From assembly GCA_016865505.2 (NCBI GenBank), contig AP025252.1, positions 4,796,137 to 4,860,136 of the forward strand: a DNA stretch of 64,000 nt, in the 5' to 3' direction. Below, one piece after another: positions 1-64,000 of the stretch (position 1 is the stretch's first letter; every line of letters starts with the position of its first letter). The position numbers and the translations under genes are program-made. The stretch comes from Bryobacterales bacterium F-183 (GTDB lineage Bacteria > Acidobacteriota > Terriglobia > Bryobacterales > Bryobacteraceae). Under the pieces are notes generated by a model. That model was not told where the DNA came from. It did not search any database and saw only the letters and a program-made list of their open reading frames with translations.

Positions 1-44
1 GCGCCGAAGACTACAAAAGTGAGGAGCGGAAGGTACCGAAACAT
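1..44 (-). CDS. Partial CDS, N-terminus of a probable secreted protein
   Basis: An ATG on the minus strand at 44-42 opens a frame that runs off the left edge. The 14 visible residues (MFRYLPLLTFVVFG) form a short basic start followed by a hydrophobic run, as in a signal peptide or first membrane segment. It lies 36 bases downstream of the secreted protein gene that ends at 81, on the same strand, so the two may be cotranscribed. Nothing can be said about function from so short a piece. Confidence 0.45.
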   Translation of the reverse strand, partial: MFRYLPLLTFVVFG

Positions 45-80
45 ACTCGACCTACGAATTCCGCAGGTCGGAAGTTCAGC

Positions 81-1022
81 CTAATCCCGGCAACCGGTCC
101 CCGCGCACGTCGTCCGCGACAGCACCTGTGCAGGACCCAGCCTTCCCGGATCCGACACATTCGGCTTCCGCGAGATTACCGTTTCCGTCGCCGTCTTACC
201 GCCAGCGCCGACCTCACGCACAATCTGCTGCTGTTCCTTCAGCGCCAGGCGACCCCCAACGTCCGCACTCACTCCCGGCTGCTGCGTCGCGTACACATCA
301 ATCACCGTCGTGCGCGACCCATTGGGCTGCTTCACCGTCCGTGCTACCGTCTGCTCGGCCAGCGCCCCATCGACATACTGCGCGCGATTCTCCACCACCG
401 GACCATCCTTCGGCGACATCGTCTCGCGCACCTCGCGCACGGCCTCGTAGAAGTTGCCATTCGCATCGCGACGCATGCGCGTCGTGGTCTGCTGCTGGCT
501 CTCTTTGGAATTCTGTACCGTCGTCTGCGCGATCCGTTCCACCGGCGTCATCTGCCCGTCAAACCCGCTCCGCTCAATCACGACATTGGTCTGAATCGTC
601 TTGCCCTGCTCCACCGCCTGCGCGACGCTGCGCTCAGCCGGCGTCAGATTGCCGTTCAAATCCCCGCGATACACTGTCGACGTCGTCACTGTCGTACTGC
701 CGGACTTCCGCTCTTCGATCACCGTCTTCTCGACAGGACCCGGATTGCCGGTCGCGTCAAAGCGCCGCACATAGCGCTCGACGACCTTGCCGTTCGCATC
801 TTCGCGAATGACTTTCTCTTCGATGCTTTCACGAGGCGCAAGCTGCCCGTTGATGCTGGTGGAATATTCGATCCGCGCACTGCCCGTGGCGGACTTCGAT
901 GTCTGAAAGGTTGGACCGTCGACGGGAACGCCGTCAAGACCCGGGATAGCGGACTTCAGGGAGGAGGAGGTCTGCCCAAACGCGAGACTCGCCAGCATCA
1001 GCAGCGACACACAATACCGCAT
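81..1022 (-). CDS. Hypothetical secreted protein with degenerate internal repeats
   Basis: The 313-residue product starts with a signal peptide (about residues 1-16, ending AFGQ) and contains no membrane segment after it. Most of the chain is rich in V, T, E, R and Q and is built from loosely repeated units of about 35 residues with the core G-x-L/M-x-P-x-E-R/S, for example NGQLAPRES, NGNLTPAER and DGQMTPVER. Such alternation suggests an extended beta-rich export product at the envelope. The family is not recognised. The C-terminus has two Cys (CAGTGC) that could form a disulphide. A TAGTCT hexamer six bases before the ATG suggests a very short leader. Start chosen for the signal peptide directly at the ATG. 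Confidence 0.75.
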   Translation of the reverse strand: MRYCVSLLMLASLAFGQTSSSLKSAIPGLDGVPVDGPTFQTSKSATGSARIEYSTSINGQLAPRESIEEKVIREDANGKVVERYVRRFDATGNPGPVEKTVIEERKSGSTTVTTSTVYRGDLNGNLTPAERSVAQAVEQGKTIQTNVVIERSGFDGQMTPVERIAQTTVQNSKESQQQTTTRMRRDANGNFYEAVREVRETMSPKDGPVVENRAQYVDGALAEQTVARTVKQPNGSRTTVIDVYATQQPGVSADVGGRLALKEQQQIVREVGAGGKTATETVISRKPNVSDPGRLGPAQVLSRTTCAGTGCRD

Positions 1023-1028
1023 GCTGCC

Positions 1029-1034
1029 AGACTA
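1029..1034 (-). promoter_or_regulatory. Candidate -10 element, near-leaderless start
   Basis: TAGTCT on the minus strand lies six bases before the ATG of the secreted repeat protein. It fits the TANNNT pattern seen before several other first genes here. No convincing -35 box was seen, so this is only a candidate. Confidence 0.35.
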
Positions 1035-1070
1035 AGACGAATCCCGCGCCGGGACAATCGGATAAAGGCC

Positions 1071-1940
1071 TTAGGCAGCTGCCTTGGCCGCTGGTTCAAG
1101 CACCGTGTCGATCTTCGCTACGCGTACATTCTTCACGATGCCCAGCTTCTCGAGCAATCGGATCTGCAGCCACGTCGGATCGAACTCATACCAGGCCAGA
1201 CCGTGACGTGCCGACGCCGGATGCGCGTGGTGGTTGTTGTGCCAGCCTTCGCCCATCGTGATGATCGCCACAAACCAGTTGTTACGGCTGTCGTCGCGAG
1301 TCGCAAACCGCTTGCTGCCCCACATGTGCGACGCCGAGTTCACCATCCAGGTGGCATGCAGGCCCAGGGTCACGCGCAGGAACACCGTCCACAGCAGCAT
1401 GTCCACACCGGCAAACACACCCACCAACGTGCCGAACACCGCCAGCGGCAACCAGTGGTACTTCGACAGCCACACATAAAACTTGTCCTTGCAGAGATCC
1501 GGCGCGTACTTCGAAAGTAGTGCCGTATCGTTGTGCTTGGGGTCGCCCAACAGCATCCACAGAATGTGCGCCCACCAGGCGCCGTCGCGCGGCGAATGCG
1601 GGTCGCCTTCCTTGTCAGACAACTGATGGTGTACGCGGTGCGTCGCCACCCAGAAAATAGGACCACCTTCGAGCGTCATCGTCCCACACACGGCAAAGAA
1701 GTAATCCAGCCATTTGGGAGCCTTATAGGACCGGTGCGTATGCAACCGGTGATATCCCAGGCCGATACCCCAACCTACGGAAATCCAGTACATTACCGCC
1801 GTCCAGAACACAGCCTTCCAGCTGAATTGAAACAGTGCCGCTATCGCCCCGATGTGAAACACCAGAAACGCGATAGTGGTAACCCAGCTGATTTTGATAG
1901 AACCGTCAGAATTGCGAGGTATAACGTCGGACCGAGTCAT
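1071..1940 (-). CDS. Acyl-CoA / fatty acid desaturase
   Basis: Membrane-bound di-iron desaturase that introduces a double bond into a fatty acyl chain, normally to adjust membrane fluidity. The 289-residue length suits the family. All three histidine boxes are present: HRLHTH at residues 64-69, HRVHH at 101-105 and HNNHH at 233-237, each next to hydrophobic segments (roughly 22-60, 80-100 and 165-195). The box pattern (HXXXXH, HXXHH, HXXHH) is that of the acyl-CoA Delta-9 type rather than the acyl-lipid DesA type, but regioselectivity and acyl carrier cannot be read from sequence. It stands alone between the secreted protein and the two-component pair. A TATGTT hexamer lies eight bases before the ATG. 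Confidence 0.93.
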   Translation of the reverse strand: MTRSDVIPRNSDGSIKISWVTTIAFLVFHIGAIAALFQFSWKAVFWTAVMYWISVGWGIGLGYHRLHTHRSYKAPKWLDYFFAVCGTMTLEGGPIFWVATHRVHHQLSDKEGDPHSPRDGAWWAHILWMLLGDPKHNDTALLSKYAPDLCKDKFYVWLSKYHWLPLAVFGTLVGVFAGVDMLLWTVFLRVTLGLHATWMVNSASHMWGSKRFATRDDSRNNWFVAIITMGEGWHNNHHAHPASARHGLAWYEFDPTWLQIRLLEKLGIVKNVRVAKIDTVLEPAAKAAA

Positions 1941-1948
1941 CTACTGCC

Positions 1949-1954
1949 AACATA
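1949..1954 (-). promoter_or_regulatory. Candidate -10 element of the desaturase gene
   Basis: TATGTT on the minus strand ends eight bases before the desaturase ATG. It would give a leader of only one or two bases. No -35 match was found by eye. Confidence 0.35.
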
Positions 1955-2011
1955 TCAGCAGTTCCCCGCCGCGGATTGTAATAGTTGTGTAATTGACCTG
2001 GAATGAGGACC

Positions 2012-2665
2012 TTAGAGGTAGTCCCGGTACTGTTCCAGGGCCACTCTCACAAGCTGGCTACGGGTGCGTACCCCGAGTTTATCGAACAGTGTACGCAGCG
2101 ACGCTTTGGTCGCGCTCTCGCTGATGTTCAACTCCGCGCCGATCTCTTTGTTCGCTAAACCCTTCAACAACAATCGCATCACTTTGGTATCACGCTCCGT
2201 CAGATGCGGTCGCGTCGTACCCTGCGTGCTATCCACCGTGTTGAACAGCGCCTTCAGGTACCCCGGCTCCAGGTGGACCTCACCGCCGGCAACTTTCCGG
2301 ATCGCAGCAAAGATTTCCTCGGGCGGATGCTGCTTATGCAGAATCCCCGCGACCCCCGCCTGTACGTACAACACGGCCTCGCGGTCGCTCACCCCCGCGG
2401 TCACCAGCAGGATGCGCCCCGTAAATCCTAAAGGACGGCACTTCTCCACAAAATCGATGGCCCGTTCGTGCCCCAGGTCGACATCCAGGATAACGACGTT
2501 CGCCTCTTGCGGATGTTCCTGCACCCAGGCCAGCGCTTCCGACGCGGAACTCGCCTTGCCGGAAATCACAAACTGACGGTCGCTTTCCAAAACCCGCGCC
2601 AGACCCTCACGAAACAGCGCGTGGTCGTCTACCAATAAGAGATTGATGGGCTGCCGAGCAATCAT
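2012..2665 (-). CDS. Response regulator, NarL/LuxR type (REC + HTH)
   Basis: Two-domain DNA-binding response regulator of 217 residues. The receiver domain (about 7-125) has the acidic pocket VDDH at 12-15, the phospho-acceptor D61 in VILDVD, T89 and K111 (HKQ). The C-terminal LuxR-type helix-turn-helix (about 150-212) starts LTERDTKVMRLLLKGLANKE, the classic GerE/LuxR signature. Its ATG directly follows the TAA stop of the upstream kinase with no spacing, so the kinase is the obvious partner. NarL-type regulators bind DNA as phosphorylated dimers; target genes are unknown. Pairing with an EnvZ-like HATPase kinase carrying a PAS domain is a common arrangement. Confidence 0.93.
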   Translation of the reverse strand: MIARQPINLLLVDDHALFREGLARVLESDRQFVISGKASSASEALAWVQEHPQEANVVILDVDLGHERAIDFVEKCRPLGFTGRILLVTAGVSDREAVLYVQAGVAGILHKQHPPEEIFAAIRKVAGGEVHLEPGYLKALFNTVDSTQGTTRPHLTERDTKVMRLLLKGLANKEIGAELNISESATKASLRTLFDKLGVRTRSQLVRVALEQYRDYL

Positions 2666-4168
2666 TTAATTCGATTCTCCCAAGGGCAGTGCCGTCGATG
2701 CAGTACGCCGCACGCCCTCCACCACGGCCGAATTCTGTCCAGCGGACATCTCATTGGTCGTCAAAAGATAGGCCACAAAACGGCAGCGCCCGTCTTGCGG
2801 TTCGTACTTCAGATCGCCGCCAAAGCTACGCAGCAACGCGCGCGACACGTAGAGTCCCAGCCCGGTTTGTTCAGAAGCCTGCTGGAACGGCTCGAACAGA
2901 TGCGTTGGGTTCTTGATCCCCGGCCCGGAGTCCGACACAGCAATCGCCACCTGGCGGCCCTGCGCTGTCACTTCTATCCGCAACTCCTTCTGAGGTGTAT
3001 TCTGCACCGCACGCAAACTGTTCTGTGCCAGATTCAGGATCGCCTGAGTCAATCCAAAAGGATCCACAAACACCGGCGGCACCTCAAGCGGTACACTCCA
3101 GTGCACCTCGCCATCCGCCTCAATCCACGGCGGCTCTACCACCACTCGAATATCGTCCAGCACTTCTCGCAACGGCACCGGCGTAATCGTACGCTTCACC
3201 CGCGCCTGCAGGTCCGACGATGCAATCTTGCTCAATCCCTCGACAAGGCTCCCCAGCGCGCGAAAGTCTTCCGCACCCTCCAGCCCGCCGTACCTCGCAC
3301 GATCCCGCTGCAGGTTCGAATACACCATCGAAATCGCACCGCACACATTCCGGATCTCGTGGGACACTGCACCCGCGATAATCCGGTTATTGTCCAGAAT
3401 GTGACGCAAATTGCGCTCTTCCCGCTCGCGTACGTCCTCGCTCGAGTCCACGGCAATCGCCGCCAGACGCTGCCCTGCCGCGCTTTCGTAGATCGAAAAC
3501 CAAACCTGCGCGATGAACGGCTCGCCGTTCTCCCGGCGCCCCGTACACTGCGCCGCTGTACGAAAGCCCGATGCGCGCGTCTCCAGCTTCAGCGCGTCCC
3601 GCAGCACGGGAAGAAAATCCCCGGCATTCGGAACCTCGCCCCGCTTCATGCCCTCTTCCACGCCGAACATATCGATCGCTGCCCGGTTATAGCTCAGCAG
3701 CGCCCCGCGCTCATCCGTCGTAAAGATCGCCGCGGGACTGCTCTCCGCCAACTGCCGCAAATGCTCCTGCGCCTCGTTGCGCAACTTCGTCGCCGTCTCC
3801 AACTCATCGGCATGGGCTTCGGCCAACCGGCGATTTCGCGCAATCTCGACAACCATCAGGCCGCCGCCTAAATAGGCCGCAAACGCCAGCAAAAAGCGCA
3901 GCGCGCCCTCATGCAATGACAAGGGGGGAAGAAACAGGTGCCGGAGCGCCGCACACAAAACCGCGACCCCCATCACCTCCAGGCGATCGCACACCGTGGC
4001 GGCAATCACCACCGGCAGAATGTACATCAGCCCCAGGGAGACGTTGAAGTACGCGTAGTCGAGGTAGGCGAGGAATGCAACCAGCGTCGCGGCCATCGCC
4101 AGCGTACGCCGTTTTCGGGCGGGTCCGCTCGCTGTGTCGTGGGACGTCGGAACCAGCCACTGCGGCAT
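2666..4168 (-). CDS. Membrane-anchored PAS sensor histidine kinase
   Basis: Sensor kinase of 500 residues. Four to five hydrophobic segments fill about residues 20-108, with no large external domain, so the signal is probably sensed in or at the membrane. A coiled linker leads to a PAS domain (about 138-250, LAESSPAAIFTTDERGAL). The dimerisation helix holds the phospho-acceptor His in AVSHEIRN (H270). The ATPase domain has N-box NLAQNSLRA, G1 DSGPGI and G2 TGLGL. The downstream regulator starts on the next base. I prefer the ATG at 4168 to the in-frame GTG at 4189 because a TACAGT hexamer at 4183-4178 fits a -10 element placed between them. The longer form would add seven residues. Confidence 0.9.
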   Translation of the reverse strand: MPQWLVPTSHDTASGPARKRRTLAMAATLVAFLAYLDYAYFNVSLGLMYILPVVIAATVCDRLEVMGVAVLCAALRHLFLPPLSLHEGALRFLLAFAAYLGGGLMVVEIARNRRLAEAHADELETATKLRNEAQEHLRQLAESSPAAIFTTDERGALLSYNRAAIDMFGVEEGMKRGEVPNAGDFLPVLRDALKLETRASGFRTAAQCTGRRENGEPFIAQVWFSIYESAAGQRLAAIAVDSSEDVREREERNLRHILDNNRIIAGAVSHEIRNVCGAISMVYSNLQRDRARYGGLEGAEDFRALGSLVEGLSKIASSDLQARVKRTITPVPLREVLDDIRVVVEPPWIEADGEVHWSVPLEVPPVFVDPFGLTQAILNLAQNSLRAVQNTPQKELRIEVTAQGRQVAIAVSDSGPGIKNPTHLFEPFQQASEQTGLGLYVSRALLRSFGGDLKYEPQDGRCRFVAYLLTTNEMSAGQNSAVVEGVRRTASTALPLGESN

Positions 4169-4177
4169 AACCCATCC

Positions 4178-4183
4178 ACTGTA
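4178..4183 (-). promoter_or_regulatory. Candidate -10 element that decides the kinase start
   Basis: TACAGT on the minus strand ends nine bases before the ATG at 4168, with GGATGG between them. If this is the -10 box, transcription begins downstream of the GTG at 4189, leaving the ATG as the usable start. Confidence 0.4.
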
Positions 4184-4303
4184 TCTCACAGCCCCTACAC
4201 TCCTAAAGCAATCTGAAGATCGCGGTGAAGACCCAAAGATAGGGTATGCAATTCAGACCACCCATTCTAAACTTTTATTAAAGTACGTTTGCGAGAGCAA
4301 GCT

Positions 4304-4365
4304 ACGCGCCGGAAACGGAACGGTTCATTCGCCTGGCATCGTTCCTCCGGCGCGTTTTTATTTTC
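4304..4365 (+). terminator. Strong hairpin followed by a T tract, plus-strand orientation
   Basis: ACGCGCCGGA (4304-4313) pairs perfectly with TCCGGCGCGT (4346-4355), with an inner GGAACG/CGTTCC stem (4317-4322 with 4340-4345). TTTTATTTTC follows on the plus strand, as in an intrinsic terminator. No plus-strand gene ends upstream, and the antiporter on the minus strand would read into it from the wrong side for a U tract. It may end an unrecognised small RNA, or be a processing hairpin. The rest of 4190-4394 contains no gene. Confidence 0.55.
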
Positions 4366-4394
4366 TCTCACTTACCTATTCATTTTCCACCCAC

Positions 4395-6089
4395 TTACGC
4401 CGTCGCTCCGTTCTGGAACCGCAGCCGGAACTCGTTCACCAGATGATTGATCGCATCCGGATCATGCTGGCAGTTCTCCAGCGCCTGGCGCGCCATTTCC
4501 AACCCACCTTCGAACTCCGGCAGTACAATCCGCAGGGCGTCTCCACCAGCCTGCCGTAACGGCGTCAGGTCGTCGTGGTGTGTCGCCCGCGCCACCACCG
4601 GCAACCCCGGATGCAACGCGTTCACCCGATGCACAATCATCCGTACCGTCGTCGCATTCGGGACGGAGATAATGAGGCTCTGCGCACTTTCCAGGTTCGC
4701 CGCATGCAGGATCTCGTCGCGTGTGGCGTCGCCAAAGATACAAGGCAGCCCCTGCGTGCTCACCAGCGAAAAGCGGGTGTAGTCCGCCTCAATCAGTTCT
4801 ACGCTCTGCCCCACCTCATGCAGCAACCGTGCCACCGCCAAGCCCGTGCGCCCGGCGCCCACCACAATCGCGTGCCCCGCCAGCTTCTCGTTCGGGATCG
4901 ACACCGTGTCGAGCGTCTTCGTCCGGCTCCAGCGGCTCCGGAAGAACTTCCCGATCGGCGGCGCGATCTTCGCCATCAGCGGCGACAGAGCAATCGTCAG
5001 AATCGTCGCCGTCAACGCCAAATCGTACGTATCCTTGCTGATCGCCTTCAATCCCTGCCCGCTACGTGCCAGCACAAAGCTGAATTCCCCAACCTGCGCC
5101 AGGCCCAAGCCAGCGATCCAAGGCGCCAGATTCCCGTACCCGAACACGCGCGTGATCACCCCTGTGATCACAGCCTTGGCAAGGATAATAAAGCCCACCA
5201 CCGCGATCACTTCCCACGGGTGCCGCAGAATAAAGCCGGGATCAAACAGCATGCCGACCGACACAAAGAACAGCAGCCCGAACACATCGCGCAGCGGCAC
5301 CACATCGCTCATCGCCTGATGGCTGAGTTCCGATTCACTCAACACGATGCCCGCGATAAACGCACCCAGCGCAAAGCTGATGCCCACCGCATGTGCCGCA
5401 ATGCCGACACCCACACCGATGGCCACCACCGACACCAGGAACATCTCGCGCGAACCCCACCGTGCGATCCGCACCATCACCGCCGGTAGCACTCGCGTAC
5501 CCACCAGCACCATCGCCGCCAGGAACCCGCCAGCCGTCAGCGCCGCTTTACCCAAATTCGGCAGCGCATTCTGCAAGTCACCCAGTTGCGGCAGGATAAT
5601 CAGCATCGGTACCACGGCCAGATCCTGCACCACCAGGAACCCGATCATCACCCGGCTCGCCAAGGTCGATGTCGTACCGGACTCCGCCAGATTCTTCAGC
5701 ACCACCATCGTGCTCGACAAACACACCATAGACCCGAACCAGATCGACTCCGTAAAACCCATGTTCAACAGCGAGTCTGCCGTATAGCCCACCGCAGCAA
5801 TCGTCGCCAGAATCTGTATCGGACCACCGATCAGCGCCACGCGCCAAACCGGCTTCAAATCCCCCAGCGAAACTTCCAGGCCAAGAGAAAACAAAAGCAA
5901 TGCGACGCCAATTTCGGCAAGCAATTCAATATCGTGCGCCTGCACCACCGAAGGACCCGATGTATGCGGCCCAACAGCCACGCCGGCAATCACGTACCCC
6001 ACCAACGTCGGCAACCGCAAGAAGCGTGCCAACAGCGCTCCTAAAAATCCCGCAATGATGACAAGTACAAAATCTCCAGCGATTCCCAT
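4395..6089 (-). CDS. CPA2-family cation/proton antiporter with TrkA-N domain (KefB/RosB-like)
   Basis: Monovalent cation:proton antiporter of 564 residues. Residues 1-385 are a Na+/H+-exchanger membrane domain with about 12-13 helices, including the family start (GFLGALLARFLRLPTLVGY) and the LLLFSLGLE segment near residue 90. A cytoplasmic Rossmann TrkA-N domain follows from about 408 (IVVGAGRTGLA), which in this family binds nucleotide and gates transport. No TrkA-C domain is seen after it. Roles in the family include K+ efflux, pH balance and protection against electrophiles; the exact ion cannot be told. It is divergent from an APC permease 89 bases away, so the two could share control. 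Confidence 0.9.
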   Translation of the reverse strand: MGIAGDFVLVIIAGFLGALLARFLRLPTLVGYVIAGVAVGPHTSGPSVVQAHDIELLAEIGVALLLFSLGLEVSLGDLKPVWRVALIGGPIQILATIAAVGYTADSLLNMGFTESIWFGSMVCLSSTMVVLKNLAESGTTSTLASRVMIGFLVVQDLAVVPMLIILPQLGDLQNALPNLGKAALTAGGFLAAMVLVGTRVLPAVMVRIARWGSREMFLVSVVAIGVGVGIAAHAVGISFALGAFIAGIVLSESELSHQAMSDVVPLRDVFGLLFFVSVGMLFDPGFILRHPWEVIAVVGFIILAKAVITGVITRVFGYGNLAPWIAGLGLAQVGEFSFVLARSGQGLKAISKDTYDLALTATILTIALSPLMAKIAPPIGKFFRSRWSRTKTLDTVSIPNEKLAGHAIVVGAGRTGLAVARLLHEVGQSVELIEADYTRFSLVSTQGLPCIFGDATRDEILHAANLESAQSLIISVPNATTVRMIVHRVNALHPGLPVVARATHHDDLTPLRQAGGDALRIVLPEFEGGLEMARQALENCQHDPDAINHLVNEFRLRFQNGATA

Positions 6090-6178
6090 TCTTTCTATTG
6101 TCGCAGGCTGTCAAACCCAATGGTTAAATTATTTCAATCTTGCGATAAATCTAATGGTGCTAGCCTGTTGCATGGAAT

Positions 6179-8110
6179 ATGTCGGACCCCAGTACAGAGC
6201 TTCCCCACCTTCGAATCGGTAGCAATCCCGGTGGGTGGATGTTCGAGGGCGAGCGGCTGGATACCCATCAGGGCCATGCCGCCCATACGCACCCGTGGTA
6301 CATGGTGCTATGGCTCACAGGCGTCGATTACTTCTCGACGCTCGGCTACCAGCCTGGCATCGCGCTTCTCGCCGCCGGAGCCATCGCGCCTCTGGCCACC
6401 GCGATCCTCATCGCCGTCACCCTGCTCTGCGCTCTCCCCATCTACTCGCAGGTGGTACGCCGCTCCTACGCCGGACAAGGCTCCATCGCGCTTCTGGAAA
6501 ATCTCCTCCGCGGTTGGGAAGCCCGCCTCCTCGTTCTCGTACTCCTGGGCTTCGCCGCCACGGACTTCGTCATCACCATGACCCTGTCCGCCGCCGACGC
6601 CGCCCAGCACGCTGTCGAAAACCCGATCCTCCACCCCATCCTCGGCGACCACAAGATCATCATCACCCTCGCCCTGCTGATCCTCCTCGCAGGCGTCTTT
6701 TTGTTCGGCTTTTCAGAAGCCATCGGACTCGCCGCCCTCGTCGCCGTACCGTACCTGATCCTCAATGCCATCGTCCTCGGCAAATGTACCCTGGACATCA
6801 TCGAACACCCCAATCTCATTGGGGACTGGAAAAATCTGCTCAGCGCCAGGGGTGACTTCACCGGACTCTTAATCGCCTCGGCACTCATCTTCCCGCGCCT
6901 CGCCCTCGGCCTTTCGGGCTTTGAGACCGGAGCGTCGGTGATGCCGCTCGTCAAAAGCAACGACGCGCCGGACGCCCCCGTCCCGCTCGGCCGCGTCCGC
7001 AACACCAAGAAGCTGCTCCTCACCGCGGCTCTGATCATGAGCGTCATGCTCATGATGTCCAGCTTTGTTACCACCCTGCTCCTAAAGCCCGCCGACTATC
7101 GCGAAGGCGGCAAAGCCAGCGGACGCGCCATCGCCTTCCTCGCCCACGAATACCTGGGCACCGGCTTCGGCACCGTCTACGACATCGCCACGATCCTCAT
7201 CCTCTGGTTCGCCGGCGCCTCGGCCATGGCAGGCTTGCTGCACCTCATCCCCCGCTACATGCCCCGCCTCGGCATGGCCCCGCACTGGGTCGCCTACAGC
7301 CGCCCGCTCGTCCTGCTGATCCTCGGCTTCGACATCATCGTCACCTTGATCTTCAAGGCGGACGTAGAAGCGCAAGGCGGCGCCTACGCCACCGGTGTAC
7401 TCGCGCTCATGTTCTCCGCAGCCATCGCCGCAGCCATCTGCCTCTGGCGCGAGAACTCCAAGTCGATGAGCGTCTACTGCTGGGCCGTCGCCGCAGTCTT
7501 CGCCTACACCCTCGCCGAAAACATCAAGGAACGTCCCGACGGCATCATCATCGCCTCGGTCTTCATCGTCTTCATCGTGACGTTGAGCGCCATCAGCCGC
7601 AGCCTCCGCTCCGTCGAACTCCGCGTCAGCGACGTCACCTTCGCCGACGAAGCCTCCCGCGCGATGTGGGAACAGATCCGCGACAAAAAGGTCAACCTCG
7701 TACCCGTCCGTACCGACACCATCGAGGCCCGCCGCAAAAAGAAAGCGGAGATCCACCGCCACTACCGTTCGGACGCGCCGCTCGCCTTCTGCAACGTCCA
7801 CCTGGTCGACAACCGCAGCGAATTCCTCGCCCCGCTCAAGATCGCCGTACGCCGCGAAGAAGAGTCCTATGTCATCGACGTGATGGGCGCCAACGCCATC
7901 GCCAACACCATCGCCTACATCAGCGAACTGCTGGACCCCATCGGCCTCTTCCTCGGCCTCACCCGCAACAACCTCGTCAACCAGGCGCTCCGCTTCCTGG
8001 TGGTCGGCGAAGGCGAAACCGGCCTCATGGTCTACGCGATCCTCCTCAAATACTGGGCCTGGACCCCGGAAGAGGACGTCCGCCCCTACATCTACCTCAT
8101 GAGCGACTAA
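6179..8110 (+). CDS. APC-superfamily permease
   Basis: Secondary transporter of 643 residues. Residues about 45-480 contain about 12 hydrophobic segments, starting with the family-like entry GVDYFSTLGYQPGIALLAAG, where a GYQPG-type unwound first helix would bind substrate. The remaining 160 residues are charged and cytoplasmic. The closest general families are amino-acid/polyamine permeases and KUP-like potassium carriers; the substrate cannot be assigned. The TPR gene follows after three bases, so the two are probably one operon. The start ATG is chosen because it begins the first good frame after the divergent promoter; the ribosome-binding site is weak. Confidence 0.82.
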   Translation: MSDPSTELPHLRIGSNPGGWMFEGERLDTHQGHAAHTHPWYMVLWLTGVDYFSTLGYQPGIALLAAGAIAPLATAILIAVTLLCALPIYSQVVRRSYAGQGSIALLENLLRGWEARLLVLVLLGFAATDFVITMTLSAADAAQHAVENPILHPILGDHKIIITLALLILLAGVFLFGFSEAIGLAALVAVPYLILNAIVLGKCTLDIIEHPNLIGDWKNLLSARGDFTGLLIASALIFPRLALGLSGFETGASVMPLVKSNDAPDAPVPLGRVRNTKKLLLTAALIMSVMLMMSSFVTTLLLKPADYREGGKASGRAIAFLAHEYLGTGFGTVYDIATILILWFAGASAMAGLLHLIPRYMPRLGMAPHWVAYSRPLVLLILGFDIIVTLIFKADVEAQGGAYATGVLALMFSAAIAAAICLWRENSKSMSVYCWAVAAVFAYTLAENIKERPDGIIIASVFIVFIVTLSAISRSLRSVELRVSDVTFADEASRAMWEQIRDKKVNLVPVRTDTIEARRKKKAEIHRHYRSDAPLAFCNVHLVDNRSEFLAPLKIAVRREEESYVIDVMGANAIANTIAYISELLDPIGLFLGLTRNNLVNQALRFLVVGEGETGLMVYAILLKYWAWTPEEDVRPYIYLMSD

Positions 8111-8113
8111 CAA

Positions 8114-9265
8114 ATGCTCGCCGCCGCAGTAGCAGTACTCGTCTTCGCCGCCCAGGACCTCCCCCCTGGCTACCAGCACTTCTACAACCTCGACTTCGGC
8201 CCCGCCCTCGCCGAGTTCGAGCGCCAGGCCGCAGCCAACCCCAACGACCCCGAGGCGCACAACCACATCGCGCACACGATTCTGTACGCCGAGATGTTCC
8301 GCAACGGCGCGCTCGAAAGCGAAATGGTCAGCGGCACCAACGCCTTCCTCCGCCGTGAAGGACTCCAACCCTCCAAAGCCGATCAAGCCAAGTTCGCCGC
8401 CGCCATCGACAAGTCCATCGGCCTCTGCGAAGACCGCATCAAGCGCAACGAAAAAGACAAAGACGCCTACTACGCGCTAGGCGTCGCTTACGGCCTCAAA
8501 GCCAACTACGACTTTCTGGTAAACAAAGCCTGGAGCGACGCTCTGAGCGCCGCAGGCAAAGCCCGCAAGCAGCATGAAAAGGTCACGGAAATCGACCCCG
8601 AGTTCGTGGACGCCTACCTTACCCAAGGCATCCATCAATACGTCGTCGGCAGCTTACCCAAGACCGTACGCTTCTTCGGCTTCTTCATCGGCTTCCGCGG
8701 CGACCGCGCCAAAGGCATCGAACTCCTCCGCAAGGTCGAAATCTACGGCCAGCGCAACCGCATCGACGCCGAGATCATGCTCGCGGCGATCTACCGTCGC
8801 GAGAAGAAACCCGAGTACGCCATCCCGTTGCTAGCGGTCCTAAGCCAGCGCTTCCCCCGCAACTTCCTGCTGCAATTCGAACTGGTCCAAATGCACGCGG
8901 ACCTTGGCGATAAAGTCAAATGCCTCGCGATTCTGGACCAAATCGAAGCCAACCGCACCGCCCGCCGCGACGGTTATGAAAGAGTGACGAAAGAAAGAGT
9001 CGCCTACGCCCGCGGCAACTTGTTGTTCTGGTATCAGGACTTCGCGCCAGCCCTGGCATCGCTCAAGACAGCAGTCGCCGACGTATCGCAACTCAACCTG
9101 GGAACAGGCCAATTAGCCTGGATGCGCCTCGGACAAGTGCACGACATGCGCAACGAGCGCAAAGAAGCGGTCGCTGCCTATGAAAAAGCGATCGCCCTCG
9201 CCCCGAAGTCAGAAGTAGCAAAGGAGTGCAAGAGCTACAAGTCCAAACCGTACCGCAGGACCTAA
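8114..9265 (+). CDS. TPR-repeat protein with N-terminal signal or anchor
   Basis: Product of 383 residues. A short hydrophobic start (MLAAAVAVLVFAA) suggests export. Helical repeat pairs follow throughout, with recognisable TPR units at about 22-55 (FYNLDFGPALAEFERQAAAN), 110-170 and 320-372 (AWMRLGQVHDMRNERKEAVA). TPR arrays form protein-binding scaffolds; no catalytic domain is visible. It begins three bases after the APC permease stop and probably shares its transcript, but a functional link to transport is only inference. Similar solitary exported TPR proteins are common in Acidobacteria. Confidence 0.82.
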   Translation: MLAAAVAVLVFAAQDLPPGYQHFYNLDFGPALAEFERQAAANPNDPEAHNHIAHTILYAEMFRNGALESEMVSGTNAFLRREGLQPSKADQAKFAAAIDKSIGLCEDRIKRNEKDKDAYYALGVAYGLKANYDFLVNKAWSDALSAAGKARKQHEKVTEIDPEFVDAYLTQGIHQYVVGSLPKTVRFFGFFIGFRGDRAKGIELLRKVEIYGQRNRIDAEIMLAAIYRREKKPEYAIPLLAVLSQRFPRNFLLQFELVQMHADLGDKVKCLAILDQIEANRTARRDGYERVTKERVAYARGNLLFWYQDFAPALASLKTAVADVSQLNLGTGQLAWMRLGQVHDMRNERKEAVAAYEKAIALAPKSEVAKECKSYKSKPYRRT

Positions 9266-9270
9266 CGCAC

Positions 9271-9489
9271 CTAAGCCGCAACGCCGCTTCGCTCATGTAG
9301 CAGTTGCATCAACTGCCCCTCGCGAAGTGGGACAAACGCATAAGCTCGGCCATCGAGATCGGCGAACTCCACGTCGTATACATCCGCCGCTAGATGGGCC
9401 ACAATCGTGCCGACCTGCCCGCGTGAAAGGCCCTTCTCGGGCATATCTTCAAGCAGTGCGATCACCGAGTGTAGTTCCAGTTGGCTCAT
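9271..9489 (-). CDS. DUF4926 small protein
   Basis: Product of 72 residues matching the DUF4926 pattern: an N-terminal helix (LHSVIALLEDMPEKGLSRG), then QVGTIVAHL and a short beta-rich end (YDVEFADLDGRAYAFVPLRE) like a small SH3-like barrel. It lies 13 bases downstream of the DUF6883 gene. The two families often occur as neighbours, and the compact pair resembles a toxin-antitoxin or immunity cassette, but no activity is established to my knowledge. I chose the ATG at 9489 rather than the TTG one codon earlier, since GAGGCGAGG lies at a good distance before it. Confidence 0.8.
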   Translation of the reverse strand: MSQLELHSVIALLEDMPEKGLSRGQVGTIVAHLAADVYDVEFADLDGRAYAFVPLREGQLMQLLHERSGVAA

Positions 9490-9502
9490 CAAGAACCTCG
9501 CC

Positions 9503-9832
9503 TCATAAAATGTAGCAACTCAACAAACGTGGCGGTTCGCCTACCGCCTCCACCAGCCACGCGCTACGAACAGCAATCCTCCGAGCGCTACGAAACAGCT
9601 CAAAGTCGAGCACATAATGGGTGCCGTACTCACTGGTGTCCACACGGTTCACCTCGGCCTCACTGGCCGCGCGAAGCAAGGCCGCCCGCAGGATTTCGGC
9701 ATCCTCGATCCCGATTCCGGCAGCCGCGAAGACCCGAGCCTTATGGCGTCCCGTAGGATGCTGCAGGTTCAGGCAGTACTCCGTGAGCTTTCGAATATCG
9801 ACGATCGCCAAATGCCCATTCGGAAGCTTCAC
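9503..9832 (-). CDS. DUF6883 protein
   Basis: Product of 109 residues matching DUF6883: conserved opening KLPNG-x6-DIRKLTEYCLN, then HPTGRHKARVF, which is the most conserved stretch of the family, and a C-terminal TSEYGTHYVLDFEL followed by IRSAWLVEAVGEPPRL-like sequence. It starts with GTG at 9832, 12 bases after the alanine dehydrogenase stop, and precedes a DUF4926 gene. Small size, pairing and position suggest a selfish or defence-type pair carried behind a housekeeping gene. The conserved His and Arg could be catalytic, but this is conjecture. Confidence 0.82.
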   Translation of the reverse strand: MKLPNGHLAIVDIRKLTEYCLNLQHPTGRHKARVFAAAGIGIEDAEILRAALLRAASEAEVNRVDTSEYGTHYVLDFELFRSARRIAVRSAWLVEAVGEPPRLLSCYIL

Positions 9833-9844
9833 TCGATGAGGACC

Positions 9845-10972
9845 CTACCTCTGCTTGCTCGCCTTCGGCAACAAATCATCCCGCCACGCACGACCCTGTG
9901 ACTCCGCTACCGCCGGGTACACAATATGCCCCTCGTACGTATTCACACCCTCGCAAATCGCCGCGCTACCCTCGCACGCCGCCTCGAGCCCCTTGTTCGC
10001 TAAAGTCAGGACATACGGATTCGTGGCATTATTCAACGCAAACGTCGACGTCTGCGCCACCGCCGCCGGCATGTTCGACACGCAATAGTGCAGGACGTCG
10101 TCCACAAAGTAAATCGGGTCCGTATGCGTCGTCGCGCGCGACGTCTCAAAGCAGCCGCCCTGATCAATCGCCACATCCACCACAACCGACCGCTTCCGCA
10201 TCGACGCGATCATGTCCCGCCGCACAAGCTTCGGCGCCGACGCACCCGGAATCAGCACCGCGCCAACCACCAGGTCCGCCTGCCGTACCGCATCGCGAAT
10301 CGTGTGGACATTGGACGCCAAGGTCACAATGCGGGACCCCCAGATGTCGTCCAAATACCGTAGCCGGTTCAAAGACCGGTCGATGACAGTGACATTCGCG
10401 CCCAGCCCCACAGCCATCTTCAACGCCGAATGCCCGACCACGCCGCCACCGATAATCACCACATTGGCCGACGTCACGCCCGGCACGCCGCCAATCAAGA
10501 TCCCGCGACCCCCATTGGGAGCTTCCAGATACTGCGCGCCCACTTGAACGGACATACGCCCCGCCACTTCGCTCATCGGCGTCAGCAGCGGCAGCGACCC
10601 GTCCTCTTCCCGAATCGTCTCGTACGCCACCGAGTTCACGCCGCTTTCCACCAGCTTCGCCGTCAACTCCGGCAGCGGCGCCAGGTGCAGATACGTGAAC
10701 AGCAGCAATCCCTTTCGGAAGTACGCGTATTCGCCCGGTTGCGGCTCCTTGACCTTCACCACCATCTCGGCCTTGGCCCAAACCTCTGCCGCGCCCGGCA
10801 AAATCGTGGCCCCCGCCGCGATGTACTCCTCATCCGGCAGCGACGATCCCTCGCCCGCGCCACTTTGGACATACACCTGGTGCCCCGCTTCCACCAGCGA
10901 GTGCACGCCAGACGGGATCAGCCCAACCCGCCGCTCCTGATCCTTAACTTCTTTGGGGACTCCAACGATCAT
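9845..10972 (-). CDS. ald: Alanine dehydrogenase
   Basis: Catalyses reversible NAD-dependent deamination of L-alanine to pyruvate and ammonium in the cytoplasm. The 375 residues match the usual length of about 370. The substrate residues K75 (VKVKEP) and H96 (YLHLAP) fall at the positions known from the Mycobacterium enzyme. The Rossmann nucleotide site is IIGGGVVG at 173-180, and D270 lies in VVDVAID, followed by [13 protein letters not shown]. The gene is preceded by a good AAGGAG site. The DUF6883/DUF4926 pair follows directly. Ald is often used in alanine catabolism or in redox balance under low oxygen. Confidence 0.97.
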
Positions 10973-11013
10973 GGTGGGTCATCTCCTTTTCCAAGGATGT
11001 AGATGATTGGTAT

Positions 11014-11604
11014 TTACTGCTGGCGTCCTGTATTTTCAGGCGCAGCAGTCGATTGTGGACTCGCAGCCGGCGGCGGAGCCATCGCCCCTTGCGGGTCAGC
11101 CGACGCGATAATCCGCTTCGGACCCATCCCCAGCGCGATCAAGGACAGCGAACCCAGCTTGCCATCCGGGTCCAGGTTCTGCGACCGTTGGAACTCCTTC
11201 AGCGCAGCTACCGAATCCGCACCCCAGGTACCGTTCGCCTCGCCCTTGAAAAAGCCTTTCGCAGCCAATGCCTGCTGGATCTCGGCATACCGTTCCGCGC
11301 TCGGACGTGCCTGCCAATTCGACTGCGACTTCGCTGCCGTAGCCCTCGTCGCTGTACCTCGCCCACGCCTGCTATTCGATCTCGAATAGATCGCCCGCGA
11401 AGAGGTGATCCTGCGATTTCGAGATGCGGTAGACGGCTTCGTCACCGTACGCTTGCGAGCAACCGTCGCAGGCTTCTTGGCAGCGGAACTCGACGCAACC
11501 GCCGGCTTCTTCTTCGCAGCGGGAGGAGCCGCCGGTGCAGCATACGCCGCTACCGCCGTTACCCCGGCCAGGAACAGTACACCAAGCTGAATAGGCAGGT
11601 TCAA
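11014..11604 (-). CDS. Secreted peptidoglycan-binding-domain protein
   Basis: Product of 196 residues with a signal peptide (1-23), a long Lys/Ala/Ser/Arg-rich linker (about 25-95) and one peptidoglycan-binding domain (about 100-160: IQQALAAKGFF, ADSVAALKEFQRSQNL, DGKLGSLSLIALGM), a three-helix PG_binding_1 fold. It has no hydrolase domain, so it may tether itself to the cell wall. The start is TTG at 11604. A TATAGT hexamer stands one base before it, which is too close to serve as -10 for this start, so a slightly later start or different promoter is possible. It lies 23 bases after the VWFA gene on the same strand. Confidence 0.82.
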   Translation of the reverse strand: MNLPIQLGVLFLAGVTAVAAYAAPAAPPAAKKKPAVASSSAAKKPATVARKRTVTKPSTASRNRRITSSRAIYSRSNSRRGRGTATRATAAKSQSNWQARPSAERYAEIQQALAAKGFFKGEANGTWGADSVAALKEFQRSQNLDPDGKLGSLSLIALGMGPKRIIASADPQGAMAPPPAASPQSTAAPENTGRQQ

Positions 11605-11627
11605 GACTATATGGTAACCCGCAAAAC

Positions 11628-13040
11628 CTACGGCTTCACCCGGGGCCAGCCGCCCTTATTCGTCTGCTGCTGCGGTTGCTGCGCCGCATCCGCCGTACCC
11701 GAAGCCGTAGGCGTAGCGCCCGACGACGAAGCCGCTGTGCCCGCCTGCGGCCACCCACCGCTCGCATCGCGGTCCACCATCGGACCCGCATTCGCACCGC
11801 TACCCGGATCGCTCACCCGCGGCCGCCGCGAAAACGTGCCCTTGTCACCACTCGATGTCGAAGTAGTCGAGGTCGCCGTAGGCGCCGCCGGCTCAACCGC
11901 ACCACCCTCCACCTCAGACGGCGTACTGTTATTGCTCTCCTGCGCGACGTAGTTCCCGCGATACCGCACCTTCGCGTCCGGATGCCGCCGCAGCGCCGCA
12001 GACGTCAGTTGAATCTGCAAGTCCCGCTGCTCGCCCGCTTTCACGCCTTCGGGCAGATAGAAGTGCAGCGCATACCGCTGCCGCAAACGCCGTAGCGTAT
12101 CTTCAAGTGCCGACGCATCATCGACGCTCATGCTGTCCCCACCGGAATCGAGCGCAATCTCCCGCGTACCCGCAGACTTCAGCCGTCCATTGCCAATAAT
12201 CACCGGACCATTGCCCCCACCGCCGCCACGGGGATAACCACCGCCGCCGCGCGGATAGCCCATGCCGCCACCACCCAGGATGATCCCGCCCAGCGATCCC
12301 CAACCGCCGTTGCCACCCCTGCGATTCGGCACGCTACCGCCCTGCGGATAACCGCCACCGCCGCCCATACCGCCTCCGCGACGATCAAATACATTCGGAG
12401 CCAGCAGCGCGCTCAGTACGATGTCGCTCTGCTCCAGCGACCGGATCACGCCCTGATCATCCCGCTCGAACTCCGTCATATCATCGGTCAAGATCACAAT
12501 CGCCTTGCGCGCCTCGCGACGAGCATTGTTCCGGACATACTCAACAGCGCTATACAAGCTCCGCGTAATGTCCGTACCGCCATTGAAATCTTCCTCGTGG
12601 ACCACGCGTTCCAGTCCATTCACGCCGGACCCGTCCCGATGCGACTTAAACGGCATCCGTACCCGCGCCCGCCGGTCAAACACCATGATCCCGACCCGAT
12701 CCTGCGGACCCAGCGCCACAAATGCCTCGCGCGCCGCAGACGCCATCCGCTGTACATGCGGCTGCATACTGCCGCTCACGTCCAGCAGGAACAGCACATC
12801 GAGCGGCATGTCTTCCGTCGCAAAATTTCGAATCTCCCGGATCTTGCCACGCTCGCGCAACACAAAATCTTCGACATGCAACCCGGTAATCGCCCGGTTG
12901 GCGGAATCCACCACCTGCGCGTCCACCCGCACCAGAGCGACATCGCTGCGGAAGATGACGTCACTGCCACCAGACTCCTGCGCCAGCCCCGCGGCCGCCG
13001 TCAACAAAATCGCGCTCAGAAACACCGTAAAGCGTTGCAT
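11628..13040 (-). CDS. VWFA-related Acidobacteria-type protein with Gly-rich insertion
   Basis: Secreted von Willebrand factor A protein of 470 residues. A signal peptide covers residues 1-20 (MQRFTVFLSAILLTAAAGLA). An N-terminal beta domain (30-78) leads to the VWA domain with the metal-site motif DVSGS at 87-91 and the later TGGTD-like site NGGTD and ILTDD. A 56-residue glycine-rich run (222-277) interrupts the fold before its last strands (YALHFYLPEG near 325). The tail from 365 is Ser/Thr/Pro/Gly-rich. Function in this family is unknown. I prefer the ATG at 13040; the upstream ATG at 13100 would put 20 residues before the signal peptide and abuts a TAAAGT hexamer. Confidence 0.88.
   Translation of the reverse strand: MQRFTVFLSAILLTAAAGLAQESGGSDVIFRSDVALVRVDAQVVDSANRAITGLHVEDFVLRERGKIREIRNFATEDMPLDVLFLLDVSGSMQPHVQRMASAAREAFVALGPQDRVGIMVFDRRARVRMPFKSHRDGSGVNGLERVVHEEDFNGGTDITRSLYSAVEYVRNNARREARKAIVILTDDMTEFERDDQGVIRSLEQSDIVLSALLAPNVFDRRGGGMGGGGGYPQGGSVPNRRGGNGGWGSLGGIILGGGGMGYPRGGGGYPRGGGGGNGPVIIGNGRLKSAGTREIALDSGGDSMSVDDASALEDTLRRLRQRYALHFYLPEGVKAGEQRDLQIQLTSAALRRHPDAKVRYRGNYVAQESNNSTPSEVEGGAVEPAAPTATSTTSTSSGDKGTFSRRPRVSDPGSGANAGPMVDRDASGGWPQAGTAASSSGATPTASGTADAAQQPQQQTNKGGWPRVKP
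12210..12377 (-). repeat. Glycine-rich low-complexity insertion inside the VWA domain
   Basis: Encodes about 56 residues dominated by Gly with Tyr-Pro-Arg units (GGYPRGGGG repeated). It splits the VWA fold between the ALLAPNVF strand and the last helix. Such a loop could be a flexible surface arm or a product of replication slippage. Confidence 0.75.
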
Positions 13041-13135
13041 GATCGATGTTGTGGATGCGTACTCGCCTCCCACCGTTTCGAAACTCTCAACGTTTTGCAT
13101 ACTTTACTCGTCTTTGACCTTAACACCAGCCGCTC

Positions 13136-14770
13136 ATGGAAGTTACCGCAAGAACCCTCGCAACCGTCGCCGTTGCCACCTGTCTGACCCTCGCGGCCCA
13201 GTCCGTATCGCCACAACAGGCGCCGCCAAGACCAGCCAAGCTCCGCGGCACCGTCGTCAGTGACCTCACCGGCAACCCCCTCCGCCGTGCCCGCGTCACG
13301 CTCCTTCCCCGCGCTACAGGACTCGACAGCACCACCGTCGAAACCGACGAGAACGGCCGCTACGAAATCCCCTCCGTCACCCCAGGACCGTACGGTTTGC
13401 AGGCCACTCGCGACGGCTTCCTCGCCAACAACGCGCCCCGCGCCGCCCAACTCCGCCTCCCCCGCGTCATCCGCATCATGCCCGGAGACGACCTCAAAGA
13501 CGTCACCTTCCGCCTTCAACCCTGGGCCGTCATCGATGGCACGGTGCGTTTTTTCGACGATCGCGACCCCGCCATGAACGTCCCCGTCTATGCCTACCAA
13601 AAGGTCTACCTGCGAGGCCAAAAGACCTACGCCATCGTCGGCCGTACCCGCACCGACGATCGCGGCTACTACCGTCTCCCCGGTCTTCCTCCCGGCACGT
13701 ACCTGATCGCGGCCGTCTACAACAAACCCGTGGACCGTCCCAAGCCAGGCGAACCCGTCGACCCCGAAAAGATTCCCGAACGCGAGCCCAGCTACTCCAG
13801 CGTCTTCTACCCCAACGGCGACCGCATCACCGACGCGCTACCCGTCCAAGTCACCCCCGGCCAGGAACTCCGCGGCTACGACATGTACCTCCGCCAGGCA
13901 ATGTCCGTCCGCGTCCGAGGCAAGCTCACCGACGACTGTACCGGCCGCCCTGCCGAAGGCGCACCCCTCGAGGTCGTGCAAGTGGACGACGACGGCGCCA
14001 CCATCCCCGTCAACGCCGAGATCCAGCAACTCACCAACGGCCAGTTCATCGTCCGCGGCCTCGCCCCAGGACCTTACGAATTCCGCTCGTCCCTCCAGGC
14101 CGGACAGCGCAACTGCCCGGGCCGCTCCGAACGCCAAAACGTCATGGTCGCAGACCAACCCATCGACACCTTGGAACTCCACCTCTCCCCGGACCGCATG
14201 ACCTTGTTCGACATCCGCCGCGACGGCAAACCGGTCACAGAAAAGCTGGACATTCGCCTCGAACCCAGATCCATCGACTCCGGTATCGTCGCCGTCCAAC
14301 AGCCTCGCGAACCCGGCACTCGCGGCCGTGCCGTAGCCAATCTCCGCGCCAACGAAGAGTACACCATCTTCGTCTCCACCCTGCTATCGGAAGACGACTA
14401 CCAGGCCCCGCCCTACAAAGTGGTCGCCGGAGGCGTAACGACAATCACCTTCCGCGCAGACGGCGCCCGCGTCGCAGGCCGGGTCCAGGACCCTGACGGC
14501 AAACCGATCCCCGGCGCAGTCATCACGTTCGTACCCGACACCATGACCCCGCAACTGGTCCGGGAAGGCTACACAGACCAATACGGCAACTACGAAGTCT
14601 CAGGCCTCGCCCCGGGGACCTACAACGCCCTCCCCTGGCTCGACGCCCCGCCCTGCGACATCTTCAATCCCAACGCCCGAATCGAATGCGCCGCAAAAGG
14701 CCGCTCAGTAACGGTAAAGCCCAACGACAAATCGCAGTTGGACCTAACGCTCTCCGCCTTCGTAAACTAG
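13136..14770 (+). CDS. Secreted carboxypeptidase-regulatory-like domain protein
   Basis: Product of 544 residues with a signal peptide (1-22). It contains about four CNA-B/carboxypeptidase-regulatory-like beta sandwiches, seen from the recurring G-x-V-x(D)-x-TGNPLRRARVTL opening and the (Y)EIPSVTPGPYGLQA, YRLPGLPPGTYLIA and YEVSGLAPGTYNALPW closings, at about 38-100, 120-205, 230-330 and 440-510. These domains are structural and occur in large numbers in Acidobacteria surface proteins. No TonB plug or barrel follows, so it is not a receptor. It is divergent from the VWFA gene and followed after four bases by a small gene. Confidence 0.85.
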   Translation: MEVTARTLATVAVATCLTLAAQSVSPQQAPPRPAKLRGTVVSDLTGNPLRRARVTLLPRATGLDSTTVETDENGRYEIPSVTPGPYGLQATRDGFLANNAPRAAQLRLPRVIRIMPGDDLKDVTFRLQPWAVIDGTVRFFDDRDPAMNVPVYAYQKVYLRGQKTYAIVGRTRTDDRGYYRLPGLPPGTYLIAAVYNKPVDRPKPGEPVDPEKIPEREPSYSSVFYPNGDRITDALPVQVTPGQELRGYDMYLRQAMSVRVRGKLTDDCTGRPAEGAPLEVVQVDDDGATIPVNAEIQQLTNGQFIVRGLAPGPYEFRSSLQAGQRNCPGRSERQNVMVADQPIDTLELHLSPDRMTLFDIRRDGKPVTEKLDIRLEPRSIDSGIVAVQQPREPGTRGRAVANLRANEEYTIFVSTLLSEDDYQAPPYKVVAGGVTTITFRADGARVAGRVQDPDGKPIPGAVITFVPDTMTPQLVREGYTDQYGNYEVSGLAPGTYNALPWLDAPPCDIFNPNARIECAAKGRSVTVKPNDKSQLDLTLSAFVN

Positions 14771-14774
14771 AACT

Positions 14775-15002
14775 ATGGCGGTACTCAAGGCACTCGAAGG
14801 CGACAAACTCGAACGAGCGTTGGAGCGCCTCCGCAACCCCGCCCCGGGCAGCAAGATCGAAGCAGCCCGCGATTTCGGCATTGATCTTACGCTCTTGATG
14901 GAGAATCTCAAGCTCAGCCCCGCACAACGCGCAGAGCAGATGTTAGCCGCCTGCCAAGCCGCTGACCAGCTTCGTGGTATCGCCCTCCGGCGTCGTAAGT
15001 GA
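14775..15002 (+). CDS. Small helical hypothetical protein, antitoxin-like
   Basis: Product of 75 residues, charged and predicted fully helical (ALEGDKLERALERLRNP, SPAQRAEQMLAACQAADQLR). It begins four bases after the upstream stop, or from its own TAAACT hexamer six bases before the ATG. Its stop TGA overlaps a GTG that starts a 25-codon frame (MKDPLDG). Small helical proteins of this shape are found coupled to nucleotidyltransferase-like genes in related genomes as far as I recall; here the partner would be missing. Function unknown. Confidence 0.6.
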   Translation: MAVLKALEGDKLERALERLRNPAPGSKIEAARDFGIDLTLLMENLKLSPAQRAEQMLAACQAADQLRGIALRRRK

Positions 15003-15076
15003 AAGATCCCCTCGACGGCACTGCACATTTCAACGGGTCAAGACTTCCGCGGCCAGCCTCAATTCGTAATCTTTAG
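14999..15076 (+). pseudogene. Possible truncated partner gene remnant
   Basis: A GTG overlapping the previous stop (GTGA) opens a 25-codon frame beginning MKDPLDGTAHFNG that ends inside the 3' end of the convergent ThuA-like gene. The GTGA coupling is typical of two-gene cassettes, and the opening MKDP resembles starts of nucleotidyltransferase-like proteins. The rest has no likeness, so this could be a degraded partner or chance. Confidence 0.22.
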
Positions 15077-15838
15077 CACCCACTTCATCGCCTCCAGATA
15101 CATCTGCCGTACCCGAGGCCTTCCCCAAATCTCCGTCGTATGCCCCAACGACGAGTAAAACACCCGACCCTTCCCGTACTCTCGCGTCCACGCCACAGCA
15201 ACATCTTTATCCGCCCGCTTGACGCCCTCCACACTCCAATCCACCTTCGCCGGATCCAAACTCAGCAGCACCTTCACCCTCTCCCGCGAAAACAAACTGG
15301 ACGGCTGATAAATCTCATCCTCCAGCACAAAGTTCGCCGGAAAATGCCGCGTAATCGAACTCTCCGGAGCCTCATTCCGGATCGGCGCCCGAAAGACACC
15401 CCATGGGTGACCATCGAAGTACGCGCCAATCAACTCCCCATACTCCGGCCACATATAGAACGTATCGAGCGCACTGTGCGCCGCCACAAACCCCTTGCCG
15501 TCATCCCGGATAAAGGACAAAAAATCGGCCTTCTGCTCGTCCGTCATCGGCAACTCACCTGACGTAAAAAAGAAAACCGCGTCAAAATCGTTCAGATTTC
15601 GCGCGGCATTTTCCAAAGGACGCTTGGTCAACAACTGGGTATCGGTACGGATAAACGTGTCCCACAACCCCGTCTGCCGCCCCAACTGAAAAATCAGCCC
15701 CGCCGCGTTCGACACCGAATCATGCTGGAACCCATGCACCGCGCCAATCACCAGCACCCGCTTTTTAGACGGCGCCGGCTGCTGCCCGAACCCCAGCAGC
15801 GGCAAAAAGCAAAGAACCAAAAACATCCATCTCTGCAT
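15059..15838 (-). CDS. ThuA-like domain protein, secreted
   Basis: Product of 259 residues with a signal peptide (1-18, ending GFGQ). The remainder is a ThuA-like class-I-amidotransferase fold: RVLVIGAVHGFQHDSV (28-43), DAVFFFTSGELPMTDEQ (about 85-101), GKGFVAAHSALDTFY (113-127) and GRVFYSSLGHTTEIW near the end. ThuA-like proteins are linked to sugar use (trehalose/glycoside pathways) and are common as secreted proteins in Acidobacteria and Planctomycetes; the reaction is not settled. The gene is divergent from an FG-GAP gene with only 23 bases between start codons, and a TATACT hexamer lies six bases before its ATG. Confidence 0.9.
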   Translation of the reverse strand: MQRWMFLVLCFLPLLGFGQQPAPSKKRVLVIGAVHGFQHDSVSNAAGLIFQLGRQTGLWDTFIRTDTQLLTKRPLENAARNLNDFDAVFFFTSGELPMTDEQKADFLSFIRDDGKGFVAAHSALDTFYMWPEYGELIGAYFDGHPWGVFRAPIRNEAPESSITRHFPANFVLEDEIYQPSSLFSRERVKVLLSLDPAKVDWSVEGVKRADKDVAVAWTREYGKGRVFYSSLGHTTEIWGRPRVRQMYLEAMKWVLKITN

Positions 15839-15844
15839 GACCCC

Positions 15845-15852
15845 AGTATAAT
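15845..15852. promoter_or_regulatory. Overlapping divergent -10 elements
   Basis: On the plus strand TATAAT (15847-15852) stands nine bases before the GTG at 15862; on the minus strand TATACT (15850-15845) stands six bases before the ATG at 15838. The two share the same TATA bases, so both promoters cannot be occupied at once. No clear -35 boxes are visible. Confidence 0.5.
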
Positions 15853-15861
15853 TTTAAGGAC

Positions 15862-16995
15862 GTGCTCCATTTCCCCGCCCTTTTCTGCCTCGTTGCAGCC
15901 TCGCTCCCCACGGCGGAATCCTTCAAACAACACACCATCGCTACCGGACTCCGTGGCGGCTATCAAGTCGTCGCCACCGACGTCAATGCAGACGGCAAGA
16001 CGGACCTCATCGCCCTCGCCTCCGGCATGCCGGACCTCTACTGGTTCGAGGCCCCCAAGTGGGAAAAGCACGTCCTCGCCCGCAACCTCCCGCGCATGAT
16101 CAACCTCGCCGCGGCCGACGTCGACGGTGACCGTATCCCGGAAATCCTGCTCGCCTACGAGTTCGCCAACGAAGCGGCCAGATCCATCGGCATCGTCGCC
16201 CTTCTCACCCACGACGGTGACCCCAAGAAGCCTTGGAAGATCCGCGAGATTGACCGCCTCACCACTTCCCACCGCCTTCGCACAGCGAAAATCAATGGGG
16301 AAACCATCTTCATCAACGCCCCGCTCACCGGAGCCAACGCCAAAGCGCCGGACTACCGCGACCACGTCCCCCTTGTGCTCTACCGCCCCGGCATCTGGAA
16401 GCGCGAGGTCATTGGTGCCGCCGACGAAGGCGTTGTCCATGGACTCTGGGTCGGCAAATGGAAGAAGTCTGACAAGTCTGACAGTATCCTCACCTCCAGC
16501 TTCCAGGGCATCTACCGCTACAGTTGGGAAAAAGGCCGTTGGAAGCGCACCAAGCTCTCCCCCGGTGACCCCGCCCCTTGGCCCAAATCGGGCTCTAGCG
16601 AAATCAGCCCGTCCAAAGAAGGCTGGTTTGCCTCCCTCGAACCCTGGCACGGCAACCAGGTCGTCATTTACGACAAAGGAAAGCGGAACGTCATCGACAC
16701 CCAACTCGTAGATGGACATGTACTGCTCACCGCCGACGTGAACGGCGACGGAAAAACAGAGGTGCTCGCCGGCTATCGCGGAACCGGCCGCTCCGTCTAT
16801 CTGTATTCACGATCAGGCAGGAAGAAGACATGGCAGCGCGACATCATCGACAACGGGGGCATCTCTGCAGCCGGCTGCGCCATCGCGGACCTGAACAGCG
16901 ACGGCAAGCCCGACATCGCCTGCATCGGCTCCGCCACGGCAAACCTGAAATGGTATGAAAATCTCGGTCGTAATTCCAACCCTCGCGGCCGATGA
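15862..16995 (+). CDS. FG-GAP/VCBS repeat protein, secreted
   Basis: Product of 377 residues with a signal peptide (about 1-18) followed by a beta-propeller built of FG-GAP/VCBS repeats. Calcium-binding-like loops are DVNADGKTDL (about 40), DVDGDRIPEI (about 86), DVNGDGKTEV (about 293) and DLNSDGKPDI (about 345). Such propellers act in extracellular binding; no enzyme motif is seen. The GTG start is preceded by AAGGA and by a TATAAT nine bases upstream. Its last 41 bases overlap the next gene, a glycosyltransferase. The pairing with a divergent ThuA-like gene suggests a shared extracellular role, which is inference. Confidence 0.85.
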   Translation: MLHFPALFCLVAASLPTAESFKQHTIATGLRGGYQVVATDVNADGKTDLIALASGMPDLYWFEAPKWEKHVLARNLPRMINLAAADVDGDRIPEILLAYEFANEAARSIGIVALLTHDGDPKKPWKIREIDRLTTSHRLRTAKINGETIFINAPLTGANAKAPDYRDHVPLVLYRPGIWKREVIGAADEGVVHGLWVGKWKKSDKSDSILTSSFQGIYRYSWEKGRWKRTKLSPGDPAPWPKSGSSEISPSKEGWFASLEPWHGNQVVIYDKGKRNVIDTQLVDGHVLLTADVNGDGKTEVLAGYRGTGRSVYLYSRSGRKKTWQRDIIDNGGISAAGCAIADLNSDGKPDIACIGSATANLKWYENLGRNSNPRGR

Positions 16996-17935
16996 GGCTC
17001 TGGCCCAATGCCTGGCCAGTCTAACCACGCAAACCTTCCAGGACTTTGAAACCATCGTCGTCGACAACGGCGGCAAAGCGACAGTTCCCGCGAACGTCCG
17101 CCTCATCCGCAACCCCGTCAACACCGGCTACGGCGGAGGCATCAACCGCGGCATTGCCGACGCGACGGGTGACTGGATCCTCGCCCTCAACGACGACACC
17201 GTACTCCACCCCACCTGCCTCGCCGAAATGTACGCCGCCGCTACCAAGCGCCGCGACATCGGCATGTGCGCCCCCCAAATCCGTCAGCACCAGACCGACA
17301 CCATTGACTCTGCCGGCGGACTCCTCATCGCCCCCGACGGGTCCTCCAAGCAACTCGGCCAAGGCCAACCCGCCGCGAACTTCAACCGCGACCGCGAGGT
17401 CCTCTTCCCCACCGGCTGCGCCGCGCTCTACCGCCGCGACATGCTCGACGAAATCGGCCTTTTTGAAGAGCCGTACTTCCTTTACTGCGAAGACACCGAC
17501 CTCGGCCTCCGCGCCCGCTGGAAGGCCTGGGAATGCGTCTACGCCTCCAAAGCGGTGGTCGAACACCGCTACTCCCACTCCTCCGGCGGCGCCGCCTCCG
17601 CTTTGAAGGCATACTATGTGGAGAGGAACCGTTTGCGCACCATCGTGCGGAACTTCCCCTTGCGCGATCTCTTGCTGTCGCCTGTCCACACCGCCATACG
17701 GTACTTCTGGCATCTGCGCTACCGCCTGCAGGGCACCGGAACCGCCGCCAAGTATGAGGGCCAGGAAAGCCTCGCATCCATCGCGCTACGGGCCTGGATG
17801 GATACATTGTTCGAACTACCCAAGCTGTGGAAGCAACGCAAGGCGATCCAGTCGCACACGCGCCTCACCCCGCGTCAGTACTCGCGCCTGCTCGCCTCCT
17901 ACCGCATCACATCCAAGCAGGTCGCGTCGCTGTAA
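16955..17935 (+). CDS. Glycosyltransferase family 2 (rhamnosyltransferase-like)
   Basis: Inverting GT-A glycosyltransferase of 326 residues. The N-terminal domain begins KISVVIPTLAADEALAQCL, with the nucleotide-binding VVDNG (29-33), the VRLIRNPVNTGYGGGINRG motif typical of WbbL-like rhamnosyltransferases, the metal-binding LNDDT near residue 76 and the acceptor-site YCEDTDLGLRARWKAWE (about 174-190). The C-terminus is helical and amphipathic, so membrane association is likely. It overlaps the preceding gene by 41 bases, and its TAA overlaps the next ATG (TAATG), so translation is coupled to a second GT2. Sugar donor and acceptor are unknown. Confidence 0.92.
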   Translation: MKISVVIPTLAADEALAQCLASLTTQTFQDFETIVVDNGGKATVPANVRLIRNPVNTGYGGGINRGIADATGDWILALNDDTVLHPTCLAEMYAAATKRRDIGMCAPQIRQHQTDTIDSAGGLLIAPDGSSKQLGQGQPAANFNRDREVLFPTGCAALYRRDMLDEIGLFEEPYFLYCEDTDLGLRARWKAWECVYASKAVVEHRYSHSSGGAASALKAYYVERNRLRTIVRNFPLRDLLLSPVHTAIRYFWHLRYRLQGTGTAAKYEGQESLASIALRAWMDTLFELPKLWKQRKAIQSHTRLTPRQYSRLLASYRITSKQVASL

Positions 17936-18642
17936 TGGGGGAAAAGACGCTCGTCATCATCCCGGCCCGCAACGAAGAAGGCGCAATCCAAACCGTCATC
18001 GGCCAGGTCCGCGCCGCCGTACCCGAAGTCCCCATCCTCGTCATCGACGACTGCTCCATCGACAACACCAAACAACTCGCCGAGGAAGCCGGCGCTCGCG
18101 TACTCCCGCTGCCCCACCACCTGGGACTCGGCGGCGGGGTCCAAGCCGGCTACAAGCTCGCCTACGAACTCGGCTTCGACTACGTGGCCCGCATCGACGG
18201 CGACGGCCAGCACAACCCCCTCGACATCCCGCGTCTTCTTTCCGTACTCAAAACCCGCAATTGCCAGATGGTCATCGGCTCGCGCTTTGTCGAAGGCGGC
18301 GGAGGCGGCTATTCGAGCTTCACCCGAGGCCTCGGCATCCAACTCTTCCGCTGGATCCTCCGCCCGATCCTAGGCAAGCCCGTGCACGACCCCACCTCCG
18401 GCTTCGTCGCCGTCAACCGCGAGGCCCTGGAAGTCTTCAGCCACAGCTTTCCCCTCGACTACCCGGAAATAGAAGCCCTGGTCGTACTCCAGCGCAAACG
18501 CTTCCGCTTCGAAGAAGTCCCCTGCACCTTCCGAGACCGCATGGCGGGAGTCAGCACCATTACGCCGCTAAAGTCCGTCCGCTTCGTAGTCTTCGTATTG
18601 TTAGGCGTATTCGTCAATGTAATCCGCCGCTACAGCCGCTAA
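17935..18642 (+). CDS. Glycosyltransferase family 2, DPM/DPG-synthase-like
   Basis: Product of 235 residues of the dolichyl-phosphate-mannose-synthase-like GT2 group. Motifs: LVIIPARNEEGAIQTVIGQV (5-24), VIDDCSIDNT (about 37-46), LGLGGGVQAGYK (61-72), the metal-binding DGDGQ (about 86-90), and FRDRMAGVSTI (201 on). A C-terminal hydrophobic helix (FVVFVLLGVFVNVI) should anchor it to the membrane. Such enzymes load a sugar from a nucleotide onto a polyprenyl phosphate. The ATG sits in a TAATG overlap with the previous GT2, which fixes the start; longer in-frame starts lie inside that gene. Confidence 0.92.
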   Translation: MGEKTLVIIPARNEEGAIQTVIGQVRAAVPEVPILVIDDCSIDNTKQLAEEAGARVLPLPHHLGLGGGVQAGYKLAYELGFDYVARIDGDGQHNPLDIPRLLSVLKTRNCQMVIGSRFVEGGGGGYSSFTRGLGIQLFRWILRPILGKPVHDPTSGFVAVNREALEVFSHSFPLDYPEIEALVVLQRKRFRFEEVPCTFRDRMAGVSTITPLKSVRFVVFVLLGVFVNVIRRYSR

Positions 18643-18648
18643 TATAGT
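18643..18648 (+). promoter_or_regulatory. Candidate -10 element of the DUF433/DUF5615 module
   Basis: TATAGT overlaps the region just after the glycosyltransferase stop and lies seven bases before the DUF433 ATG, giving a predicted leaderless message. This would let the pair be transcribed apart from the upstream genes. Confidence 0.42.
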
Positions 18649-18655
18649 TCCAGCT

Positions 18656-18886
18656 ATGCCCGAACTCGATCGAATCACGCGCAACCCTGCGGTAATGGGT
18701 GGCAAGGCATGTATTCGAGGCATGCGCGTCACCGTAGCGATGATCGTTCGCAACATCAGCGCGGGACGGACTCGCGAGGAGTTGCTCGACGACTACCCGT
18801 ATCTGGAGAATGAGGACATCACGCAAGCTCTCGCGTACGCCGCCTACTTGGCGGAAGAGCGGGAAATCCTCTTGAACGCAAGTTGA
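18656..18886 (+). CDS. DUF433 protein, putative antitoxin
   Basis: Product of 76 residues of the DUF433 family (VapB45-like): RITRNPAVMGGKACIRGMRV followed by TVAMIVRNISAGRTREELLDDYPYLENEDITQALAYA, the hallmark helix-turn-helix-like core. Members are found beside DUF5615 or PIN-like toxins and are taken as antitoxins that neutralise the toxin and repress the operon. Here the DUF5615 start overlaps its stop (TTGA). The only gene of this kind in its neighbourhood, it lies between glycosyltransferases and a hydrolase. Confidence 0.9.
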   Translation: MPELDRITRNPAVMGGKACIRGMRVTVAMIVRNISAGRTREELLDDYPYLENEDITQALAYAAYLAEEREILLNAS

Positions 18887-19245
18887 AGATCGTCGTCGAC
18901 ATGAATATGTCGCCCAAGTGGGCGCTGTTCCTGACCCAACAGGGCTTAGAGGCCATTCATTGGTCCGAAGTAGGACTCCGTGATAGTCCAGACTCTGAGA
19001 TCATTTTCTGGGCCGAGCAAAACGCGCAAGTGATCCTCACGGAAGATCTGGACTTCAGTCAGATGCTGGCCTCTAGTCGAAAGCCAGGACCTAGCATTGT
19101 TCAGCTTCGTGCGATGAACAACTCGGTTCGCGTGATTGGCGAAACCGTCCTGCGCGCAATTCGCGAAAATGAGAATGCACTAGCGAGCGGCGCGATCCTA
19201 ACGCTGGACACCCGTCGCGCCCGCCTCCGCTTGCTTCCCCTCTAA
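18883..19245 (+). CDS. DUF5615 PIN-like protein, putative toxin
   Basis: Product of 120 residues of the DUF5615 (PIN-like/Mut7-C-like) family. The acidic residues expected for a metal-dependent RNase site are visible: D6 in VVDMNMSPKW, E/D in LRDSPDSEII (about 34-43) and TEDLDFSQML (about 53-62). The start is TTG inside the DUF433 stop (TTGA), and its own stop overlaps the ATG of the YheT-like hydrolase (TAATG), so three proteins are translationally linked. The toxin role is inferred from family and context; it looks intact. Confidence 0.88.
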   Translation: MKIVVDMNMSPKWALFLTQQGLEAIHWSEVGLRDSPDSEIIFWAEQNAQVILTEDLDFSQMLASSRKPGPSIVQLRAMNNSVRVIGETVLRAIRENENALASGAILTLDTRRARLRLLPL

Positions 19246-20207
19246 TGTCGCCCAAGCCCCTCATCCACAACGGCCACCTCCAAACCATCCTCGGCAACTT
19301 CTGGCGGCGACCCCAATCCGAACTCCAGTTCCCCCTCTCCCGCCGCCTCTACCAGACCGAACCCGGCATCCAGGTCGCCGTCGACGAACAGACCCCCAAA
19401 TCCCCCCAAGCCCACGCCGTACTCGTACACGGACTCGAAGGCTCCTCCAACTCGGGCTACATCCGTTCCCTCTCGCGCGACCTCCTCCATGCCAACTTCG
19501 CCATCCACCGCTTCAACATGCGCAGTTGCGGAGGCACCGAACACCTCGCTCCTTCGAACTACCACGCGGGCCAAACCAGCGACCTTCGCCATGTCATCGA
19601 AGCCATCGGACACGAACACCGCCAACCCATCGTCCTCATCGGCTACTCGCTAGGCGGCAACGCCAGCCTGAAACTTGCCGGAGAACTCAACACAACTAGC
19701 CGGCTCACAGGCGTCTGCGCCGTATCCACCCCCATCGACCTTGAAGCCTGCGCCGACCGTCTCAACACTCGTTCCAACACCATCTACCAGCGCCGCTTCC
19801 TCACCGCCCTCAAGGACCGCGTCCGCCGCCGCCACCGGACTCAGCCCGACCTCTACGACCTCTCGCACCTCCCCAAACTCCGCTCCATTTGGGACTTTGA
19901 CGAAGCCTACACCTCCAAACTCTTCGGCTTCGGTACCGCCCGCAATTACTTCCGCACCCAGTCCTCCAAGAACTACCTCAGGGACATCTCCGTCCCCTGC
20001 CTCCTCATCCAGGCAAAAGACGATCCCATGATCCCGTACGAGGTCTACGAGCGTGCCCTCCCTGACATCCAGGCCAACCCCCACATCCGCTTTCTACCCT
20101 TTGAAACCGGCGGACATGTAGGCTTTCTCTCCAAGCAAAACCCGCGATTCTGGATCGACCCCATCATCACCAACTGGGCCGTCGAAATCGTCCGGAACAA
20201 ATCCTAA
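19245..20207 (+). CDS. YheT-family alpha/beta hydrolase
   Basis: Cytoplasmic alpha/beta hydrolase of 320 residues of the YheT/ABHD1-3 group. It opens with the family signature NGHLQTILGNFWRR (7-20), followed by HGLEGSSNSGY (oxyanion region, about 63-73), FNMRSCGG, the nucleophile elbow GYSLGGN (Ser about 135), the acid D in KDDPMIPYE (about 258) and catalytic H in GGHVGFLS (about 291). The usual length is about 320-340. Natural substrates are not settled; esters or lipids are likely. The ATG overlaps the DUF5615 stop. Confidence 0.92.
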   Translation: MSPKPLIHNGHLQTILGNFWRRPQSELQFPLSRRLYQTEPGIQVAVDEQTPKSPQAHAVLVHGLEGSSNSGYIRSLSRDLLHANFAIHRFNMRSCGGTEHLAPSNYHAGQTSDLRHVIEAIGHEHRQPIVLIGYSLGGNASLKLAGELNTTSRLTGVCAVSTPIDLEACADRLNTRSNTIYQRRFLTALKDRVRRRHRTQPDLYDLSHLPKLRSIWDFDEAYTSKLFGFGTARNYFRTQSSKNYLRDISVPCLLIQAKDDPMIPYEVYERALPDIQANPHIRFLPFETGGHVGFLSKQNPRFWIDPIITNWAVEIVRNKS

Positions 20208-20263
20208 TCATTTCTCGTCTGGGTGTAATAGGCCGCGTCGAACCGCGTCTTCTTATTCCAAGC

Positions 20264-21514
20264 GTGAAAAATCCATCGCAAAACGCCTCCTTCTGGGAAT
20301 CCGCCCTACTCGCGCTCGACTCGCTCCGCGGCAGTAAGCTCCGCAGCTTCCTTACCCTGCTCGGCGTTATCCTCGCCACCACCACCCTGATCGCCGTCAT
20401 GAGCGTGATCCACGGCATGGACATCTACATCGCCGAAACGGTATCCGACATGGGCGCCGACGGCTTCCGTGTCGTACGCATGGCCTTCCTCGGCGATTGG
20501 GACCCCAAAAAATTCCTGGAAATGCAGCGCAAGCATCCGCTGCTCAATGAGAACGAGTTCGCCTTCCTCAAGCAGCACGTCACCCTCACCCGCGAACTCG
20601 GCATGATGGCCGGACGTTCCGGCAAAACCGCGTACCAGGGTGATTCCATCGATGGCATCGGCGTCAACGGCAGCAGCGCCAACTACGGTACGCTCACCAA
20701 CACGCAACCGGCTTTCGGACGTATGTTCACCGACGCGGATGATGCCAAGCACCTCTCTGTCGTCGTCATCGGCTGGGACGTGCGCGAACGCTTCTTCCCC
20801 AACGTCGACCCCACTGGCAAAACCATCACGGTCGACGGCAGGCCCTTCGAAGTCATCGGCGTCGCCAAAGCCAAAGGCTCTGTCTTCGGCGAATCGCAGG
20901 ACATGTTCGTCTGCATGCCCATCCAGACCTACTTCAAGACCTACGGCTCCCGTCGCGGTCTCGAGTACATGGCGCTCGCCAAAGACCAGAGCTACCTCAT
21001 CCGCGCTCAGGACGAGATCCGTACCCTGCTCCGCTCCTACCGCCACTTAGGACCCAAAGCCGACGACAGCTTCATGCTCTTGAACTCCGATTCGCTCGTC
21101 AGCGCCTGGGGACGCCTCACCGGCGCGATTGCCGCTACCGCCGTCGCTGTCGTATCCGTCTTCATGGTGGTCGGCGGCGTCGTCATCATGAACATCATGC
21201 TCGCCGTCGTCACCGAACGCACGCGCGAAATCGGCATCCGCAAATCCGTCGGCGCCCGCCGCCGCGACATCCTCAATCAGTTCCTCGTCGAATCCTCCGT
21301 ACTCTCGGGCATCGGAGGCTTAATCGGCGTCCTCATCTCCTGGGCCCTCGCCATCGCTGTACGCAACACGACCTCGATCCCCATGGCGATGCCGTTCTAC
21401 GCCATCTTCCTCGGCGTCGGACTCTCCCTGATTACCGGACTCTTCTTTGGCATCTACCCTGCGCAGCGTGCCGCCAAACTGGACCCCATTGAAGCCCTGC
21501 GAGCCGAAGCATGA
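20264..21514 (+). CDS. MacB-like ABC transporter permease (FtsX family)
   Basis: Permease of 416 residues with the MacB layout: an N-terminal membrane helix (about 25-50, LRSFLTLLGVILATTTLIAV), a periplasmic MacB_PCD domain (50-280) and three C-terminal helices carrying the FtsX signature (VVGGVVIMNIMLAVVTERTREIGIRKSVGARR split over 305-335). MacB permeases convert cytoplasmic ATP hydrolysis to work on the outside of the membrane. No ATPase domain is fused and no ATPase gene is nearby. The stop overlaps the ATG of the next permease (ATGA), so they probably form a heterodimer. Starts with GTG. Confidence 0.92.
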   Translation: MKNPSQNASFWESALLALDSLRGSKLRSFLTLLGVILATTTLIAVMSVIHGMDIYIAETVSDMGADGFRVVRMAFLGDWDPKKFLEMQRKHPLLNENEFAFLKQHVTLTRELGMMAGRSGKTAYQGDSIDGIGVNGSSANYGTLTNTQPAFGRMFTDADDAKHLSVVVIGWDVRERFFPNVDPTGKTITVDGRPFEVIGVAKAKGSVFGESQDMFVCMPIQTYFKTYGSRRGLEYMALAKDQSYLIRAQDEIRTLLRSYRHLGPKADDSFMLLNSDSLVSAWGRLTGAIAATAVAVVSVFMVVGGVVIMNIMLAVVTERTREIGIRKSVGARRRDILNQFLVESSVLSGIGGLIGVLISWALAIAVRNTTSIPMAMPFYAIFLGVGLSLITGLFFGIYPAQRAAKLDPIEALRAEA

Positions 21515-22749
21515 GAGCACTCTTATCCGTCATCCAACTGGCCCTCGCCACCCTCTGGGAAAACAAGCTACGCTCGTTCCTCACCGTACTCGGCGTCATC
21601 ATCGGCACCGGCACCATCATCGGCGTAGGCTCCATCCTCACCGGCTTTGACGGAGCCGTCACCGGCGTACTCCGCAGCTTCGGTACCGACACGTTAATCG
21701 TCTTCAAATTCCAGGTGGGACCCCGCTTTGGCGACCTCACCGCCGAAGAGCGCCAGCGCAAGCCGCTCTCGTACGAAAACGCCATGGCGCTCAAGGACCG
21801 CGCCACCACCCTCGAACGCATCAGCCCGTACTTGATGGCCCCCTGGAACGGCCAGATCAACAAGGTCCGCTACAAGGGCAACGACATGCTGCAGGTCCAG
21901 ATGGGCGGCACCGACGAAAGCTACGCCCTCGGCGGACAGGCAGAAATGCAAACCGGCCGCTTCTTCACCGACGCCGAAAGCTACCATCGCTCGCCCGTGG
22001 TCGTCATCGGTGAGGATGTCTACAAAGCGCTCTTCTCAACCGAAGAAGCCATCGGCAAAAACATCGACGTCAACGGCCATCAGTTCACCGTCGTCGGTGT
22101 GATGAAGCGCCCGTCCAACTCCTTCCCCGGCAGCCAGGACAAACGCGTACTCTTGCCGTACTTCACCATGAAGAAGCTCTTCCCGTCGGCCAAAGAAAAC
22201 ATGCTCATCCTCGTCGCCAAGCAGGGCCAGTTCCTCGCCGCGCAGGACGAAGTACGCGCCATCCTCCGTCAGGAACGCCGCGTCCCCTTGAGCAAGCCGG
22301 ACAACTTCTCCATCTCCACTTCCGAACAAATGGTGGAGGACTTCCGCAAGATCACCTCGCTCACCGCCATCGTGATGGTGGTCCTATCCTCCATCGGCCT
22401 CCTCGTAGGAGGCATCGGCGTGATGAACATCATGCTCGTCAGCGTCACCGAACGTACCCGCGAAATCGGCACACGCAAAGCCATCGGCGCCCGCCGCCGC
22501 GACATCGTGATGCAGTTCCTCACCGAAGCCGTCGTACTCACAGGGCTGGGAGGCATCGCCGGCATGACCGTAGGCTGGACCATCTCCATGATCGTCCGCA
22601 TCCTGATGCCGGACCTCCCCACCGTCGTCCCCGCCTGGGCCGCAATTCTGGGCGTCGCGGTATCGGTCGGCGTAGGCTTGTTCTTCGGCATCTGGCCCGC
22701 CAACAAAGCCGCCCGCCTCGACCCCGTGGACGCCCTGCGTTACGAGTAA
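21511..22749 (+). CDS. MacB-like ABC transporter permease (FtsX family)
   Basis: Product of 412 residues, paralogous to the gene before it and sharing the same order: N-terminal helix (LRSFLTVLGVIIGTGTIIGV), MacB periplasmic core domain (about 45-275), and three C-terminal helices with GGIGVMNIMLVSVTERTREI and the Arg-rich GTRKAIGARRRDI loop. It is coupled to its partner by an ATGA overlap. Export of a peptide or lipid-linked substrate, or mechanotransmission, is possible; the missing ATPase must be encoded elsewhere. Confidence 0.92.
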   Translation: MRALLSVIQLALATLWENKLRSFLTVLGVIIGTGTIIGVGSILTGFDGAVTGVLRSFGTDTLIVFKFQVGPRFGDLTAEERQRKPLSYENAMALKDRATTLERISPYLMAPWNGQINKVRYKGNDMLQVQMGGTDESYALGGQAEMQTGRFFTDAESYHRSPVVVIGEDVYKALFSTEEAIGKNIDVNGHQFTVVGVMKRPSNSFPGSQDKRVLLPYFTMKKLFPSAKENMLILVAKQGQFLAAQDEVRAILRQERRVPLSKPDNFSISTSEQMVEDFRKITSLTAIVMVVLSSIGLLVGGIGVMNIMLVSVTERTREIGTRKAIGARRRDIVMQFLTEAVVLTGLGGIAGMTVGWTISMIVRILMPDLPTVVPAWAAILGVAVSVGVGLFFGIWPANKAARLDPVDALRYE

Positions 22750-22753
22750 CAAG

Positions 22754-22759
22754 TAGAAT
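22754..22759 (+). promoter_or_regulatory. Candidate -10 element of the phosphotransferase gene
   Basis: TAGAAT lies nine bases before the ATG at 22769, with GGGAGG between. If it is the -10 box the Shine-Dalgarno sequence would be at the extreme 5' end of the message. Confidence 0.38.
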
Positions 22760-22768
22760 GGGAGGCCG

Positions 22769-23782
22769 ATGACGTCGTCCGATTCGGCCCCCATCCGGCC
22801 CGGTGAAGAACTCGACCTCCAAGCCCTCCAGCAGTACCTGGGGACGCCCCTCGCCTCCATCAGCCAGTTCCCCGGCGGCCATTCGAACCTCACCTATCTG
22901 CTCACCTTCACGGACGGCCAGCAAGCTGTCCTGCGCCGCGCGCCACTCGGCCCCGTTGCACCCAAAGCGCATGACATGGTGCGCGAAGCCCGTATTCTCG
23001 AAGCCGTCAGCCCGCTCTTCCCCGCCGCGCCCAAGCCCCTCCGCATCTGTGAGGACCCCGCCATCCTCGGCGTACCCTTCTTCCTCATGGAACGCCGCCA
23101 GGGCCGCATCCTCCGCACCGAAGTACCGGCGGACATCGCAGCCCAGCCTGACTACGCCGAACGCATCAGCGCCGCCTTCGTCGCCTGTCTAGCCGACCTC
23201 CACCGCATCGACCTTGCCGCCAACGGCCTCCTCAAACTCGGCAAGCCCGAAGGCTTCGTCCAGCGCCAGGTCAAAGGCTGGACCGACCGCTGGAACCTCG
23301 CCCGCACCGACGACACCCCGCCGGACACGGATCATGTCACCGCCTGGCTCGCCGCCAACATCCCAAACTCCACCGCTGCCACCCTGGTCCACAACGACTT
23401 TAAGCTCGACAACGTCATGCTCCCGGCCGATTCCATCGATCGCGTCGAAGCCGTTCTCGATTGGGAAATGGCCACCATCGGCGACCCCATGATCGACCTC
23501 GGCCTCACCCTCTGCTACTGGTGCCATTCGTCGTTTTCCACCTTCACCGCTGGCCCCGGCTGGTACACCCGCGACCAGTTCCTGCACCATTACGCTCGCC
23601 TCAGCGGCCACGAAGTGCAAGACATCCGCTTCCACGAAACCCTCGGCGTGTTCAAACTCGCCGTCATCCTCCAACAGATCTATTTCCGCTATCGGCGCGG
23701 CCAAACCTCCGACCCTCGCTTCGCCGAGTTCGGACACCGCGTCCGTTCTCTCACCTCCAAAGCCCTCGAACTCTGCCGCTAA
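22769..23782 (+). CDS. Phosphotransferase family protein (APH/ACAD10-like)
   Basis: Protein-kinase-like phosphotransferase of 337 residues. A glycine-rich N-lobe loop (FPGGHSNLTYLL), the Brenner catalytic loop HNDFKLDNVML (about 210-220) and the metal-binding DWEMATIGDPMIDLG (about 231-245) are all intact. This ACAD10/11-like branch of the APH family often sits with acyl-CoA metabolism genes in bacteria; it phosphorylates small molecules, possibly 4-hydroxy acyl-CoA derivatives, rather than conferring antibiotic resistance. No such neighbours are present, so the substrate is open. Confidence 0.9.
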   Translation: MTSSDSAPIRPGEELDLQALQQYLGTPLASISQFPGGHSNLTYLLTFTDGQQAVLRRAPLGPVAPKAHDMVREARILEAVSPLFPAAPKPLRICEDPAILGVPFFLMERRQGRILRTEVPADIAAQPDYAERISAAFVACLADLHRIDLAANGLLKLGKPEGFVQRQVKGWTDRWNLARTDDTPPDTDHVTAWLAANIPNSTAATLVHNDFKLDNVMLPADSIDRVEAVLDWEMATIGDPMIDLGLTLCYWCHSSFSTFTAGPGWYTRDQFLHHYARLSGHEVQDIRFHETLGVFKLAVILQQIYFRYRRGQTSDPRFAEFGHRVRSLTSKALELCR

Positions 23783-23802
23783 CGTTACACTGGCGGTAGG
23801 TC

Positions 23803-24330
23803 ATGCGTGCAACCCTCTTGATGGTGGCCTTGGTCGCCACAGCCAGTCTGTCTCAAGCGCAAGGCGTCACCGCGCCTTGGGACCTCAAAAAGACACTCGA
23901 GTCCCTGCAGGCCGGAGGCAACCGCCTCAAACCTGTACTCGAACAGTTGGACCCCAAGGAATGGCTCGCCAAAGGTGCCCCCGACGGCTACGACCTCCAG
24001 AAGAAACAGGTACTGCTCCAGTTACAGAACGTCACGACTGTGGCCCAACGCCTCGCCTCGGACCCCGAAAAACTCACCCTCGCCCTCGACCTGTTTCTCC
24101 GTATCGAAACGTTCGATCTCAACCTGCAAAGTCTTGCAGAAGGTGTTCGAAACTATCACAATCCGGCCGCCGCAGAGCTTCTCGTTGGCATGCGAAATGA
24201 AAATGGCCATGCACGTGCAGCCCTTCGGTCGTACATGGTCGAACTCGCCCAGATCAAGGAACAGGAATTCAAGATCGTGGATGACGAAGCGCAGAAGTGC
24301 CGCGCCCAGACTCTGCGCAAAAGAAAGTAG
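23803..24330 (+). CDS. Hypothetical secreted helical protein
   Basis: Product of 175 residues with a signal peptide (1-19, ending SQAQG). The mature part is helical and charged, with one Cys near the C-terminus (KCRAQTLRKRK). The middle (LALDLFLRIETFDLNLQSLAEGVR) is an amphipathic helix. No family recognised. A TACACT hexamer lies 11 bases before the ATG. It is followed closely by a Cys-rich mini-protein gene. Confidence 0.72.
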   Translation: MRATLLMVALVATASLSQAQGVTAPWDLKKTLESLQAGGNRLKPVLEQLDPKEWLAKGAPDGYDLQKKQVLLQLQNVTTVAQRLASDPEKLTLALDLFLRIETFDLNLQSLAEGVRNYHNPAAAELLVGMRNENGHARAALRSYMVELAQIKEQEFKIVDDEAQKCRAQTLRKRK

Positions 24331-24343
24331 CCCGTCAAAGACC

Positions 24344-24586
24344 ATGACTCCCACGCCCGCTGAAACGACGACGACAACAACAACGACGTCCACACCGAGC
24401 ACCAGCGCTTCCCCGTTCCTATGCAGTATCTGCGGCGAAAGTTCTTCGCAAATTTGTGTATTCTGCACCAAGGATTGCTGCGTCAATCATCGGTGTGAGC
24501 GCTGCGAACGTTGTAGCGACTGCTGCGATTGCGATACCGGCAAGCGCACCTTCCGCACCGCCAACGGCGCGCCGCCTTCGGATTAG
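24344..24586 (+). CDS. Cys-rich mini-protein, probable zinc-binding
   Basis: Product of 80 residues. After a Thr/Ser/Pro-rich start (about 1-27) comes a dense cysteine cluster: CSICGESS, CVFCTKDCC, HRCERCERC, DCCDCDTG, giving 13 Cys and one His in about 35 residues. Two or more treble-clef or B-box-like zinc sites can be drawn (CxxC pairs). There is no signal peptide, so it should be cytoplasmic. It lies 13 bases after the secreted protein and 14 bases before the next gene, which suggests one transcript. Function unknown; it may be a protein- or RNA-binding adaptor. Confidence 0.62.
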   Translation: MTPTPAETTTTTTTTSTPSTSASPFLCSICGESSSQICVFCTKDCCVNHRCERCERCSDCCDCDTGKRTFRTANGAPPSD

Positions 24587-24600
24587 GAGTTTTTGCCAAA

Positions 24601-25416
24601 ATGAACTGCACGATTCTTTGCCTTACCCTAACGGCCTCGCTCTACGCGGCGGCCGCGCCAGACACCAAAGAAATCGTCAAGCGCGCCATTGGACGCGAAG
24701 TCGAAAACCACCGCAACCTCGCCAATTACACTTGGCAAACCCGCAGCGTGACGGCGGTCAAAGGTTCCTCCGCCAAGTCCAAAACCTACGAAAACTTCAA
24801 TATTGACGGCACTTCCTACCGCAAGCTTGTCGAAAAAGACGGCAAACCTCTCTCCGCCGCCGAAGCCCGCGAAGAGCAGGAAAAGATGGACAGGGAAATC
24901 GCCAAGCGCCGCGCCGAATCCCCCTCGCAGCGCAACAAACGCATCAACGACGAACGGAAAGAACGCGAAGAAGGCGAACGCTTCCGCAAAGAAGTCCTCG
25001 AAGCCTTCAACTTCACTCTCGAAGGCGAAGAATCCATCGGCGGCTTCACCACCTGGCGTATCCGAGCCGACCAGCGCGCCGGCTTCAAGCCCGCCTCCCG
25101 CGAAGGCAAATTCCTGAGCAAAGTCCAAGGCAAAATCTGGGTGGACCAAAAGTCAGGCGAATGGCTCAAGTTCGAAATGGAGACCACCGACAAGCTCACC
25201 TGGGGCGCCTTTATCGCCAGCATCGCGCCGGGATCCCGCATCGTCGCCCAGCAAATGCGCGTCAACGACGAACTCTGGCACCCCCAGTGGATCAAGGTCA
25301 CGGCCAACGCCCGCGCCCTCTGGAAGCGTTGGGATGCCACCATCGACGTCGCCTATCAGAACTTCCGCAAGTTCCAGGCCGAGTCCAAACTGATCGCCGA
25401 AGCACCACTCCCCTAA
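24601..25416 (+). CDS. Hypothetical secreted protein (LolA/LppX-like shape)
   Basis: Product of 271 residues with a signal peptide (1-19, ending AAAA-P). A charged helical stretch at about 75-130 (EEQEKMDREIAKRR) is followed by beta-rich sequence with LEGEESIGGFTTWRI, GKIWVDQKSGEWLKFEM and WHPQWIKVTA, reminiscent of outer-membrane lipoprotein-sorting (LolA-like) folds that bind lipid. This resemblance is by pattern only. A good AGGAG precedes the ATG at 24601, which I prefer over an upstream in-frame ATG at 24529 lying inside the Cys-rich gene. Confidence 0.72.
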   Translation: MNCTILCLTLTASLYAAAAPDTKEIVKRAIGREVENHRNLANYTWQTRSVTAVKGSSAKSKTYENFNIDGTSYRKLVEKDGKPLSAAEAREEQEKMDREIAKRRAESPSQRNKRINDERKEREEGERFRKEVLEAFNFTLEGEESIGGFTTWRIRADQRAGFKPASREGKFLSKVQGKIWVDQKSGEWLKFEMETTDKLTWGAFIASIAPGSRIVAQQMRVNDELWHPQWIKVTANARALWKRWDATIDVAYQNFRKFQAESKLIAEAPLP

Positions 25417-25509
25417 CGCCGCGTCCCAAAACCGGACACAAACCAATTTCGGACACTCGTGTTTTCATCGGCTTACCTCTGGTACGTCAGATGCATCACC
25501 ACGCACACG

Positions 25510-27951
25510 ATGCTGTTCGAACTCCGTCTTGCCCTGCGCCGCCTGCTTGCCCGCCCTGGCTTTACGCTCACCGCGATCTCCTCGCTCGCCCTCGGCATCG
25601 GCGCAGTCACCATCTTCTTCAGCCTTCTGCACTCGACGCTGCTGAAGCCGCTCCCCGCGCGCAATCCGGAACAACTCGTCTCCCTCGTCGACACCCGCTT
25701 TGGCGCCCCCGTCATCGCCAACCCCAACATTCGCGACATGCGGCCCATGGTCGCCCCCTTCATGCCGGACCTCATGTCCTACCGCATCGCCCCCATCAAC
25801 TTCGGCATGGAAGGACGCGCCAGTTCCCGCGCCTGGGGCTACGTCGTATCCGGCAATTACTTCACGGGACTCGGCGTATCCGCAGCCCGTGGCCGCCTCA
25901 TCGGCCCCGAAGATGACGTCACCCGCGGCGCACACCCCGTCGCCGTACTCTCGGACCTCGCCTGGAAGCGCCGCCTCGGTGCAGACCCCAACATCGTCGG
26001 CCGCACCGTACGCCTCAACGGCTTCCCGTTCACCATCATCGGCGTCGCCCCGGAAGGCTTCTACGGCACCGAGCGCTTCTACGCCCCCGAACTCTTCGTC
26101 CCCGTCTCGATGGCCAAAGAAATCGAGACCGAAAACTCCGGCTACATCGACGACCGGGACTCTCAGAACACCTTTGTCGTAGGCCGCCTCGCCCCCGGCG
26201 TCACCGTCGAACGCGCCCAGCAGCAGATGGACGCCGTCACCAGCCAACTCGCCCGCCAGTTCCCCAAAGAGAACGAAGGCTGGAAGCTACGCCTCACCGA
26301 ACCCGGCTGGGCCGGCGACTTCCTGCGCGGCTCCGTCATCGGCTTCAACGCGATCCTCATGGCCGTCGCCGGCGCGCTACTTCTGGTCGTTTGCGTCAAC
26401 CTCGCCAGCCTCCTCCTCGCCCAAGCCGCCGAACGCCGCAAAGAAACCGCCGTACGCCTCGCCATCGGCGCCAACCGCGGCCAACTCATCCGTCAGCTGC
26501 TGCTCGAATCCGTCGCCCTCGGCGCCATCGGCGGCGCCTTCGGACTCCTGATCGCCTGGTGGGGCACCACCCTCATCACCAGCTACCGTCCGCCCGTCGA
26601 CTTCGCCATCCAAACCACCGTCGAACTCGACTGGACCGTCGCCCTCTTTGCCGCCGCCATCACCCTTGTCACCAGCGTCGCCTTTGGACTCGTGCCCGCC
26701 ATCCAGTCCACCAACGCCGACCTCGCGGCCGCCATCAAGCAGGACACCTCGGACCCTCGCCATCGCCGCTGGCCCCTGCGCGACATCCTCACCGGAGCCC
26801 AAATCGCCATCTCTGTCGTACTCCTGATCTGCTCCGGCTTGATGATCAAAAGCCTCTCCCACGCCATGACCGTCAACGTCGGCTTCGATCCCTACGGCGC
26901 CGCAGCCTTAGGCTTTGACCTCGCCGCCGCGCGTTACGACGAACCCCGCGGAACCGCCTTCGAACGCGACCTCCTGCGCAAAGTCCGCGAACTCCCCGGC
27001 ATCCAGTCCGCCGCCATCGCCAGCAGCATCCCGCTGGACCTCAACAACTCCAACAACGGCGTCTGGGAAACCGGCCAGCCCGAACCTCCGGCTTCGCAGC
27101 TCAAAACCGCCCAGTCCTTTTGGATCACCCCCGGCTATTTCGAAACCATGCGTACCCCCGTGCTCGCCGGCCGCCTCAACAACGACCGTGACATGGGCAA
27201 GGACGTCCCCCCGCGCCTGATCGTCAACCGCCAGTTCACCCGCGAAATCCTGCGCCTCAAGGACCCCGCAACCGCCGTAGGCAAGCGCGTACAGACCTCC
27301 AGCAAGACCCACGAAATCATCGCCGTCGTCGACGATGGCAAGTACTTCGGCCTCTCCGAAGCGCCCCGCTCCGCGATGTTCTACGTCAACGCGCCGTACA
27401 TCACCTACGCCCGCCTCATCTGGCGCACCAACTCGAGCAGCCTCGCCCCGCGCGACTCCATCGCACAGGTACGCGCCACCGTCCTCGCCGCCGACCCCAG
27501 CCTCACCATCTTCGACGCCGAAACCCTCGAACAGCACATGAACCTGCCGACCCTGCCCGCGCGCTTTGCCGCCGGCGCCATGACCATTTTTGGCTTGATC
27601 ACCATGCTGCTCGCCGCCATCGGCATCTACGGTGTCACGGCCTTCGCGGTCTCGCAGCGGACCCGTGAAATCGGCATCCGCATGGCCATTGGCGCAGCGC
27701 CCGGCCACATCGCCCGCCTCTTCCTGTCCCGTGCGTTTTTGCTGGTAGGTCTCTCCGCTGCCGTAGGCGCAGTGCTCGCCGCCTTCGCCACAGGACTGCT
27801 CACGCCCATCCTGATCGGCGTCAACCCCAGCGATTGGACGGCCCACGCCGCAGGCATCGCGCTTATGGCGACCATCGCCTTGCTCGCCTGCCTGATCCCC
27901 ACTCGACGCGCCGCCAATCTCGACCCTGCGCGATCCCTCCGTCGGGACTAG
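25510..27951 (+). CDS. ADOP-type ABC permease (MacB/FtsX, double core)
   Basis: Product of 813 residues of the Acidobacterial duplicated orphaned permease type. It has an N-terminal helix (FTLTAISSLALGIGAVTIFF, about 20-39), a first MacB_PCD domain (50-235), an FtsX membrane block (about 270-420), a second MacB_PCD domain (about 480-665) and a final FtsX block (about 690-800, with TREIGIRMAIGAAPGHI). The first FtsX block carries RKETAVRLAIGANRGQL. No ATPase is fused or adjacent, as usual for the type. I start at the ATG opening MLFELRLALRRLL; a GTG 51 bases upstream would add 17 residues of no clear role. Confidence 0.9.
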   Translation: MLFELRLALRRLLARPGFTLTAISSLALGIGAVTIFFSLLHSTLLKPLPARNPEQLVSLVDTRFGAPVIANPNIRDMRPMVAPFMPDLMSYRIAPINFGMEGRASSRAWGYVVSGNYFTGLGVSAARGRLIGPEDDVTRGAHPVAVLSDLAWKRRLGADPNIVGRTVRLNGFPFTIIGVAPEGFYGTERFYAPELFVPVSMAKEIETENSGYIDDRDSQNTFVVGRLAPGVTVERAQQQMDAVTSQLARQFPKENEGWKLRLTEPGWAGDFLRGSVIGFNAILMAVAGALLLVVCVNLASLLLAQAAERRKETAVRLAIGANRGQLIRQLLLESVALGAIGGAFGLLIAWWGTTLITSYRPPVDFAIQTTVELDWTVALFAAAITLVTSVAFGLVPAIQSTNADLAAAIKQDTSDPRHRRWPLRDILTGAQIAISVVLLICSGLMIKSLSHAMTVNVGFDPYGAAALGFDLAAARYDEPRGTAFERDLLRKVRELPGIQSAAIASSIPLDLNNSNNGVWETGQPEPPASQLKTAQSFWITPGYFETMRTPVLAGRLNNDRDMGKDVPPRLIVNRQFTREILRLKDPATAVGKRVQTSSKTHEIIAVVDDGKYFGLSEAPRSAMFYVNAPYITYARLIWRTNSSSLAPRDSIAQVRATVLAADPSLTIFDAETLEQHMNLPTLPARFAAGAMTIFGLITMLLAAIGIYGVTAFAVSQRTREIGIRMAIGAAPGHIARLFLSRAFLLVGLSAAVGAVLAAFATGLLTPILIGVNPSDWTAHAAGIALMATIALLACLIPTRRAANLDPARSLRRD

Positions 27952-27954
27952 CTC

Positions 27955-28551
27955 TCAACCGCCCATGGCCGCACGCAACCGCACCGCGATCTCGATCCCC
28001 AACTCAATCTGGTGGGACAGCACTGCCTCGCTGCCCCACCAGTCCACGGTCCGTACCAGCAACCCCGCAGGACCCGTAATCGCGCGCCCCAGCCGTACCT
28101 GCTGCAACCGCCCAGCCTGGTTGTACGCTTGCGGAAAGCCCTGCAATCTCGCGCGCAAACCGTCGTCTACAATCCCGGCGCTATCGTCCACGCGCAACTC
28201 CGGCTCACTCGGCCTCGAAAACAAACTCCGCAAGAATCCCTGCGCCGTCCGCTCCTGGACATCGAACAGCGGCACCGGCAGCCGTACCCCGCTTGTGCCG
28301 CCAACCCGCAAGGAATCCAGCACCTCGCGTACCTGCGCCTCGGTCACCGCAAATGCCGGACAGCACCACTCGGCTTCCGCCGATGTGCCGTCCTCGCTCG
28401 TCCAATCCTGCTCCACCCGGCAATTCCACGCCCCCGCGGCGCACTCGCCCTCAATTACGTACCGCCGCTCCCCAGTCTGCCGGCAAGTCCAGCCGCCGTG
28501 CTTCGCCGCTACCGCCCAGACAAACCCATCGTCCCGCCATGCCTGACTCAC
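27955..28551 (-). CDS. Hypothetical protein coupled to a histidine kinase
   Basis: Product of 198 residues starting with GTG that overlaps the kinase stop (GTGA), so translation is coupled. It has no signal peptide or membrane helix. The sequence is mixed alpha/beta with several Cys (CRQTGER, CCPAF), Trp-rich N-terminus and C-terminal helix (LGIEIAVRLRAAM). No family is recognised. The tight coupling suggests that it acts with the kinase, for example as an accessory or target protein, but this is inference. Confidence 0.62.
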   Translation of the reverse strand: MSQAWRDDGFVWAVAAKHGGWTCRQTGERRYVIEGECAAGAWNCRVEQDWTSEDGTSAEAEWCCPAFAVTEAQVREVLDSLRVGGTSGVRLPVPLFDVQERTAQGFLRSLFSRPSEPELRVDDSAGIVDDGLRARLQGFPQAYNQAGRLQQVRLGRAITGPAGLLVRTVDWWGSEAVLSHQIELGIEIAVRLRAAMGG

Positions 28552-29792
28552 GCCTGTATCCCCTGCGGAGCCGCAGCCGCCATGCCCACGGGACCCTCAC
28601 TCGGCAACAGCACCCGGAAGATCGATCCGCTGCCCACTTCGCTTTCCACCAGCAGCTTGCCGCCATGCTCATCCACGATCTTCGACACAATCGGCAAACC
28701 CAGTCCTACCCCATCGGACTTGGTCGTAAAGAACGGGTTGAAGATGTTCACCAGGTTCGGTTCAGAAATACCGCTCCCACGATCAATCACCGCCACCTCC
28801 ACCTGCGGACCCACCATCCGCGTACGCACCGTAATGGTGGCTTTATCGGGCGATGCCTGCGCGGCGTTCAACAGCAGGTTGTAAAACACGCGCTCCATCA
28901 GTTCTTCATCCATCGGCGTCGGGCGTACCTCGGGGGCGTAGTTGCGATGCACCTTGGCCGTCGTGTGCCGTTCCACATCGCGGACCGCGCGGTCAATTAC
29001 AGCGCCAACATCGGCAGGAGCAAGGCGCAAACGCGTCGGCTTGGCGAACTCAAGGAAGCGCGTAATCAACGAATTGGTGCGATCCACCTCGGTCGAAATG
29101 AAGCCTGCTACTTCTTTAGCAACCTCATCGCCGGCCGGCAGTGTCTTATGCAAAAGCTCGGCGGAACTCTTGATCGTGCTCAGCGGATTGCGCAGCTCAT
29201 GCGCCAGTCCGCCGGTCAATTGCCCCAACGCCGACAAGCGATCGGCGCGCCGGATCGCGTCCTCCGCGGCCTGCAGCGACGCATTGGCTACCGCCAGTTG
29301 TTGCGCCGCTGCTTCGGCATCCCGGGCTTTGATGCGATTTTGCACGGCCAGTTGATAGGTCAAAAATCCAATAATGCACAGCGACGCGACACGCAACAAC
29401 AGCTCGCTCGCCTGATCGGCGGGAATGTACTCGTCCTCTTGCAAAAACAGCAGGAACGACACGTAGGACAAGCTCGCCACCACTGTGATCAATGTCGCCG
29501 GAAGCGCTTCCTGCGTGGTCGCGGCAGCAATAATCGGAATCACCAGCATGAAGTAGTAGCTGCTGCGAATGCCGTCGGTATAGCCAATCAGCCCGTAGCA
29601 AAGCACAAACTTGATGATGATGGCCACAGCCTGTCCACGCGGCTTCGAAAACGCGGCGATTCGCGGCTCCAGCAATTGAAAAACGGCCATCAGCGTAAGC
29701 ACGGTAGCTTCTGGTACTGTGTGTACGGGGCCGAACCAACCGATAGCCCCAAAGAAAAGCAACCATCCGATGTCGTGGGTCCGCAGTTTCAT
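28548..29792 (-). CDS. Membrane sensor histidine kinase
   Basis: Product of 414 residues. Five to six hydrophobic segments fill residues 5-160, with no large extracytoplasmic loop. A coiled linker (about 165-200) leads to the HisKA helix with phospho-acceptor His in GGLAHELRNPLSTIK (about 217), N-box NLLLNAAQAS, G1 DRGSGIS, F-box FNPFFTTK and G2 GVGLGLPIV. No response regulator lies beside it, so it is an orphan kinase of NtrB-like type. It diverges from rpsA with 68 bases between starts. Confidence 0.92.
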   Translation of the reverse strand: MKLRTHDIGWLLFFGAIGWFGPVHTVPEATVLTLMAVFQLLEPRIAAFSKPRGQAVAIIIKFVLCYGLIGYTDGIRSSYYFMLVIPIIAAATTQEALPATLITVVASLSYVSFLLFLQEDEYIPADQASELLLRVASLCIIGFLTYQLAVQNRIKARDAEAAAQQLAVANASLQAAEDAIRRADRLSALGQLTGGLAHELRNPLSTIKSSAELLHKTLPAGDEVAKEVAGFISTEVDRTNSLITRFLEFAKPTRLRLAPADVGAVIDRAVRDVERHTTAKVHRNYAPEVRPTPMDEELMERVFYNLLLNAAQASPDKATITVRTRMVGPQVEVAVIDRGSGISEPNLVNIFNPFFTTKSDGVGLGLPIVSKIVDEHGGKLLVESEVGSGSIFRVLLPSEGPVGMAAAAPQGIQA

Positions 29793-29860
29793 ATCGATCT
29801 ATGCCCTCGCTTCAACGGATGATGTGACACAATAAGAAAACACGTCTTCTAGTATTCTCC

Positions 29861-31591
29861 ATGAGCGATCTCAACCAACCAGTGTCCCCCGCCGAAGTAA
29901 CGCCTTCCGCTGAGGATTCGCAAACCGAGCAGACCGAAACGTCCTTCGGCGATATTCTCTCGCAGTTCGAACAGGAGCACCGCGCCGAATCGGCGTCCGG
30001 CACCGAAACCGTGCAGGGTACGGTGGTCTCCGTCAACGCGGAAAATATCGTGATCGACATTGGACGCAAGTCCGAAGGCGTGCTCTCCCTCGATCAATAC
30101 AAAGCCAACGGCGGGGACCCGGACATCAAGGCCGGTGACTCGGTCACCGTTGCGGTGAAAGGCACCACCTCCGAAGGCTACTACGAGCTTTCCGTGCTCA
30201 AGGTCGAACGCCCCAAGGACTGGACCGGAATCCAGGCCGCGTTCGCCGAAAAGCGCGCCATCGCCGGTCGTGTGGTCGAATCCGTCAAGGGCGGCCTCCG
30301 CGTCGACATCGGCGCCCGTGCCTTCATGCCCGCTTCCCGCTCCGGAGCCAAAGACGTGCCGGAGATGGAAAAGCTGATCGGCCAGGAGATTCAGTGCCGC
30401 ATCACAAAGCTCGACATTGAGAAGGAAGACGTCGTCGTCGACCGTCGAGTGGTGCTCGAAGAAGCCGCCGCCGTGGCTCGCGCCGAAGCCTTCAGCCAGT
30501 TGAAGGAAGGCGACGTTCGCGAAGGTTCCGTCCGCTCGCTCACCGAATTCGGCGCCTTCGTCGACATCGGTGGCTTTGACGGCCTCGTGCACGTCAGCGA
30601 CATGAGCTGGGACCGTGGCGCCAAGCCCGGCGACGTCGTCAACGTCGGCGACCGCGTCAAGGTCCAGATTCTCAAGATCAACCAGCAGACCAAAAAGATC
30701 TCGCTGGGCATGAAGCAGCTTATCCCCGATCCGTGGAGCCTCGCTGCCGAAAAGTACAAGCCCGGCACTCGTGTTTCCGGTCGTGTGGCGCGCCTCACCG
30801 ATTTCGGTGCGTTTATCGAACTCGAACCCGGCATCGACGGTCTCATCCACCTGTCGGAGATGTCCTGGTCGAAGAAGATCCGCAAGCCCTCTGAAGTTCT
30901 CAAGAAGAACGAACAGGTGGAAGCGGTTGTTCTGCAGGTCAACGCTGCCGACCATCGCATCGGCCTCGGCTTGAAGCAGGCGCTGGGCGATCCCTGGGAT
31001 GCCGTCGAAGAGAAGTACCCCCGCGGCACCATTGTCGAAGCCCCCATCACCAATCTCGCCAAGTTCGGCGCGTTTGTGGACCTGGGTGACGGCATCGAGG
31101 GCATGATCCACATCGGCGACATCAGCGGCGAAAAGCGTCTGGAACACCCGAACGAAGTGCTCAAGTCGGGCCAGACGGTCAAGGCGCAGGTGCTCGAAAT
31201 CGACCGCGAACGCCGCCGTCTCCGCCTCGGTATGAAGCAGCTCGAGCCCACGCCGGCCGACCACTTCATCGCCGAACACAAAGAAGGCGACGTCGTCAGC
31301 GGACGCCTGGTGGAAGTGCACGCCACGGCCGCCAAGGTGGAACTGGGCGATCGCGTCACCGGCATGTGCAAGTTCAAGAGCCAGTCGCAGAAGGAACGGG
31401 AAGCCGCCTCGGCCAACAGCCCCAAAGCGGATATCTCTTCGGCTGCGGCACTGCTCACCGCCAAGTTCAAGGGCGGTGGTGGCGGTAGTTCGGCTCCGGC
31501 CGCCGACGTCCCAAAACCGGGACAGGTGCGCAAGTTCCGCATCACCCGCATCGACACCGTGAACAAGCGCATCGACCTCGAACTCGCTTAA
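29861..31591 (+). CDS. rpsA: 30S ribosomal protein S1
   Basis: RNA-binding ribosomal protein that helps the 30S subunit recruit messages. The 576 residues contain six S1 (OB-fold) domains at about 45-105, 118-195, 212-275, 297-370, 384-455 and 471-510, recognised from GAFVDIGGFDGLVHVSDMSW-type cores and GLVH/GLIHLSE/GMIHIGD. The last is degenerate (KVELGDRVTGMCKF). The first 45 residues are acidic and the tail has a Gly/Ser/Ala linker before a short RKFRITRIDT strand. There is no Shine-Dalgarno sequence before the ATG, which is also true of other rpsA genes and fits autoregulation by free S1. A strong terminator follows. Confidence 0.96.
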   Translation: MSDLNQPVSPAEVTPSAEDSQTEQTETSFGDILSQFEQEHRAESASGTETVQGTVVSVNAENIVIDIGRKSEGVLSLDQYKANGGDPDIKAGDSVTVAVKGTTSEGYYELSVLKVERPKDWTGIQAAFAEKRAIAGRVVESVKGGLRVDIGARAFMPASRSGAKDVPEMEKLIGQEIQCRITKLDIEKEDVVVDRRVVLEEAAAVARAEAFSQLKEGDVREGSVRSLTEFGAFVDIGGFDGLVHVSDMSWDRGAKPGDVVNVGDRVKVQILKINQQTKKISLGMKQLIPDPWSLAAEKYKPGTRVSGRVARLTDFGAFIELEPGIDGLIHLSEMSWSKKIRKPSEVLKKNEQVEAVVLQVNAADHRIGLGLKQALGDPWDAVEEKYPRGTIVEAPITNLAKFGAFVDLGDGIEGMIHIGDISGEKRLEHPNEVLKSGQTVKAQVLEIDRERRRLRLGMKQLEPTPADHFIAEHKEGDVVSGRLVEVHATAAKVELGDRVTGMCKFKSQSQKEREAASANSPKADISSAAALLTAKFKGGGGGSSAPAADVPKPGQVRKFRITRIDTVNKRIDLELA

Positions 31592-31616
31592 CGAAACTCA
31601 ATCAACTCAACAACTT

Positions 31617-31660
31617 ACGCCCTGTCCCGGAACAAACTCCGGACAGGGCGTTACGTTTTT
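31617..31660 (+). terminator. Intrinsic terminator of rpsA
   Basis: ACGCCCTGTCCCGG (31617-31630) pairs with CCGGACAGGGCGT (31639-31651) around an eight-base loop, with one bulged C, and is followed by TACGTTTTTC. It separates rpsA from the sigma factor operon. Confidence 0.88.
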
Positions 31661-31700
31661 CTGCGCCGCACGTCACACAAACGGAGAAATTGCATAGAGA

Positions 31701-32327
31701 ATGGCGGGAGCAACTCAAATTCTGTCCGGTACTGCAACCAGCCTGTCGAGCGCTCGCATGGATGAATTCGCGTTGATCCGCGCGGCCCAGGCCGGGGACC
31801 AATCTGCTTTTGAACAACTGGTCCGCTCGTACGACCAAAGCGTCCTACGGCTTGCTTTGAACCTTTTGCGTTCGCAGGAAGACGCCAGCGACGTCTACCA
31901 GGAAGCTTTCCTTAGGGTCTACAAAAACCTCAACGCCTTCCGCTTTGATTGCAGTTTCCACACCTGGCTTTACCGCATCGTCACCAACCTCTGCCTGGAT
32001 CATTTGCGCAAACGCAAAGTCCGCCGAGAAGAGCCGTCCGTGGTCGCCACCTCAGACGGCGTCTTGGACCGTCTCGACCAGGTCACTGAAGAGCGCGCCG
32101 ATGGCGACCCCGCCCGCCGCATGTACAGTGACCAGCTCCGCGCCCGCATCCAATCGAAGATGGAAGAGCTCACGCCGCGCGAACGCATGGTGTTTGAGAT
32201 GCGCCACTTCCAAGGCATGCGTCTCCGCGCCATCGGCGACGTTCTGGGTACCACCGAAGAGGCCGCAAAGAATTGCCTGTTCCGCGCCACGCAGAAGATG
32301 CGCAGCGCCCTGGGAGATTTTCAGTAA
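31701..32327 (+). CDS. ECF-type RNA polymerase sigma factor
   Basis: Sigma-70 family factor of 208 residues. Region 2 lies at about 35-108 (FEQLVRSYDQSVLRLALNLL, ASDVYQEAFLRVYKNLNAF, FHTWLYRIVTNLCLDHLRKR) and region 4 at about 148-205 (LTPRERMVFEMRHFQGM, IGDVLGTTEEAAKNCLFRA). A charged linker with EERADGDPARRMYSD separates them, and no region 3 is present. Its TAA overlaps the ATG of the zinc-finger anti-sigma gene (TAATG), which is its obvious partner. The ATG used has a weak GGAG; a second in-frame ATG at 31758 (MDEFALIR) is also possible. Confidence 0.92.
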   Translation: MAGATQILSGTATSLSSARMDEFALIRAAQAGDQSAFEQLVRSYDQSVLRLALNLLRSQEDASDVYQEAFLRVYKNLNAFRFDCSFHTWLYRIVTNLCLDHLRKRKVRREEPSVVATSDGVLDRLDQVTEERADGDPARRMYSDQLRARIQSKMEELTPRERMVFEMRHFQGMRLRAIGDVLGTTEEAAKNCLFRATQKMRSALGDFQ

Positions 32328-33265
32328 TGGATTGCGACCAGGTACAACAGCAGCTCAGCCTGATGCTCTACGGCGAGCTTTCCTTCGATGAGGAAGAAGC
32401 GATCCACTCGCACCTTGCCAGCTGCGACGCCTGCCGGGCGGCGCTTGAAACCGAGCGTGAACTGCACCAGATCATGGAAGCGCAGGCCGCAGACATGGAG
32501 CCTGCCGCAGACCTTTTGCTGGCCAACCGCCGCCAGTTGATGCAAAGCATCGCGTCGCAGCCGCAGCCCGGCCGCGAACCGCTTTGGACCCGCATCCGCA
32601 TGGCCGCATCGATGATCGCGCCTGCCCCGGTGTGGCGCACCGCCGCCGCTTGCGGGCTGTTGGTCTTGGGCTTTGTCGGTGGCCGGGCCTACGCCGAGCG
32701 CCCGCCCGCTCAAACCGCAATGATGGAAGGCCAGCATCCGATGTCCGCCCGGGTTCGCCAGATCGAGGCGGACGGCTCCGGTGTGTTGCGCCTGGTGGTG
32801 GATGAAACCCGCCAACGTACCGTCGTCGGCAATGTCGACGACGCGGCCATTCGCCGCCTTTTGATTTCCGCCGCTGTCGATCCGGCCGATGCTGGTCTGC
32901 GGGGCGAAACGGTCGAGATTTTGCGGTCTGCCGCGCCCAGCGACGAAACGCGCGAAGCGCTGCTGCACGCCATGCTGCGCGACGCCAACGACGGTGTCCG
33001 CCTGCGTGCTCTCGAAGGTTTGAAGCCCTACGCAACCCAGCCGGACGTGCGCCGCGCGCTGGCCGAAGTGTTGCTGCGCGACGGTAACTCCGGCGTCCGC
33101 ACCCAGGCTGTGGATGTTCTCACCCAGAGCCGCGCGGACATGAATATCGAAATCCAACTGGTCGGTGTTTTCCAGGAGCTGATGCAGCGCGAAAGCAACG
33201 ACTACATCCGCATGCAGTGCCAGCGTAAACTACGGGAGTGGAAGGCTTCCGACGAAGTTTACTAA
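32327..33265 (+). CDS. Zinc-finger anti-sigma factor fused to HEAT repeats
   Basis: Product of 312 residues. The N-terminal anti-sigma domain carries the zinc site H-x3-C-x2-C (HLASCDAC, about 27-34) which holds the sigma factor inactive. One transmembrane helix follows at about 104-124 (WRTAAACGLLVLGFVGGRAYA), so the C-terminal 190 residues face outside. That part has a beta region (LRLVVDETRQRTVVGNV) and HEAT-like helical repeats (LLHAMLRDANDGVRLRALEGL, ALAEVLLRDGNSGVRTQAVDVL). HEAT repeats as the external sensor of an anti-sigma factor are unusual. The ATG is fixed by the TAATG overlap with the sigma gene. Confidence 0.9.
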   Translation: MDCDQVQQQLSLMLYGELSFDEEEAIHSHLASCDACRAALETERELHQIMEAQAADMEPAADLLLANRRQLMQSIASQPQPGREPLWTRIRMAASMIAPAPVWRTAAACGLLVLGFVGGRAYAERPPAQTAMMEGQHPMSARVRQIEADGSGVLRLVVDETRQRTVVGNVDDAAIRRLLISAAVDPADAGLRGETVEILRSAAPSDETREALLHAMLRDANDGVRLRALEGLKPYATQPDVRRALAEVLLRDGNSGVRTQAVDVLTQSRADMNIEIQLVGVFQELMQRESNDYIRMQCQRKLREWKASDEVY

Positions 33266-33272
33266 TCCAGTA

Positions 33273-34481
33273 ATGAAGAAATTGGCCATCATCACACTGT
33301 TGGCCGCGCTCATCGCTACCATCCTTTCCGGCCAGCAACAGCCGGTGCCTCCGCCCTTTGAGCAACATCCCATGGTTCGTGAAGGGGCCACCTGGGTGCA
33401 GGCCACCACAGGAGCTTTTCCCTGCGCCATCCGAGGTTCGGTGAAAGTGGTGGCGACAGGATCGGTGTCGGTACGCGGCATGTCGCGCGACGATTGCGGC
33501 TTCCGCATCAAGCAGCGTGTCCCGGCCACGGGCAGCAGCGAGGCGGCGGCCCGCAGCCAGATGCGCGGCTTTGAGATTCTCAGCCGTTCGGCCGTCGAAA
33601 CCTCCATCCTCACCATCACCCCCGGCGAAGGCAGCATCGCGTATCTGGAAATCGAAATATGGGTGCCGTACACGATGCGCGAAACCAGCGTCAATACGCG
33701 GTTCGGCGCATTGAAGGCGCTGGCTGTCGAAGGTTCCCTAAAGATGGAAAGCGGTGGCGGCCCAGTAGAAGCCGACAAAATCGGCGGCTCGGCGATCCTA
33801 CGTACGGCAGGCGGCCAGATGAGCATCGGGTCGATTGGCGGCGCGCTGCACTGCTATTCGGGCGGCGGCTACATCCACGTCCAGCGGGTCACCAGCGAAG
33901 CCTGGTGCGACACGGCGGGCGGCGACATCAAGATCGGCGAAGTCACCGGGCCTCTGCATTTGACCACCGGCGGCGGCAACATTGAAGTCATCAAGGCAGG
34001 CGCCAACGTGTCGGCACGGTCGCTCTCGGGCATCATCGACATCCAGGACGCAGCGGGCATCGTGACGGCGGTCGCGCGCGGCGGCTCGATTCAGATTGGC
34101 AATGCCAAAGGCGCTCGTTGTGAAGCCAGCGGCGGGGCGATCAAAGTCCGTTCACAGGATGGGCCTTTGCGCTTGAGCACGGCCATCGGCAACATACTCG
34201 CGGCACTGGTTCCAGGGGCTGCGCAGCGTTATGAGGACTCTTTCCTCAACTCCGAATCCGGCGACGTCACGTTGCTGATCCCGTCTGCATTCGGCGTCAC
34301 CATCGCGGCGATGAACGAAACGCCGGGCATGCGCGGCCTGATCGTGTCCGAGTTTCCGGAAGTCCGCATCACGCGCGACGGCATGAATCCCGTACGCGCG
34401 GAAGGCGCCATCAATGGTGGCGGACCACTGCTCCGCGTCTCTACGGCAAGCGGCAACATTTTCCTCAAAAAACAGCGGTAA
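33273..34481 (+). CDS. DUF4097-family secreted beta-repeat protein
   Basis: Product of 402 residues with a signal peptide (1-20). The main part is a right-handed beta-helix-like repeat (DUF4097, putative adhesin) with GGG-x-I units: GSAILRTAGGQMSIGSIGG, GGGYIHVQRVT, AGGDIKIGEVTGPLHLTTGG, SGNIFLKKQ. Such proteins are frequently in operons with ECF sigma factors and are thought to sit in the periplasm. It starts eight bases after the anti-sigma gene and precedes the double-PDZ gene in the same operon. Confidence 0.87.
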   Translation: MKKLAIITLLAALIATILSGQQQPVPPPFEQHPMVREGATWVQATTGAFPCAIRGSVKVVATGSVSVRGMSRDDCGFRIKQRVPATGSSEAAARSQMRGFEILSRSAVETSILTITPGEGSIAYLEIEIWVPYTMRETSVNTRFGALKALAVEGSLKMESGGGPVEADKIGGSAILRTAGGQMSIGSIGGALHCYSGGGYIHVQRVTSEAWCDTAGGDIKIGEVTGPLHLTTGGGNIEVIKAGANVSARSLSGIIDIQDAAGIVTAVARGGSIQIGNAKGARCEASGGAIKVRSQDGPLRLSTAIGNILAALVPGAAQRYEDSFLNSESGDVTLLIPSAFGVTIAAMNETPGMRGLIVSEFPEVRITRDGMNPVRAEGAINGGGPLLRVSTASGNIFLKKQR

Positions 34482-34521
34482 ACTCACCTTTTTGGACTCT
34501 TCGCGTCCATCAGAGCAGAGT

Positions 34522-35391
34522 ATGAAAAGGATGTTTCTTTCCGCAGTTCTCGCAGCATCGAGCGTACTGGCACAGCAGCAGCCGTCAGCACAGGCACCCA
34601 AAGCGCGCAATATCAGCACCGTGTACGTCAGTGGCAACGCCACCTACGTCGGAGTGTTCGTCGCCGAGATCGACGGCGAACGCATGAAGGCGCTGAAGCT
34701 CAAAGAAGAGCGCGGCGTGGAAGTGACCAAAGTGGAAGACGACAGTCCCGCGGCGAAGGCTGGCATCAAGACCAACGACGTGATTTTGGACTACAACGGC
34801 CAGCGCGTGGAAGGCATTGAGCAGTTCAAGCGCTTCGTCCGCGAGACGCCGCCGAACCGCGACGTGAAGGTCGGACTGATGCGCGAAGGCCGCCCGCAGA
34901 CCATTACCGTCAAGGTCGGCCAGCGCAAGGGTATGGACCCGATGATCAGCATGGCCGCCCCGCGTCTGCCGGAGATGCCGGAGATCCGCATCCCTCCGAT
35001 GGCGTCGGTCCGGCCGGGCATGGTGTTCTGGTCGAGTTCCATGTTAGGGGTCGAGGCTGAGTCTGTTGATGGGCAGTTGGCGTCGTTCTTCGGGGTGAAG
35101 GAGGGCGTGCTGGTCCGCAATGTAGCCAAGGGATCGACGGCGGAGAAAGCCGGCATCAAGGCTGGCGACGTGATCTCGAAGGTGGACGAAACCGCGGTGT
35201 CGTCGCCCAGCGAGTTGACCCGAGCGATCCGCACGATGCGGCAGTCCAACAAGAAAAGCTTTCCGCTGACGCTGACCCGCGACAAGAAAGAGATGACGAT
35301 CACCGTCACCTTCGAAGACGATGAACGCGGGAACTGGCTGCCTCCCGCTGAGGGGTTCCCGCTGCCGGTTGGCAACATCATCAAACTTTAG
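34522..35391 (+). CDS. Secreted double-PDZ protein
   Basis: Product of 289 residues with a signal peptide (1-17, ending LAQQQ). It contains two PDZ domains, at about 70-140 (ERGVEVTKVEDDSPAAKAGI, NDVILDYNGQRV) and 190-275 (KEGVLVRNVAKGSTAEKAGI, GDVISKVDETAV). There is no trypsin-like or metalloprotease domain, so this is not DegP or RseP. PDZ domains bind C-termini of unfolded or cleaved proteins, so the protein could feed an envelope-stress signal to the upstream sigma/anti-sigma pair. The ATG at 34522 is chosen because it begins the signal peptide. Confidence 0.88.
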   Translation: MKRMFLSAVLAASSVLAQQQPSAQAPKARNISTVYVSGNATYVGVFVAEIDGERMKALKLKEERGVEVTKVEDDSPAAKAGIKTNDVILDYNGQRVEGIEQFKRFVRETPPNRDVKVGLMREGRPQTITVKVGQRKGMDPMISMAAPRLPEMPEIRIPPMASVRPGMVFWSSSMLGVEAESVDGQLASFFGVKEGVLVRNVAKGSTAEKAGIKAGDVISKVDETAVSSPSELTRAIRTMRQSNKKSFPLTLTRDKKEMTITVTFEDDERGNWLPPAEGFPLPVGNIIKL

Positions 35392-35407
35392 TTGCACGGT
35401 GCAATCA

Positions 35408-35443
35408 TACCCAAATTGGGTACTCAGATACCCATTTTGGGTA
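35408..35443. promoter_or_regulatory. Pair of identical-arm palindromes, likely operator
   Basis: Two 15-base sites, each TACCCA-N3-TGGGTA, lie at 35408-35422 (spacer AAT) and 35429-35443 (spacer TTT). Their centres are 21 bases apart, two turns of B-DNA, as needed for cooperative binding of two repressor dimers on one face. The 6-3-6 layout is like the MqsA operator (AACCT-N3-AGGTT), but the base content differs. No gene for a cognate regulator is adjacent. Confidence 0.6.
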
Positions 35444-35509
35444 CGATGGCCTCGTTTCAATAAGCCGCTTGAAATCAATCACTTCATCATCAGAATAAGT
35501 ACTTTCGAG

Positions 35510-35561
35510 AGACCGAAGACAGGCTGCAAAAAAAAAGCACGGCTGGTTTTCGGTCTTTTCG
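35510..35561 (+). terminator. Possible terminator after the PDZ operon
   Basis: AGACCGAA (35510-35517) can pair with TTCGGTCT (35549-35556), followed by TTTC. The 31-base loop contains an A-tract and is long for an intrinsic terminator, so this is a weak candidate. Confidence 0.35.
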
Positions 35562-35706
35562 TCTGTGTACCAAGGTGCTTCCGTTTGCGTCCATCAGTAA
35601 CGCTGCGGGTAGTGTACTCGCCGCACTTTAGTCGTGCGCGCGGCGGGTACGTTATCCGACGTTCTTGCTACTGGTTCTAAAGCTTCGCGTCTCGTGACTG
35701 ATGAGT

Positions 35707-36786
35707 TTACTGCGTCTTTTTCTTCTGCTGCCCCGGGGGTGGTGGCAATGGCTGCGCGACATAGGTCGCGACGTCCTTGGCTGCCTTGGTTTCTACACCG
35801 GACTTTTGCAGGAATCCCAGGTCGCGGAACCAATCGATAAAGCGATACTGCCAGGTTCCCATCGGGATGCCCAGGCGGTCGGTGAGACCTCCGCTCATGC
35901 GGGTGCCGTCGGGGAGCGGGTCTCCGGGGTGACGGCCGTTGCCGTAGATGTGCATTTCGATGTTGGGGGCGCCTACGGTCATCATGGCCTGAAAGTATTC
36001 GTCGGCCCAGATGGCGTGGACACGGTCTCCGGCGGCGGCGCACATCAGGAAGGCTGGGGGTACGTCGCGAGGGACGGGGGGTGCGACGCGGTTGCGGGCG
36101 AAGGGGGTTGGGCCGGGGTAAATGATGCCCACGAAATCGGGGCGGGAGGAGATGCCGGCGAAGGGTCCTGAGTTGTTCTGCTGGTCAAACTCCGGGTACT
36201 TGATGGCTCCGGCGGAGGTGAGTTCGGCACCGGCTGAAAAGCCCATGCTGCCGATCTTGGCGGGGTCGATGCCCCACTGCTTGGCATAGGCGCGGACCAT
36301 GCGGGTGGCTTGCAGCATGTCGTTCACGGCGTCCGCTTCGGCGTTGTAGCCGTCGGCACGGAGACGGTTGCGGAGGATTACGGTGTTGATGCCGTAGTTG
36401 TAGAAGAACGGTACGAAGTCTGCGGCTTCGCCTCCTACGTTCAGGGTGCGATGGCCGCCGCCGGCGACCAGGATGATGGCGGCTCCGGTGTTGATGGACT
36501 TGTCGGCTAGGTGGACCTCAATCGAGGGGTTGTGTATGTTGACGATGCTGCTGATGCGGGCATGCACCGCCTGGCTCATGTTGTACTTTTCTGGTTCGCT
36601 GACCTTCTCCGCTTTGAGGAACGGCGAGGCTGCGGGGTACAGCGGGACGATGATGCCTCCGCGGAGGATGGGTTGCGGCGCGTAGGCGGCTCCGTTCTGC
36701 CCGGCGGGTCCCGGCGAGGGGATGTCCATGGGAGCGGGGAGCGGCGGCAACTGGGCCAGTAACGAAACGGCGGCGATCAGGATCAT
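35707..36786 (-). CDS. Secreted alpha/beta hydrolase (esterase/lipase-like)
   Basis: Product of 359 residues with a signal peptide (about 1-13 plus a Pro-rich linker). The fold of the BD-FAE/acetyl-esterase group is recognisable: VAGGGHRTLNVGGEA (oxyanion region), RLRADGYNAEADAVNDMLQA, the nucleophile GFSAGAEL (Ser about 197), DRVHAIWADEY (acid region) and GNGRHPGD with the catalytic His (about 310). Likely cleaves acyl or carbohydrate esters outside the cytoplasm. The C-terminus is Pro/Gln/Lys-rich. The gene is oppositely directed to the DoxX gene across 92 bases. Confidence 0.9.
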   Translation of the reverse strand: MILIAAVSLLAQLPPLPAPMDIPSPGPAGQNGAAYAPQPILRGGIIVPLYPAASPFLKAEKVSEPEKYNMSQAVHARISSIVNIHNPSIEVHLADKSINTGAAIILVAGGGHRTLNVGGEAADFVPFFYNYGINTVILRNRLRADGYNAEADAVNDMLQATRMVRAYAKQWGIDPAKIGSMGFSAGAELTSAGAIKYPEFDQQNNSGPFAGISSRPDFVGIIYPGPTPFARNRVAPPVPRDVPPAFLMCAAAGDRVHAIWADEYFQAMMTVGAPNIEMHIYGNGRHPGDPLPDGTRMSGGLTDRLGIPMGTWQYRFIDWFRDLGFLQKSGVETKAAKDVATYVAQPLPPPPGQQKKKTQ

Positions 36787-36878
36787 GGTGGGGAACTATT
36801 TGCGGCCATCATATAACGGGTGTGCATCCGGCGGACGGGTGGTCGCATCCAAAGCGGACCAAAGGAGATTGAGAAGGT

Positions 36879-37259
36879 ATGGAAGTATCCAAAGGACGCC
36901 TATGGGCGGGACGTATTCTGAGTGGTTTGATTGGACTGCTGATGCTGTTTACGGCGGTGGCGCAGATGACGCTGGCCGGGGATGTGGTGGAGCAGTCGGC
37001 GAAGTACGGGTACCAAGCTGGCGACTTGCGAATGCTGGGGATCGCACTGGGGTTGGCGGCGCTGCTGTATCTGGTGCCGGGTACGCAGGTGTTGGGAGCG
37101 ATTTTGTTGACGGGGTATTTTGGCGGGGCGATCAGCACGCACGTGTCGCACCAGGAGCCGTTTCTGCCGGCGTTGGTGATTGGCATTCTGGTTTGGGTGG
37201 GATTGTGGCTGCGTGAGCCTCGCATCCGGGACTTTGCGCAGATGCGGGTCCGGCTGTAG
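36879..37259 (+). CDS. DoxX-like membrane protein
   Basis: Product of 126 residues with four hydrophobic helices (about 10-30, 52-70, 74-92, 100-118), matching DoxX/DUF4870-like small membrane proteins: GRILSGLIGLLMLFTAVAQM, LGIALGLAALLYLVPGTQVL and AILLTGYFGGAISTHV. DoxX-like proteins are linked to redox or thiosulphate chemistry in some bacteria, but this one cannot be assigned. AAAGGAG and GAGAAGG precede the ATG. Confidence 0.85.
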   Translation: MEVSKGRLWAGRILSGLIGLLMLFTAVAQMTLAGDVVEQSAKYGYQAGDLRMLGIALGLAALLYLVPGTQVLGAILLTGYFGGAISTHVSHQEPFLPALVIGILVWVGLWLREPRIRDFAQMRVRL

Positions 37260-37314
37260 AGGAGAGGGCGCGTACGCTTTGACGCTATCCTGAACGGGAG
37301 AGCGCACAAAGAGT

Positions 37315-37704
37315 TTGGAACGGCTGATCAATCTCATCAATGTCGTCAGCGTGTTTTTGATGCTGGTGGTGGTGTTGTCGCTACGGCGGCAGCGCATCCG
37401 GCCGGAATACGCGGTGGCATGGCTGGGCGCGTGCGCAGCGCTGTTTGTGCTGTCGCGATGGACCGGTCCGGCGTTGTGGTTACAGAACGCGCTGGGGTTG
37501 CCGGACCGGCCTCTGGCATTGATTTTGATCGTGTTTGCGGTGTTTATGGTGGTGTTTTACCGCTTCACGGTGCGCATCTCAGACTTGAAGGACGCCAACA
37601 TTGCGCTTGCGCAGCGGATGGCGATTCTTGAATACCATCTGCAATCGCTGCATGAAAAAAAACAAGAACAGCCAGGCATCTCCACAGACGGCCGCCGATC
37701 CTAA
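37315..37704 (+). CDS. DUF2304 membrane protein
   Basis: Product of 129 residues of the DUF2304 family: an N-terminal helix (INVVSVFLMLVVVLSLRRQRI), RPEYAVAWLGACAALFVLSRW, LGLPDRPLALILIVFAVFMVVFYRF and a C-terminal coiled coil. These proteins accompany glycosyltransferases of polyisoprenyl or cell-surface pathways. It starts with TTG and its last 53 bases overlap the next gene in another frame, which implies coupling. A TMTC-like protein and a GT4 follow. Confidence 0.87.
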   Translation: MERLINLINVVSVFLMLVVVLSLRRQRIRPEYAVAWLGACAALFVLSRWTGPALWLQNALGLPDRPLALILIVFAVFMVVFYRFTVRISDLKDANIALAQRMAILEYHLQSLHEKKQEQPGISTDGRRS

Positions 37705-39316
37705 GTCCTTCCCATGGTGGATGGCCGCTTTCGGGGCGATTGTAGTGGCGTTTGCCATTTACAGTCCGTCACTCAGCGGGCAGTTTGTTTACGACGATTT
37801 GAATTTGCCTTTCTTGAATGACCGGTATGCGCGGCTTCCCTTCTCTGCGTGGATCGCCGGGGTTCGCCCGATGTTGATGGCGAGCTACTGGGTGAACTTT
37901 CAGATTGGGGGCCTCGATACAACGTCGTACCACGTGTTCAATGTGCTGTTCCATGCGCTGAATGCGGTTCTGGTGGGGCTGGCGGTACGGAAGTTGGCGG
38001 GCGGCAATGAGGCTTGGTTGGGTTTGCTCGCCGGTGCGCTGTTTGTGGCGCATCCATTGAATACGGAAGCCGTGTCGTATGTCGCAAGCCGGTCTGAAAA
38101 TCTGACGGTACTGCTGTTTTTGGGGGCGTTTGTTGCGTTTTTGTACCGGCGGTCGCGCGAGATCGATTGGGGTACGGCGGCGGTGGTGCTAGTGTTGTTC
38201 GGGATGGCGTGCCTGTCCAAAGAGTACGCGGTGACGTTGCCGGTACTGCTATTGCTGACGGATTTGTACTTCAACGAGGCGGGTCCGAAGTCGAACTGGC
38301 GGGTGTACGCGCCGGTGGCTTTGGGGGCATTGGCTGGCGTGTACTTTGTGTGGGGCGTGTTGACGAAGTCCACCACGGCGGGGTTCGGGCTGAAGGACTT
38401 GAGCGCGAGCGATTACTTCTTTACGCAGTGCCGGGCGATTTGGGTCTACGTGCTGAAGTTCTTTGTGCCGGTGGGGCTGAACGTCGATTATGATTTCGCG
38501 ATCTCGAGGTCGCTGATGGATCATGGGGCGGTGATCGGGCTGGTGGCGCTGGTGGCGGTGTCGGGCGCGGCGTTCTGGTTCCGCAAGGAGTTCCCGCTGG
38601 CGAGCTATGGGTGGTTCGTGTTCCTGCTGCTGCTGGCTCCTACGTCATCGTTTGTGCCGATTGCCGATGTGCTGGTGGAACGTCGCGCGTACCTGCCGTC
38701 GTTCGGGTTGCTGCTGATTGTGGCGGAGATCGCGCGGCGGGTTCCTGTACAGCGGCTGGCTTGGGTGGTGCCGGTAGCGGTGTTCGCGGTGTTGACGTTT
38801 GGGCGGAATCAGTTGTGGGCTGATCCAATTGCGTTGTGGAAGGATGCGGCGGAGAAGTCCCCCAAGAAGTGGCGGGTGCAGTTTCAGGTGGCGGATGCGC
38901 TGTACCGCAATGGGGATTGCGCGCAGGCTGCGGCGGCGTTTGAGCAGACCAGCAAGCTGGATAAGCCGGACTATCGAGTGTTGATCAACTGGGCACACGC
39001 TTTGGACTGCTCGGGGCAGGCCGAACCGGCGTTGGCCAAGGCGCAGGAAGCGTTGCAGTTGGAGCAGACCGGACAGGCGTATGCGTTTGTGGGCATGCAG
39101 CATGCGAAGGCCAAGAGGTACGATGAGGCTCTGACTGCGTTGAACCAAGCGATTGCCAAAGATCCGAACTTTGACCCGGCGTACGCGTACCGGGGCAATG
39201 TGTACGCGCTGCAAGGTGACATGGAGCGCGCTGCTGCCGATTACAAACGCGCGGTGGAATTGAATCCGTCGAACGATATGGCGGCGCGAGGCTTGGCCCG
39301 TGCGAATCGGCGTTAA
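37652..39316 (+). CDS. TMTC-like membrane glycosyltransferase with TPR tail
   Basis: Product of 554 residues. After a basic start, about ten membrane helices run from residue 25 to 400. The first extracytoplasmic loop carries FVYDDLNLP (about 47-55), the acidic pair typical of GT-C enzymes that use polyprenyl-linked sugars. The last 150 residues are TPR repeats (ALYRNGDCAQAAAAFEQTSKL, DEALTALNQAIAKDPNFDPA, RAAADYKRAVELNPSNDMA). This layout matches bacterial O-mannosyltransferase-like (TMTC) proteins. It overlaps the DUF2304 gene by 53 bases and the GT4 gene by 17. Start chosen at MKKNKN; an earlier in-frame ATG lies inside DUF2304. Confidence 0.85.
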   Translation: MKKNKNSQASPQTAADPKSFPWWMAAFGAIVVAFAIYSPSLSGQFVYDDLNLPFLNDRYARLPFSAWIAGVRPMLMASYWVNFQIGGLDTTSYHVFNVLFHALNAVLVGLAVRKLAGGNEAWLGLLAGALFVAHPLNTEAVSYVASRSENLTVLLFLGAFVAFLYRRSREIDWGTAAVVLVLFGMACLSKEYAVTLPVLLLLTDLYFNEAGPKSNWRVYAPVALGALAGVYFVWGVLTKSTTAGFGLKDLSASDYFFTQCRAIWVYVLKFFVPVGLNVDYDFAISRSLMDHGAVIGLVALVAVSGAAFWFRKEFPLASYGWFVFLLLLAPTSSFVPIADVLVERRAYLPSFGLLLIVAEIARRVPVQRLAWVVPVAVFAVLTFGRNQLWADPIALWKDAAEKSPKKWRVQFQVADALYRNGDCAQAAAAFEQTSKLDKPDYRVLINWAHALDCSGQAEPALAKAQEALQLEQTGQAYAFVGMQHAKAKRYDEALTALNQAIAKDPNFDPAYAYRGNVYALQGDMERAAADYKRAVELNPSNDMAARGLARANRR

Positions 39317-40337
39317 CGCGCTGTACCTGATTCCTGGTGGTGTGGGCGGGACCGAGATTTATCTGCGATCGCTGCTGGCGGCGCTGGCGCGCGTGGATTC
39401 GCGTAACGAATACTTTGTCTTTACCAATCGCGAGACTGGTGCGGATCTCGTACCCGGGTCGCGCTTTGTGCAGGTGCCTTGCGAAGTGAACGCTGTGTTC
39501 CGGCCGGGGCGCATTCTGTACGAACAAGTTGTACTGCCGGCGCGGAGCCCGAAGGTGGACGTGATGTTTAACCCGGGGTTTACGGCTCCGGTGGCGCATC
39601 CCCACAACGTCACGGTGTTCCATGATTTGCAGCACAAGCGGCACCCCGAGTACTTCCGGTGGTTCGATTTGCCGTTTTGGAATCTGCTGCTGTGGGCGGC
39701 GGTGAAGCGGTCTCGAAAGCTGATTTCTGTATCCGAAGCCACGCGCGATGACCTGCGGCGGTTCTATGGCGCGGAGTCCACGGTGGTGCATCATGGGGCG
39801 GATCCGGTGTTTTTTGAGATCGCCGAGCAGCGGGCGCCGGAGGACTTTTTTCTGTGCGTGTCGACCTTGCATCCACACAAGAACATCGAGCGGCTGGTAC
39901 GGGCGTTTGCGGCTTATGGAAAGTCGCGACTGGTGCTGGCGGGGATGAAGGGGTTTCAAACCGAGGCAGTGGAGCGGCAGATTGCGGCGCTGGGCTTGGG
40001 GGATCGTGTCCGGGTGACGGGGTGGATTCCGCGCGAGGAGTTGCTGGATCTGTACCGGCGGGCGAAGGGCTTTATCTATCCATCGACATTTGAGGGTTTC
40101 GGGATGCCGGTGATTGAGGCGTTGGCGGCCGAGGTGCCGTTGGCGTGTTCGGACATCGAGCCCATGCGATCTTTGGCTGCGGGAGATGCGATCCTATTTG
40201 ATCCGGGGAGCGATGACGCGGTGATGGCGGCGTTTGCGGCGCTGGAACGGGCGGAGGCGAGGTCGAATGCGAGGATCCGGCGGGAGTTCACGTGGGACCT
40301 GGCGGCGGAACGTACACTGGCGGTGTTAAATGCGTAA
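39300..40337 (+). CDS. Glycosyltransferase family 4
   Basis: Retaining GT-B glycosyltransferase of 345 residues. N-terminal acceptor domain opens RIGVNALYLIPGGVGGTEIY. The C-terminal donor domain has FLCVSTLHPHKNIERLV (about 185-201), VRVTGWIPREEL, and the E-x7-E signature EGFGMPVIEALAAEVPLACS (about 263-282). Product and donor are unknown, though it is likely part of surface glycan synthesis with the TMTC-like gene. The start GTG overlaps the end of that gene by 17 bases. Confidence 0.93.
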   Translation: MRIGVNALYLIPGGVGGTEIYLRSLLAALARVDSRNEYFVFTNRETGADLVPGSRFVQVPCEVNAVFRPGRILYEQVVLPARSPKVDVMFNPGFTAPVAHPHNVTVFHDLQHKRHPEYFRWFDLPFWNLLLWAAVKRSRKLISVSEATRDDLRRFYGAESTVVHHGADPVFFEIAEQRAPEDFFLCVSTLHPHKNIERLVRAFAAYGKSRLVLAGMKGFQTEAVERQIAALGLGDRVRVTGWIPREELLDLYRRAKGFIYPSTFEGFGMPVIEALAAEVPLACSDIEPMRSLAAGDAILFDPGSDDAVMAAFAALERAEARSNARIRREFTWDLAAERTLAVLNA

Positions 40338-40422
40338 AGTTTGGCAACGTTTCGCGGAACGCTATAGTCAAAGAAGGTATAGTCACAGGAATGTAAGTTC
40401 GCGAAGTATCCAGTAAGGGCAC

Positions 40423-41223
40423 ATGCGCTTAAAAATTCTCATCCCGGCTGTTGCAGTGGCTCTCACGTTGGCTGTGGGGGTGATGTACGCGCAGAAGGAG
40501 TTCCGGCAGTACCAGGGCAGCGAGTACGACGAGTTCCCGTTGCCGCCGGATTACGCGGACAAGACTGAGTTTGTGATCGGACGGTTGATGTACAAGTCCG
40601 TGTCGCGTGGGTTCCGGCGGTATTCGAGCTGGACCATTGACTATCCTCGAGCCGACCGGCATCTGGCAGCCGGCATCCGGCGACTGACCCGCACCAATGT
40701 ACGTTCGGTTGAGCAACCCGTGTCGCTCGACGATGACGATGACGTTTACAACTGGCCGTTTCTGTACGCCGTCGAAGTTGGGCACTGGGATCTGACCGAT
40801 GCGCAGGCCGCGCGTTTGCGCGACTATCTGCTGCGCGGCGGGTTCCTGATGTGCGATGACTTTCACGGTACGGACGAATGGGAAGGGTTCATGGAAAGCA
40901 TGCGCCGAGTCTTTCCGGACCGTCCGGTGGTGGACATCGAAGCGTCCGATCCAATTTTCCACACCTTGTATGACCTGGACGATAAATACCAGGTTCCTGG
41001 CGCGCAGTACCTGTACACTGGCCGAACTTTTGAGCGCGATGGTTACGAGGCACGGTGGCGTGGCGTCTATGACGATAAGGGGCGGTTGATGGTGGCCCTG
41101 AATCATAATATGGACCTGGGCGATGCCTGGGAATGGTCCGATGATCCGCGGTACCCGGAGAAGTGGGCGTCGCTGGCATACCGGATTGCAGTGAATTACG
41201 TCGTATACGCTCTCACCCACTAA
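40423..41223 (+). CDS. DUF4159 domain protein
   Basis: Product of 266 residues with a signal peptide or N-terminal anchor (LKILIPAVAVALTLAVGVMY). The DUF4159 fold (class-I amidotransferase-like) follows from about 40: FVIGRLMYKS, SWTIDYPRADRHLAAGIRRL, FLYAVEVGHWDLTDAQAARL, LRGGFLMCDDFHGTDEWEGF and ALNHNMDLGDAWEWSDD. In many Acidobacteria, Planctomycetes and Proteobacteria this family sits with MoxR and DUF58/BatA genes, as here. Function unknown; the conserved Asp/His and Cys may matter. It opens the large operon-like block. Confidence 0.9.
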   Translation: MRLKILIPAVAVALTLAVGVMYAQKEFRQYQGSEYDEFPLPPDYADKTEFVIGRLMYKSVSRGFRRYSSWTIDYPRADRHLAAGIRRLTRTNVRSVEQPVSLDDDDDVYNWPFLYAVEVGHWDLTDAQAARLRDYLLRGGFLMCDDFHGTDEWEGFMESMRRVFPDRPVVDIEASDPIFHTLYDLDDKYQVPGAQYLYTGRTFERDGYEARWRGVYDDKGRLMVALNHNMDLGDAWEWSDDPRYPEKWASLAYRIAVNYVVYALTH

Positions 41224-41265
41224 GGGGCTTGGGATCGCGAAAAAAGGGGCGGGCCGAAACAGCCG

Positions 41266-43509
41266 ATGTTCGAGTTTCTATTCAAATATCCAGCCAACGC
41301 CTTCGAACGGGGAAAGATCGTGCTGGCCGGAGGGTGGCCGGTGTGGCTGCTGGTGGCGCTGATGGTGGGCGCTGGGGCGGCGATTGCGTGGCTGGTGTAC
41401 CGGCGGAACAAAGCGTCGCTAGTGGAGGGCCCGCGACAGGCTGCGATCTGGGCGTTGCAGACGGCTTTGGCTTGCCTGCTCTTGTTGATGCTGTGGCAGC
41501 CCGCGCTTTCCGTATCCGCATTGAAGGCCCAGCAGAATGTGGTGGCGGTGATCGTCGATGATTCGAAGAGCATGGGGCAGGTGGAAGATGGTACTCCCCG
41601 GCGGCAGAAGGCGCTCGATGCGTTGAACGGCGGACTGCTGGCGCAACTACGCGAAAAATTCCAGGTACGTCTGTACAAGACGGGTGAGCGGTTGTCGCGA
41701 GTGGAGAAGCTTGAGACGCTGCAATCGACGGATCGCGCGACGCGGCTGGCCGATTCCATGAAGGAAGTGGTTGCCGAGGCGGGGTCGCTGCCCATTGGCG
41801 CTGTGGTGCTGGTGAGCGATGGCGCGGAAAATTCCGGCGGCATCGATCTTGAGACGATCAACGAGATCCGGCGGCATCAGATTCCGGTGCACACGATTGG
41901 CGTGGGTCGCGAAACGATGGTTCGCGATGTGGAGATCAGCGACGCACAGGTTCCGGCACGGGCACTACAAGATTCGCGATTGTCCGCGGTGGTGAGCTTC
42001 CGGCAGGCTGGCTATCAGGGTCAAAAAGGGAAGCTGACGTTGCGCGAGAACGGCAAGGTTCTGGCATCGCAGGATGTGGTGTTCAAGAAAGACGGCGTGC
42101 AGCAAACGGAAGCGGCGCTGTTCAACGCGGGTACGCCGGGGGCGAAGAATCTGGAGATCTCCATTGATCCGCTGCCGGGCGAGGAGAACGCGCAGAACAA
42201 CAAAGTGACGCGGGTGTTTGACGTTTCGGACAAGAAGCCGCGGATCCTGTATGTCGAAGGTGAGCCGCGCTGGGAGTACAAGTTCATCCGCCGGGCGATG
42301 GAAGACGATAAAACCGTCGAACTTGTGACCTTGTTGCGTACGACGCAGAACAAGTTTTACCGGCAGGGCATCAATGGTCCGAAGGAGTTGGAAGCCGGGT
42401 TCCCGTCGACGGACGAGGAATTGTTCCAGTATCAAGCGATTTTGATGGGTACGGTGGAAGCGGCGTGGTTTACGCCGGCGCAGCAGGAGTTGCTGAACCG
42501 GTTTGTGGACAAGCGCGGCGGAGGGCTGATCTTTTTGGCGGGTCGCGCATCGTTTTCTGATGGTGGCTGGTGGCGCGAGCCGTTTATCGGGTTGCTGCCT
42601 GTGACGTTGCCGGAGCGCAAGGGTACGTTCCATCGGGATCCGGCGAATGCGGAGTTGACCAATGCGGGTCGCGATTCGCTGATTACGCGGATTGAAGAGA
42701 ATCCGGATCGCAATATGGAGCGGTGGTCCAAGCTGCCGTACATTGCGGGGTATCAGGATATCGGCGTGCCGAAGCCGGGCGCGTTGTCGCTGGCGAAGTT
42801 GAAGAGTGGCGGCGAACTGCTGGTGACGCAGAACTATGGACGGGGTCGCGTGGCGGCGTTTGCGGGCGCGGGTACGTGGCGGTGGCAGATGTTGCAGCCA
42901 CTTGAGGATAGATCGCACGAGACGTTTTGGCAACAGTTCCTGCGATGGTCTGTGACCGGAACGCCGACGCAGGTGCAGGCGTCGTTATCTAAGACGATGT
43001 TGGCGGATGAATCCAGAGTACGGTTCCGGGCGGAGGCTCGCGATAAATCCTACGCAGCGGCTTCGGACGCTGTGGTGGTGGCGCGAGTGATTGGTCCGGG
43101 TGGAGCGGGGTCCGAAGTTCAGATGACGCCAGTGCCTACGGAATCCGGCGTGTTTGAGGCCGAGTACAACGCGGACGCTGAAGGGTCGTATGTGGTCGAG
43201 ATCGTGGCGAAGCGCGGCGAGGATGAACTGGGTCGCGATGTGGCGACGTTCCGGCGTGAGGATGGCGTGGCGGAGAACTTCCATACGGAACAGAATCGCG
43301 AATTGCTGGAAAAGCTGGCGCAGCAGACCGGGGGTACGTTCCGGGGGGCCGCGGATGCATCGAAGCTGGGCAACGATATTTCCTATTCCGATGCCGGGAT
43401 CACGATGCGAGAGACCAAAGACCTTTGGAACATGCCCATCGTATTTTTGCTGGTGCTGGCGCTGCGCGGGTCCGAATGGATGCTGCGTCGCAAGTGGGGC
43501 GTGATATGA
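41266..43509 (+). CDS. VWA/amidotransferase-like membrane protein
   Basis: Product of 747 residues. Two N-terminal helices (about 25-45 and 59-78) precede a VWA domain with the metal-site motif DDSKS at 98-102. A Rossmann-like region resembling a glutamine amidotransferase follows (about 320-580: PRILYVEGEPRWEYKFIRRA, AILMGTVEAAWF, GGGLIFLAG and GRGRVAAFAGAGTWRW). The C-terminal beta domain and final helix (MPIVFLLVLALRGSEWML) anchor the end. Similar proteins accompany DUF4159 and MoxR genes. Its stop overlaps the caspase-like start (ATGA). Confidence 0.87.
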   Translation: MFEFLFKYPANAFERGKIVLAGGWPVWLLVALMVGAGAAIAWLVYRRNKASLVEGPRQAAIWALQTALACLLLLMLWQPALSVSALKAQQNVVAVIVDDSKSMGQVEDGTPRRQKALDALNGGLLAQLREKFQVRLYKTGERLSRVEKLETLQSTDRATRLADSMKEVVAEAGSLPIGAVVLVSDGAENSGGIDLETINEIRRHQIPVHTIGVGRETMVRDVEISDAQVPARALQDSRLSAVVSFRQAGYQGQKGKLTLRENGKVLASQDVVFKKDGVQQTEAALFNAGTPGAKNLEISIDPLPGEENAQNNKVTRVFDVSDKKPRILYVEGEPRWEYKFIRRAMEDDKTVELVTLLRTTQNKFYRQGINGPKELEAGFPSTDEELFQYQAILMGTVEAAWFTPAQQELLNRFVDKRGGGLIFLAGRASFSDGGWWREPFIGLLPVTLPERKGTFHRDPANAELTNAGRDSLITRIEENPDRNMERWSKLPYIAGYQDIGVPKPGALSLAKLKSGGELLVTQNYGRGRVAAFAGAGTWRWQMLQPLEDRSHETFWQQFLRWSVTGTPTQVQASLSKTMLADESRVRFRAEARDKSYAAASDAVVVARVIGPGGAGSEVQMTPVPTESGVFEAEYNADAEGSYVVEIVAKRGEDELGRDVATFRREDGVAENFHTEQNRELLEKLAQQTGGTFRGAADASKLGNDISYSDAGITMRETKDLWNMPIVFLLVLALRGSEWMLRRKWGVI

Positions 43510-44435
43510 GACGAGTGCTTTTGCTGGGCGTCATGCTGGGTGCGGCTGTCGCGTCTGCTGCCAATACGTACTATCTGGCGGTTGCCGGGTTGGGCGGTGA
43601 GCCGGAGTACGAGCAGCGGTTCGCGGGCTGGGCATCGGACATCGAGAAGATTTTGAAGGCGTCGCAAGGCGTGGATGTTCAGGTGCTGAAGGGCGCGGAT
43701 GCGACCAAGGCAAAGATGCAGGCGGCGGCGGCGAACATTGCTAAAAAAGCAGCAGCCGAGGATCAGGTTGTGTTTTTGCTGATCGGGCATGGGACGTACG
43801 ATGGCACGGAGTATAAGTTCAACGTTACGGGTCCGGATGTTTCCGGTGTGGAACTGGCATCGATGCTCGATCGCATTGCGGCGAAGAAGCAACTGCTGGT
43901 GAATATGACCAGTGCGTCCGGCGGGGCGCTGGCATCGTTGCAGAAGCCGGGGCGCACGGTGATTACGGCGACCAAAGCAGGTACGGAGAAGAATGCGACG
44001 GTGTTCGCACGGTACTGGGTGGAGGCGATGCGCGATGTGTCGAGCGATACGGATAAGAACGAAGTGATTTCCGCGCTCGAGGCGTTTAAGTTCGCCGAAT
44101 CCAAGACCGAAGGTTTTTATAAAACGCAGAACCGCTTGGCGACCGAGCATCCGGTGCTTGAGGATACGGGCAAGGGTACGGCGGTGAAGGATCCGTCGCC
44201 GGCGAACGGCCAAGGTCTGGCAGCGGCGCAGTTTGCTTTGTTGCGGCTGGGCGCGGCGCAGGCGGTGACGCGAGATCCGGCCAAGCGCGAGTTATTTGCC
44301 AAGAAGGAACAGATTGAACAGCAGATCGATAAGCTCAAGTACGACAAAGCGGCCATTCCGGCGACTGAGTACCGTACGAGGTTGAGCCAGTTGCTGCTGG
44401 AGTTGGCGAAAGTGCAGGAGGCGCTCGATCAGTAA
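43506..44435 (+). CDS. Caspase-like protein with Ser at the predicted nucleophile
   Basis: Product of 309 residues. A signal peptide (1-19) precedes a caspase/C13-like Rossmann domain: YYLAVAGLGGEPEYEQRF (22-39), the predicted catalytic His in VVFLLIGHGTYDG (H95) and the later strand LLVNMTSASGGALASL (about 130-146). In caspase and legumain families this strand is followed by the nucleophile in a C-x-S-G pattern; here S136-A-S-G stands in its place. C-terminal helices (about 250-309) end in a coiled coil (KKEQIEQQIDKLKYDKAA). It may be a Ser-nucleophile variant or a non-catalytic binder. It overlaps its neighbour by four bases and precedes the peptidase-MA lipoprotein by one. Confidence 0.75.
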   Translation: MRRVLLLGVMLGAAVASAANTYYLAVAGLGGEPEYEQRFAGWASDIEKILKASQGVDVQVLKGADATKAKMQAAAANIAKKAAAEDQVVFLLIGHGTYDGTEYKFNVTGPDVSGVELASMLDRIAAKKQLLVNMTSASGGALASLQKPGRTVITATKAGTEKNATVFARYWVEAMRDVSSDTDKNEVISALEAFKFAESKTEGFYKTQNRLATEHPVLEDTGKGTAVKDPSPANGQGLAAAQFALLRLGAAQAVTRDPAKRELFAKKEQIEQQIDKLKYDKAAIPATEYRTRLSQLLLELAKVQEALDQ

Positions 44436-44436
44436 C

Positions 44437-46647
44437 ATGAGACTTCTGCTTGCGACGGTGGCGGTGGTGCTGATCGGGTCGTGTTCGTCGAACGCGGCGG
44501 CGCCGCCTTATGTTCCGACAGCGGCGGACCCTTGCTGGGCGCATCGCAAACATGGTCGCGAGGCTGAAGCGAAGGCCTGCTTTACCAAGCTCACGCAGAT
44601 GACCGATCCGGGGATGCGGGCTGAGGGGTACTGGGGTCTGGACCAGTTTTTTCAAGCGAACGAAGACTTCAAGCTGGCGAATAAGAACAACCCCAAGAGT
44701 ACGGCGCTGAAGATCCGTTGGGGCATGATGTTTTTGGAGCGCGATCAATCGGGCGATTCCGAGGAGCTTTTCCAGGACGCGCTGCAGATTGAGCCGGAGA
44801 ATCCGCGGGCGCTGTACGGGATGGCGCTGATTGGCGCCGAGATGTTTGATCGTAAGGCGTCCGAGATGGCGGAGAAGGCGCTGAAGGCCGATCCGAAGAT
44901 GGTTGAGGCGCAGGAACTGCTGGCGCGGTTGGCGCTGGAAGATAACAACAGTCCCAAGGCCGTGGAAGAGGCGGAGAAGGCGCTAAAGATGTCGCCGGAC
45001 GCTTTGGATGCGATGGCGGTGCTGGCGGCCAATGAGTACCTCAATGATCGCGATGGGGCGCCTTGGATCGAGAAGATTCGCAAGATCAACCCGGTGTACG
45101 GCAAGGGTCACGGATTGATTGGGCACATTTTTGTGCTGAACCGGCGGTACGACGAGGGGATCGCGCAGTTTCAAAAGGCGCTGGAGTTGTCCCCATACTT
45201 GTGGCCGGTGCGCGCGGAGATGGGCGTGAACCTGATGCGCCTGGGCCGCGAAGAAGAGGCTCGCAAGGCGCTGGAAGCGGCGTACGAGAGCGGGTATCGC
45301 GGCAATACGACGGTGAATTCGTTGCGGCTGATGGACAGCTACAACCGGTACAACGTGTACAAGACGCCGCGTACGATTATCCGCGTCGAGAAGAAGGAAT
45401 CCGACTTGCTGTTGCCATATGCACAGGCTGAGCTGGATCGTGCGATCGAGACGTTTGAGAAGAAGTACAAGCTGAAGCTGACGGCTCCGGTGCAGTTGGA
45501 GCTGTATCCGAACCACGACGACTTTGCAGTGCGCACGATGGGTATGCCGGGCATCGGCGCGCTGGGTGTGACGTTTGGACATTCGGTGGCGATGGATTCG
45601 CCGTCGGGCAGGAAGCCGGGGTCGTTCCACTGGGCGTCGACGTTGTGGCACGAGTTGTCGCACGTGTTTACGTTGCAGGCCACGCATCACAAGATCCCGC
45701 GGTGGTTCACCGAAGGCATGGCGGTGCATGAGGAAACGGCGATCTATAAGGATTGGGGCGATCGTCTGGACCAGGCCGCGATCATGGCTATCAAGGAAAA
45801 GAAGCTGCTTCCCATCGCTGAGCTGGATCGTGGATTTATGCGGCCGCAGTATCCGACGCAGGTGATTGTGTCGTACTTCCAGGCGGGCAAGATCTGCGAT
45901 TGGATTGAGCAAAAGTGGGGCTGGCAAAAGCTGCTGGACATCACGCAGGCGTTTGGGAAGCGGATCGCGACGGCGGATGTGGTACGGCAGCAGTTGCAGA
46001 TGGAGCCCGAAGAATTTGATAAGCAGTTCATGGCCTGGCTGGATACTCAGGTGGGGGCGCAGGTTCGCAACTACGATGAGTGGAAGAAGCAGATGAAGCC
46101 GGTGACCGAGGCTTATCTCAAGAAGAATTGGGATGCGGTGATTGCCGATGCCGGTAAGGTTCGGGATCTGTATCCGGATTACGTCGAGACGCGGTCGGCG
46201 TACGAGATGCTGGCGGAAGCGCTGATTGCCAAGGGCGAGAAGGCGAAGGCCATGGCCGAGTTGGCGCGGTATTCGGATCAGGGCGGACGTACGCCGGAGA
46301 CGCTGCATAAGCTGGCGGATCTACAAATTGAGGCCGGCAAGAAGGCTGAGGCCGCGAAGACTTTGGAGCGGATCAACTTCATATACCCGCTTGATGAGGA
46401 TCTGCATCGCAAGCTGGGAAATCTGTACAACGAGTTGGGCAATAAGAAGGGCGCCGTGCGCGAGTTTGAAGCGCTGGTGGCGTCTAAGCCTAACGATCAG
46501 GCAGGGTCGCGGTACCTGCTGGCAAAAGCATATTCTGATGTAAACCGGATTGAGGACGCCAAGGATCAGGTCATCCAGGCGCTTGAGGCCGCACCCGGTT
46601 ATAAGCCCGCGCAAAAGCTGCTGTTAGAACTGAATAGGACCAAATAA
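44437..46647 (+). CDS. TPR lipoprotein with gluzincin (peptidase MA-like) domain
   Basis: Product of 736 residues. A type II signal is likely (LIGSC, Cys16). TPR-like repeats fill 35-290 and 520-735 (ALYGMALIGAEMF, AKALKADPKMVEAQELL, DEGIAQFQKALELSPYLWP, EAAKTLERINFIYPLDED). Between them is a zinc metalloprotease domain with HELSH at 405-409 and a downstream EGMAVHEE (E426) as in gluzincins. The active-site residues are intact. It is the only clear protease in the cluster and follows the caspase-like gene by one base. Substrate unknown; it likely acts at the outer face of a membrane. Confidence 0.87.
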   Translation: MRLLLATVAVVLIGSCSSNAAAPPYVPTAADPCWAHRKHGREAEAKACFTKLTQMTDPGMRAEGYWGLDQFFQANEDFKLANKNNPKSTALKIRWGMMFLERDQSGDSEELFQDALQIEPENPRALYGMALIGAEMFDRKASEMAEKALKADPKMVEAQELLARLALEDNNSPKAVEEAEKALKMSPDALDAMAVLAANEYLNDRDGAPWIEKIRKINPVYGKGHGLIGHIFVLNRRYDEGIAQFQKALELSPYLWPVRAEMGVNLMRLGREEEARKALEAAYESGYRGNTTVNSLRLMDSYNRYNVYKTPRTIIRVEKKESDLLLPYAQAELDRAIETFEKKYKLKLTAPVQLELYPNHDDFAVRTMGMPGIGALGVTFGHSVAMDSPSGRKPGSFHWASTLWHELSHVFTLQATHHKIPRWFTEGMAVHEETAIYKDWGDRLDQAAIMAIKEKKLLPIAELDRGFMRPQYPTQVIVSYFQAGKICDWIEQKWGWQKLLDITQAFGKRIATADVVRQQLQMEPEEFDKQFMAWLDTQVGAQVRNYDEWKKQMKPVTEAYLKKNWDAVIADAGKVRDLYPDYVETRSAYEMLAEALIAKGEKAKAMAELARYSDQGGRTPETLHKLADLQIEAGKKAEAAKTLERINFIYPLDEDLHRKLGNLYNELGNKKGAVREFEALVASKPNDQAGSRYLLAKAYSDVNRIEDAKDQVIQALEAAPGYKPAQKLLLELNRTK

Positions 46648-46651
46648 CGTT

Positions 46652-47668
46652 TTGTCTACCACTACTCTCGATTCCACGGAACTCAAAGCACGCGTTGACC
46701 GGTTTCAGGCCGCTCACGCCGACATCGTCCGGCAGGTTCGCCGCGTCATCGTGGGCCAGGACGAAGTTTTGGAACAGGTGCTGATCGCGCTGTTTGTCGG
46801 CGGCCACTGTCTGATTACGGGGTTGCCCGGCACGGCGAAAACGTTGCTGGTTCGCACGCTGTCGGACACCCTGGGGCTGAAGTTCAAGCGTATTCAGTTC
46901 ACGCCCGACCTAATGCCCACCGATATCACGGGCACCGACATCATCGAAGAGGAGCCGGGAACGGGACGCCGTACGTGGACGTTTGTGCCGGGTCCGCTGT
47001 TTGCGAACGTGGTGCTGGCGGACGAAATCAACCGTACGCCACCGAAGACGCAGTCGGCGTTGCTTGAGGCGATGCAGGAGTATTCGTGCACGGTGCGCGG
47101 TACGCAATACAAGCTGGAGCGGCCGTTCTTTGTGCTGGCGACGCAGAATCCGATTGAGCTGGAAGGTACGTACCCGCTGCCGGAAGCGCAGCTGGATCGA
47201 TTCCTGTTCAACACGATGCTCGATTACCTTCCCGTCGAGGACGAGATGAAGGTGCTGGACATGACGACCACGACGGCAGTGAATCAGGCGCAGGCGGTGA
47301 CGACGGCGGAAGAGATTTTGAGCTTCCAGCAGTTGGTACGCATGGTGCCGATTGCGGAGCCGGTGGCGCGGTATGCGCTGAATCTGGTTCGTGCGACGCG
47401 TGTGACGACCGATGAAGCGCCGGACTTCATGAAGAAGTACGTGAACTTTGGTGCGTCGGTACGCGGTGCGCAGTTTCTGGTGCTGTCGGCCAAGTGCCGG
47501 GCGCTGATGAAGCAGCGGTATCACGTGACGTACGAAGACGTGGCGGCGCTGTTGCGTCCGGTGCTGCGGCATCGCATTCTGGTGAACTTCCACGCGGAAT
47601 CGGAAAAGATAACGTCGGACGATTTGTTGAAGCGGTTGCTTGAGACCGTTCCGCACCCGAAGGGATAA
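46652..47668 (+). CDS. MoxR-family AAA+ ATPase
   Basis: Cytoplasmic ATPase of 338 residues. Walker A GLPGTAKT at 57-64, Walker B VLADEINRTPPKTQSALLEA (121-140), the sensor-1 region LATQNPIE and the C-terminal lid (SAKCRALMKQRYHVTYEDV) are complete. MoxR proteins work as chaperone-like rings together with VWA-domain partners encoded beside them. Here DUF58 and BatA genes follow directly. The start is TTG at 46652, four bases after the previous stop; its use is inferred from the first conserved residues. Confidence 0.94.
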   Translation: MSTTTLDSTELKARVDRFQAAHADIVRQVRRVIVGQDEVLEQVLIALFVGGHCLITGLPGTAKTLLVRTLSDTLGLKFKRIQFTPDLMPTDITGTDIIEEEPGTGRRTWTFVPGPLFANVVLADEINRTPPKTQSALLEAMQEYSCTVRGTQYKLERPFFVLATQNPIELEGTYPLPEAQLDRFLFNTMLDYLPVEDEMKVLDMTTTTAVNQAQAVTTAEEILSFQQLVRMVPIAEPVARYALNLVRATRVTTDEAPDFMKKYVNFGASVRGAQFLVLSAKCRALMKQRYHVTYEDVAALLRPVLRHRILVNFHAESEKITSDDLLKRLLETVPHPKG

Positions 47669-48556
47669 ATGGAGCAACGCTATCTCAGTCCGTCGGTACT
47701 GGCTTCGATATCCGGGCTTGACCTGGTAGCGAAGACGGTTGTGGACGGGTTCATTTCGGGGTTGCACCGGTCGCCGGACTTCGGGTTCAGCCAGGAGTTT
47801 GCCGAGTACGCGTTGTACAACCCCGGCGATGACTTGCGGCACGTGGATTGGAACGTGTTTGCACGGTCGGAACGCATGTACCTAAAGCGGTTTCAGGGCG
47901 AGACCAATTCGCAGGTAACGATTCTTGTCGATGCCTCGAATTCGATGCGGTACAAGTCGGGGTCACTCGATAAGCTCGAGTATGCGAGGTTTTTGGCGGC
48001 TTCGATTGCGTATCTGGCCAGCCAGCAGCGCGATGCGATCGGGTTGATCGTGTTCGATGACGAAGTTCGGCAGTATGTGCCTCCGTCGGCGCGGCAGGGG
48101 CAGATGCATCGTGTGTTGCATGCGCTGGAGCATGCGGAGCCGGGCAAGCGTACGGACTTTGGGAAGCCGTTTTTGCACTGCCAACAGTTTCTGCATCGGC
48201 GGGGACTGGTGGTGGTGTTTTCGGATTTTTATGAAGATCCGAAAAAGATCAAGGATGCGCTGTTGCCGCTGCGGGCCAAGGGTACGGAAGTTGTGGTGTT
48301 CCATGTACTCGATCCCGAAGAGATCAAGCCGAAGTTGGGTGAGCCGGTGATTTTGCTCGATATGGAAACGCAGGCGTCCATTGAAGTGTCACCGGATTAT
48401 GCGCGGGGCGAGTATACGCAGAAGATCAATCAGCACATCGCGGATTTGAAGGCGAATATACAGTCGGGCGGGATGGATTACTATCTTGCGGCGACGGATA
48501 AGCCGCTCGATGCGGCGTTGCGTGAGTATCTGGGTGTCCGAAAGGGGCGGTTGTAA
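47669..48556 (+). CDS. DUF58 protein (VWA-like)
   Basis: Product of 295 residues. The DUF58 core is seen in RSPDFGFSQEFAEYALYNPG, DDLRHVDWNVFARSERMYLK and the metal-site motif VDASNSM (D88), so the VWA-like fold follows at 82-290. No membrane helix is present, unlike some relatives, so it is probably cytoplasmic or peripheral. It begins on the base after the MoxR stop, the usual MoxR/DUF58 arrangement. It probably acts as a MoxR client or adaptor. Confidence 0.92.
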   Translation: MEQRYLSPSVLASISGLDLVAKTVVDGFISGLHRSPDFGFSQEFAEYALYNPGDDLRHVDWNVFARSERMYLKRFQGETNSQVTILVDASNSMRYKSGSLDKLEYARFLAASIAYLASQQRDAIGLIVFDDEVRQYVPPSARQGQMHRVLHALEHAEPGKRTDFGKPFLHCQQFLHRRGLVVVFSDFYEDPKKIKDALLPLRAKGTEVVVFHVLDPEEIKPKLGEPVILLDMETQASIEVSPDYARGEYTQKINQHIADLKANIQSGGMDYYLAATDKPLDAALREYLGVRKGRL

Positions 48557-48562
48557 CGACCG

Positions 48563-50584
48563 ATGGGATTCTTTTCGCCATGGTTTCTGGTAGGTGCTTT
48601 GGGCATTGGGCTGCCGTTGTGGCTGCATCTGTTGCGGCGGCACAAAACGGAACCTCGCGAATTCAGTTCCCTGATGTTTTTTGAGCAACGGCAGCAGAGT
48701 TCGGTGAAGCACCGGCGGCTGCGGTACTTGCTGTTGCTGGCGATGCGGATCGCGCTGCTGTTGTTGCTGGCGCTGTTGTTTGCGCGGCCGTACTTCATTA
48801 CCGAGAACCCGCAGGTGACGGGCAATAAGCTGCGGATCGTAGCGGTGGACCGGAGCTTTAGTATGCGTACTTCGGGCGCTTTGGAGCGGGCGAAGACGCA
48901 GGCGCATAGCCTTGTTGCGTCGCGCGGGGCTGGCGGTCAAGCGCAGGTTGTGGCGCTAAACGGAAGCGTCGAAGTGCTGACGCAGCCGACGTCCGATCCG
49001 GCCGGATTAGACGCGGCGATTGACGGCATTGTGCCGGGCGATGGGAAGACATCCTACGGCGAGTTGGCGCGCTTTGTGCGGACGGTTGCAGCGAACGCAA
49101 AGGTTCCGATTGAGCTGCATTTGATTGGCGATTTGCAGAAGACGGGGCTGCCTCCGGGGTTCGCGGATTTGCAGTTGCCGAATGGTACGGATCTGCAAGT
49201 GCATAGTGTTTCGGCCACCGAGACGCGGAATTTTGCGGTGGAGAATGTGCGCGCGCCGGGGGTGGTGACCGATCCCAAGAAGGTCCGGTTTGAGGCGACG
49301 ATTGCGTCGTATCAGACGACGGAGCCCACCAAGAAGACCGTGACGATGATGATCAACGGGCAGACGGTACAGACGAAGGAAGTGACGATTCCTGCGTTTG
49401 GACGGGGTCGCGTGGAGTTTACGGGTCTTGATGCATCGTTCGGGTTGAACAAGGGCGAGGTTCGGATTGACAGCGGCGATGTCCTGGCGGCGGACGATAA
49501 GTTTTACTTCGGGTTTGAGCGCGTGGAGCCTCGCAAGGTGCTGGTGGCGCATGATTCGCGGCAGGCGAGGTCGCTGACGTACTTGAAGGCTGCGCTCGAA
49601 TCAGCTGGGGATACGCCGTTCACGATTGAGTCGATGAGTTGCGAGACGACGGCTGGTGTAGATCCGTCTAAGTACGCGTTCGTGATGCTGGGCGATTGTG
49701 GAACCTTGCCGAATACGTTTGAGGCGGACTTGCGGAAGTACGCGCAGGCTGGTGGATCGGTGTTTGTGACCTTGGGCTTTTCGTCGGCATCGCGCAATAA
49801 GGTGCCGCTGACGGATTGGACGATTGAGACGTCGCGGTATGAAGGTCGCGATGGGGAACGTTTTTTGATTGCTTCGCAGGTGGATGCCGGACATCCGGTG
49901 ACGCGACGCGCCGATGCGTTGGATGCCGTGCGGTTTTACCAGATCGTACGGTTTACGCCAGGACCGTCCCGCACGATTGCGAAGGTCGGCGATGGTGGCG
50001 CGTTGTTGTCGGAAGTCACGTTTGGCGAAGGCAAGGTGATGGTGTTCGGGTCGACGTTGGACAACCTGGCGAATGACTTTCCGCTGCATGCCTCGTTTGT
50101 GCCGTTTGTGGAGCACATGTTCAATTACATGGGCGGGACGAGCGAAAAACCTGGTGCTGTACCTGTCGCGTCGAGCGCGGAGTTGCGGAATGCGAAGTCC
50201 AATGCGGCGGCTGAGGTGATTGGGCCGACGGGCAAGTCCGAATTGAGCCTGGCGGAGTCGACACGGGCGAGGTCCTTCACGTTTGCGCACGAGGGCTTTT
50301 ATGAGATCCGGCGGGCGAATCAGAAGCCGGAGTTGTTTGCGGTGAACGCGGACCGGCGCGAGTCTGACCTGACGCCGGTGACGCAGGATACCATCGAGGC
50401 GTGGAAGAGAACCGGTTCGACAACGGTGTCGAGCACGGGTGATGGCCGGCTCCTGGATGAGCGGGAAAAGCTGTACGATCCCTGGCGGATCTTGCTGTTC
50501 GTACTTGTGTTGATTGTGGCGGCGGAGACCTTTATTGGCAGCCGCTATTTGTCCGAGAGCCGTGATTCGGAGGCAGCATCATGA
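48563..50584 (+). CDS. BatA-domain VWA membrane protein
   Basis: Product of 673 residues. An N-terminal BatA domain (LGIGLPLWLHLLRRHK, SSVKHRRLRYLLLLAMRIAL) supplies two helices at about 5-25 and 55-78. A VWA domain follows with metal-site motif DRSFS (96-100). Further beta domains and a Rossmann-like region (KVLVAHDSRQARSLTYLKAA, GGSVFVTLGFSS) lead to a final helix (ILLFVLVLIVAAETFI). It is bounded by MoxR-DUF58 and DUF4175; its stop overlaps the DUF4175 start (ATGA). Confidence 0.9.
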   Translation: MGFFSPWFLVGALGIGLPLWLHLLRRHKTEPREFSSLMFFEQRQQSSVKHRRLRYLLLLAMRIALLLLLALLFARPYFITENPQVTGNKLRIVAVDRSFSMRTSGALERAKTQAHSLVASRGAGGQAQVVALNGSVEVLTQPTSDPAGLDAAIDGIVPGDGKTSYGELARFVRTVAANAKVPIELHLIGDLQKTGLPPGFADLQLPNGTDLQVHSVSATETRNFAVENVRAPGVVTDPKKVRFEATIASYQTTEPTKKTVTMMINGQTVQTKEVTIPAFGRGRVEFTGLDASFGLNKGEVRIDSGDVLAADDKFYFGFERVEPRKVLVAHDSRQARSLTYLKAALESAGDTPFTIESMSCETTAGVDPSKYAFVMLGDCGTLPNTFEADLRKYAQAGGSVFVTLGFSSASRNKVPLTDWTIETSRYEGRDGERFLIASQVDAGHPVTRRADALDAVRFYQIVRFTPGPSRTIAKVGDGGALLSEVTFGEGKVMVFGSTLDNLANDFPLHASFVPFVEHMFNYMGGTSEKPGAVPVASSAELRNAKSNAAAEVIGPTGKSELSLAESTRARSFTFAHEGFYEIRRANQKPELFAVNADRRESDLTPVTQDTIEAWKRTGSTTVSSTGDGRLLDEREKLYDPWRILLFVLVLIVAAETFIGSRYLSESRDSEAAS

Positions 50585-53500
50585 ACGCACTGGAACTTCT
50601 CAATGGATATCTGAAGCGGGCCGAGCAACGGTTGCGCTGGAAGATGTTTGGGCGCGGGATCGCGTTGGCGTGCGGGGTCGCACTGCTGGCGACGTTGATT
50701 CTGGTGTCGTTCACCAATGCGTTTGCGTTCTCGGAATCGAGCGTGTTTTGGGCGCGAATCATCCTGTTTGTGTCGACGGCTCTGGCGATCACATTTGGAT
50801 TGGTGATCCCGCAGTTGGCAATCAACAAGAAGAATACGGCGCGTGAGGCGGAGAAGCTTTACCCCGAGTTCCAGCAGAGTTTGATGACGTTTACGGATCG
50901 CGCGGAGAAGAATGATCCGTTCCTTGAGTTGGTGGCTGGTGAAGCGCATGCTGTAGCGTCGCGCGCGACGACGGATCGCTTTGCACCGCTGCCTTTGCTG
51001 GCTGGATTCTGGGTGGGTGGTACGTTCGCGGCGTTGTTCCTGTTGTGGCTGGTGACGTCGGGACCGGGGTACTGGGGGCATGGCGCTTCCCTGCTCTGGG
51101 CGGGTGCTCCGAAGGGCACCATCGCTTCGTTCTACGACATTCTGGTGACGCCTGGCGATAAGACCGTGCGGCGGCGTTCGGATCAGATGGTGACGGCCCA
51201 GTTGGTGGGTTTTGATTCGACCAAGGTACGGCTGAAGGCCAAGTACGACGGCGCGTCGAAGGAAGAAGAAGTACCGATGCTGCCGCAACCGAGCGGCGCC
51301 GGGTATGAGTTCCTGTTTGCGTCGCTGCCGACGGGTGTTGAGTACTACGTTGAGGCGAACGGCATCAAGAGCAAGGTCTATCGCTTTTCCGTTGTGGATT
51401 TGCCCAACGTGAAGAAGATGAAGGTCACCTATACGTACCCGGGTTGGACGGGGATGAAGGAGATGACCGAGGATCCGGGCGGGGACATTCGCGCGGTGGA
51501 AGGTACGGTGGCGACGATTACCGTTGAGACCGATCAGCCGCTGAAGAATGGCCTTGTGGTGATCGATTCGGGCGAGAAGATTGCGCTTGAAGGTTCGGGT
51601 ACGACGCTGACGGCGAAGGTCACGGTGCAGAAGGATGGCTTGTACCACCTGGGCGTGCAGACCGAGAAAGATCTGGTGCGGCTGAGCGATGACTACTTCA
51701 TTGAAGCTCGCAAGGACAATGCTCCGAATGTACGGCTGCGGAAGCCGGGCAAGGATGCGAAGGTCAGCCCGATTGAAGAAGTGGGCGTACTGATTGAGGC
51801 CGATGATGATTTTGGCCTGCAATCGATGACGTTGCACTACACGGTGAACGGCGGCGAGGAAAAGCAGGTGGGTCTGCTGAATCAGCGCGGCGTGAAGACG
51901 GCTGAGGGACAGACGCTGATTTCGCTCGAAGACTTTAAGCTGTCGCCCGGCGATGTGATTGGCATTTACGCGTCGGCCAAGGATGCTCGCGCGACATCGC
52001 AGACGGACATCTTCTTTATCGAGGCGCAGCCGTTTGAGAAGAGCTATTCGCAATCCCAACAGGGCGGCGGTGGCGGTGGCGGCGAGCAGGAGCAGCAGGA
52101 ACAGATTTCGCGGCGGCAGAAGGAGATCATCGCGGCGACGTGGAATGAGATCCGGAAGCCGAGCGCGGCGGGCAAGGAGAAGGCGGACATCGCCAAGTTC
52201 CTGGCCGATATGGAATCGAAGCTGCGCGACCAGGCGAAGATGCTGTCGCAGCGCGTGAAGGCCCGTCAGCTTGCGGGTACGAACGATGAGTTCAAGACCC
52301 TGGTGAAAGAGATTGATGGTGCGGTGCAGGAGTTGGGCGTCGCTTCGAATTTGCTGGGTGAGCAGAAGTTCAAAGATGCGCTGCCGGTTGAGCAGAAGGC
52401 GCTGCAGCACATCCTGCGCATCGAAGAGAGCCAGCGCGATATTCAGGTGGCGTTTGGAAATCGCAGCCAGGGTGGCGGTGGTGGCGGCGGCGCGGGTCGC
52501 GATCTGGAGAATCTGTTCGATCTCGAGTTGGATACCGAGAAGAACATGTACGAGAGCGGGCGGAAGTCCACGGGCGGCGGCGGTGAAGAGCGCGCCAAGG
52601 CTGTGGATGAAGCGGCGCAGCGGTTGGCGGAGTTGGCACGGCGCCAGCAGGAACTCGCGCAACAGCAGCAGAAGCAGGGGCAGAACTTCCAGCAGAAGTG
52701 GCAGCAGGAATTGTTGCGTCGCGAGGCGGAAGAGCTGAAGAAGCAGTTGGAGCAGATGACTGGTCAGCAGCAGCAACAGCAACAGCAACAGTCGTCTTCC
52801 TCGTCATCGTCTTCTTCGCAGAGTGGACAGCAGGGCCAGCAGGGTCAACAGAGTTCGCAGCAGCAACAGCAGCAGCAGCAACAACAGAGTGCCCAGCAGC
52901 GGCAGCAGGATCGCCAGTTGCAGCAGACACTCGAGCGGTTGAAGCAGGCGATTGAGGATATGCGGCGGTCCCAGCAGTCTCCGGAGCAGGCTCGTGCAGG
53001 GTCGCAACGGGCGGCCGATCGTTTGCAGGAAGCGCGGCAGTCCGTACAGCAGATGCGGCAGCAGGAATCGCAGGATGCGCTGGGCAGTGTCGGACAGCAG
53101 GCGGATCAAGTGGCGCAGGCGCAGGCCGAGTTTGAGAAGAAGATGAAGGAGACCTACGGCGGCGGCAAGCAGGGTATGGATCGCGCTGCCAACGAGCAGA
53201 TGGCCTCCGAGAAGGAAAAGATCGCGTCGCAGTTGGATGAGCTGGAGCGCAAGATGCAGAAGGCGATGTCGAACATGCAGGGTACGCAGCCGAAGGCGGC
53301 GTCGCAACTGCGTGAGGCATTGGGTGACTTGCAGGGTTCGGAAACGCAGCGGCGGATGAAGCAGAGTTCGCAGTGGATTCGGCGTGGTCAGGGCCGGTAC
53401 CTTATGGGTGCCGAGGAGACGGCGACGGAAGCGCTGGAACGGCTGCGCGACCAGGTACGGAAGGCGCAGGCGGCTGTGGATCCGAACGCGAAGTCCGGCG

Positions 53501-54306
53501 ACCAGGAGAAGGCGTCCGGCGGCGGTACGAAGCAGGATAAGGAAGTGGAGCAGGCGCTGGAACGTGTGGAACGCATGCGTAGTCAACTGCAGCAGTTGAT
53601 GCGTGGCCAGCAGCAGGGTCAACAGGGTCAGGGCCAACAGCAAGGCCAACGCGGGCAGCAACAGGGCCAGGGTCAGCAACAGGGTCAACAGCAAGGCCAG
53701 CAGCAGGGTCAGCAAGGCCAACAGGGTCAACAGGGACAGCAAGGTCAGCGCGGACAGCAGGGCCAGCAGGGCCAGCAAGGTCAGCAGGCCGGGAATCAGC
53801 AGGGACAACAGGGTCAAGGCCAGCAGCAAGGTCAGGGTCAACAGCCGGGCCAGGGTCAGCAGGGCGGCGGACAGCAGGGTGGAGGCCGTGAAATGGGCGG
53901 CGCTACCGGCGGTGGGCCGTACGGTGGCGGACCTTGGAATGGTGGTCCTTTGCAGGGACGTACGTTGCCGGCGGAGACGGCGGAGCGTACGCTGCGGGAG
54001 GCCTCGCGCGACATGGCGCAGATCCGGCAGGCCTTGCGCGACAATCCGGAACTGGCTCGCGAGTTCGGCGATGCGTTTGCGGAACTGCAGCGGATGGACT
54101 TTTCGAAGCTGCCGCAGGGTCCTGAGTTGGAAGAACGGCTGCGGCGGCAGGTGATGCCGAACATCGAGGCGCTGGAGCTGATGCTGCGGCGGAAGCTCGA
54201 TGAGTCGCGCGGCGGACAGGTACGCAATGCGGCGAGTGAGCGTCCACCAGACGGGTACGCCGACAAGGTGGCCGACTACTTCCGCCGGCTTAGCAAGGGA
54301 CGGTAA
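50581..54306 (+). CDS. DUF4175 giant membrane protein with Q-rich tail
   Basis: Product of 1241 residues. Three hydrophobic segments near the N-terminus (about 24-45, 57-80 and 136-160) anchor it. A beta-rich region (about 190-480) is followed by a long helical, charged segment (490-1000) with poly-Gln/Ser and poly-Gly stretches, and by a G/Q-repeat domain (1009-1102). The end (1103-1241) is helical (QIRQALRDNPELAREFGDAF). DUF4175 family members are commonly beside BatA/MoxR genes. The helical Q-rich parts may form coiled coils or act as flexible tethers. Function unknown. It is the largest protein in the window. Confidence 0.9.
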   Translation: MNALELLNGYLKRAEQRLRWKMFGRGIALACGVALLATLILVSFTNAFAFSESSVFWARIILFVSTALAITFGLVIPQLAINKKNTAREAEKLYPEFQQSLMTFTDRAEKNDPFLELVAGEAHAVASRATTDRFAPLPLLAGFWVGGTFAALFLLWLVTSGPGYWGHGASLLWAGAPKGTIASFYDILVTPGDKTVRRRSDQMVTAQLVGFDSTKVRLKAKYDGASKEEEVPMLPQPSGAGYEFLFASLPTGVEYYVEANGIKSKVYRFSVVDLPNVKKMKVTYTYPGWTGMKEMTEDPGGDIRAVEGTVATITVETDQPLKNGLVVIDSGEKIALEGSGTTLTAKVTVQKDGLYHLGVQTEKDLVRLSDDYFIEARKDNAPNVRLRKPGKDAKVSPIEEVGVLIEADDDFGLQSMTLHYTVNGGEEKQVGLLNQRGVKTAEGQTLISLEDFKLSPGDVIGIYASAKDARATSQTDIFFIEAQPFEKSYSQSQQGGGGGGGEQEQQEQISRRQKEIIAATWNEIRKPSAAGKEKADIAKFLADMESKLRDQAKMLSQRVKARQLAGTNDEFKTLVKEIDGAVQELGVASNLLGEQKFKDALPVEQKALQHILRIEESQRDIQVAFGNRSQGGGGGGGAGRDLENLFDLELDTEKNMYESGRKSTGGGGEERAKAVDEAAQRLAELARRQQELAQQQQKQGQNFQQKWQQELLRREAEELKKQLEQMTGQQQQQQQQQSSSSSSSSSQSGQQGQQGQQSSQQQQQQQQQQSAQQRQQDRQLQQTLERLKQAIEDMRRSQQSPEQARAGSQRAADRLQEARQSVQQMRQQESQDALGSVGQQADQVAQAQAEFEKKMKETYGGGKQGMDRAANEQMASEKEKIASQLDELERKMQKAMSNMQGTQPKAASQLREALGDLQGSETQRRMKQSSQWIRRGQGRYLMGAEETATEALERLRDQVRKAQAAVDPNAKSGDQEKASGGGTKQDKEVEQALERVERMRSQLQQLMRGQQQGQQGQGQQQGQRGQQQGQGQQQGQQQGQQQGQQGQQGQQGQQGQRGQQGQQGQQGQQAGNQQGQQGQGQQQGQGQQPGQGQQGGGQQGGGREMGGATGGGPYGGGPWNGGPLQGRTLPAETAERTLREASRDMAQIRQALRDNPELAREFGDAFAELQRMDFSKLPQGPELEERLRRQVMPNIEALELMLRRKLDESRGGQVRNAASERPPDGYADKVADYFRRLSKGR
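52765..52887 (+). repeat. Poly-Gln/poly-Ser tract
   Basis: Encodes residues 729-769 of the DUF4175 protein: nine Gln, nine Ser, then alternating Gln/Gly and ten more Gln. CAG/CAA triplets and TCN codons are mixed, so it is not a pure triplet array. Confidence 0.9.
53605..53886 (+). repeat. Gln-Gly repeat array
   Basis: Encodes residues 1009-1102 of DUF4175, 94 residues of Q and G with few Arg and Pro, built from QQG, QQQG and QGQQ units. Synonymous codons (CAG/CAA, GGT/GGC) alternate, so the array is older than a recent slippage event. Confidence 0.92.
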
Positions 54307-54312
54307 TCGCGT

Positions 54313-55116
54313 GTGCCGGAGTTGCCCGAAGTAGAGGCTGTTACCCGGAGGCTGCGTGAGCAGTTGCCTCCGGGTTCTCCAGCTATCGTTTCCGGGCGGA
54401 TTCTGCGGCCTTCTGTCACGCGTCCACAGAGTCCGGAAGAGGTTCTGGACGCGGCGATGGGCGCGCGCATCACCGGCGTACGGCGAGCCGGCAAACACAT
54501 CCTCATCGATCTCACCGCCGATAAAGTTCTAGAGATTCATCTGCGCATGACGGGCAATCTGTTCGTCGTACCAGATGTGCGCTTTTTAAACACAACAGTT
54601 CGCGCCTGGTTCGGGTTTGAGAATGGGAGCGGGATTGTGTTTGAAGATCCGCGAGCGCTGGGCAAGATCCATTTGCGGGACGCCGGGTATCTTCCGGATG
54701 TGGGTCCGGAACCGGATGCGCTGCCGTTTGAGCGGTTCCTGGACATGGTTCGGGCTGCGCCGCGGACGCCTGCGAAGTTGTTTTTGATGGATCAGGGCCG
54801 CATTGCGGGATTGGGCAATATCTATGCGGCTGAGGCGCTATTTGCGGCGAAGCTGAGTCCGGTGAAACCGCTGGCGGCAGCGAAGACGGCGAAGTTGCAG
54901 GCTTTGCATGCGGCGATGGCGGAGATCCTGCAGACGGCGAAGGCATCGGCGTACTTGGGGTACACGGACCCGGGCCATTTTGGCGAGGGCGAGAACTATC
55001 CGGTTGCCGTGTACGATCGCGAAGGTGAGGCTTGCGTACGCGAGTGCGGGCGGAAGATCAAGCGGATCCGCCAGGGTGGACGGTCTACGTATTATTGTCC
55101 GGGTTGTCAACGTTGA
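54313..55116 (+). CDS. mutM: Formamidopyrimidine-DNA glycosylase
   Basis: Bifunctional DNA glycosylase/AP lyase removing oxidised purines such as 8-oxoguanine. The mature N-terminus PELPEVEAV gives the catalytic Pro1 (after Met removal) and Glu2. The helix-two-turn-helix is seen in FLMDQGRIAGLGNIYAAEAL (about 156-175), and the C-terminal zinc finger is CVREC-x14-YYCPGC (about 241-264). Length of 267 residues is normal. The GTG start at 54313 is fixed by the required PELPEVE end. It is six bases after the DUF4175 stop and shares its operon, but no functional link is known. Confidence 0.97.
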   Translation: MPELPEVEAVTRRLREQLPPGSPAIVSGRILRPSVTRPQSPEEVLDAAMGARITGVRRAGKHILIDLTADKVLEIHLRMTGNLFVVPDVRFLNTTVRAWFGFENGSGIVFEDPRALGKIHLRDAGYLPDVGPEPDALPFERFLDMVRAAPRTPAKLFLMDQGRIAGLGNIYAAEALFAAKLSPVKPLAAAKTAKLQALHAAMAEILQTAKASAYLGYTDPGHFGEGENYPVAVYDREGEACVRECGRKIKRIRQGGRSTYYCPGCQR

Positions 55117-55125
55117 GGTGTCGTA

Positions 55126-56925
55126 ATGAGTGTTCGAGTTTCTGCATTGCTGATGGCGGGGGCCTGCCTGGTGGCCGAGGCGCAAGGACCGATTCGTCCT
55201 CCCATGCGGAGGCCGTCCCAACAAGGGCAGGGCGCGGCGGCCGGGCTAGATCAGGGACAAGGGCGACGCCAGGGACAACAGCAGCAGCAAGGGCAGACAC
55301 CTGGATCGGTGGAAGGGGAGCCCGCGGCGCTGAATCCGGAAGATTACGGGTCTGTGCAAGGTACGGTGGTGGACATCCAGACCGGGCAGCCACTGAAGAA
55401 GGCGGAAGTGACGCTGCTGCGTGGCGATGGGCGTAACGATACGCCGGATGCACAGAGTGCGACCACTGGCGCGGACGGGGCTTTTCAGTTTGTGAAGGTC
55501 GCGCCGGGGCGGTATTCGGTGCGTGTGCAGAAGACCGGATATGTGGGCGCGAATCGCGGGACGAGTGCTGCGGCATCGCGTGGCATGGGGAGTTCCGTGG
55601 CGAGCCTGACGCTGAACAAAGGCGAGAATGTACGGGACTTTGCGTTCAAGATGCAGCCGCATGGGGTGATCTCGGGCCGTGTATTGGATGACGAGGGCGA
55701 GCCTGTGGCGCGGGTACAGGTGCAGGCGCAGCGGTATGTGTACCAGAACGGGCAGAAGCGATTGATGCCGCTGGGTATGGGGAGTACGAATGATTTGGGC
55801 GAGTACCGGATTTGGGGTGTCGCGCCGGGGACGTACTTTTTGGCGGCGACGCCGATGGACTTCAACATGGTGCCTCGCAACCGGCCGGCGCGGGATGGGC
55901 ATGCTACGACGTACTTCCCTTCTTCGCTGAGTGTGGATCGTGCGAATCCATTGCAGATAGCGGCGGGGTCGCGGCTGGAGAACGTGGATGTGCGTATGAT
56001 GCGAGCGCACATGGTGACGGTGTCGGGCATTGTGATGGACGCGGCAAAGGGCGAGAAGGCATCGCGCGCCCAGGTGACTTTGACGCCGAATGGCGACAAC
56101 GCCGGCGAAGTCATGATGATGGCGATGCGCGGCGGCGGGATGGCGCGTAATGGTGCGTTTACGCTGCAGAATGTAACGGCGGGTTCGTATACGTTGACCG
56201 CGAATGTGTTTGGGGAGCAAGGTGGGCGGAATATGTCCATCGGCACGCTACAGATTGACGTGGGCAATGAGGACATCAAGGGTCTGACGGTGGTGGCGCA
56301 TCCGGGTGCAACCGTGACCGGCAAGGTGAAGTATGAGGGTACGGATACGGCGCCGGCGTCGTCAAACCTGCGGGTTGTGCTCGAGAGTCAGCGGCCGCTG
56401 ATGATGATGGGCATGACTGGTTCGCAGGTTGGGGCGGATGGAAAGATCGAGCTTAGCAATGTCGCGGCGTCGAAGTTCCGGGTTCGTGTGTCCGGGATGC
56501 CGGAGGGCTACTACGTCAAAGAGGTGAAGCTGGGAAACCAGGATGTACGGCAGACGGGGCTGGACTTTAGCAATGGGGTTGCGGGCGAGTTGGAGATCAC
56601 GCTGGCGCCGGGCGCGGGTACGGTGAGTGGCGTGGTGAAGACCACCAAGGACGAGACGCAATCAAATGCCGTGGTGGTGCTGGTGCCGAAGACCGAGTAC
56701 GCGGGGTTGAGCGATCAGATTCGCAATACGATTACGGGTACGAAGGGCGAGTATACGTTTGCCGGGGTGGCGCCTGGTGACTATGACGTGTACGTGTTTG
56801 AGGACATCGAGCCCGGCGCTTGGGCAGATCCCGAGGTGCGGCTGGCGGCGAAGGATTCCGCAAAGTCGGTGAAGGTGGATAACGGCGCGGCGGCGACGTT
56901 GGAGCTTAAGCTACCGCGCTCGTAG
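55126..56925 (+). CDS. Secreted carboxypeptidase-regulatory-like repeat protein
   Basis: Product of 599 residues with a signal peptide (about 1-21) and a Gln-rich linker (to about 65). Five to six CNA-B-like domains follow, seen from GSVQGTVVDIQTGQPLKKAEVTLL, GRYSVRVQKTGYVG, YRIWGVAPGTYFLAATP, SYTLTANVFG, FRVRVSGMPEGYYVK and YTFAGVAPGDYDVYVFEDI. Such proteins are surface or outer membrane-linked. It starts nine bases after mutM and overlaps the oppositely directed MFS gene by 20 bases. Confidence 0.87.
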   Translation: MSVRVSALLMAGACLVAEAQGPIRPPMRRPSQQGQGAAAGLDQGQGRRQGQQQQQGQTPGSVEGEPAALNPEDYGSVQGTVVDIQTGQPLKKAEVTLLRGDGRNDTPDAQSATTGADGAFQFVKVAPGRYSVRVQKTGYVGANRGTSAAASRGMGSSVASLTLNKGENVRDFAFKMQPHGVISGRVLDDEGEPVARVQVQAQRYVYQNGQKRLMPLGMGSTNDLGEYRIWGVAPGTYFLAATPMDFNMVPRNRPARDGHATTYFPSSLSVDRANPLQIAAGSRLENVDVRMMRAHMVTVSGIVMDAAKGEKASRAQVTLTPNGDNAGEVMMMAMRGGGMARNGAFTLQNVTAGSYTLTANVFGEQGGRNMSIGTLQIDVGNEDIKGLTVVAHPGATVTGKVKYEGTDTAPASSNLRVVLESQRPLMMMGMTGSQVGADGKIELSNVAASKFRVRVSGMPEGYYVKEVKLGNQDVRQTGLDFSNGVAGELEITLAPGAGTVSGVVKTTKDETQSNAVVVLVPKTEYAGLSDQIRNTITGTKGEYTFAGVAPGDYDVYVFEDIEPGAWADPEVRLAAKDSAKSVKVDNGAAATLELKLPRS

Positions 56926-58216
56926 CAGTGGCGGCGACAAGTGTCGCGCGACGGTCGATGTCGCGAGCGATGGTACGAGAGCCAGCCCAGAGTACGCCGG
57001 CGAGCAAGAGGCTGAGTAGCGGGATGATGAGCATCGCTTCCTGCAGGCCGATGGCGCGGGCTTCGGGTCCTAGAGCGGTGCCGAGGCGTTCGGCTGCGAC
57101 GCGGGCTCGCCAGTCACTGAGTTGACCGGTTAGCAGGGGTCCGAGAGCGGCGCCGCACATATACATAAACAAAAAGTAGAGCGACATGGCACTGCCGCGG
57201 AGGTTGGGCGGCACGATGTCCTGGATGGACGCGTAGACGAGGCCGTAGTAGGAATTGCAGGCCGCGTAGGCGAGCGTGAGCAGGATGGCGGCGGTAAGCC
57301 AGGAGCCGTTGGGCTGCTGGATGCCGAGGTACGCGAGGGGCATTCCGGCGAGGGCGATGTACGATGCGGCAAGCATACGGCCGTTGCGCTTGCGGCGGAC
57401 GATGAGGTCGCCGAGGGTGCCTCCGGCAAAGCCGCCGGTGAGTCCTCCGATGGCGTAGATGGCGCCGACGATCAGGCCCGCGGTGGCGAGCGTCTCTTTG
57501 TGGGTACGGACGAAGAGGGAGACGAGGAATGTCCCGTAGGCGTACATGTTGAAGTTGAGCAGAGCGCCTGAGGCGATGATCCACCACATGGTTGGGACTT
57601 TGAGTACGCTCCACATCGAACCGCTTTGGGTCGAGTGCGTGTGTTCTTCACTGGCGCCGCGTGCGGGTTCCTTTAGGAAGAGAAGTGCCGGGGCTAGGAT
57701 CAGCGCAGGGGCGGCTGCGAGTACGAGAGCGGTGCGCCATCCAAAGGCTTGGGCTGCGGGTCCGCTGCAGACGTAGGCGAGAGCGCCGCCGATGGGTACG
57801 CCGAGCATAAAGAAGGCGAGGGCGCGGGCGCGTTTTTGCGCGGGGAAAAGGTCGCCGATCCAACTGGCGGCGGCGGGTGCGACGACGGCTTCGCCTACAC
57901 CGACACCGAGGCGAGTGAACATCAGGTGGCCGAAGCTTTGGGCAAGCGCGTTCATGGCGGTGAGCGAGCTCCAGACGATGAGGCCAGAGAGCAGGATGGT
58001 CTTGCGGCTGAGACGGTCGGCGAGGCGCCCCAAAGGTACACCGACGATGGCATAGATCCAGATGAAGGCGCTGCCGAGGAGGCCGATGTCGCGGTCGCTG
58101 AGGCCGAATTCGGCTTTCATCGGTTCGGCGAGGGCGCCGGCGACGTTACGGTCGTAGAAGTTGAGGACGTTGATGAGGAATAAGACAGCCAGCGCCACAA
58201 TCCACGTGGATTTCAT
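56906..58216 (-). CDS. MFS transporter, spinster-like
   Basis: Product of 436 residues with twelve predicted helices. The opening VLFLINVLNFYDRNVAGALAEP and the signature GRLADRLSRKTI between helices 2 and 3, with FTRLGVGVGEAV after, fit the spinster/FLVCR-like MFS group. Substrate unknown; lipids, sugars or metabolites are possible. The last 20 bases overlap the convergent CNA-B-like gene. A TAGCAT hexamer lies ten bases before the ATG. Confidence 0.9.
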   Translation of the reverse strand: MKSTWIVALAVLFLINVLNFYDRNVAGALAEPMKAEFGLSDRDIGLLGSAFIWIYAIVGVPLGRLADRLSRKTILLSGLIVWSSLTAMNALAQSFGHLMFTRLGVGVGEAVVAPAAASWIGDLFPAQKRARALAFFMLGVPIGGALAYVCSGPAAQAFGWRTALVLAAAPALILAPALLFLKEPARGASEEHTHSTQSGSMWSVLKVPTMWWIIASGALLNFNMYAYGTFLVSLFVRTHKETLATAGLIVGAIYAIGGLTGGFAGGTLGDLIVRRKRNGRMLAASYIALAGMPLAYLGIQQPNGSWLTAAILLTLAYAACNSYYGLVYASIQDIVPPNLRGSAMSLYFLFMYMCGAALGPLLTGQLSDWRARVAAERLGTALGPEARAIGLQEAMLIIPLLSLLLAGVLWAGSRTIARDIDRRATLVAATATSAVA

Positions 58217-58232
58217 CGTGAGGCAGATGCTA

Positions 58233-59024
58233 TCACAAGTGAAACCAGGCGATGATACGGCGCTTCCAGGCTTTGGGGTCCTCGGCGCTTAGACGCTGGC
58301 CGAGCTTGCGTACCTTGCGGCGGAGTTGCTGCTGGCGTTCGGTGGCTTGCGCGGTGTGCTGGGGTTGGTGCTGTGTGAGTACGGCGAGGTCGTGGTCTTC
58401 GCCGAGGAGTTCTTCGGTCTTCTGGGCTGTTTCGGCGATAGCTTGGAAGAGCGCCGGCCAGAGGGGTTCGAGGATGAGGGATTGGTAGCGGAGGTCCTTG
58501 GCGCGTTTGCGCCAGGTGTGGAAGAGTTCAGGGTCGTTGGTGTTGGTGGTGGCTTGGAAGGCTTTTTGGAAGGCGCGGATGGTTTGGGCGAAGCCCTTGG
58601 CGATGATGACGGGGTCGATGTCCTGCCAGGGCCACGTTGTGGAGATGCTGGCTTTGAGTTGGTGTAGCGGGGCGGCGAAGGGCGGGAGCGGGGTCCTGCT
58701 GGGTTTGGCTGTTGCGGGTTTGGGTTTGTTGGTGAGGGCGGCGGCTGTTTGCTGCATGACATCGGCGTCACGCAATGGGGCGAGGCTGCGGGCGACGTCG
58801 CGGAGGGTGGTGATGGCTGCGTCGTAGGCTTCGGTGGGGATCGCGCGGCGGATGAGGCGGAGAGCGGAGCGGGTCTTCTTAATGGCCTTGCGAGCTTCGT
58901 GGATGCGCTTGCTTTGGCTGGTGCGCCGCTGTTCCAGTTGAGTGATCGCCACGTCGAGTTGCTCGGTGACGATGCGGAGGATGTCCGCGCCGGGGTCCTT
59001 GAGGAGGGCGAACCGGTAGCTCAC
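58233..59024 (-). CDS. CHAD domain protein
   Basis: Product of 263 residues made mostly of helices rich in Arg, Lys and His, matching CHAD: IHEARKAIKKTRSALRLIRR (about 45-64), HTWRKRAKDLRYQSLIL and ending KAWKRRIIAWFHL. CHAD domains bind inorganic polyphosphate and are found with phasins, phosphatases or alone. I start at GTG 59024 just before SYRFALL, as the domain usually begins there; a TTG at 59123 would overlap the divergent gene at 59117 head to head. Confidence 0.85.
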   Translation of the reverse strand: MSYRFALLKDPGADILRIVTEQLDVAITQLEQRRTSQSKRIHEARKAIKKTRSALRLIRRAIPTEAYDAAITTLRDVARSLAPLRDADVMQQTAAALTNKPKPATAKPSRTPLPPFAAPLHQLKASISTTWPWQDIDPVIIAKGFAQTIRAFQKAFQATTNTNDPELFHTWRKRAKDLRYQSLILEPLWPALFQAIAETAQKTEELLGEDHDLAVLTQHQPQHTAQATERQQQLRRKVRKLGQRLSAEDPKAWKRRIIAWFHL

Positions 59025-59116
59025 TTCTTTAGCAGAGCACAGAAAAAGTTTGAGAATTGTTTGGTCCAGGGTGGGGTTGCGCCTCGCTAAGGGTTGCAGA
59101 GGAGGACACGGGACCA

Positions 59117-59587
59117 GTGTCAAAGTATATACGCATGCAGTCCGGGATGATGAATACGGACGAGGGTGAGCAGAAGACGGCGAAATACTTCATCGACGAT
59201 ATGATCTGGCAGATTCGGGCTGCGGAGAAGGCGGGCGGATTTGAGAGTCGGGACATCGTGGGGATGATGTGGAAGTGGATGAAGGTTGGGTGTCTGCTGC
59301 ACAAGCCGCAGTATGTGCGGGAGAACTTTCTGATGTTTATACGGGCGGCGGATCCGCCACCGAGTGGGAAGAAGGCGTCGCAGGTGTTGCTTTCGAAGTT
59401 GGGGAGTTTGTCGGATTATCCGCCGACGTCCGCTGCGGATATTCACCTGGTGATGTTTAAAGAGGCGGAGAAGGCGATGGCGACGTTTATTGATCAGTAC
59501 CGGAAGGTGATGAAGCAGCGGGATCCTGCGACGCATGACTACTTTATTGGGTACGTGCAGCGGATGGCGTCGTTGGGGAGTGTGTAG
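59117..59587 (+). CDS. Hypothetical protein
   Basis: Product of 156 residues from a GTG with AGGAGG 11 bases upstream; a later in-frame ATG at 59135 is possible. It has no signal peptide and is largely helical: TAKYFIDDMIWQIRAAEKAG, DIVGMMWKWMKVGCLLHKP, ADIHLVMFKEAEKAMATFID. One Cys. No family is recognised. It is divergent from the CHAD gene, and lies 66 bases before an antitoxin-like gene. Confidence 0.65.
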   Translation: MSKYIRMQSGMMNTDEGEQKTAKYFIDDMIWQIRAAEKAGGFESRDIVGMMWKWMKVGCLLHKPQYVRENFLMFIRAADPPPSGKKASQVLLSKLGSLSDYPPTSAADIHLVMFKEAEKAMATFIDQYRKVMKQRDPATHDYFIGYVQRMASLGSV

Positions 59588-59653
59588 TTGTGGGTGTTTG
59601 CCGAAGCTTGCTTGCTATGATCGAGGCAGGCAAGCTCGGGAGCGGCATCCATC

Positions 59654-59887
59654 ATGAGAATGATCGAAGTGACCGGGGATATTGACGAGAATCATCTTCT
59701 GCACGCGCGGGTCCCGAAGGATTTGCCCGCTGGTGAGGTACGGCTTTTGGTGCTTGTCCCGGATGAGGACGAGGGTGGCACGCACTGGGCGAAGGGGATA
59801 GCAGAGGAGTGGCGCGCTGAGCTGGCGGATCCTCGCGAGGACATCTATACTCTCGCGGATGGGAAGCCTGTGAATGAAGCGCGGTGA
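59654..59887 (+). CDS. Antitoxin-like protein of a PemK/MazF-type pair
   Basis: Product of 77 residues. A short beta hairpin region (MIEVTGDIDENHLLHARVPKDLPAGEVRLLVLVP) resembles the opening of small antitoxins paired with PemK/MazF toxins, followed by an acidic helix (HWAKGIAEEWRAELADPRED) that would fit in a toxin groove. Its end overlaps by 14 bases a frame that begins like MazF but is truncated, so the antitoxin probably survives alone. The family is suggested from context rather than from a strong motif. Confidence 0.72.
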   Translation: MRMIEVTGDIDENHLLHARVPKDLPAGEVRLLVLVPDEDEGGTHWAKGIAEEWRAELADPREDIYTLADGKPVNEAR

Positions 59888-60041
59888 GATCTACCCGGCC
59901 AAGTTTCCCTTTGGCGATGTACCTGGGATGAAACTGCGACCGGTCTTGCTGCTGAGTGGTGAACTTGGAACTGTGCCCGAGGTGCTGGTTGCGTATATCT
60001 CGTCCGTGGTTCCGGCGCAATTGTTGTCGACCGATTGCTGA
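59874..60041 (+). pseudogene. Truncated PemK/MazF toxin
   Basis: ATG at 59874 overlaps the antitoxin stop. The 55-residue frame reads like the first half of a PemK/MazF RNase: MKRGEIYPAKFPFGDVPG (family RGEIYLA-FPF), KLRPVLLLSG (family KRRPVLVLS), then VLVAYISSVV and LLSTD. Full toxins are about 110 residues, and the region after residue 55 is lacking because of a TGA. In the same frame after the stop there is GYKARELHKVK, faintly like the later family R-x-HK element, so deletion plus stop is likely. It should be inactive. Confidence 0.72.
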
Positions 60042-60070
60042 GGCTATAAGGCTCGAGAGTTACATAAAGT

Positions 60071-60108
60071 AAAGGGCGGACCCTTTCGGATCCGCCCTTT
60101 TGCTTTTG
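60071..60108. terminator. Bidirectional terminator between rpoC and toxin remnant
   Basis: AAAGGGCGGA (60071-60080) pairs perfectly with TCCGCCCTTT (60091-60100), with T runs on both sides (TGCTTTTG on the plus strand). It can end rpoC on the minus strand as well as the toxin frame on the plus strand. Confidence 0.82.
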
Positions 60109-60125
60109 ATTGTGTTGTTGCTGCG

Positions 60126-64000
<3,875 letters not shown>

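Follow-up and report, generated by a model that had tools for sequence, protein, structure and literature searches.

Serine in place of the catalytic cysteine is already known in caspase folds. According to the available text of PMC6426788, pseudo-orthocaspases carry tyrosine and serine in place of the histidine and the cysteine, and 90% of them occur in Alphaproteobacteria and Cyanobacteria; an earlier survey reports, in its available part, intact dyads in 84% of bacterial metacaspases (PMC3501461). Metacaspase 4 (MCA4) of Trypanosoma brucei is described in the accessible sections of PMC7475262 and PMC10896300 as a Cys-to-Ser pseudopeptidase that functions without peptidase activity. MoxR AAA+ ATPases are described as pairing with vWA proteins in a chaperone-like manner, binding other proteins and remodelling them (PMC7159879, available part), and in VMAP systems caspase-like domains occur as fusions with the vWA or VMAP component (PMC3557215 and PMC7159879, excerpts). 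The role of Bat-type operons is unsettled, and according to the excerpt of PMC3557215 their deletion in Leptospira biflexa had no oxidative phenotype.

The gene investigated here (43506..44435) is the third in a close run of eight genes, from a DUF4159 gene through a DUF4175 gene, in the window, i.e. the whole stretch of 64,000 nucleotides analysed; all features described below lie on the plus strand. Like the pseudo-orthocaspases of PMC6426788, its family has a catalytic residue replaced, often by serine; unlike them, as far as the available text describes them, the Acidobacteriota family never varies at the histidine, and only the cysteine position changes. With metacaspase 4 of T. brucei the Cys-to-Ser replacement in a caspase fold is shared, but that protein is reported in the available sections as eukaryotic and N-myristoylated at the membrane, whereas the present family is phylum-wide and has mostly one gene partner. 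MoxR and BatA-type vWA genes are common to this operon and to the Bat or MoxR-vWA operons, whose descriptions in the available parts of PMC3557215 and PMC7159879 do not mention an exported legumain-like subunit. Literature searches, with most subscription journals outside their scope, returned no paper on DUF4159, none joining Acidobacteria, caspase and MoxR, and none combining three of the terms Peptidase_C13, Acidobacteria, caspase-like, pseudoprotease and vWA. Published pseudo-caspases, as represented in the available texts, are mainly cyanobacterial or alphaproteobacterial with the histidine also lost, plus one from a trypanosome; the present family is large and exported and shows the reverse pattern, a fixed histidine and a variable nucleophile position, next to mostly one partner gene. 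With a probability of about 0.7, the protein is an exported clan CD pseudoprotease that serves as a binding or scaffolding subunit, paired with the vWA/GATase-like protein encoded upstream in a MoxR-DUF58-BatA-type machine.

Predicted fold of the exported protein

The open reading frame encodes a protein of 309 amino acids. At ATGA (43506-43509) its start codon shares bases with the stop codon of the gene before it, and a single base separates its own stop codon from the downstream gene. The histidine motif, LLIGHGTYDG with His95 (43788..43790), and the next strand, LLVNMTSASGG with Ser136 (43911..43913) and Ser138 (43917..43919), were both confirmed in the sequence, as was the frame itself, all at the places given in the sequence-only reading. 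Export had also been claimed there, in agreement with an N-terminus that by eye is hydrophobic and of the exported type, and that forms a helix at residues 2-14 in the model. Residues 1-18 (43506..43559) probably constitute a signal peptide, with the cleavage site (...VASA^A) placed by eye. The source of the gene is a soil bacterium, and the same genome carries two ordinary Cys caspases elsewhere.

For structure prediction, AlphaFold2 was supplied with the window protein and 78 relatives of 51-61% identity, taken from the nearest 80 of at least 551 relatives found in the genome scan. The resulting model had a pLDDT of 92.8 and a pTM of 0.87. His95 followed a strand (87-94), and Ser136 lay between a strand (128-135) and a helix (138-145). 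Legumain was the top Foldseek match of the model (E 1.2e-7); further matches were MALT1, the Geobacter protein GSU0716, GPI transamidase chain K, a metacaspase and caspases. VIA-align, used as a second look at these matches, gave Z 20.2 and an rmsd of 2.4 over 195 residues for human legumain (7fqi_B), Z 21.0 and an rmsd of 5.3 over 231 residues for a legumain proenzyme (4nol_A), Z 19.7 for plant metacaspase 4 and about 17 for caspases. A clan CD (caspase/legumain) fold is predicted with high confidence for the window protein, and the nearest solved folds to the model are legumains, rather than caspases. The caspase-like fold that had been proposed earlier was borne out by this model and its legumain and caspase matches, and the comparison with C13 and C14 peptidases refined it to a predicted caspase/legumain fold with legumain nearest. 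The predicted fold is thus shared with human legumain (C13, 7fqi); unlike legumain, the window protein has neither the catalytic cysteine nor the acid two residues before it, is bacterial and is encoded in a MoxR operon.

Sequence models recognized the family less readily. Pfam Peptidase_C14 (PF00656) matched residues 44-103 of the window protein with 21.4 bits, exactly the curated cut-off, and reached E <= 0.01 in one of the 18 family members tested. Peptidase_C13 (PF01650) did so in seven of the 18 (best 1.8e-8), the window protein itself giving no Pfam C13 match. At least ten of the 18 matched neither model, which shows how such genes escape notice. A replaced dyad residue, by which pseudo-orthocaspases are defined, was seen here, with membership of the C14 p20 group borderline by the Pfam score. 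Sequence searches of the PDB also returned an ACE2 chain (9n7e, E 0.19 and 0.0023), with low-scoring matches away from the His and Ser motifs.

Position 136 among homologues

A profile of the family (248 rows) was aligned by hhalign with 12 Cys-bearing C14 proteins, with a probability of 99.0 and E 9.4e-18, and Ser136 stood opposite their cysteine. This profile alignment, the His motif and the Pfam C14 match at the cut-off are the likenesses to bacterial caspases and orthocaspases (C14), from which the window protein differs by its replaced cysteine and by being exported. The 12 proteins had been picked from 30 loci in related genomes by a pattern (Asp two before, then Cys, Ser or Ala, then xSG), 18 being dropped, and a comparison of the acid on these 12 is circular because the pattern required Asp. 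When the motif was sought without the pattern, it was located in 26 of the 30 C14 loci (all except L267, L268, L286 and L292), and all 26 had Asp-x-Cys. A cysteine also fell on the position of Ser136 in two C13-like proteins from this phylum, L295 (LEPCFSGG) and L296 (FQQCYGGG), which have Glu and Gln, respectively, two residues before it. The earlier claim that a serine stands where the catalytic cysteine is expected therefore held against both groups.

Some proteins were present twice in the 248-row set with different ends, and residues were recounted on 231 distinct cores, leaving out L049 (a run of N), rows shorter than 220 amino acids and rows with X. Position 136 was Ser in 205, Glu in nine, Ala in five, Asn in four, Thr in three, Gly in three, Pro in two and Cys in none. 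Gly94, His95, Gly109, Asp111, Glu192 and Glu214 were invariant, and position 134 (Met134 in the window protein) was Asp or Glu in none of the 231. The Cys-bearing L296 itself has Gln rather than an acid at the corresponding place, which counts against a pseudoprotease. A FastTree tree was built from 229 rows with columns 134-140 left out; on it, changes between Ser and non-Ser numbered at least 12 at position 136 and four at position 138, with none at His95, and 42 of the 189 scored columns changed less often than position 136. Among close relatives the residue was nearly fixed: Ser was found in 48 of 49 rows of the close set (window included, L049 excluded) and in all 78 sequences read from the nearest 80 of at least 551 relatives, two of these 80 loci (L109 and L124) having been skipped with the start missing or cut off. 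By record name only, L053 and L103, also among the nearest 80 of at least 551, belong to other phyla. The question of whether Ser or Cys is fixed at this position thus has a divided answer: Cys never occurred, and Ser is near-fixed only in close relatives.

These counts bear on a serine-type hydrolase, one of the options raised in the sequence-only reading, in which His95 and Ser136 would form a dyad in a legumain fold, at least in close relatives, activity having been lost later in other lineages. The near-fixation of Ser136 in close relatives is what would be expected of a catalytic serine, His95 is present in 231 of 231 and is without a proven non-catalytic role, and in the model Ser136 follows the strand where the cysteine would be; these observations favour a hydrolase, and the first two also count against a pseudoprotease. 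Against it, Ser136 has been replaced by six other residues in at least 12 changes while His95 stayed constant, and the acid before the cysteine position is missing throughout. Replacements also occur next to operon genes. When 124 distinct distant rows (123 with letters) were sorted by the operon genes matched in the available stretch, Ser136 was found in 56 of 64 rows with a match to MoxR or DUF4159 (the others being Asn 4, Thr 3 and Pro 1), in 26 of 28 with the metallopeptidase but neither MoxR nor DUF4159, and in 15 of 31 for which the vWA/GATase-like gene was the sole match (Glu 9, Ala 4, Gly 3); these classes depend on flank length, and some rows of the last (L206, L215, L219) represent cut-off contigs instead of a second copy. 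A serine hydrolase is accordingly judged unlikely, with some room left for it by the close relatives. The behaviour of position 136 is unlike that expected of a catalytic nucleophile and is best read as that of a residue left over from one; the replacements at 136 and 134 together with the constant His95 are likewise best read as the mark of a pseudoprotease family, in which peptidase activity would have been lost. The pseudoenzyme option of the earlier reading is the one best supported by the absence of Cys at 136, the 26 of 231 sequences without Ser, the repeated changes and the absence of the acid.

Two neighbouring residues were also considered as nucleophiles. Cys137 was present in only 19 of the 231 sequences, scattered with at least ten changes on a 248-row tree, and five of the 20 Cys137 rows of the 248-row set had Asn or Thr at 136; its rarity argues against such a role, although Cys137 may act in this way in the lineages that carry it. 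Ser138 was nearly invariant (224 of 231), yet it matches the serine in the CxSG motif that many active relatives share and begins the helix 138-145, and it is therefore read as structural.

The other invariant residues might indicate a ligand- or metal-binding protein, or an enzyme of other chemistry, with His95, Asp111, Glu192 and Glu214 as the working residues and Ser136 incidental, since these four are kept while position 136 varies. An EF-hand-like loop at D181-E192 (DTDKNEVISALE; 44046..44081) is a possible Ca2+ site: a loose pattern was found in 199 of 231 sequences, with D181 in 228 and Glu192 closing the loop in all. The strict PROSITE EF-hand pattern was matched by only four of the 248 rows. 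Glu192 lies within this loop, and a similar loop pattern occurs in seven of the 12 Cys-bearing C14 proteins, so Glu192 may be structural; such a function is considered very improbable. A C-terminal helical hairpin (residues 250-308; 44253..44429) is conserved according to the model and the family alignment.

The operon and the upstream partner

The run begins with the DUF4159 protein gene (40423..41223, E 1.8e-42). The main partner gene follows (41266..43509) and, from Pfam, gene context and its model (pLDDT 86.6), encodes a membrane protein with vWA and GATase1-like regions. Downstream of the pseudoprotease gene are those for a TPR/Peptidase_MA_2 protein with HExxH and, by eye, a lipoprotein-like N-terminus (44437..46647), a MoxR AAA+ ATPase (46652..47668), a DUF58 protein (47669..48556) and a BatA-type vWA membrane protein (48563..50584), all assigned by Pfam. 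The stretch treated as the operon ends with a DUF4175 gene (50581..54306; 27.3 bits, at the cut-off), which shares 4 bases with the BatA gene. Promoter-like sites (three, against 4.3 in shuffled sequence) and terminator-like sites (15, against 12.7) were about as frequent as in shuffled sequence and are therefore uninformative on the operon limits. Among the 57 nearest loci with at least 6.5 kb downstream, MoxR was found in 56, DUF58 in 56 and BatA in 57.

In 182 of 189 loci with enough flank (75 of 75, 18 of 18 and 89 of 96), no operon gene lay closer upstream than the partner, and the distance between the aligned ends of partner and pseudoprotease was 300 bases or less in 179 of the 182 and never more than 883. 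The vWA motif of the partner was invariant, all 177 rows with letters having D98, S100 and S102. The GATase1-like region was recognized by Pfam with E 1.1e-6; no alignment column of the partner had Cys in more than 30% of 180 rows, so this region also appears to be without a Cys nucleophile. The exceptions to the pairing count against a fixed partnership: in six loci (L192, L194, L196, L203, L245 and L253) the metallopeptidase gene lay upstream and the partner was found on a different contig, G398 had the partner 5.9 kb upstream, and in G216 both matches were partial and far apart.

Control of the downstream TPR/HExxH metallopeptidase, as its regulator or inhibitor, had been suggested as another role. 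In close relatives the gene order agrees with it, the metallopeptidase gene being next in 69 of 70 and 18 of 18 loci, and the HExxH motif was intact in 95 of 95. In the phylum-wide set, however, no more than 48 of 86 loci had that gene next, and in the six mentioned above it lay upstream, against 182 of 189 for the partner; loci such as L168, L172, L175, L181 and L187 had the caspase-like gene and MoxR with no metallopeptidase match in the stretch. The suggestion is therefore unsupported as a general role and is quite improbable.

As the gene usually lies directly behind that of one membrane protein, the pseudoprotease is most likely a binding part of an envelope machine rather than an enzyme. 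The catalytic cysteine and the acid two before it are gone, and the histidine is retained. The protein would sit on the outer face of the inner membrane, where its old substrate cleft would bind a peptide or protein for the vWA/GATase-like partner, or where it would be a scaffold for it, and the pair would work inside a MoxR-DUF58-BatA-type AAA+/vWA envelope machine. We infer physical contact between the two proteins, a role in binding and a connection to remodelling driven by MoxR. It is possible, if rather doubtful, that this phylum-wide machine consists largely of enzyme folds without nucleophiles (legumain and GATase-like), His95, Asp111 and Glu214 then serving a function independent of residue 136, e.g. 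holding a peptide end or ligand for remodelling. With this protein, MoxR-vWA (Bat-like) operons of unsettled function would gain a defined extracytoplasmic component amenable to deletion or pull-down. A role in anti-phage defence was also considered and rejected; of six operon proteins submitted to PADLOC, MoxR alone had a match, a weak one to mad8 (E 1.1e-4).

Occurrence in genomes

A homologue with E <= 0.01 was present in 53 of 61 genomes, the genome of the window included. Terriglobus roseus DSM 18391, a laboratory strain, also encodes a homologue (L115). Eight close relatives were without the pseudoprotease; six of them were also without the partner, and in the other two (G001 and G017) the partner was cut by a contig end. 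Spread was measured within Acidobacteriota, where 143 of 396 genomes had a match at E <= 1e-3, including weak matches to other caspases. The pseudoprotease was found at E <= 1e-13 in 114 of the 396, among them G216, and the partner at E <= 1e-20 in 116, of which 114 also had the pseudoprotease. The remaining two partner genomes showed a fragment (G140, a genome 75% complete) and a weak match (G278). In a plasmid collection one homologue was found, from Gemmatirosa (Gemmatimonadota), with matches to the partner, MoxR, DUF58 and BatA on the same strand.

Residue 136 and the adjacent Cys in related proteins

Copies of the family were also observed elsewhere in the phylum, within modules of DUF4175, vWA/GATase-like and caspase-like genes (L176, L180, L182, L188, L205 and others), and position 136, which is Ser in the exported protein studied here, is frequently Glu, Ala or Gly in these copies. 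The related sequences L202, L212, L218, L158 and L211 showed Asn or Thr at position 136 followed by Cys at position 137 (TNCSG, TTCSG); a nucleophile at the following residue, Cys137, is conceivable. Beyond the window, the same genome encodes two ordinary caspases that have both His and Cys (L132 and L133); their Cys motifs, DACHSG and DCCFSG, respectively, both lie in far longer proteins.

A potential Ca2+-binding loop

A loose pattern across the family revealed an EF-hand-like loop at D181-E192 (44046-44081), which may bind Ca2+. The pattern was fitted by 199 of the 231 distinct homologous sequences, and by 228 of the 231 when two extra letters were permitted.

Fold matches of the upstream partner, and a downstream neighbour

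Foldseek analysis showed that the model of the membrane protein encoded directly upstream (41266-43509) matched, among others, the eukaryotic oligosaccharyltransferase chains 6s7t_G and 7oci_G, presumably OST48/Wbp1 (E-values of 8e-9 and 4e-8, respectively), with low TM-scores to the query; the Salmonella protein 2gk3 ranked above both. Taken jointly with the GPI transamidase match of the caspase-like protein, these matches recall transferase complexes of the ER, and the likeness may reflect shared folds only. A protein with several carboxypeptidase-regulatory-like domains (55126-56925) is encoded a short way downstream of the operon.
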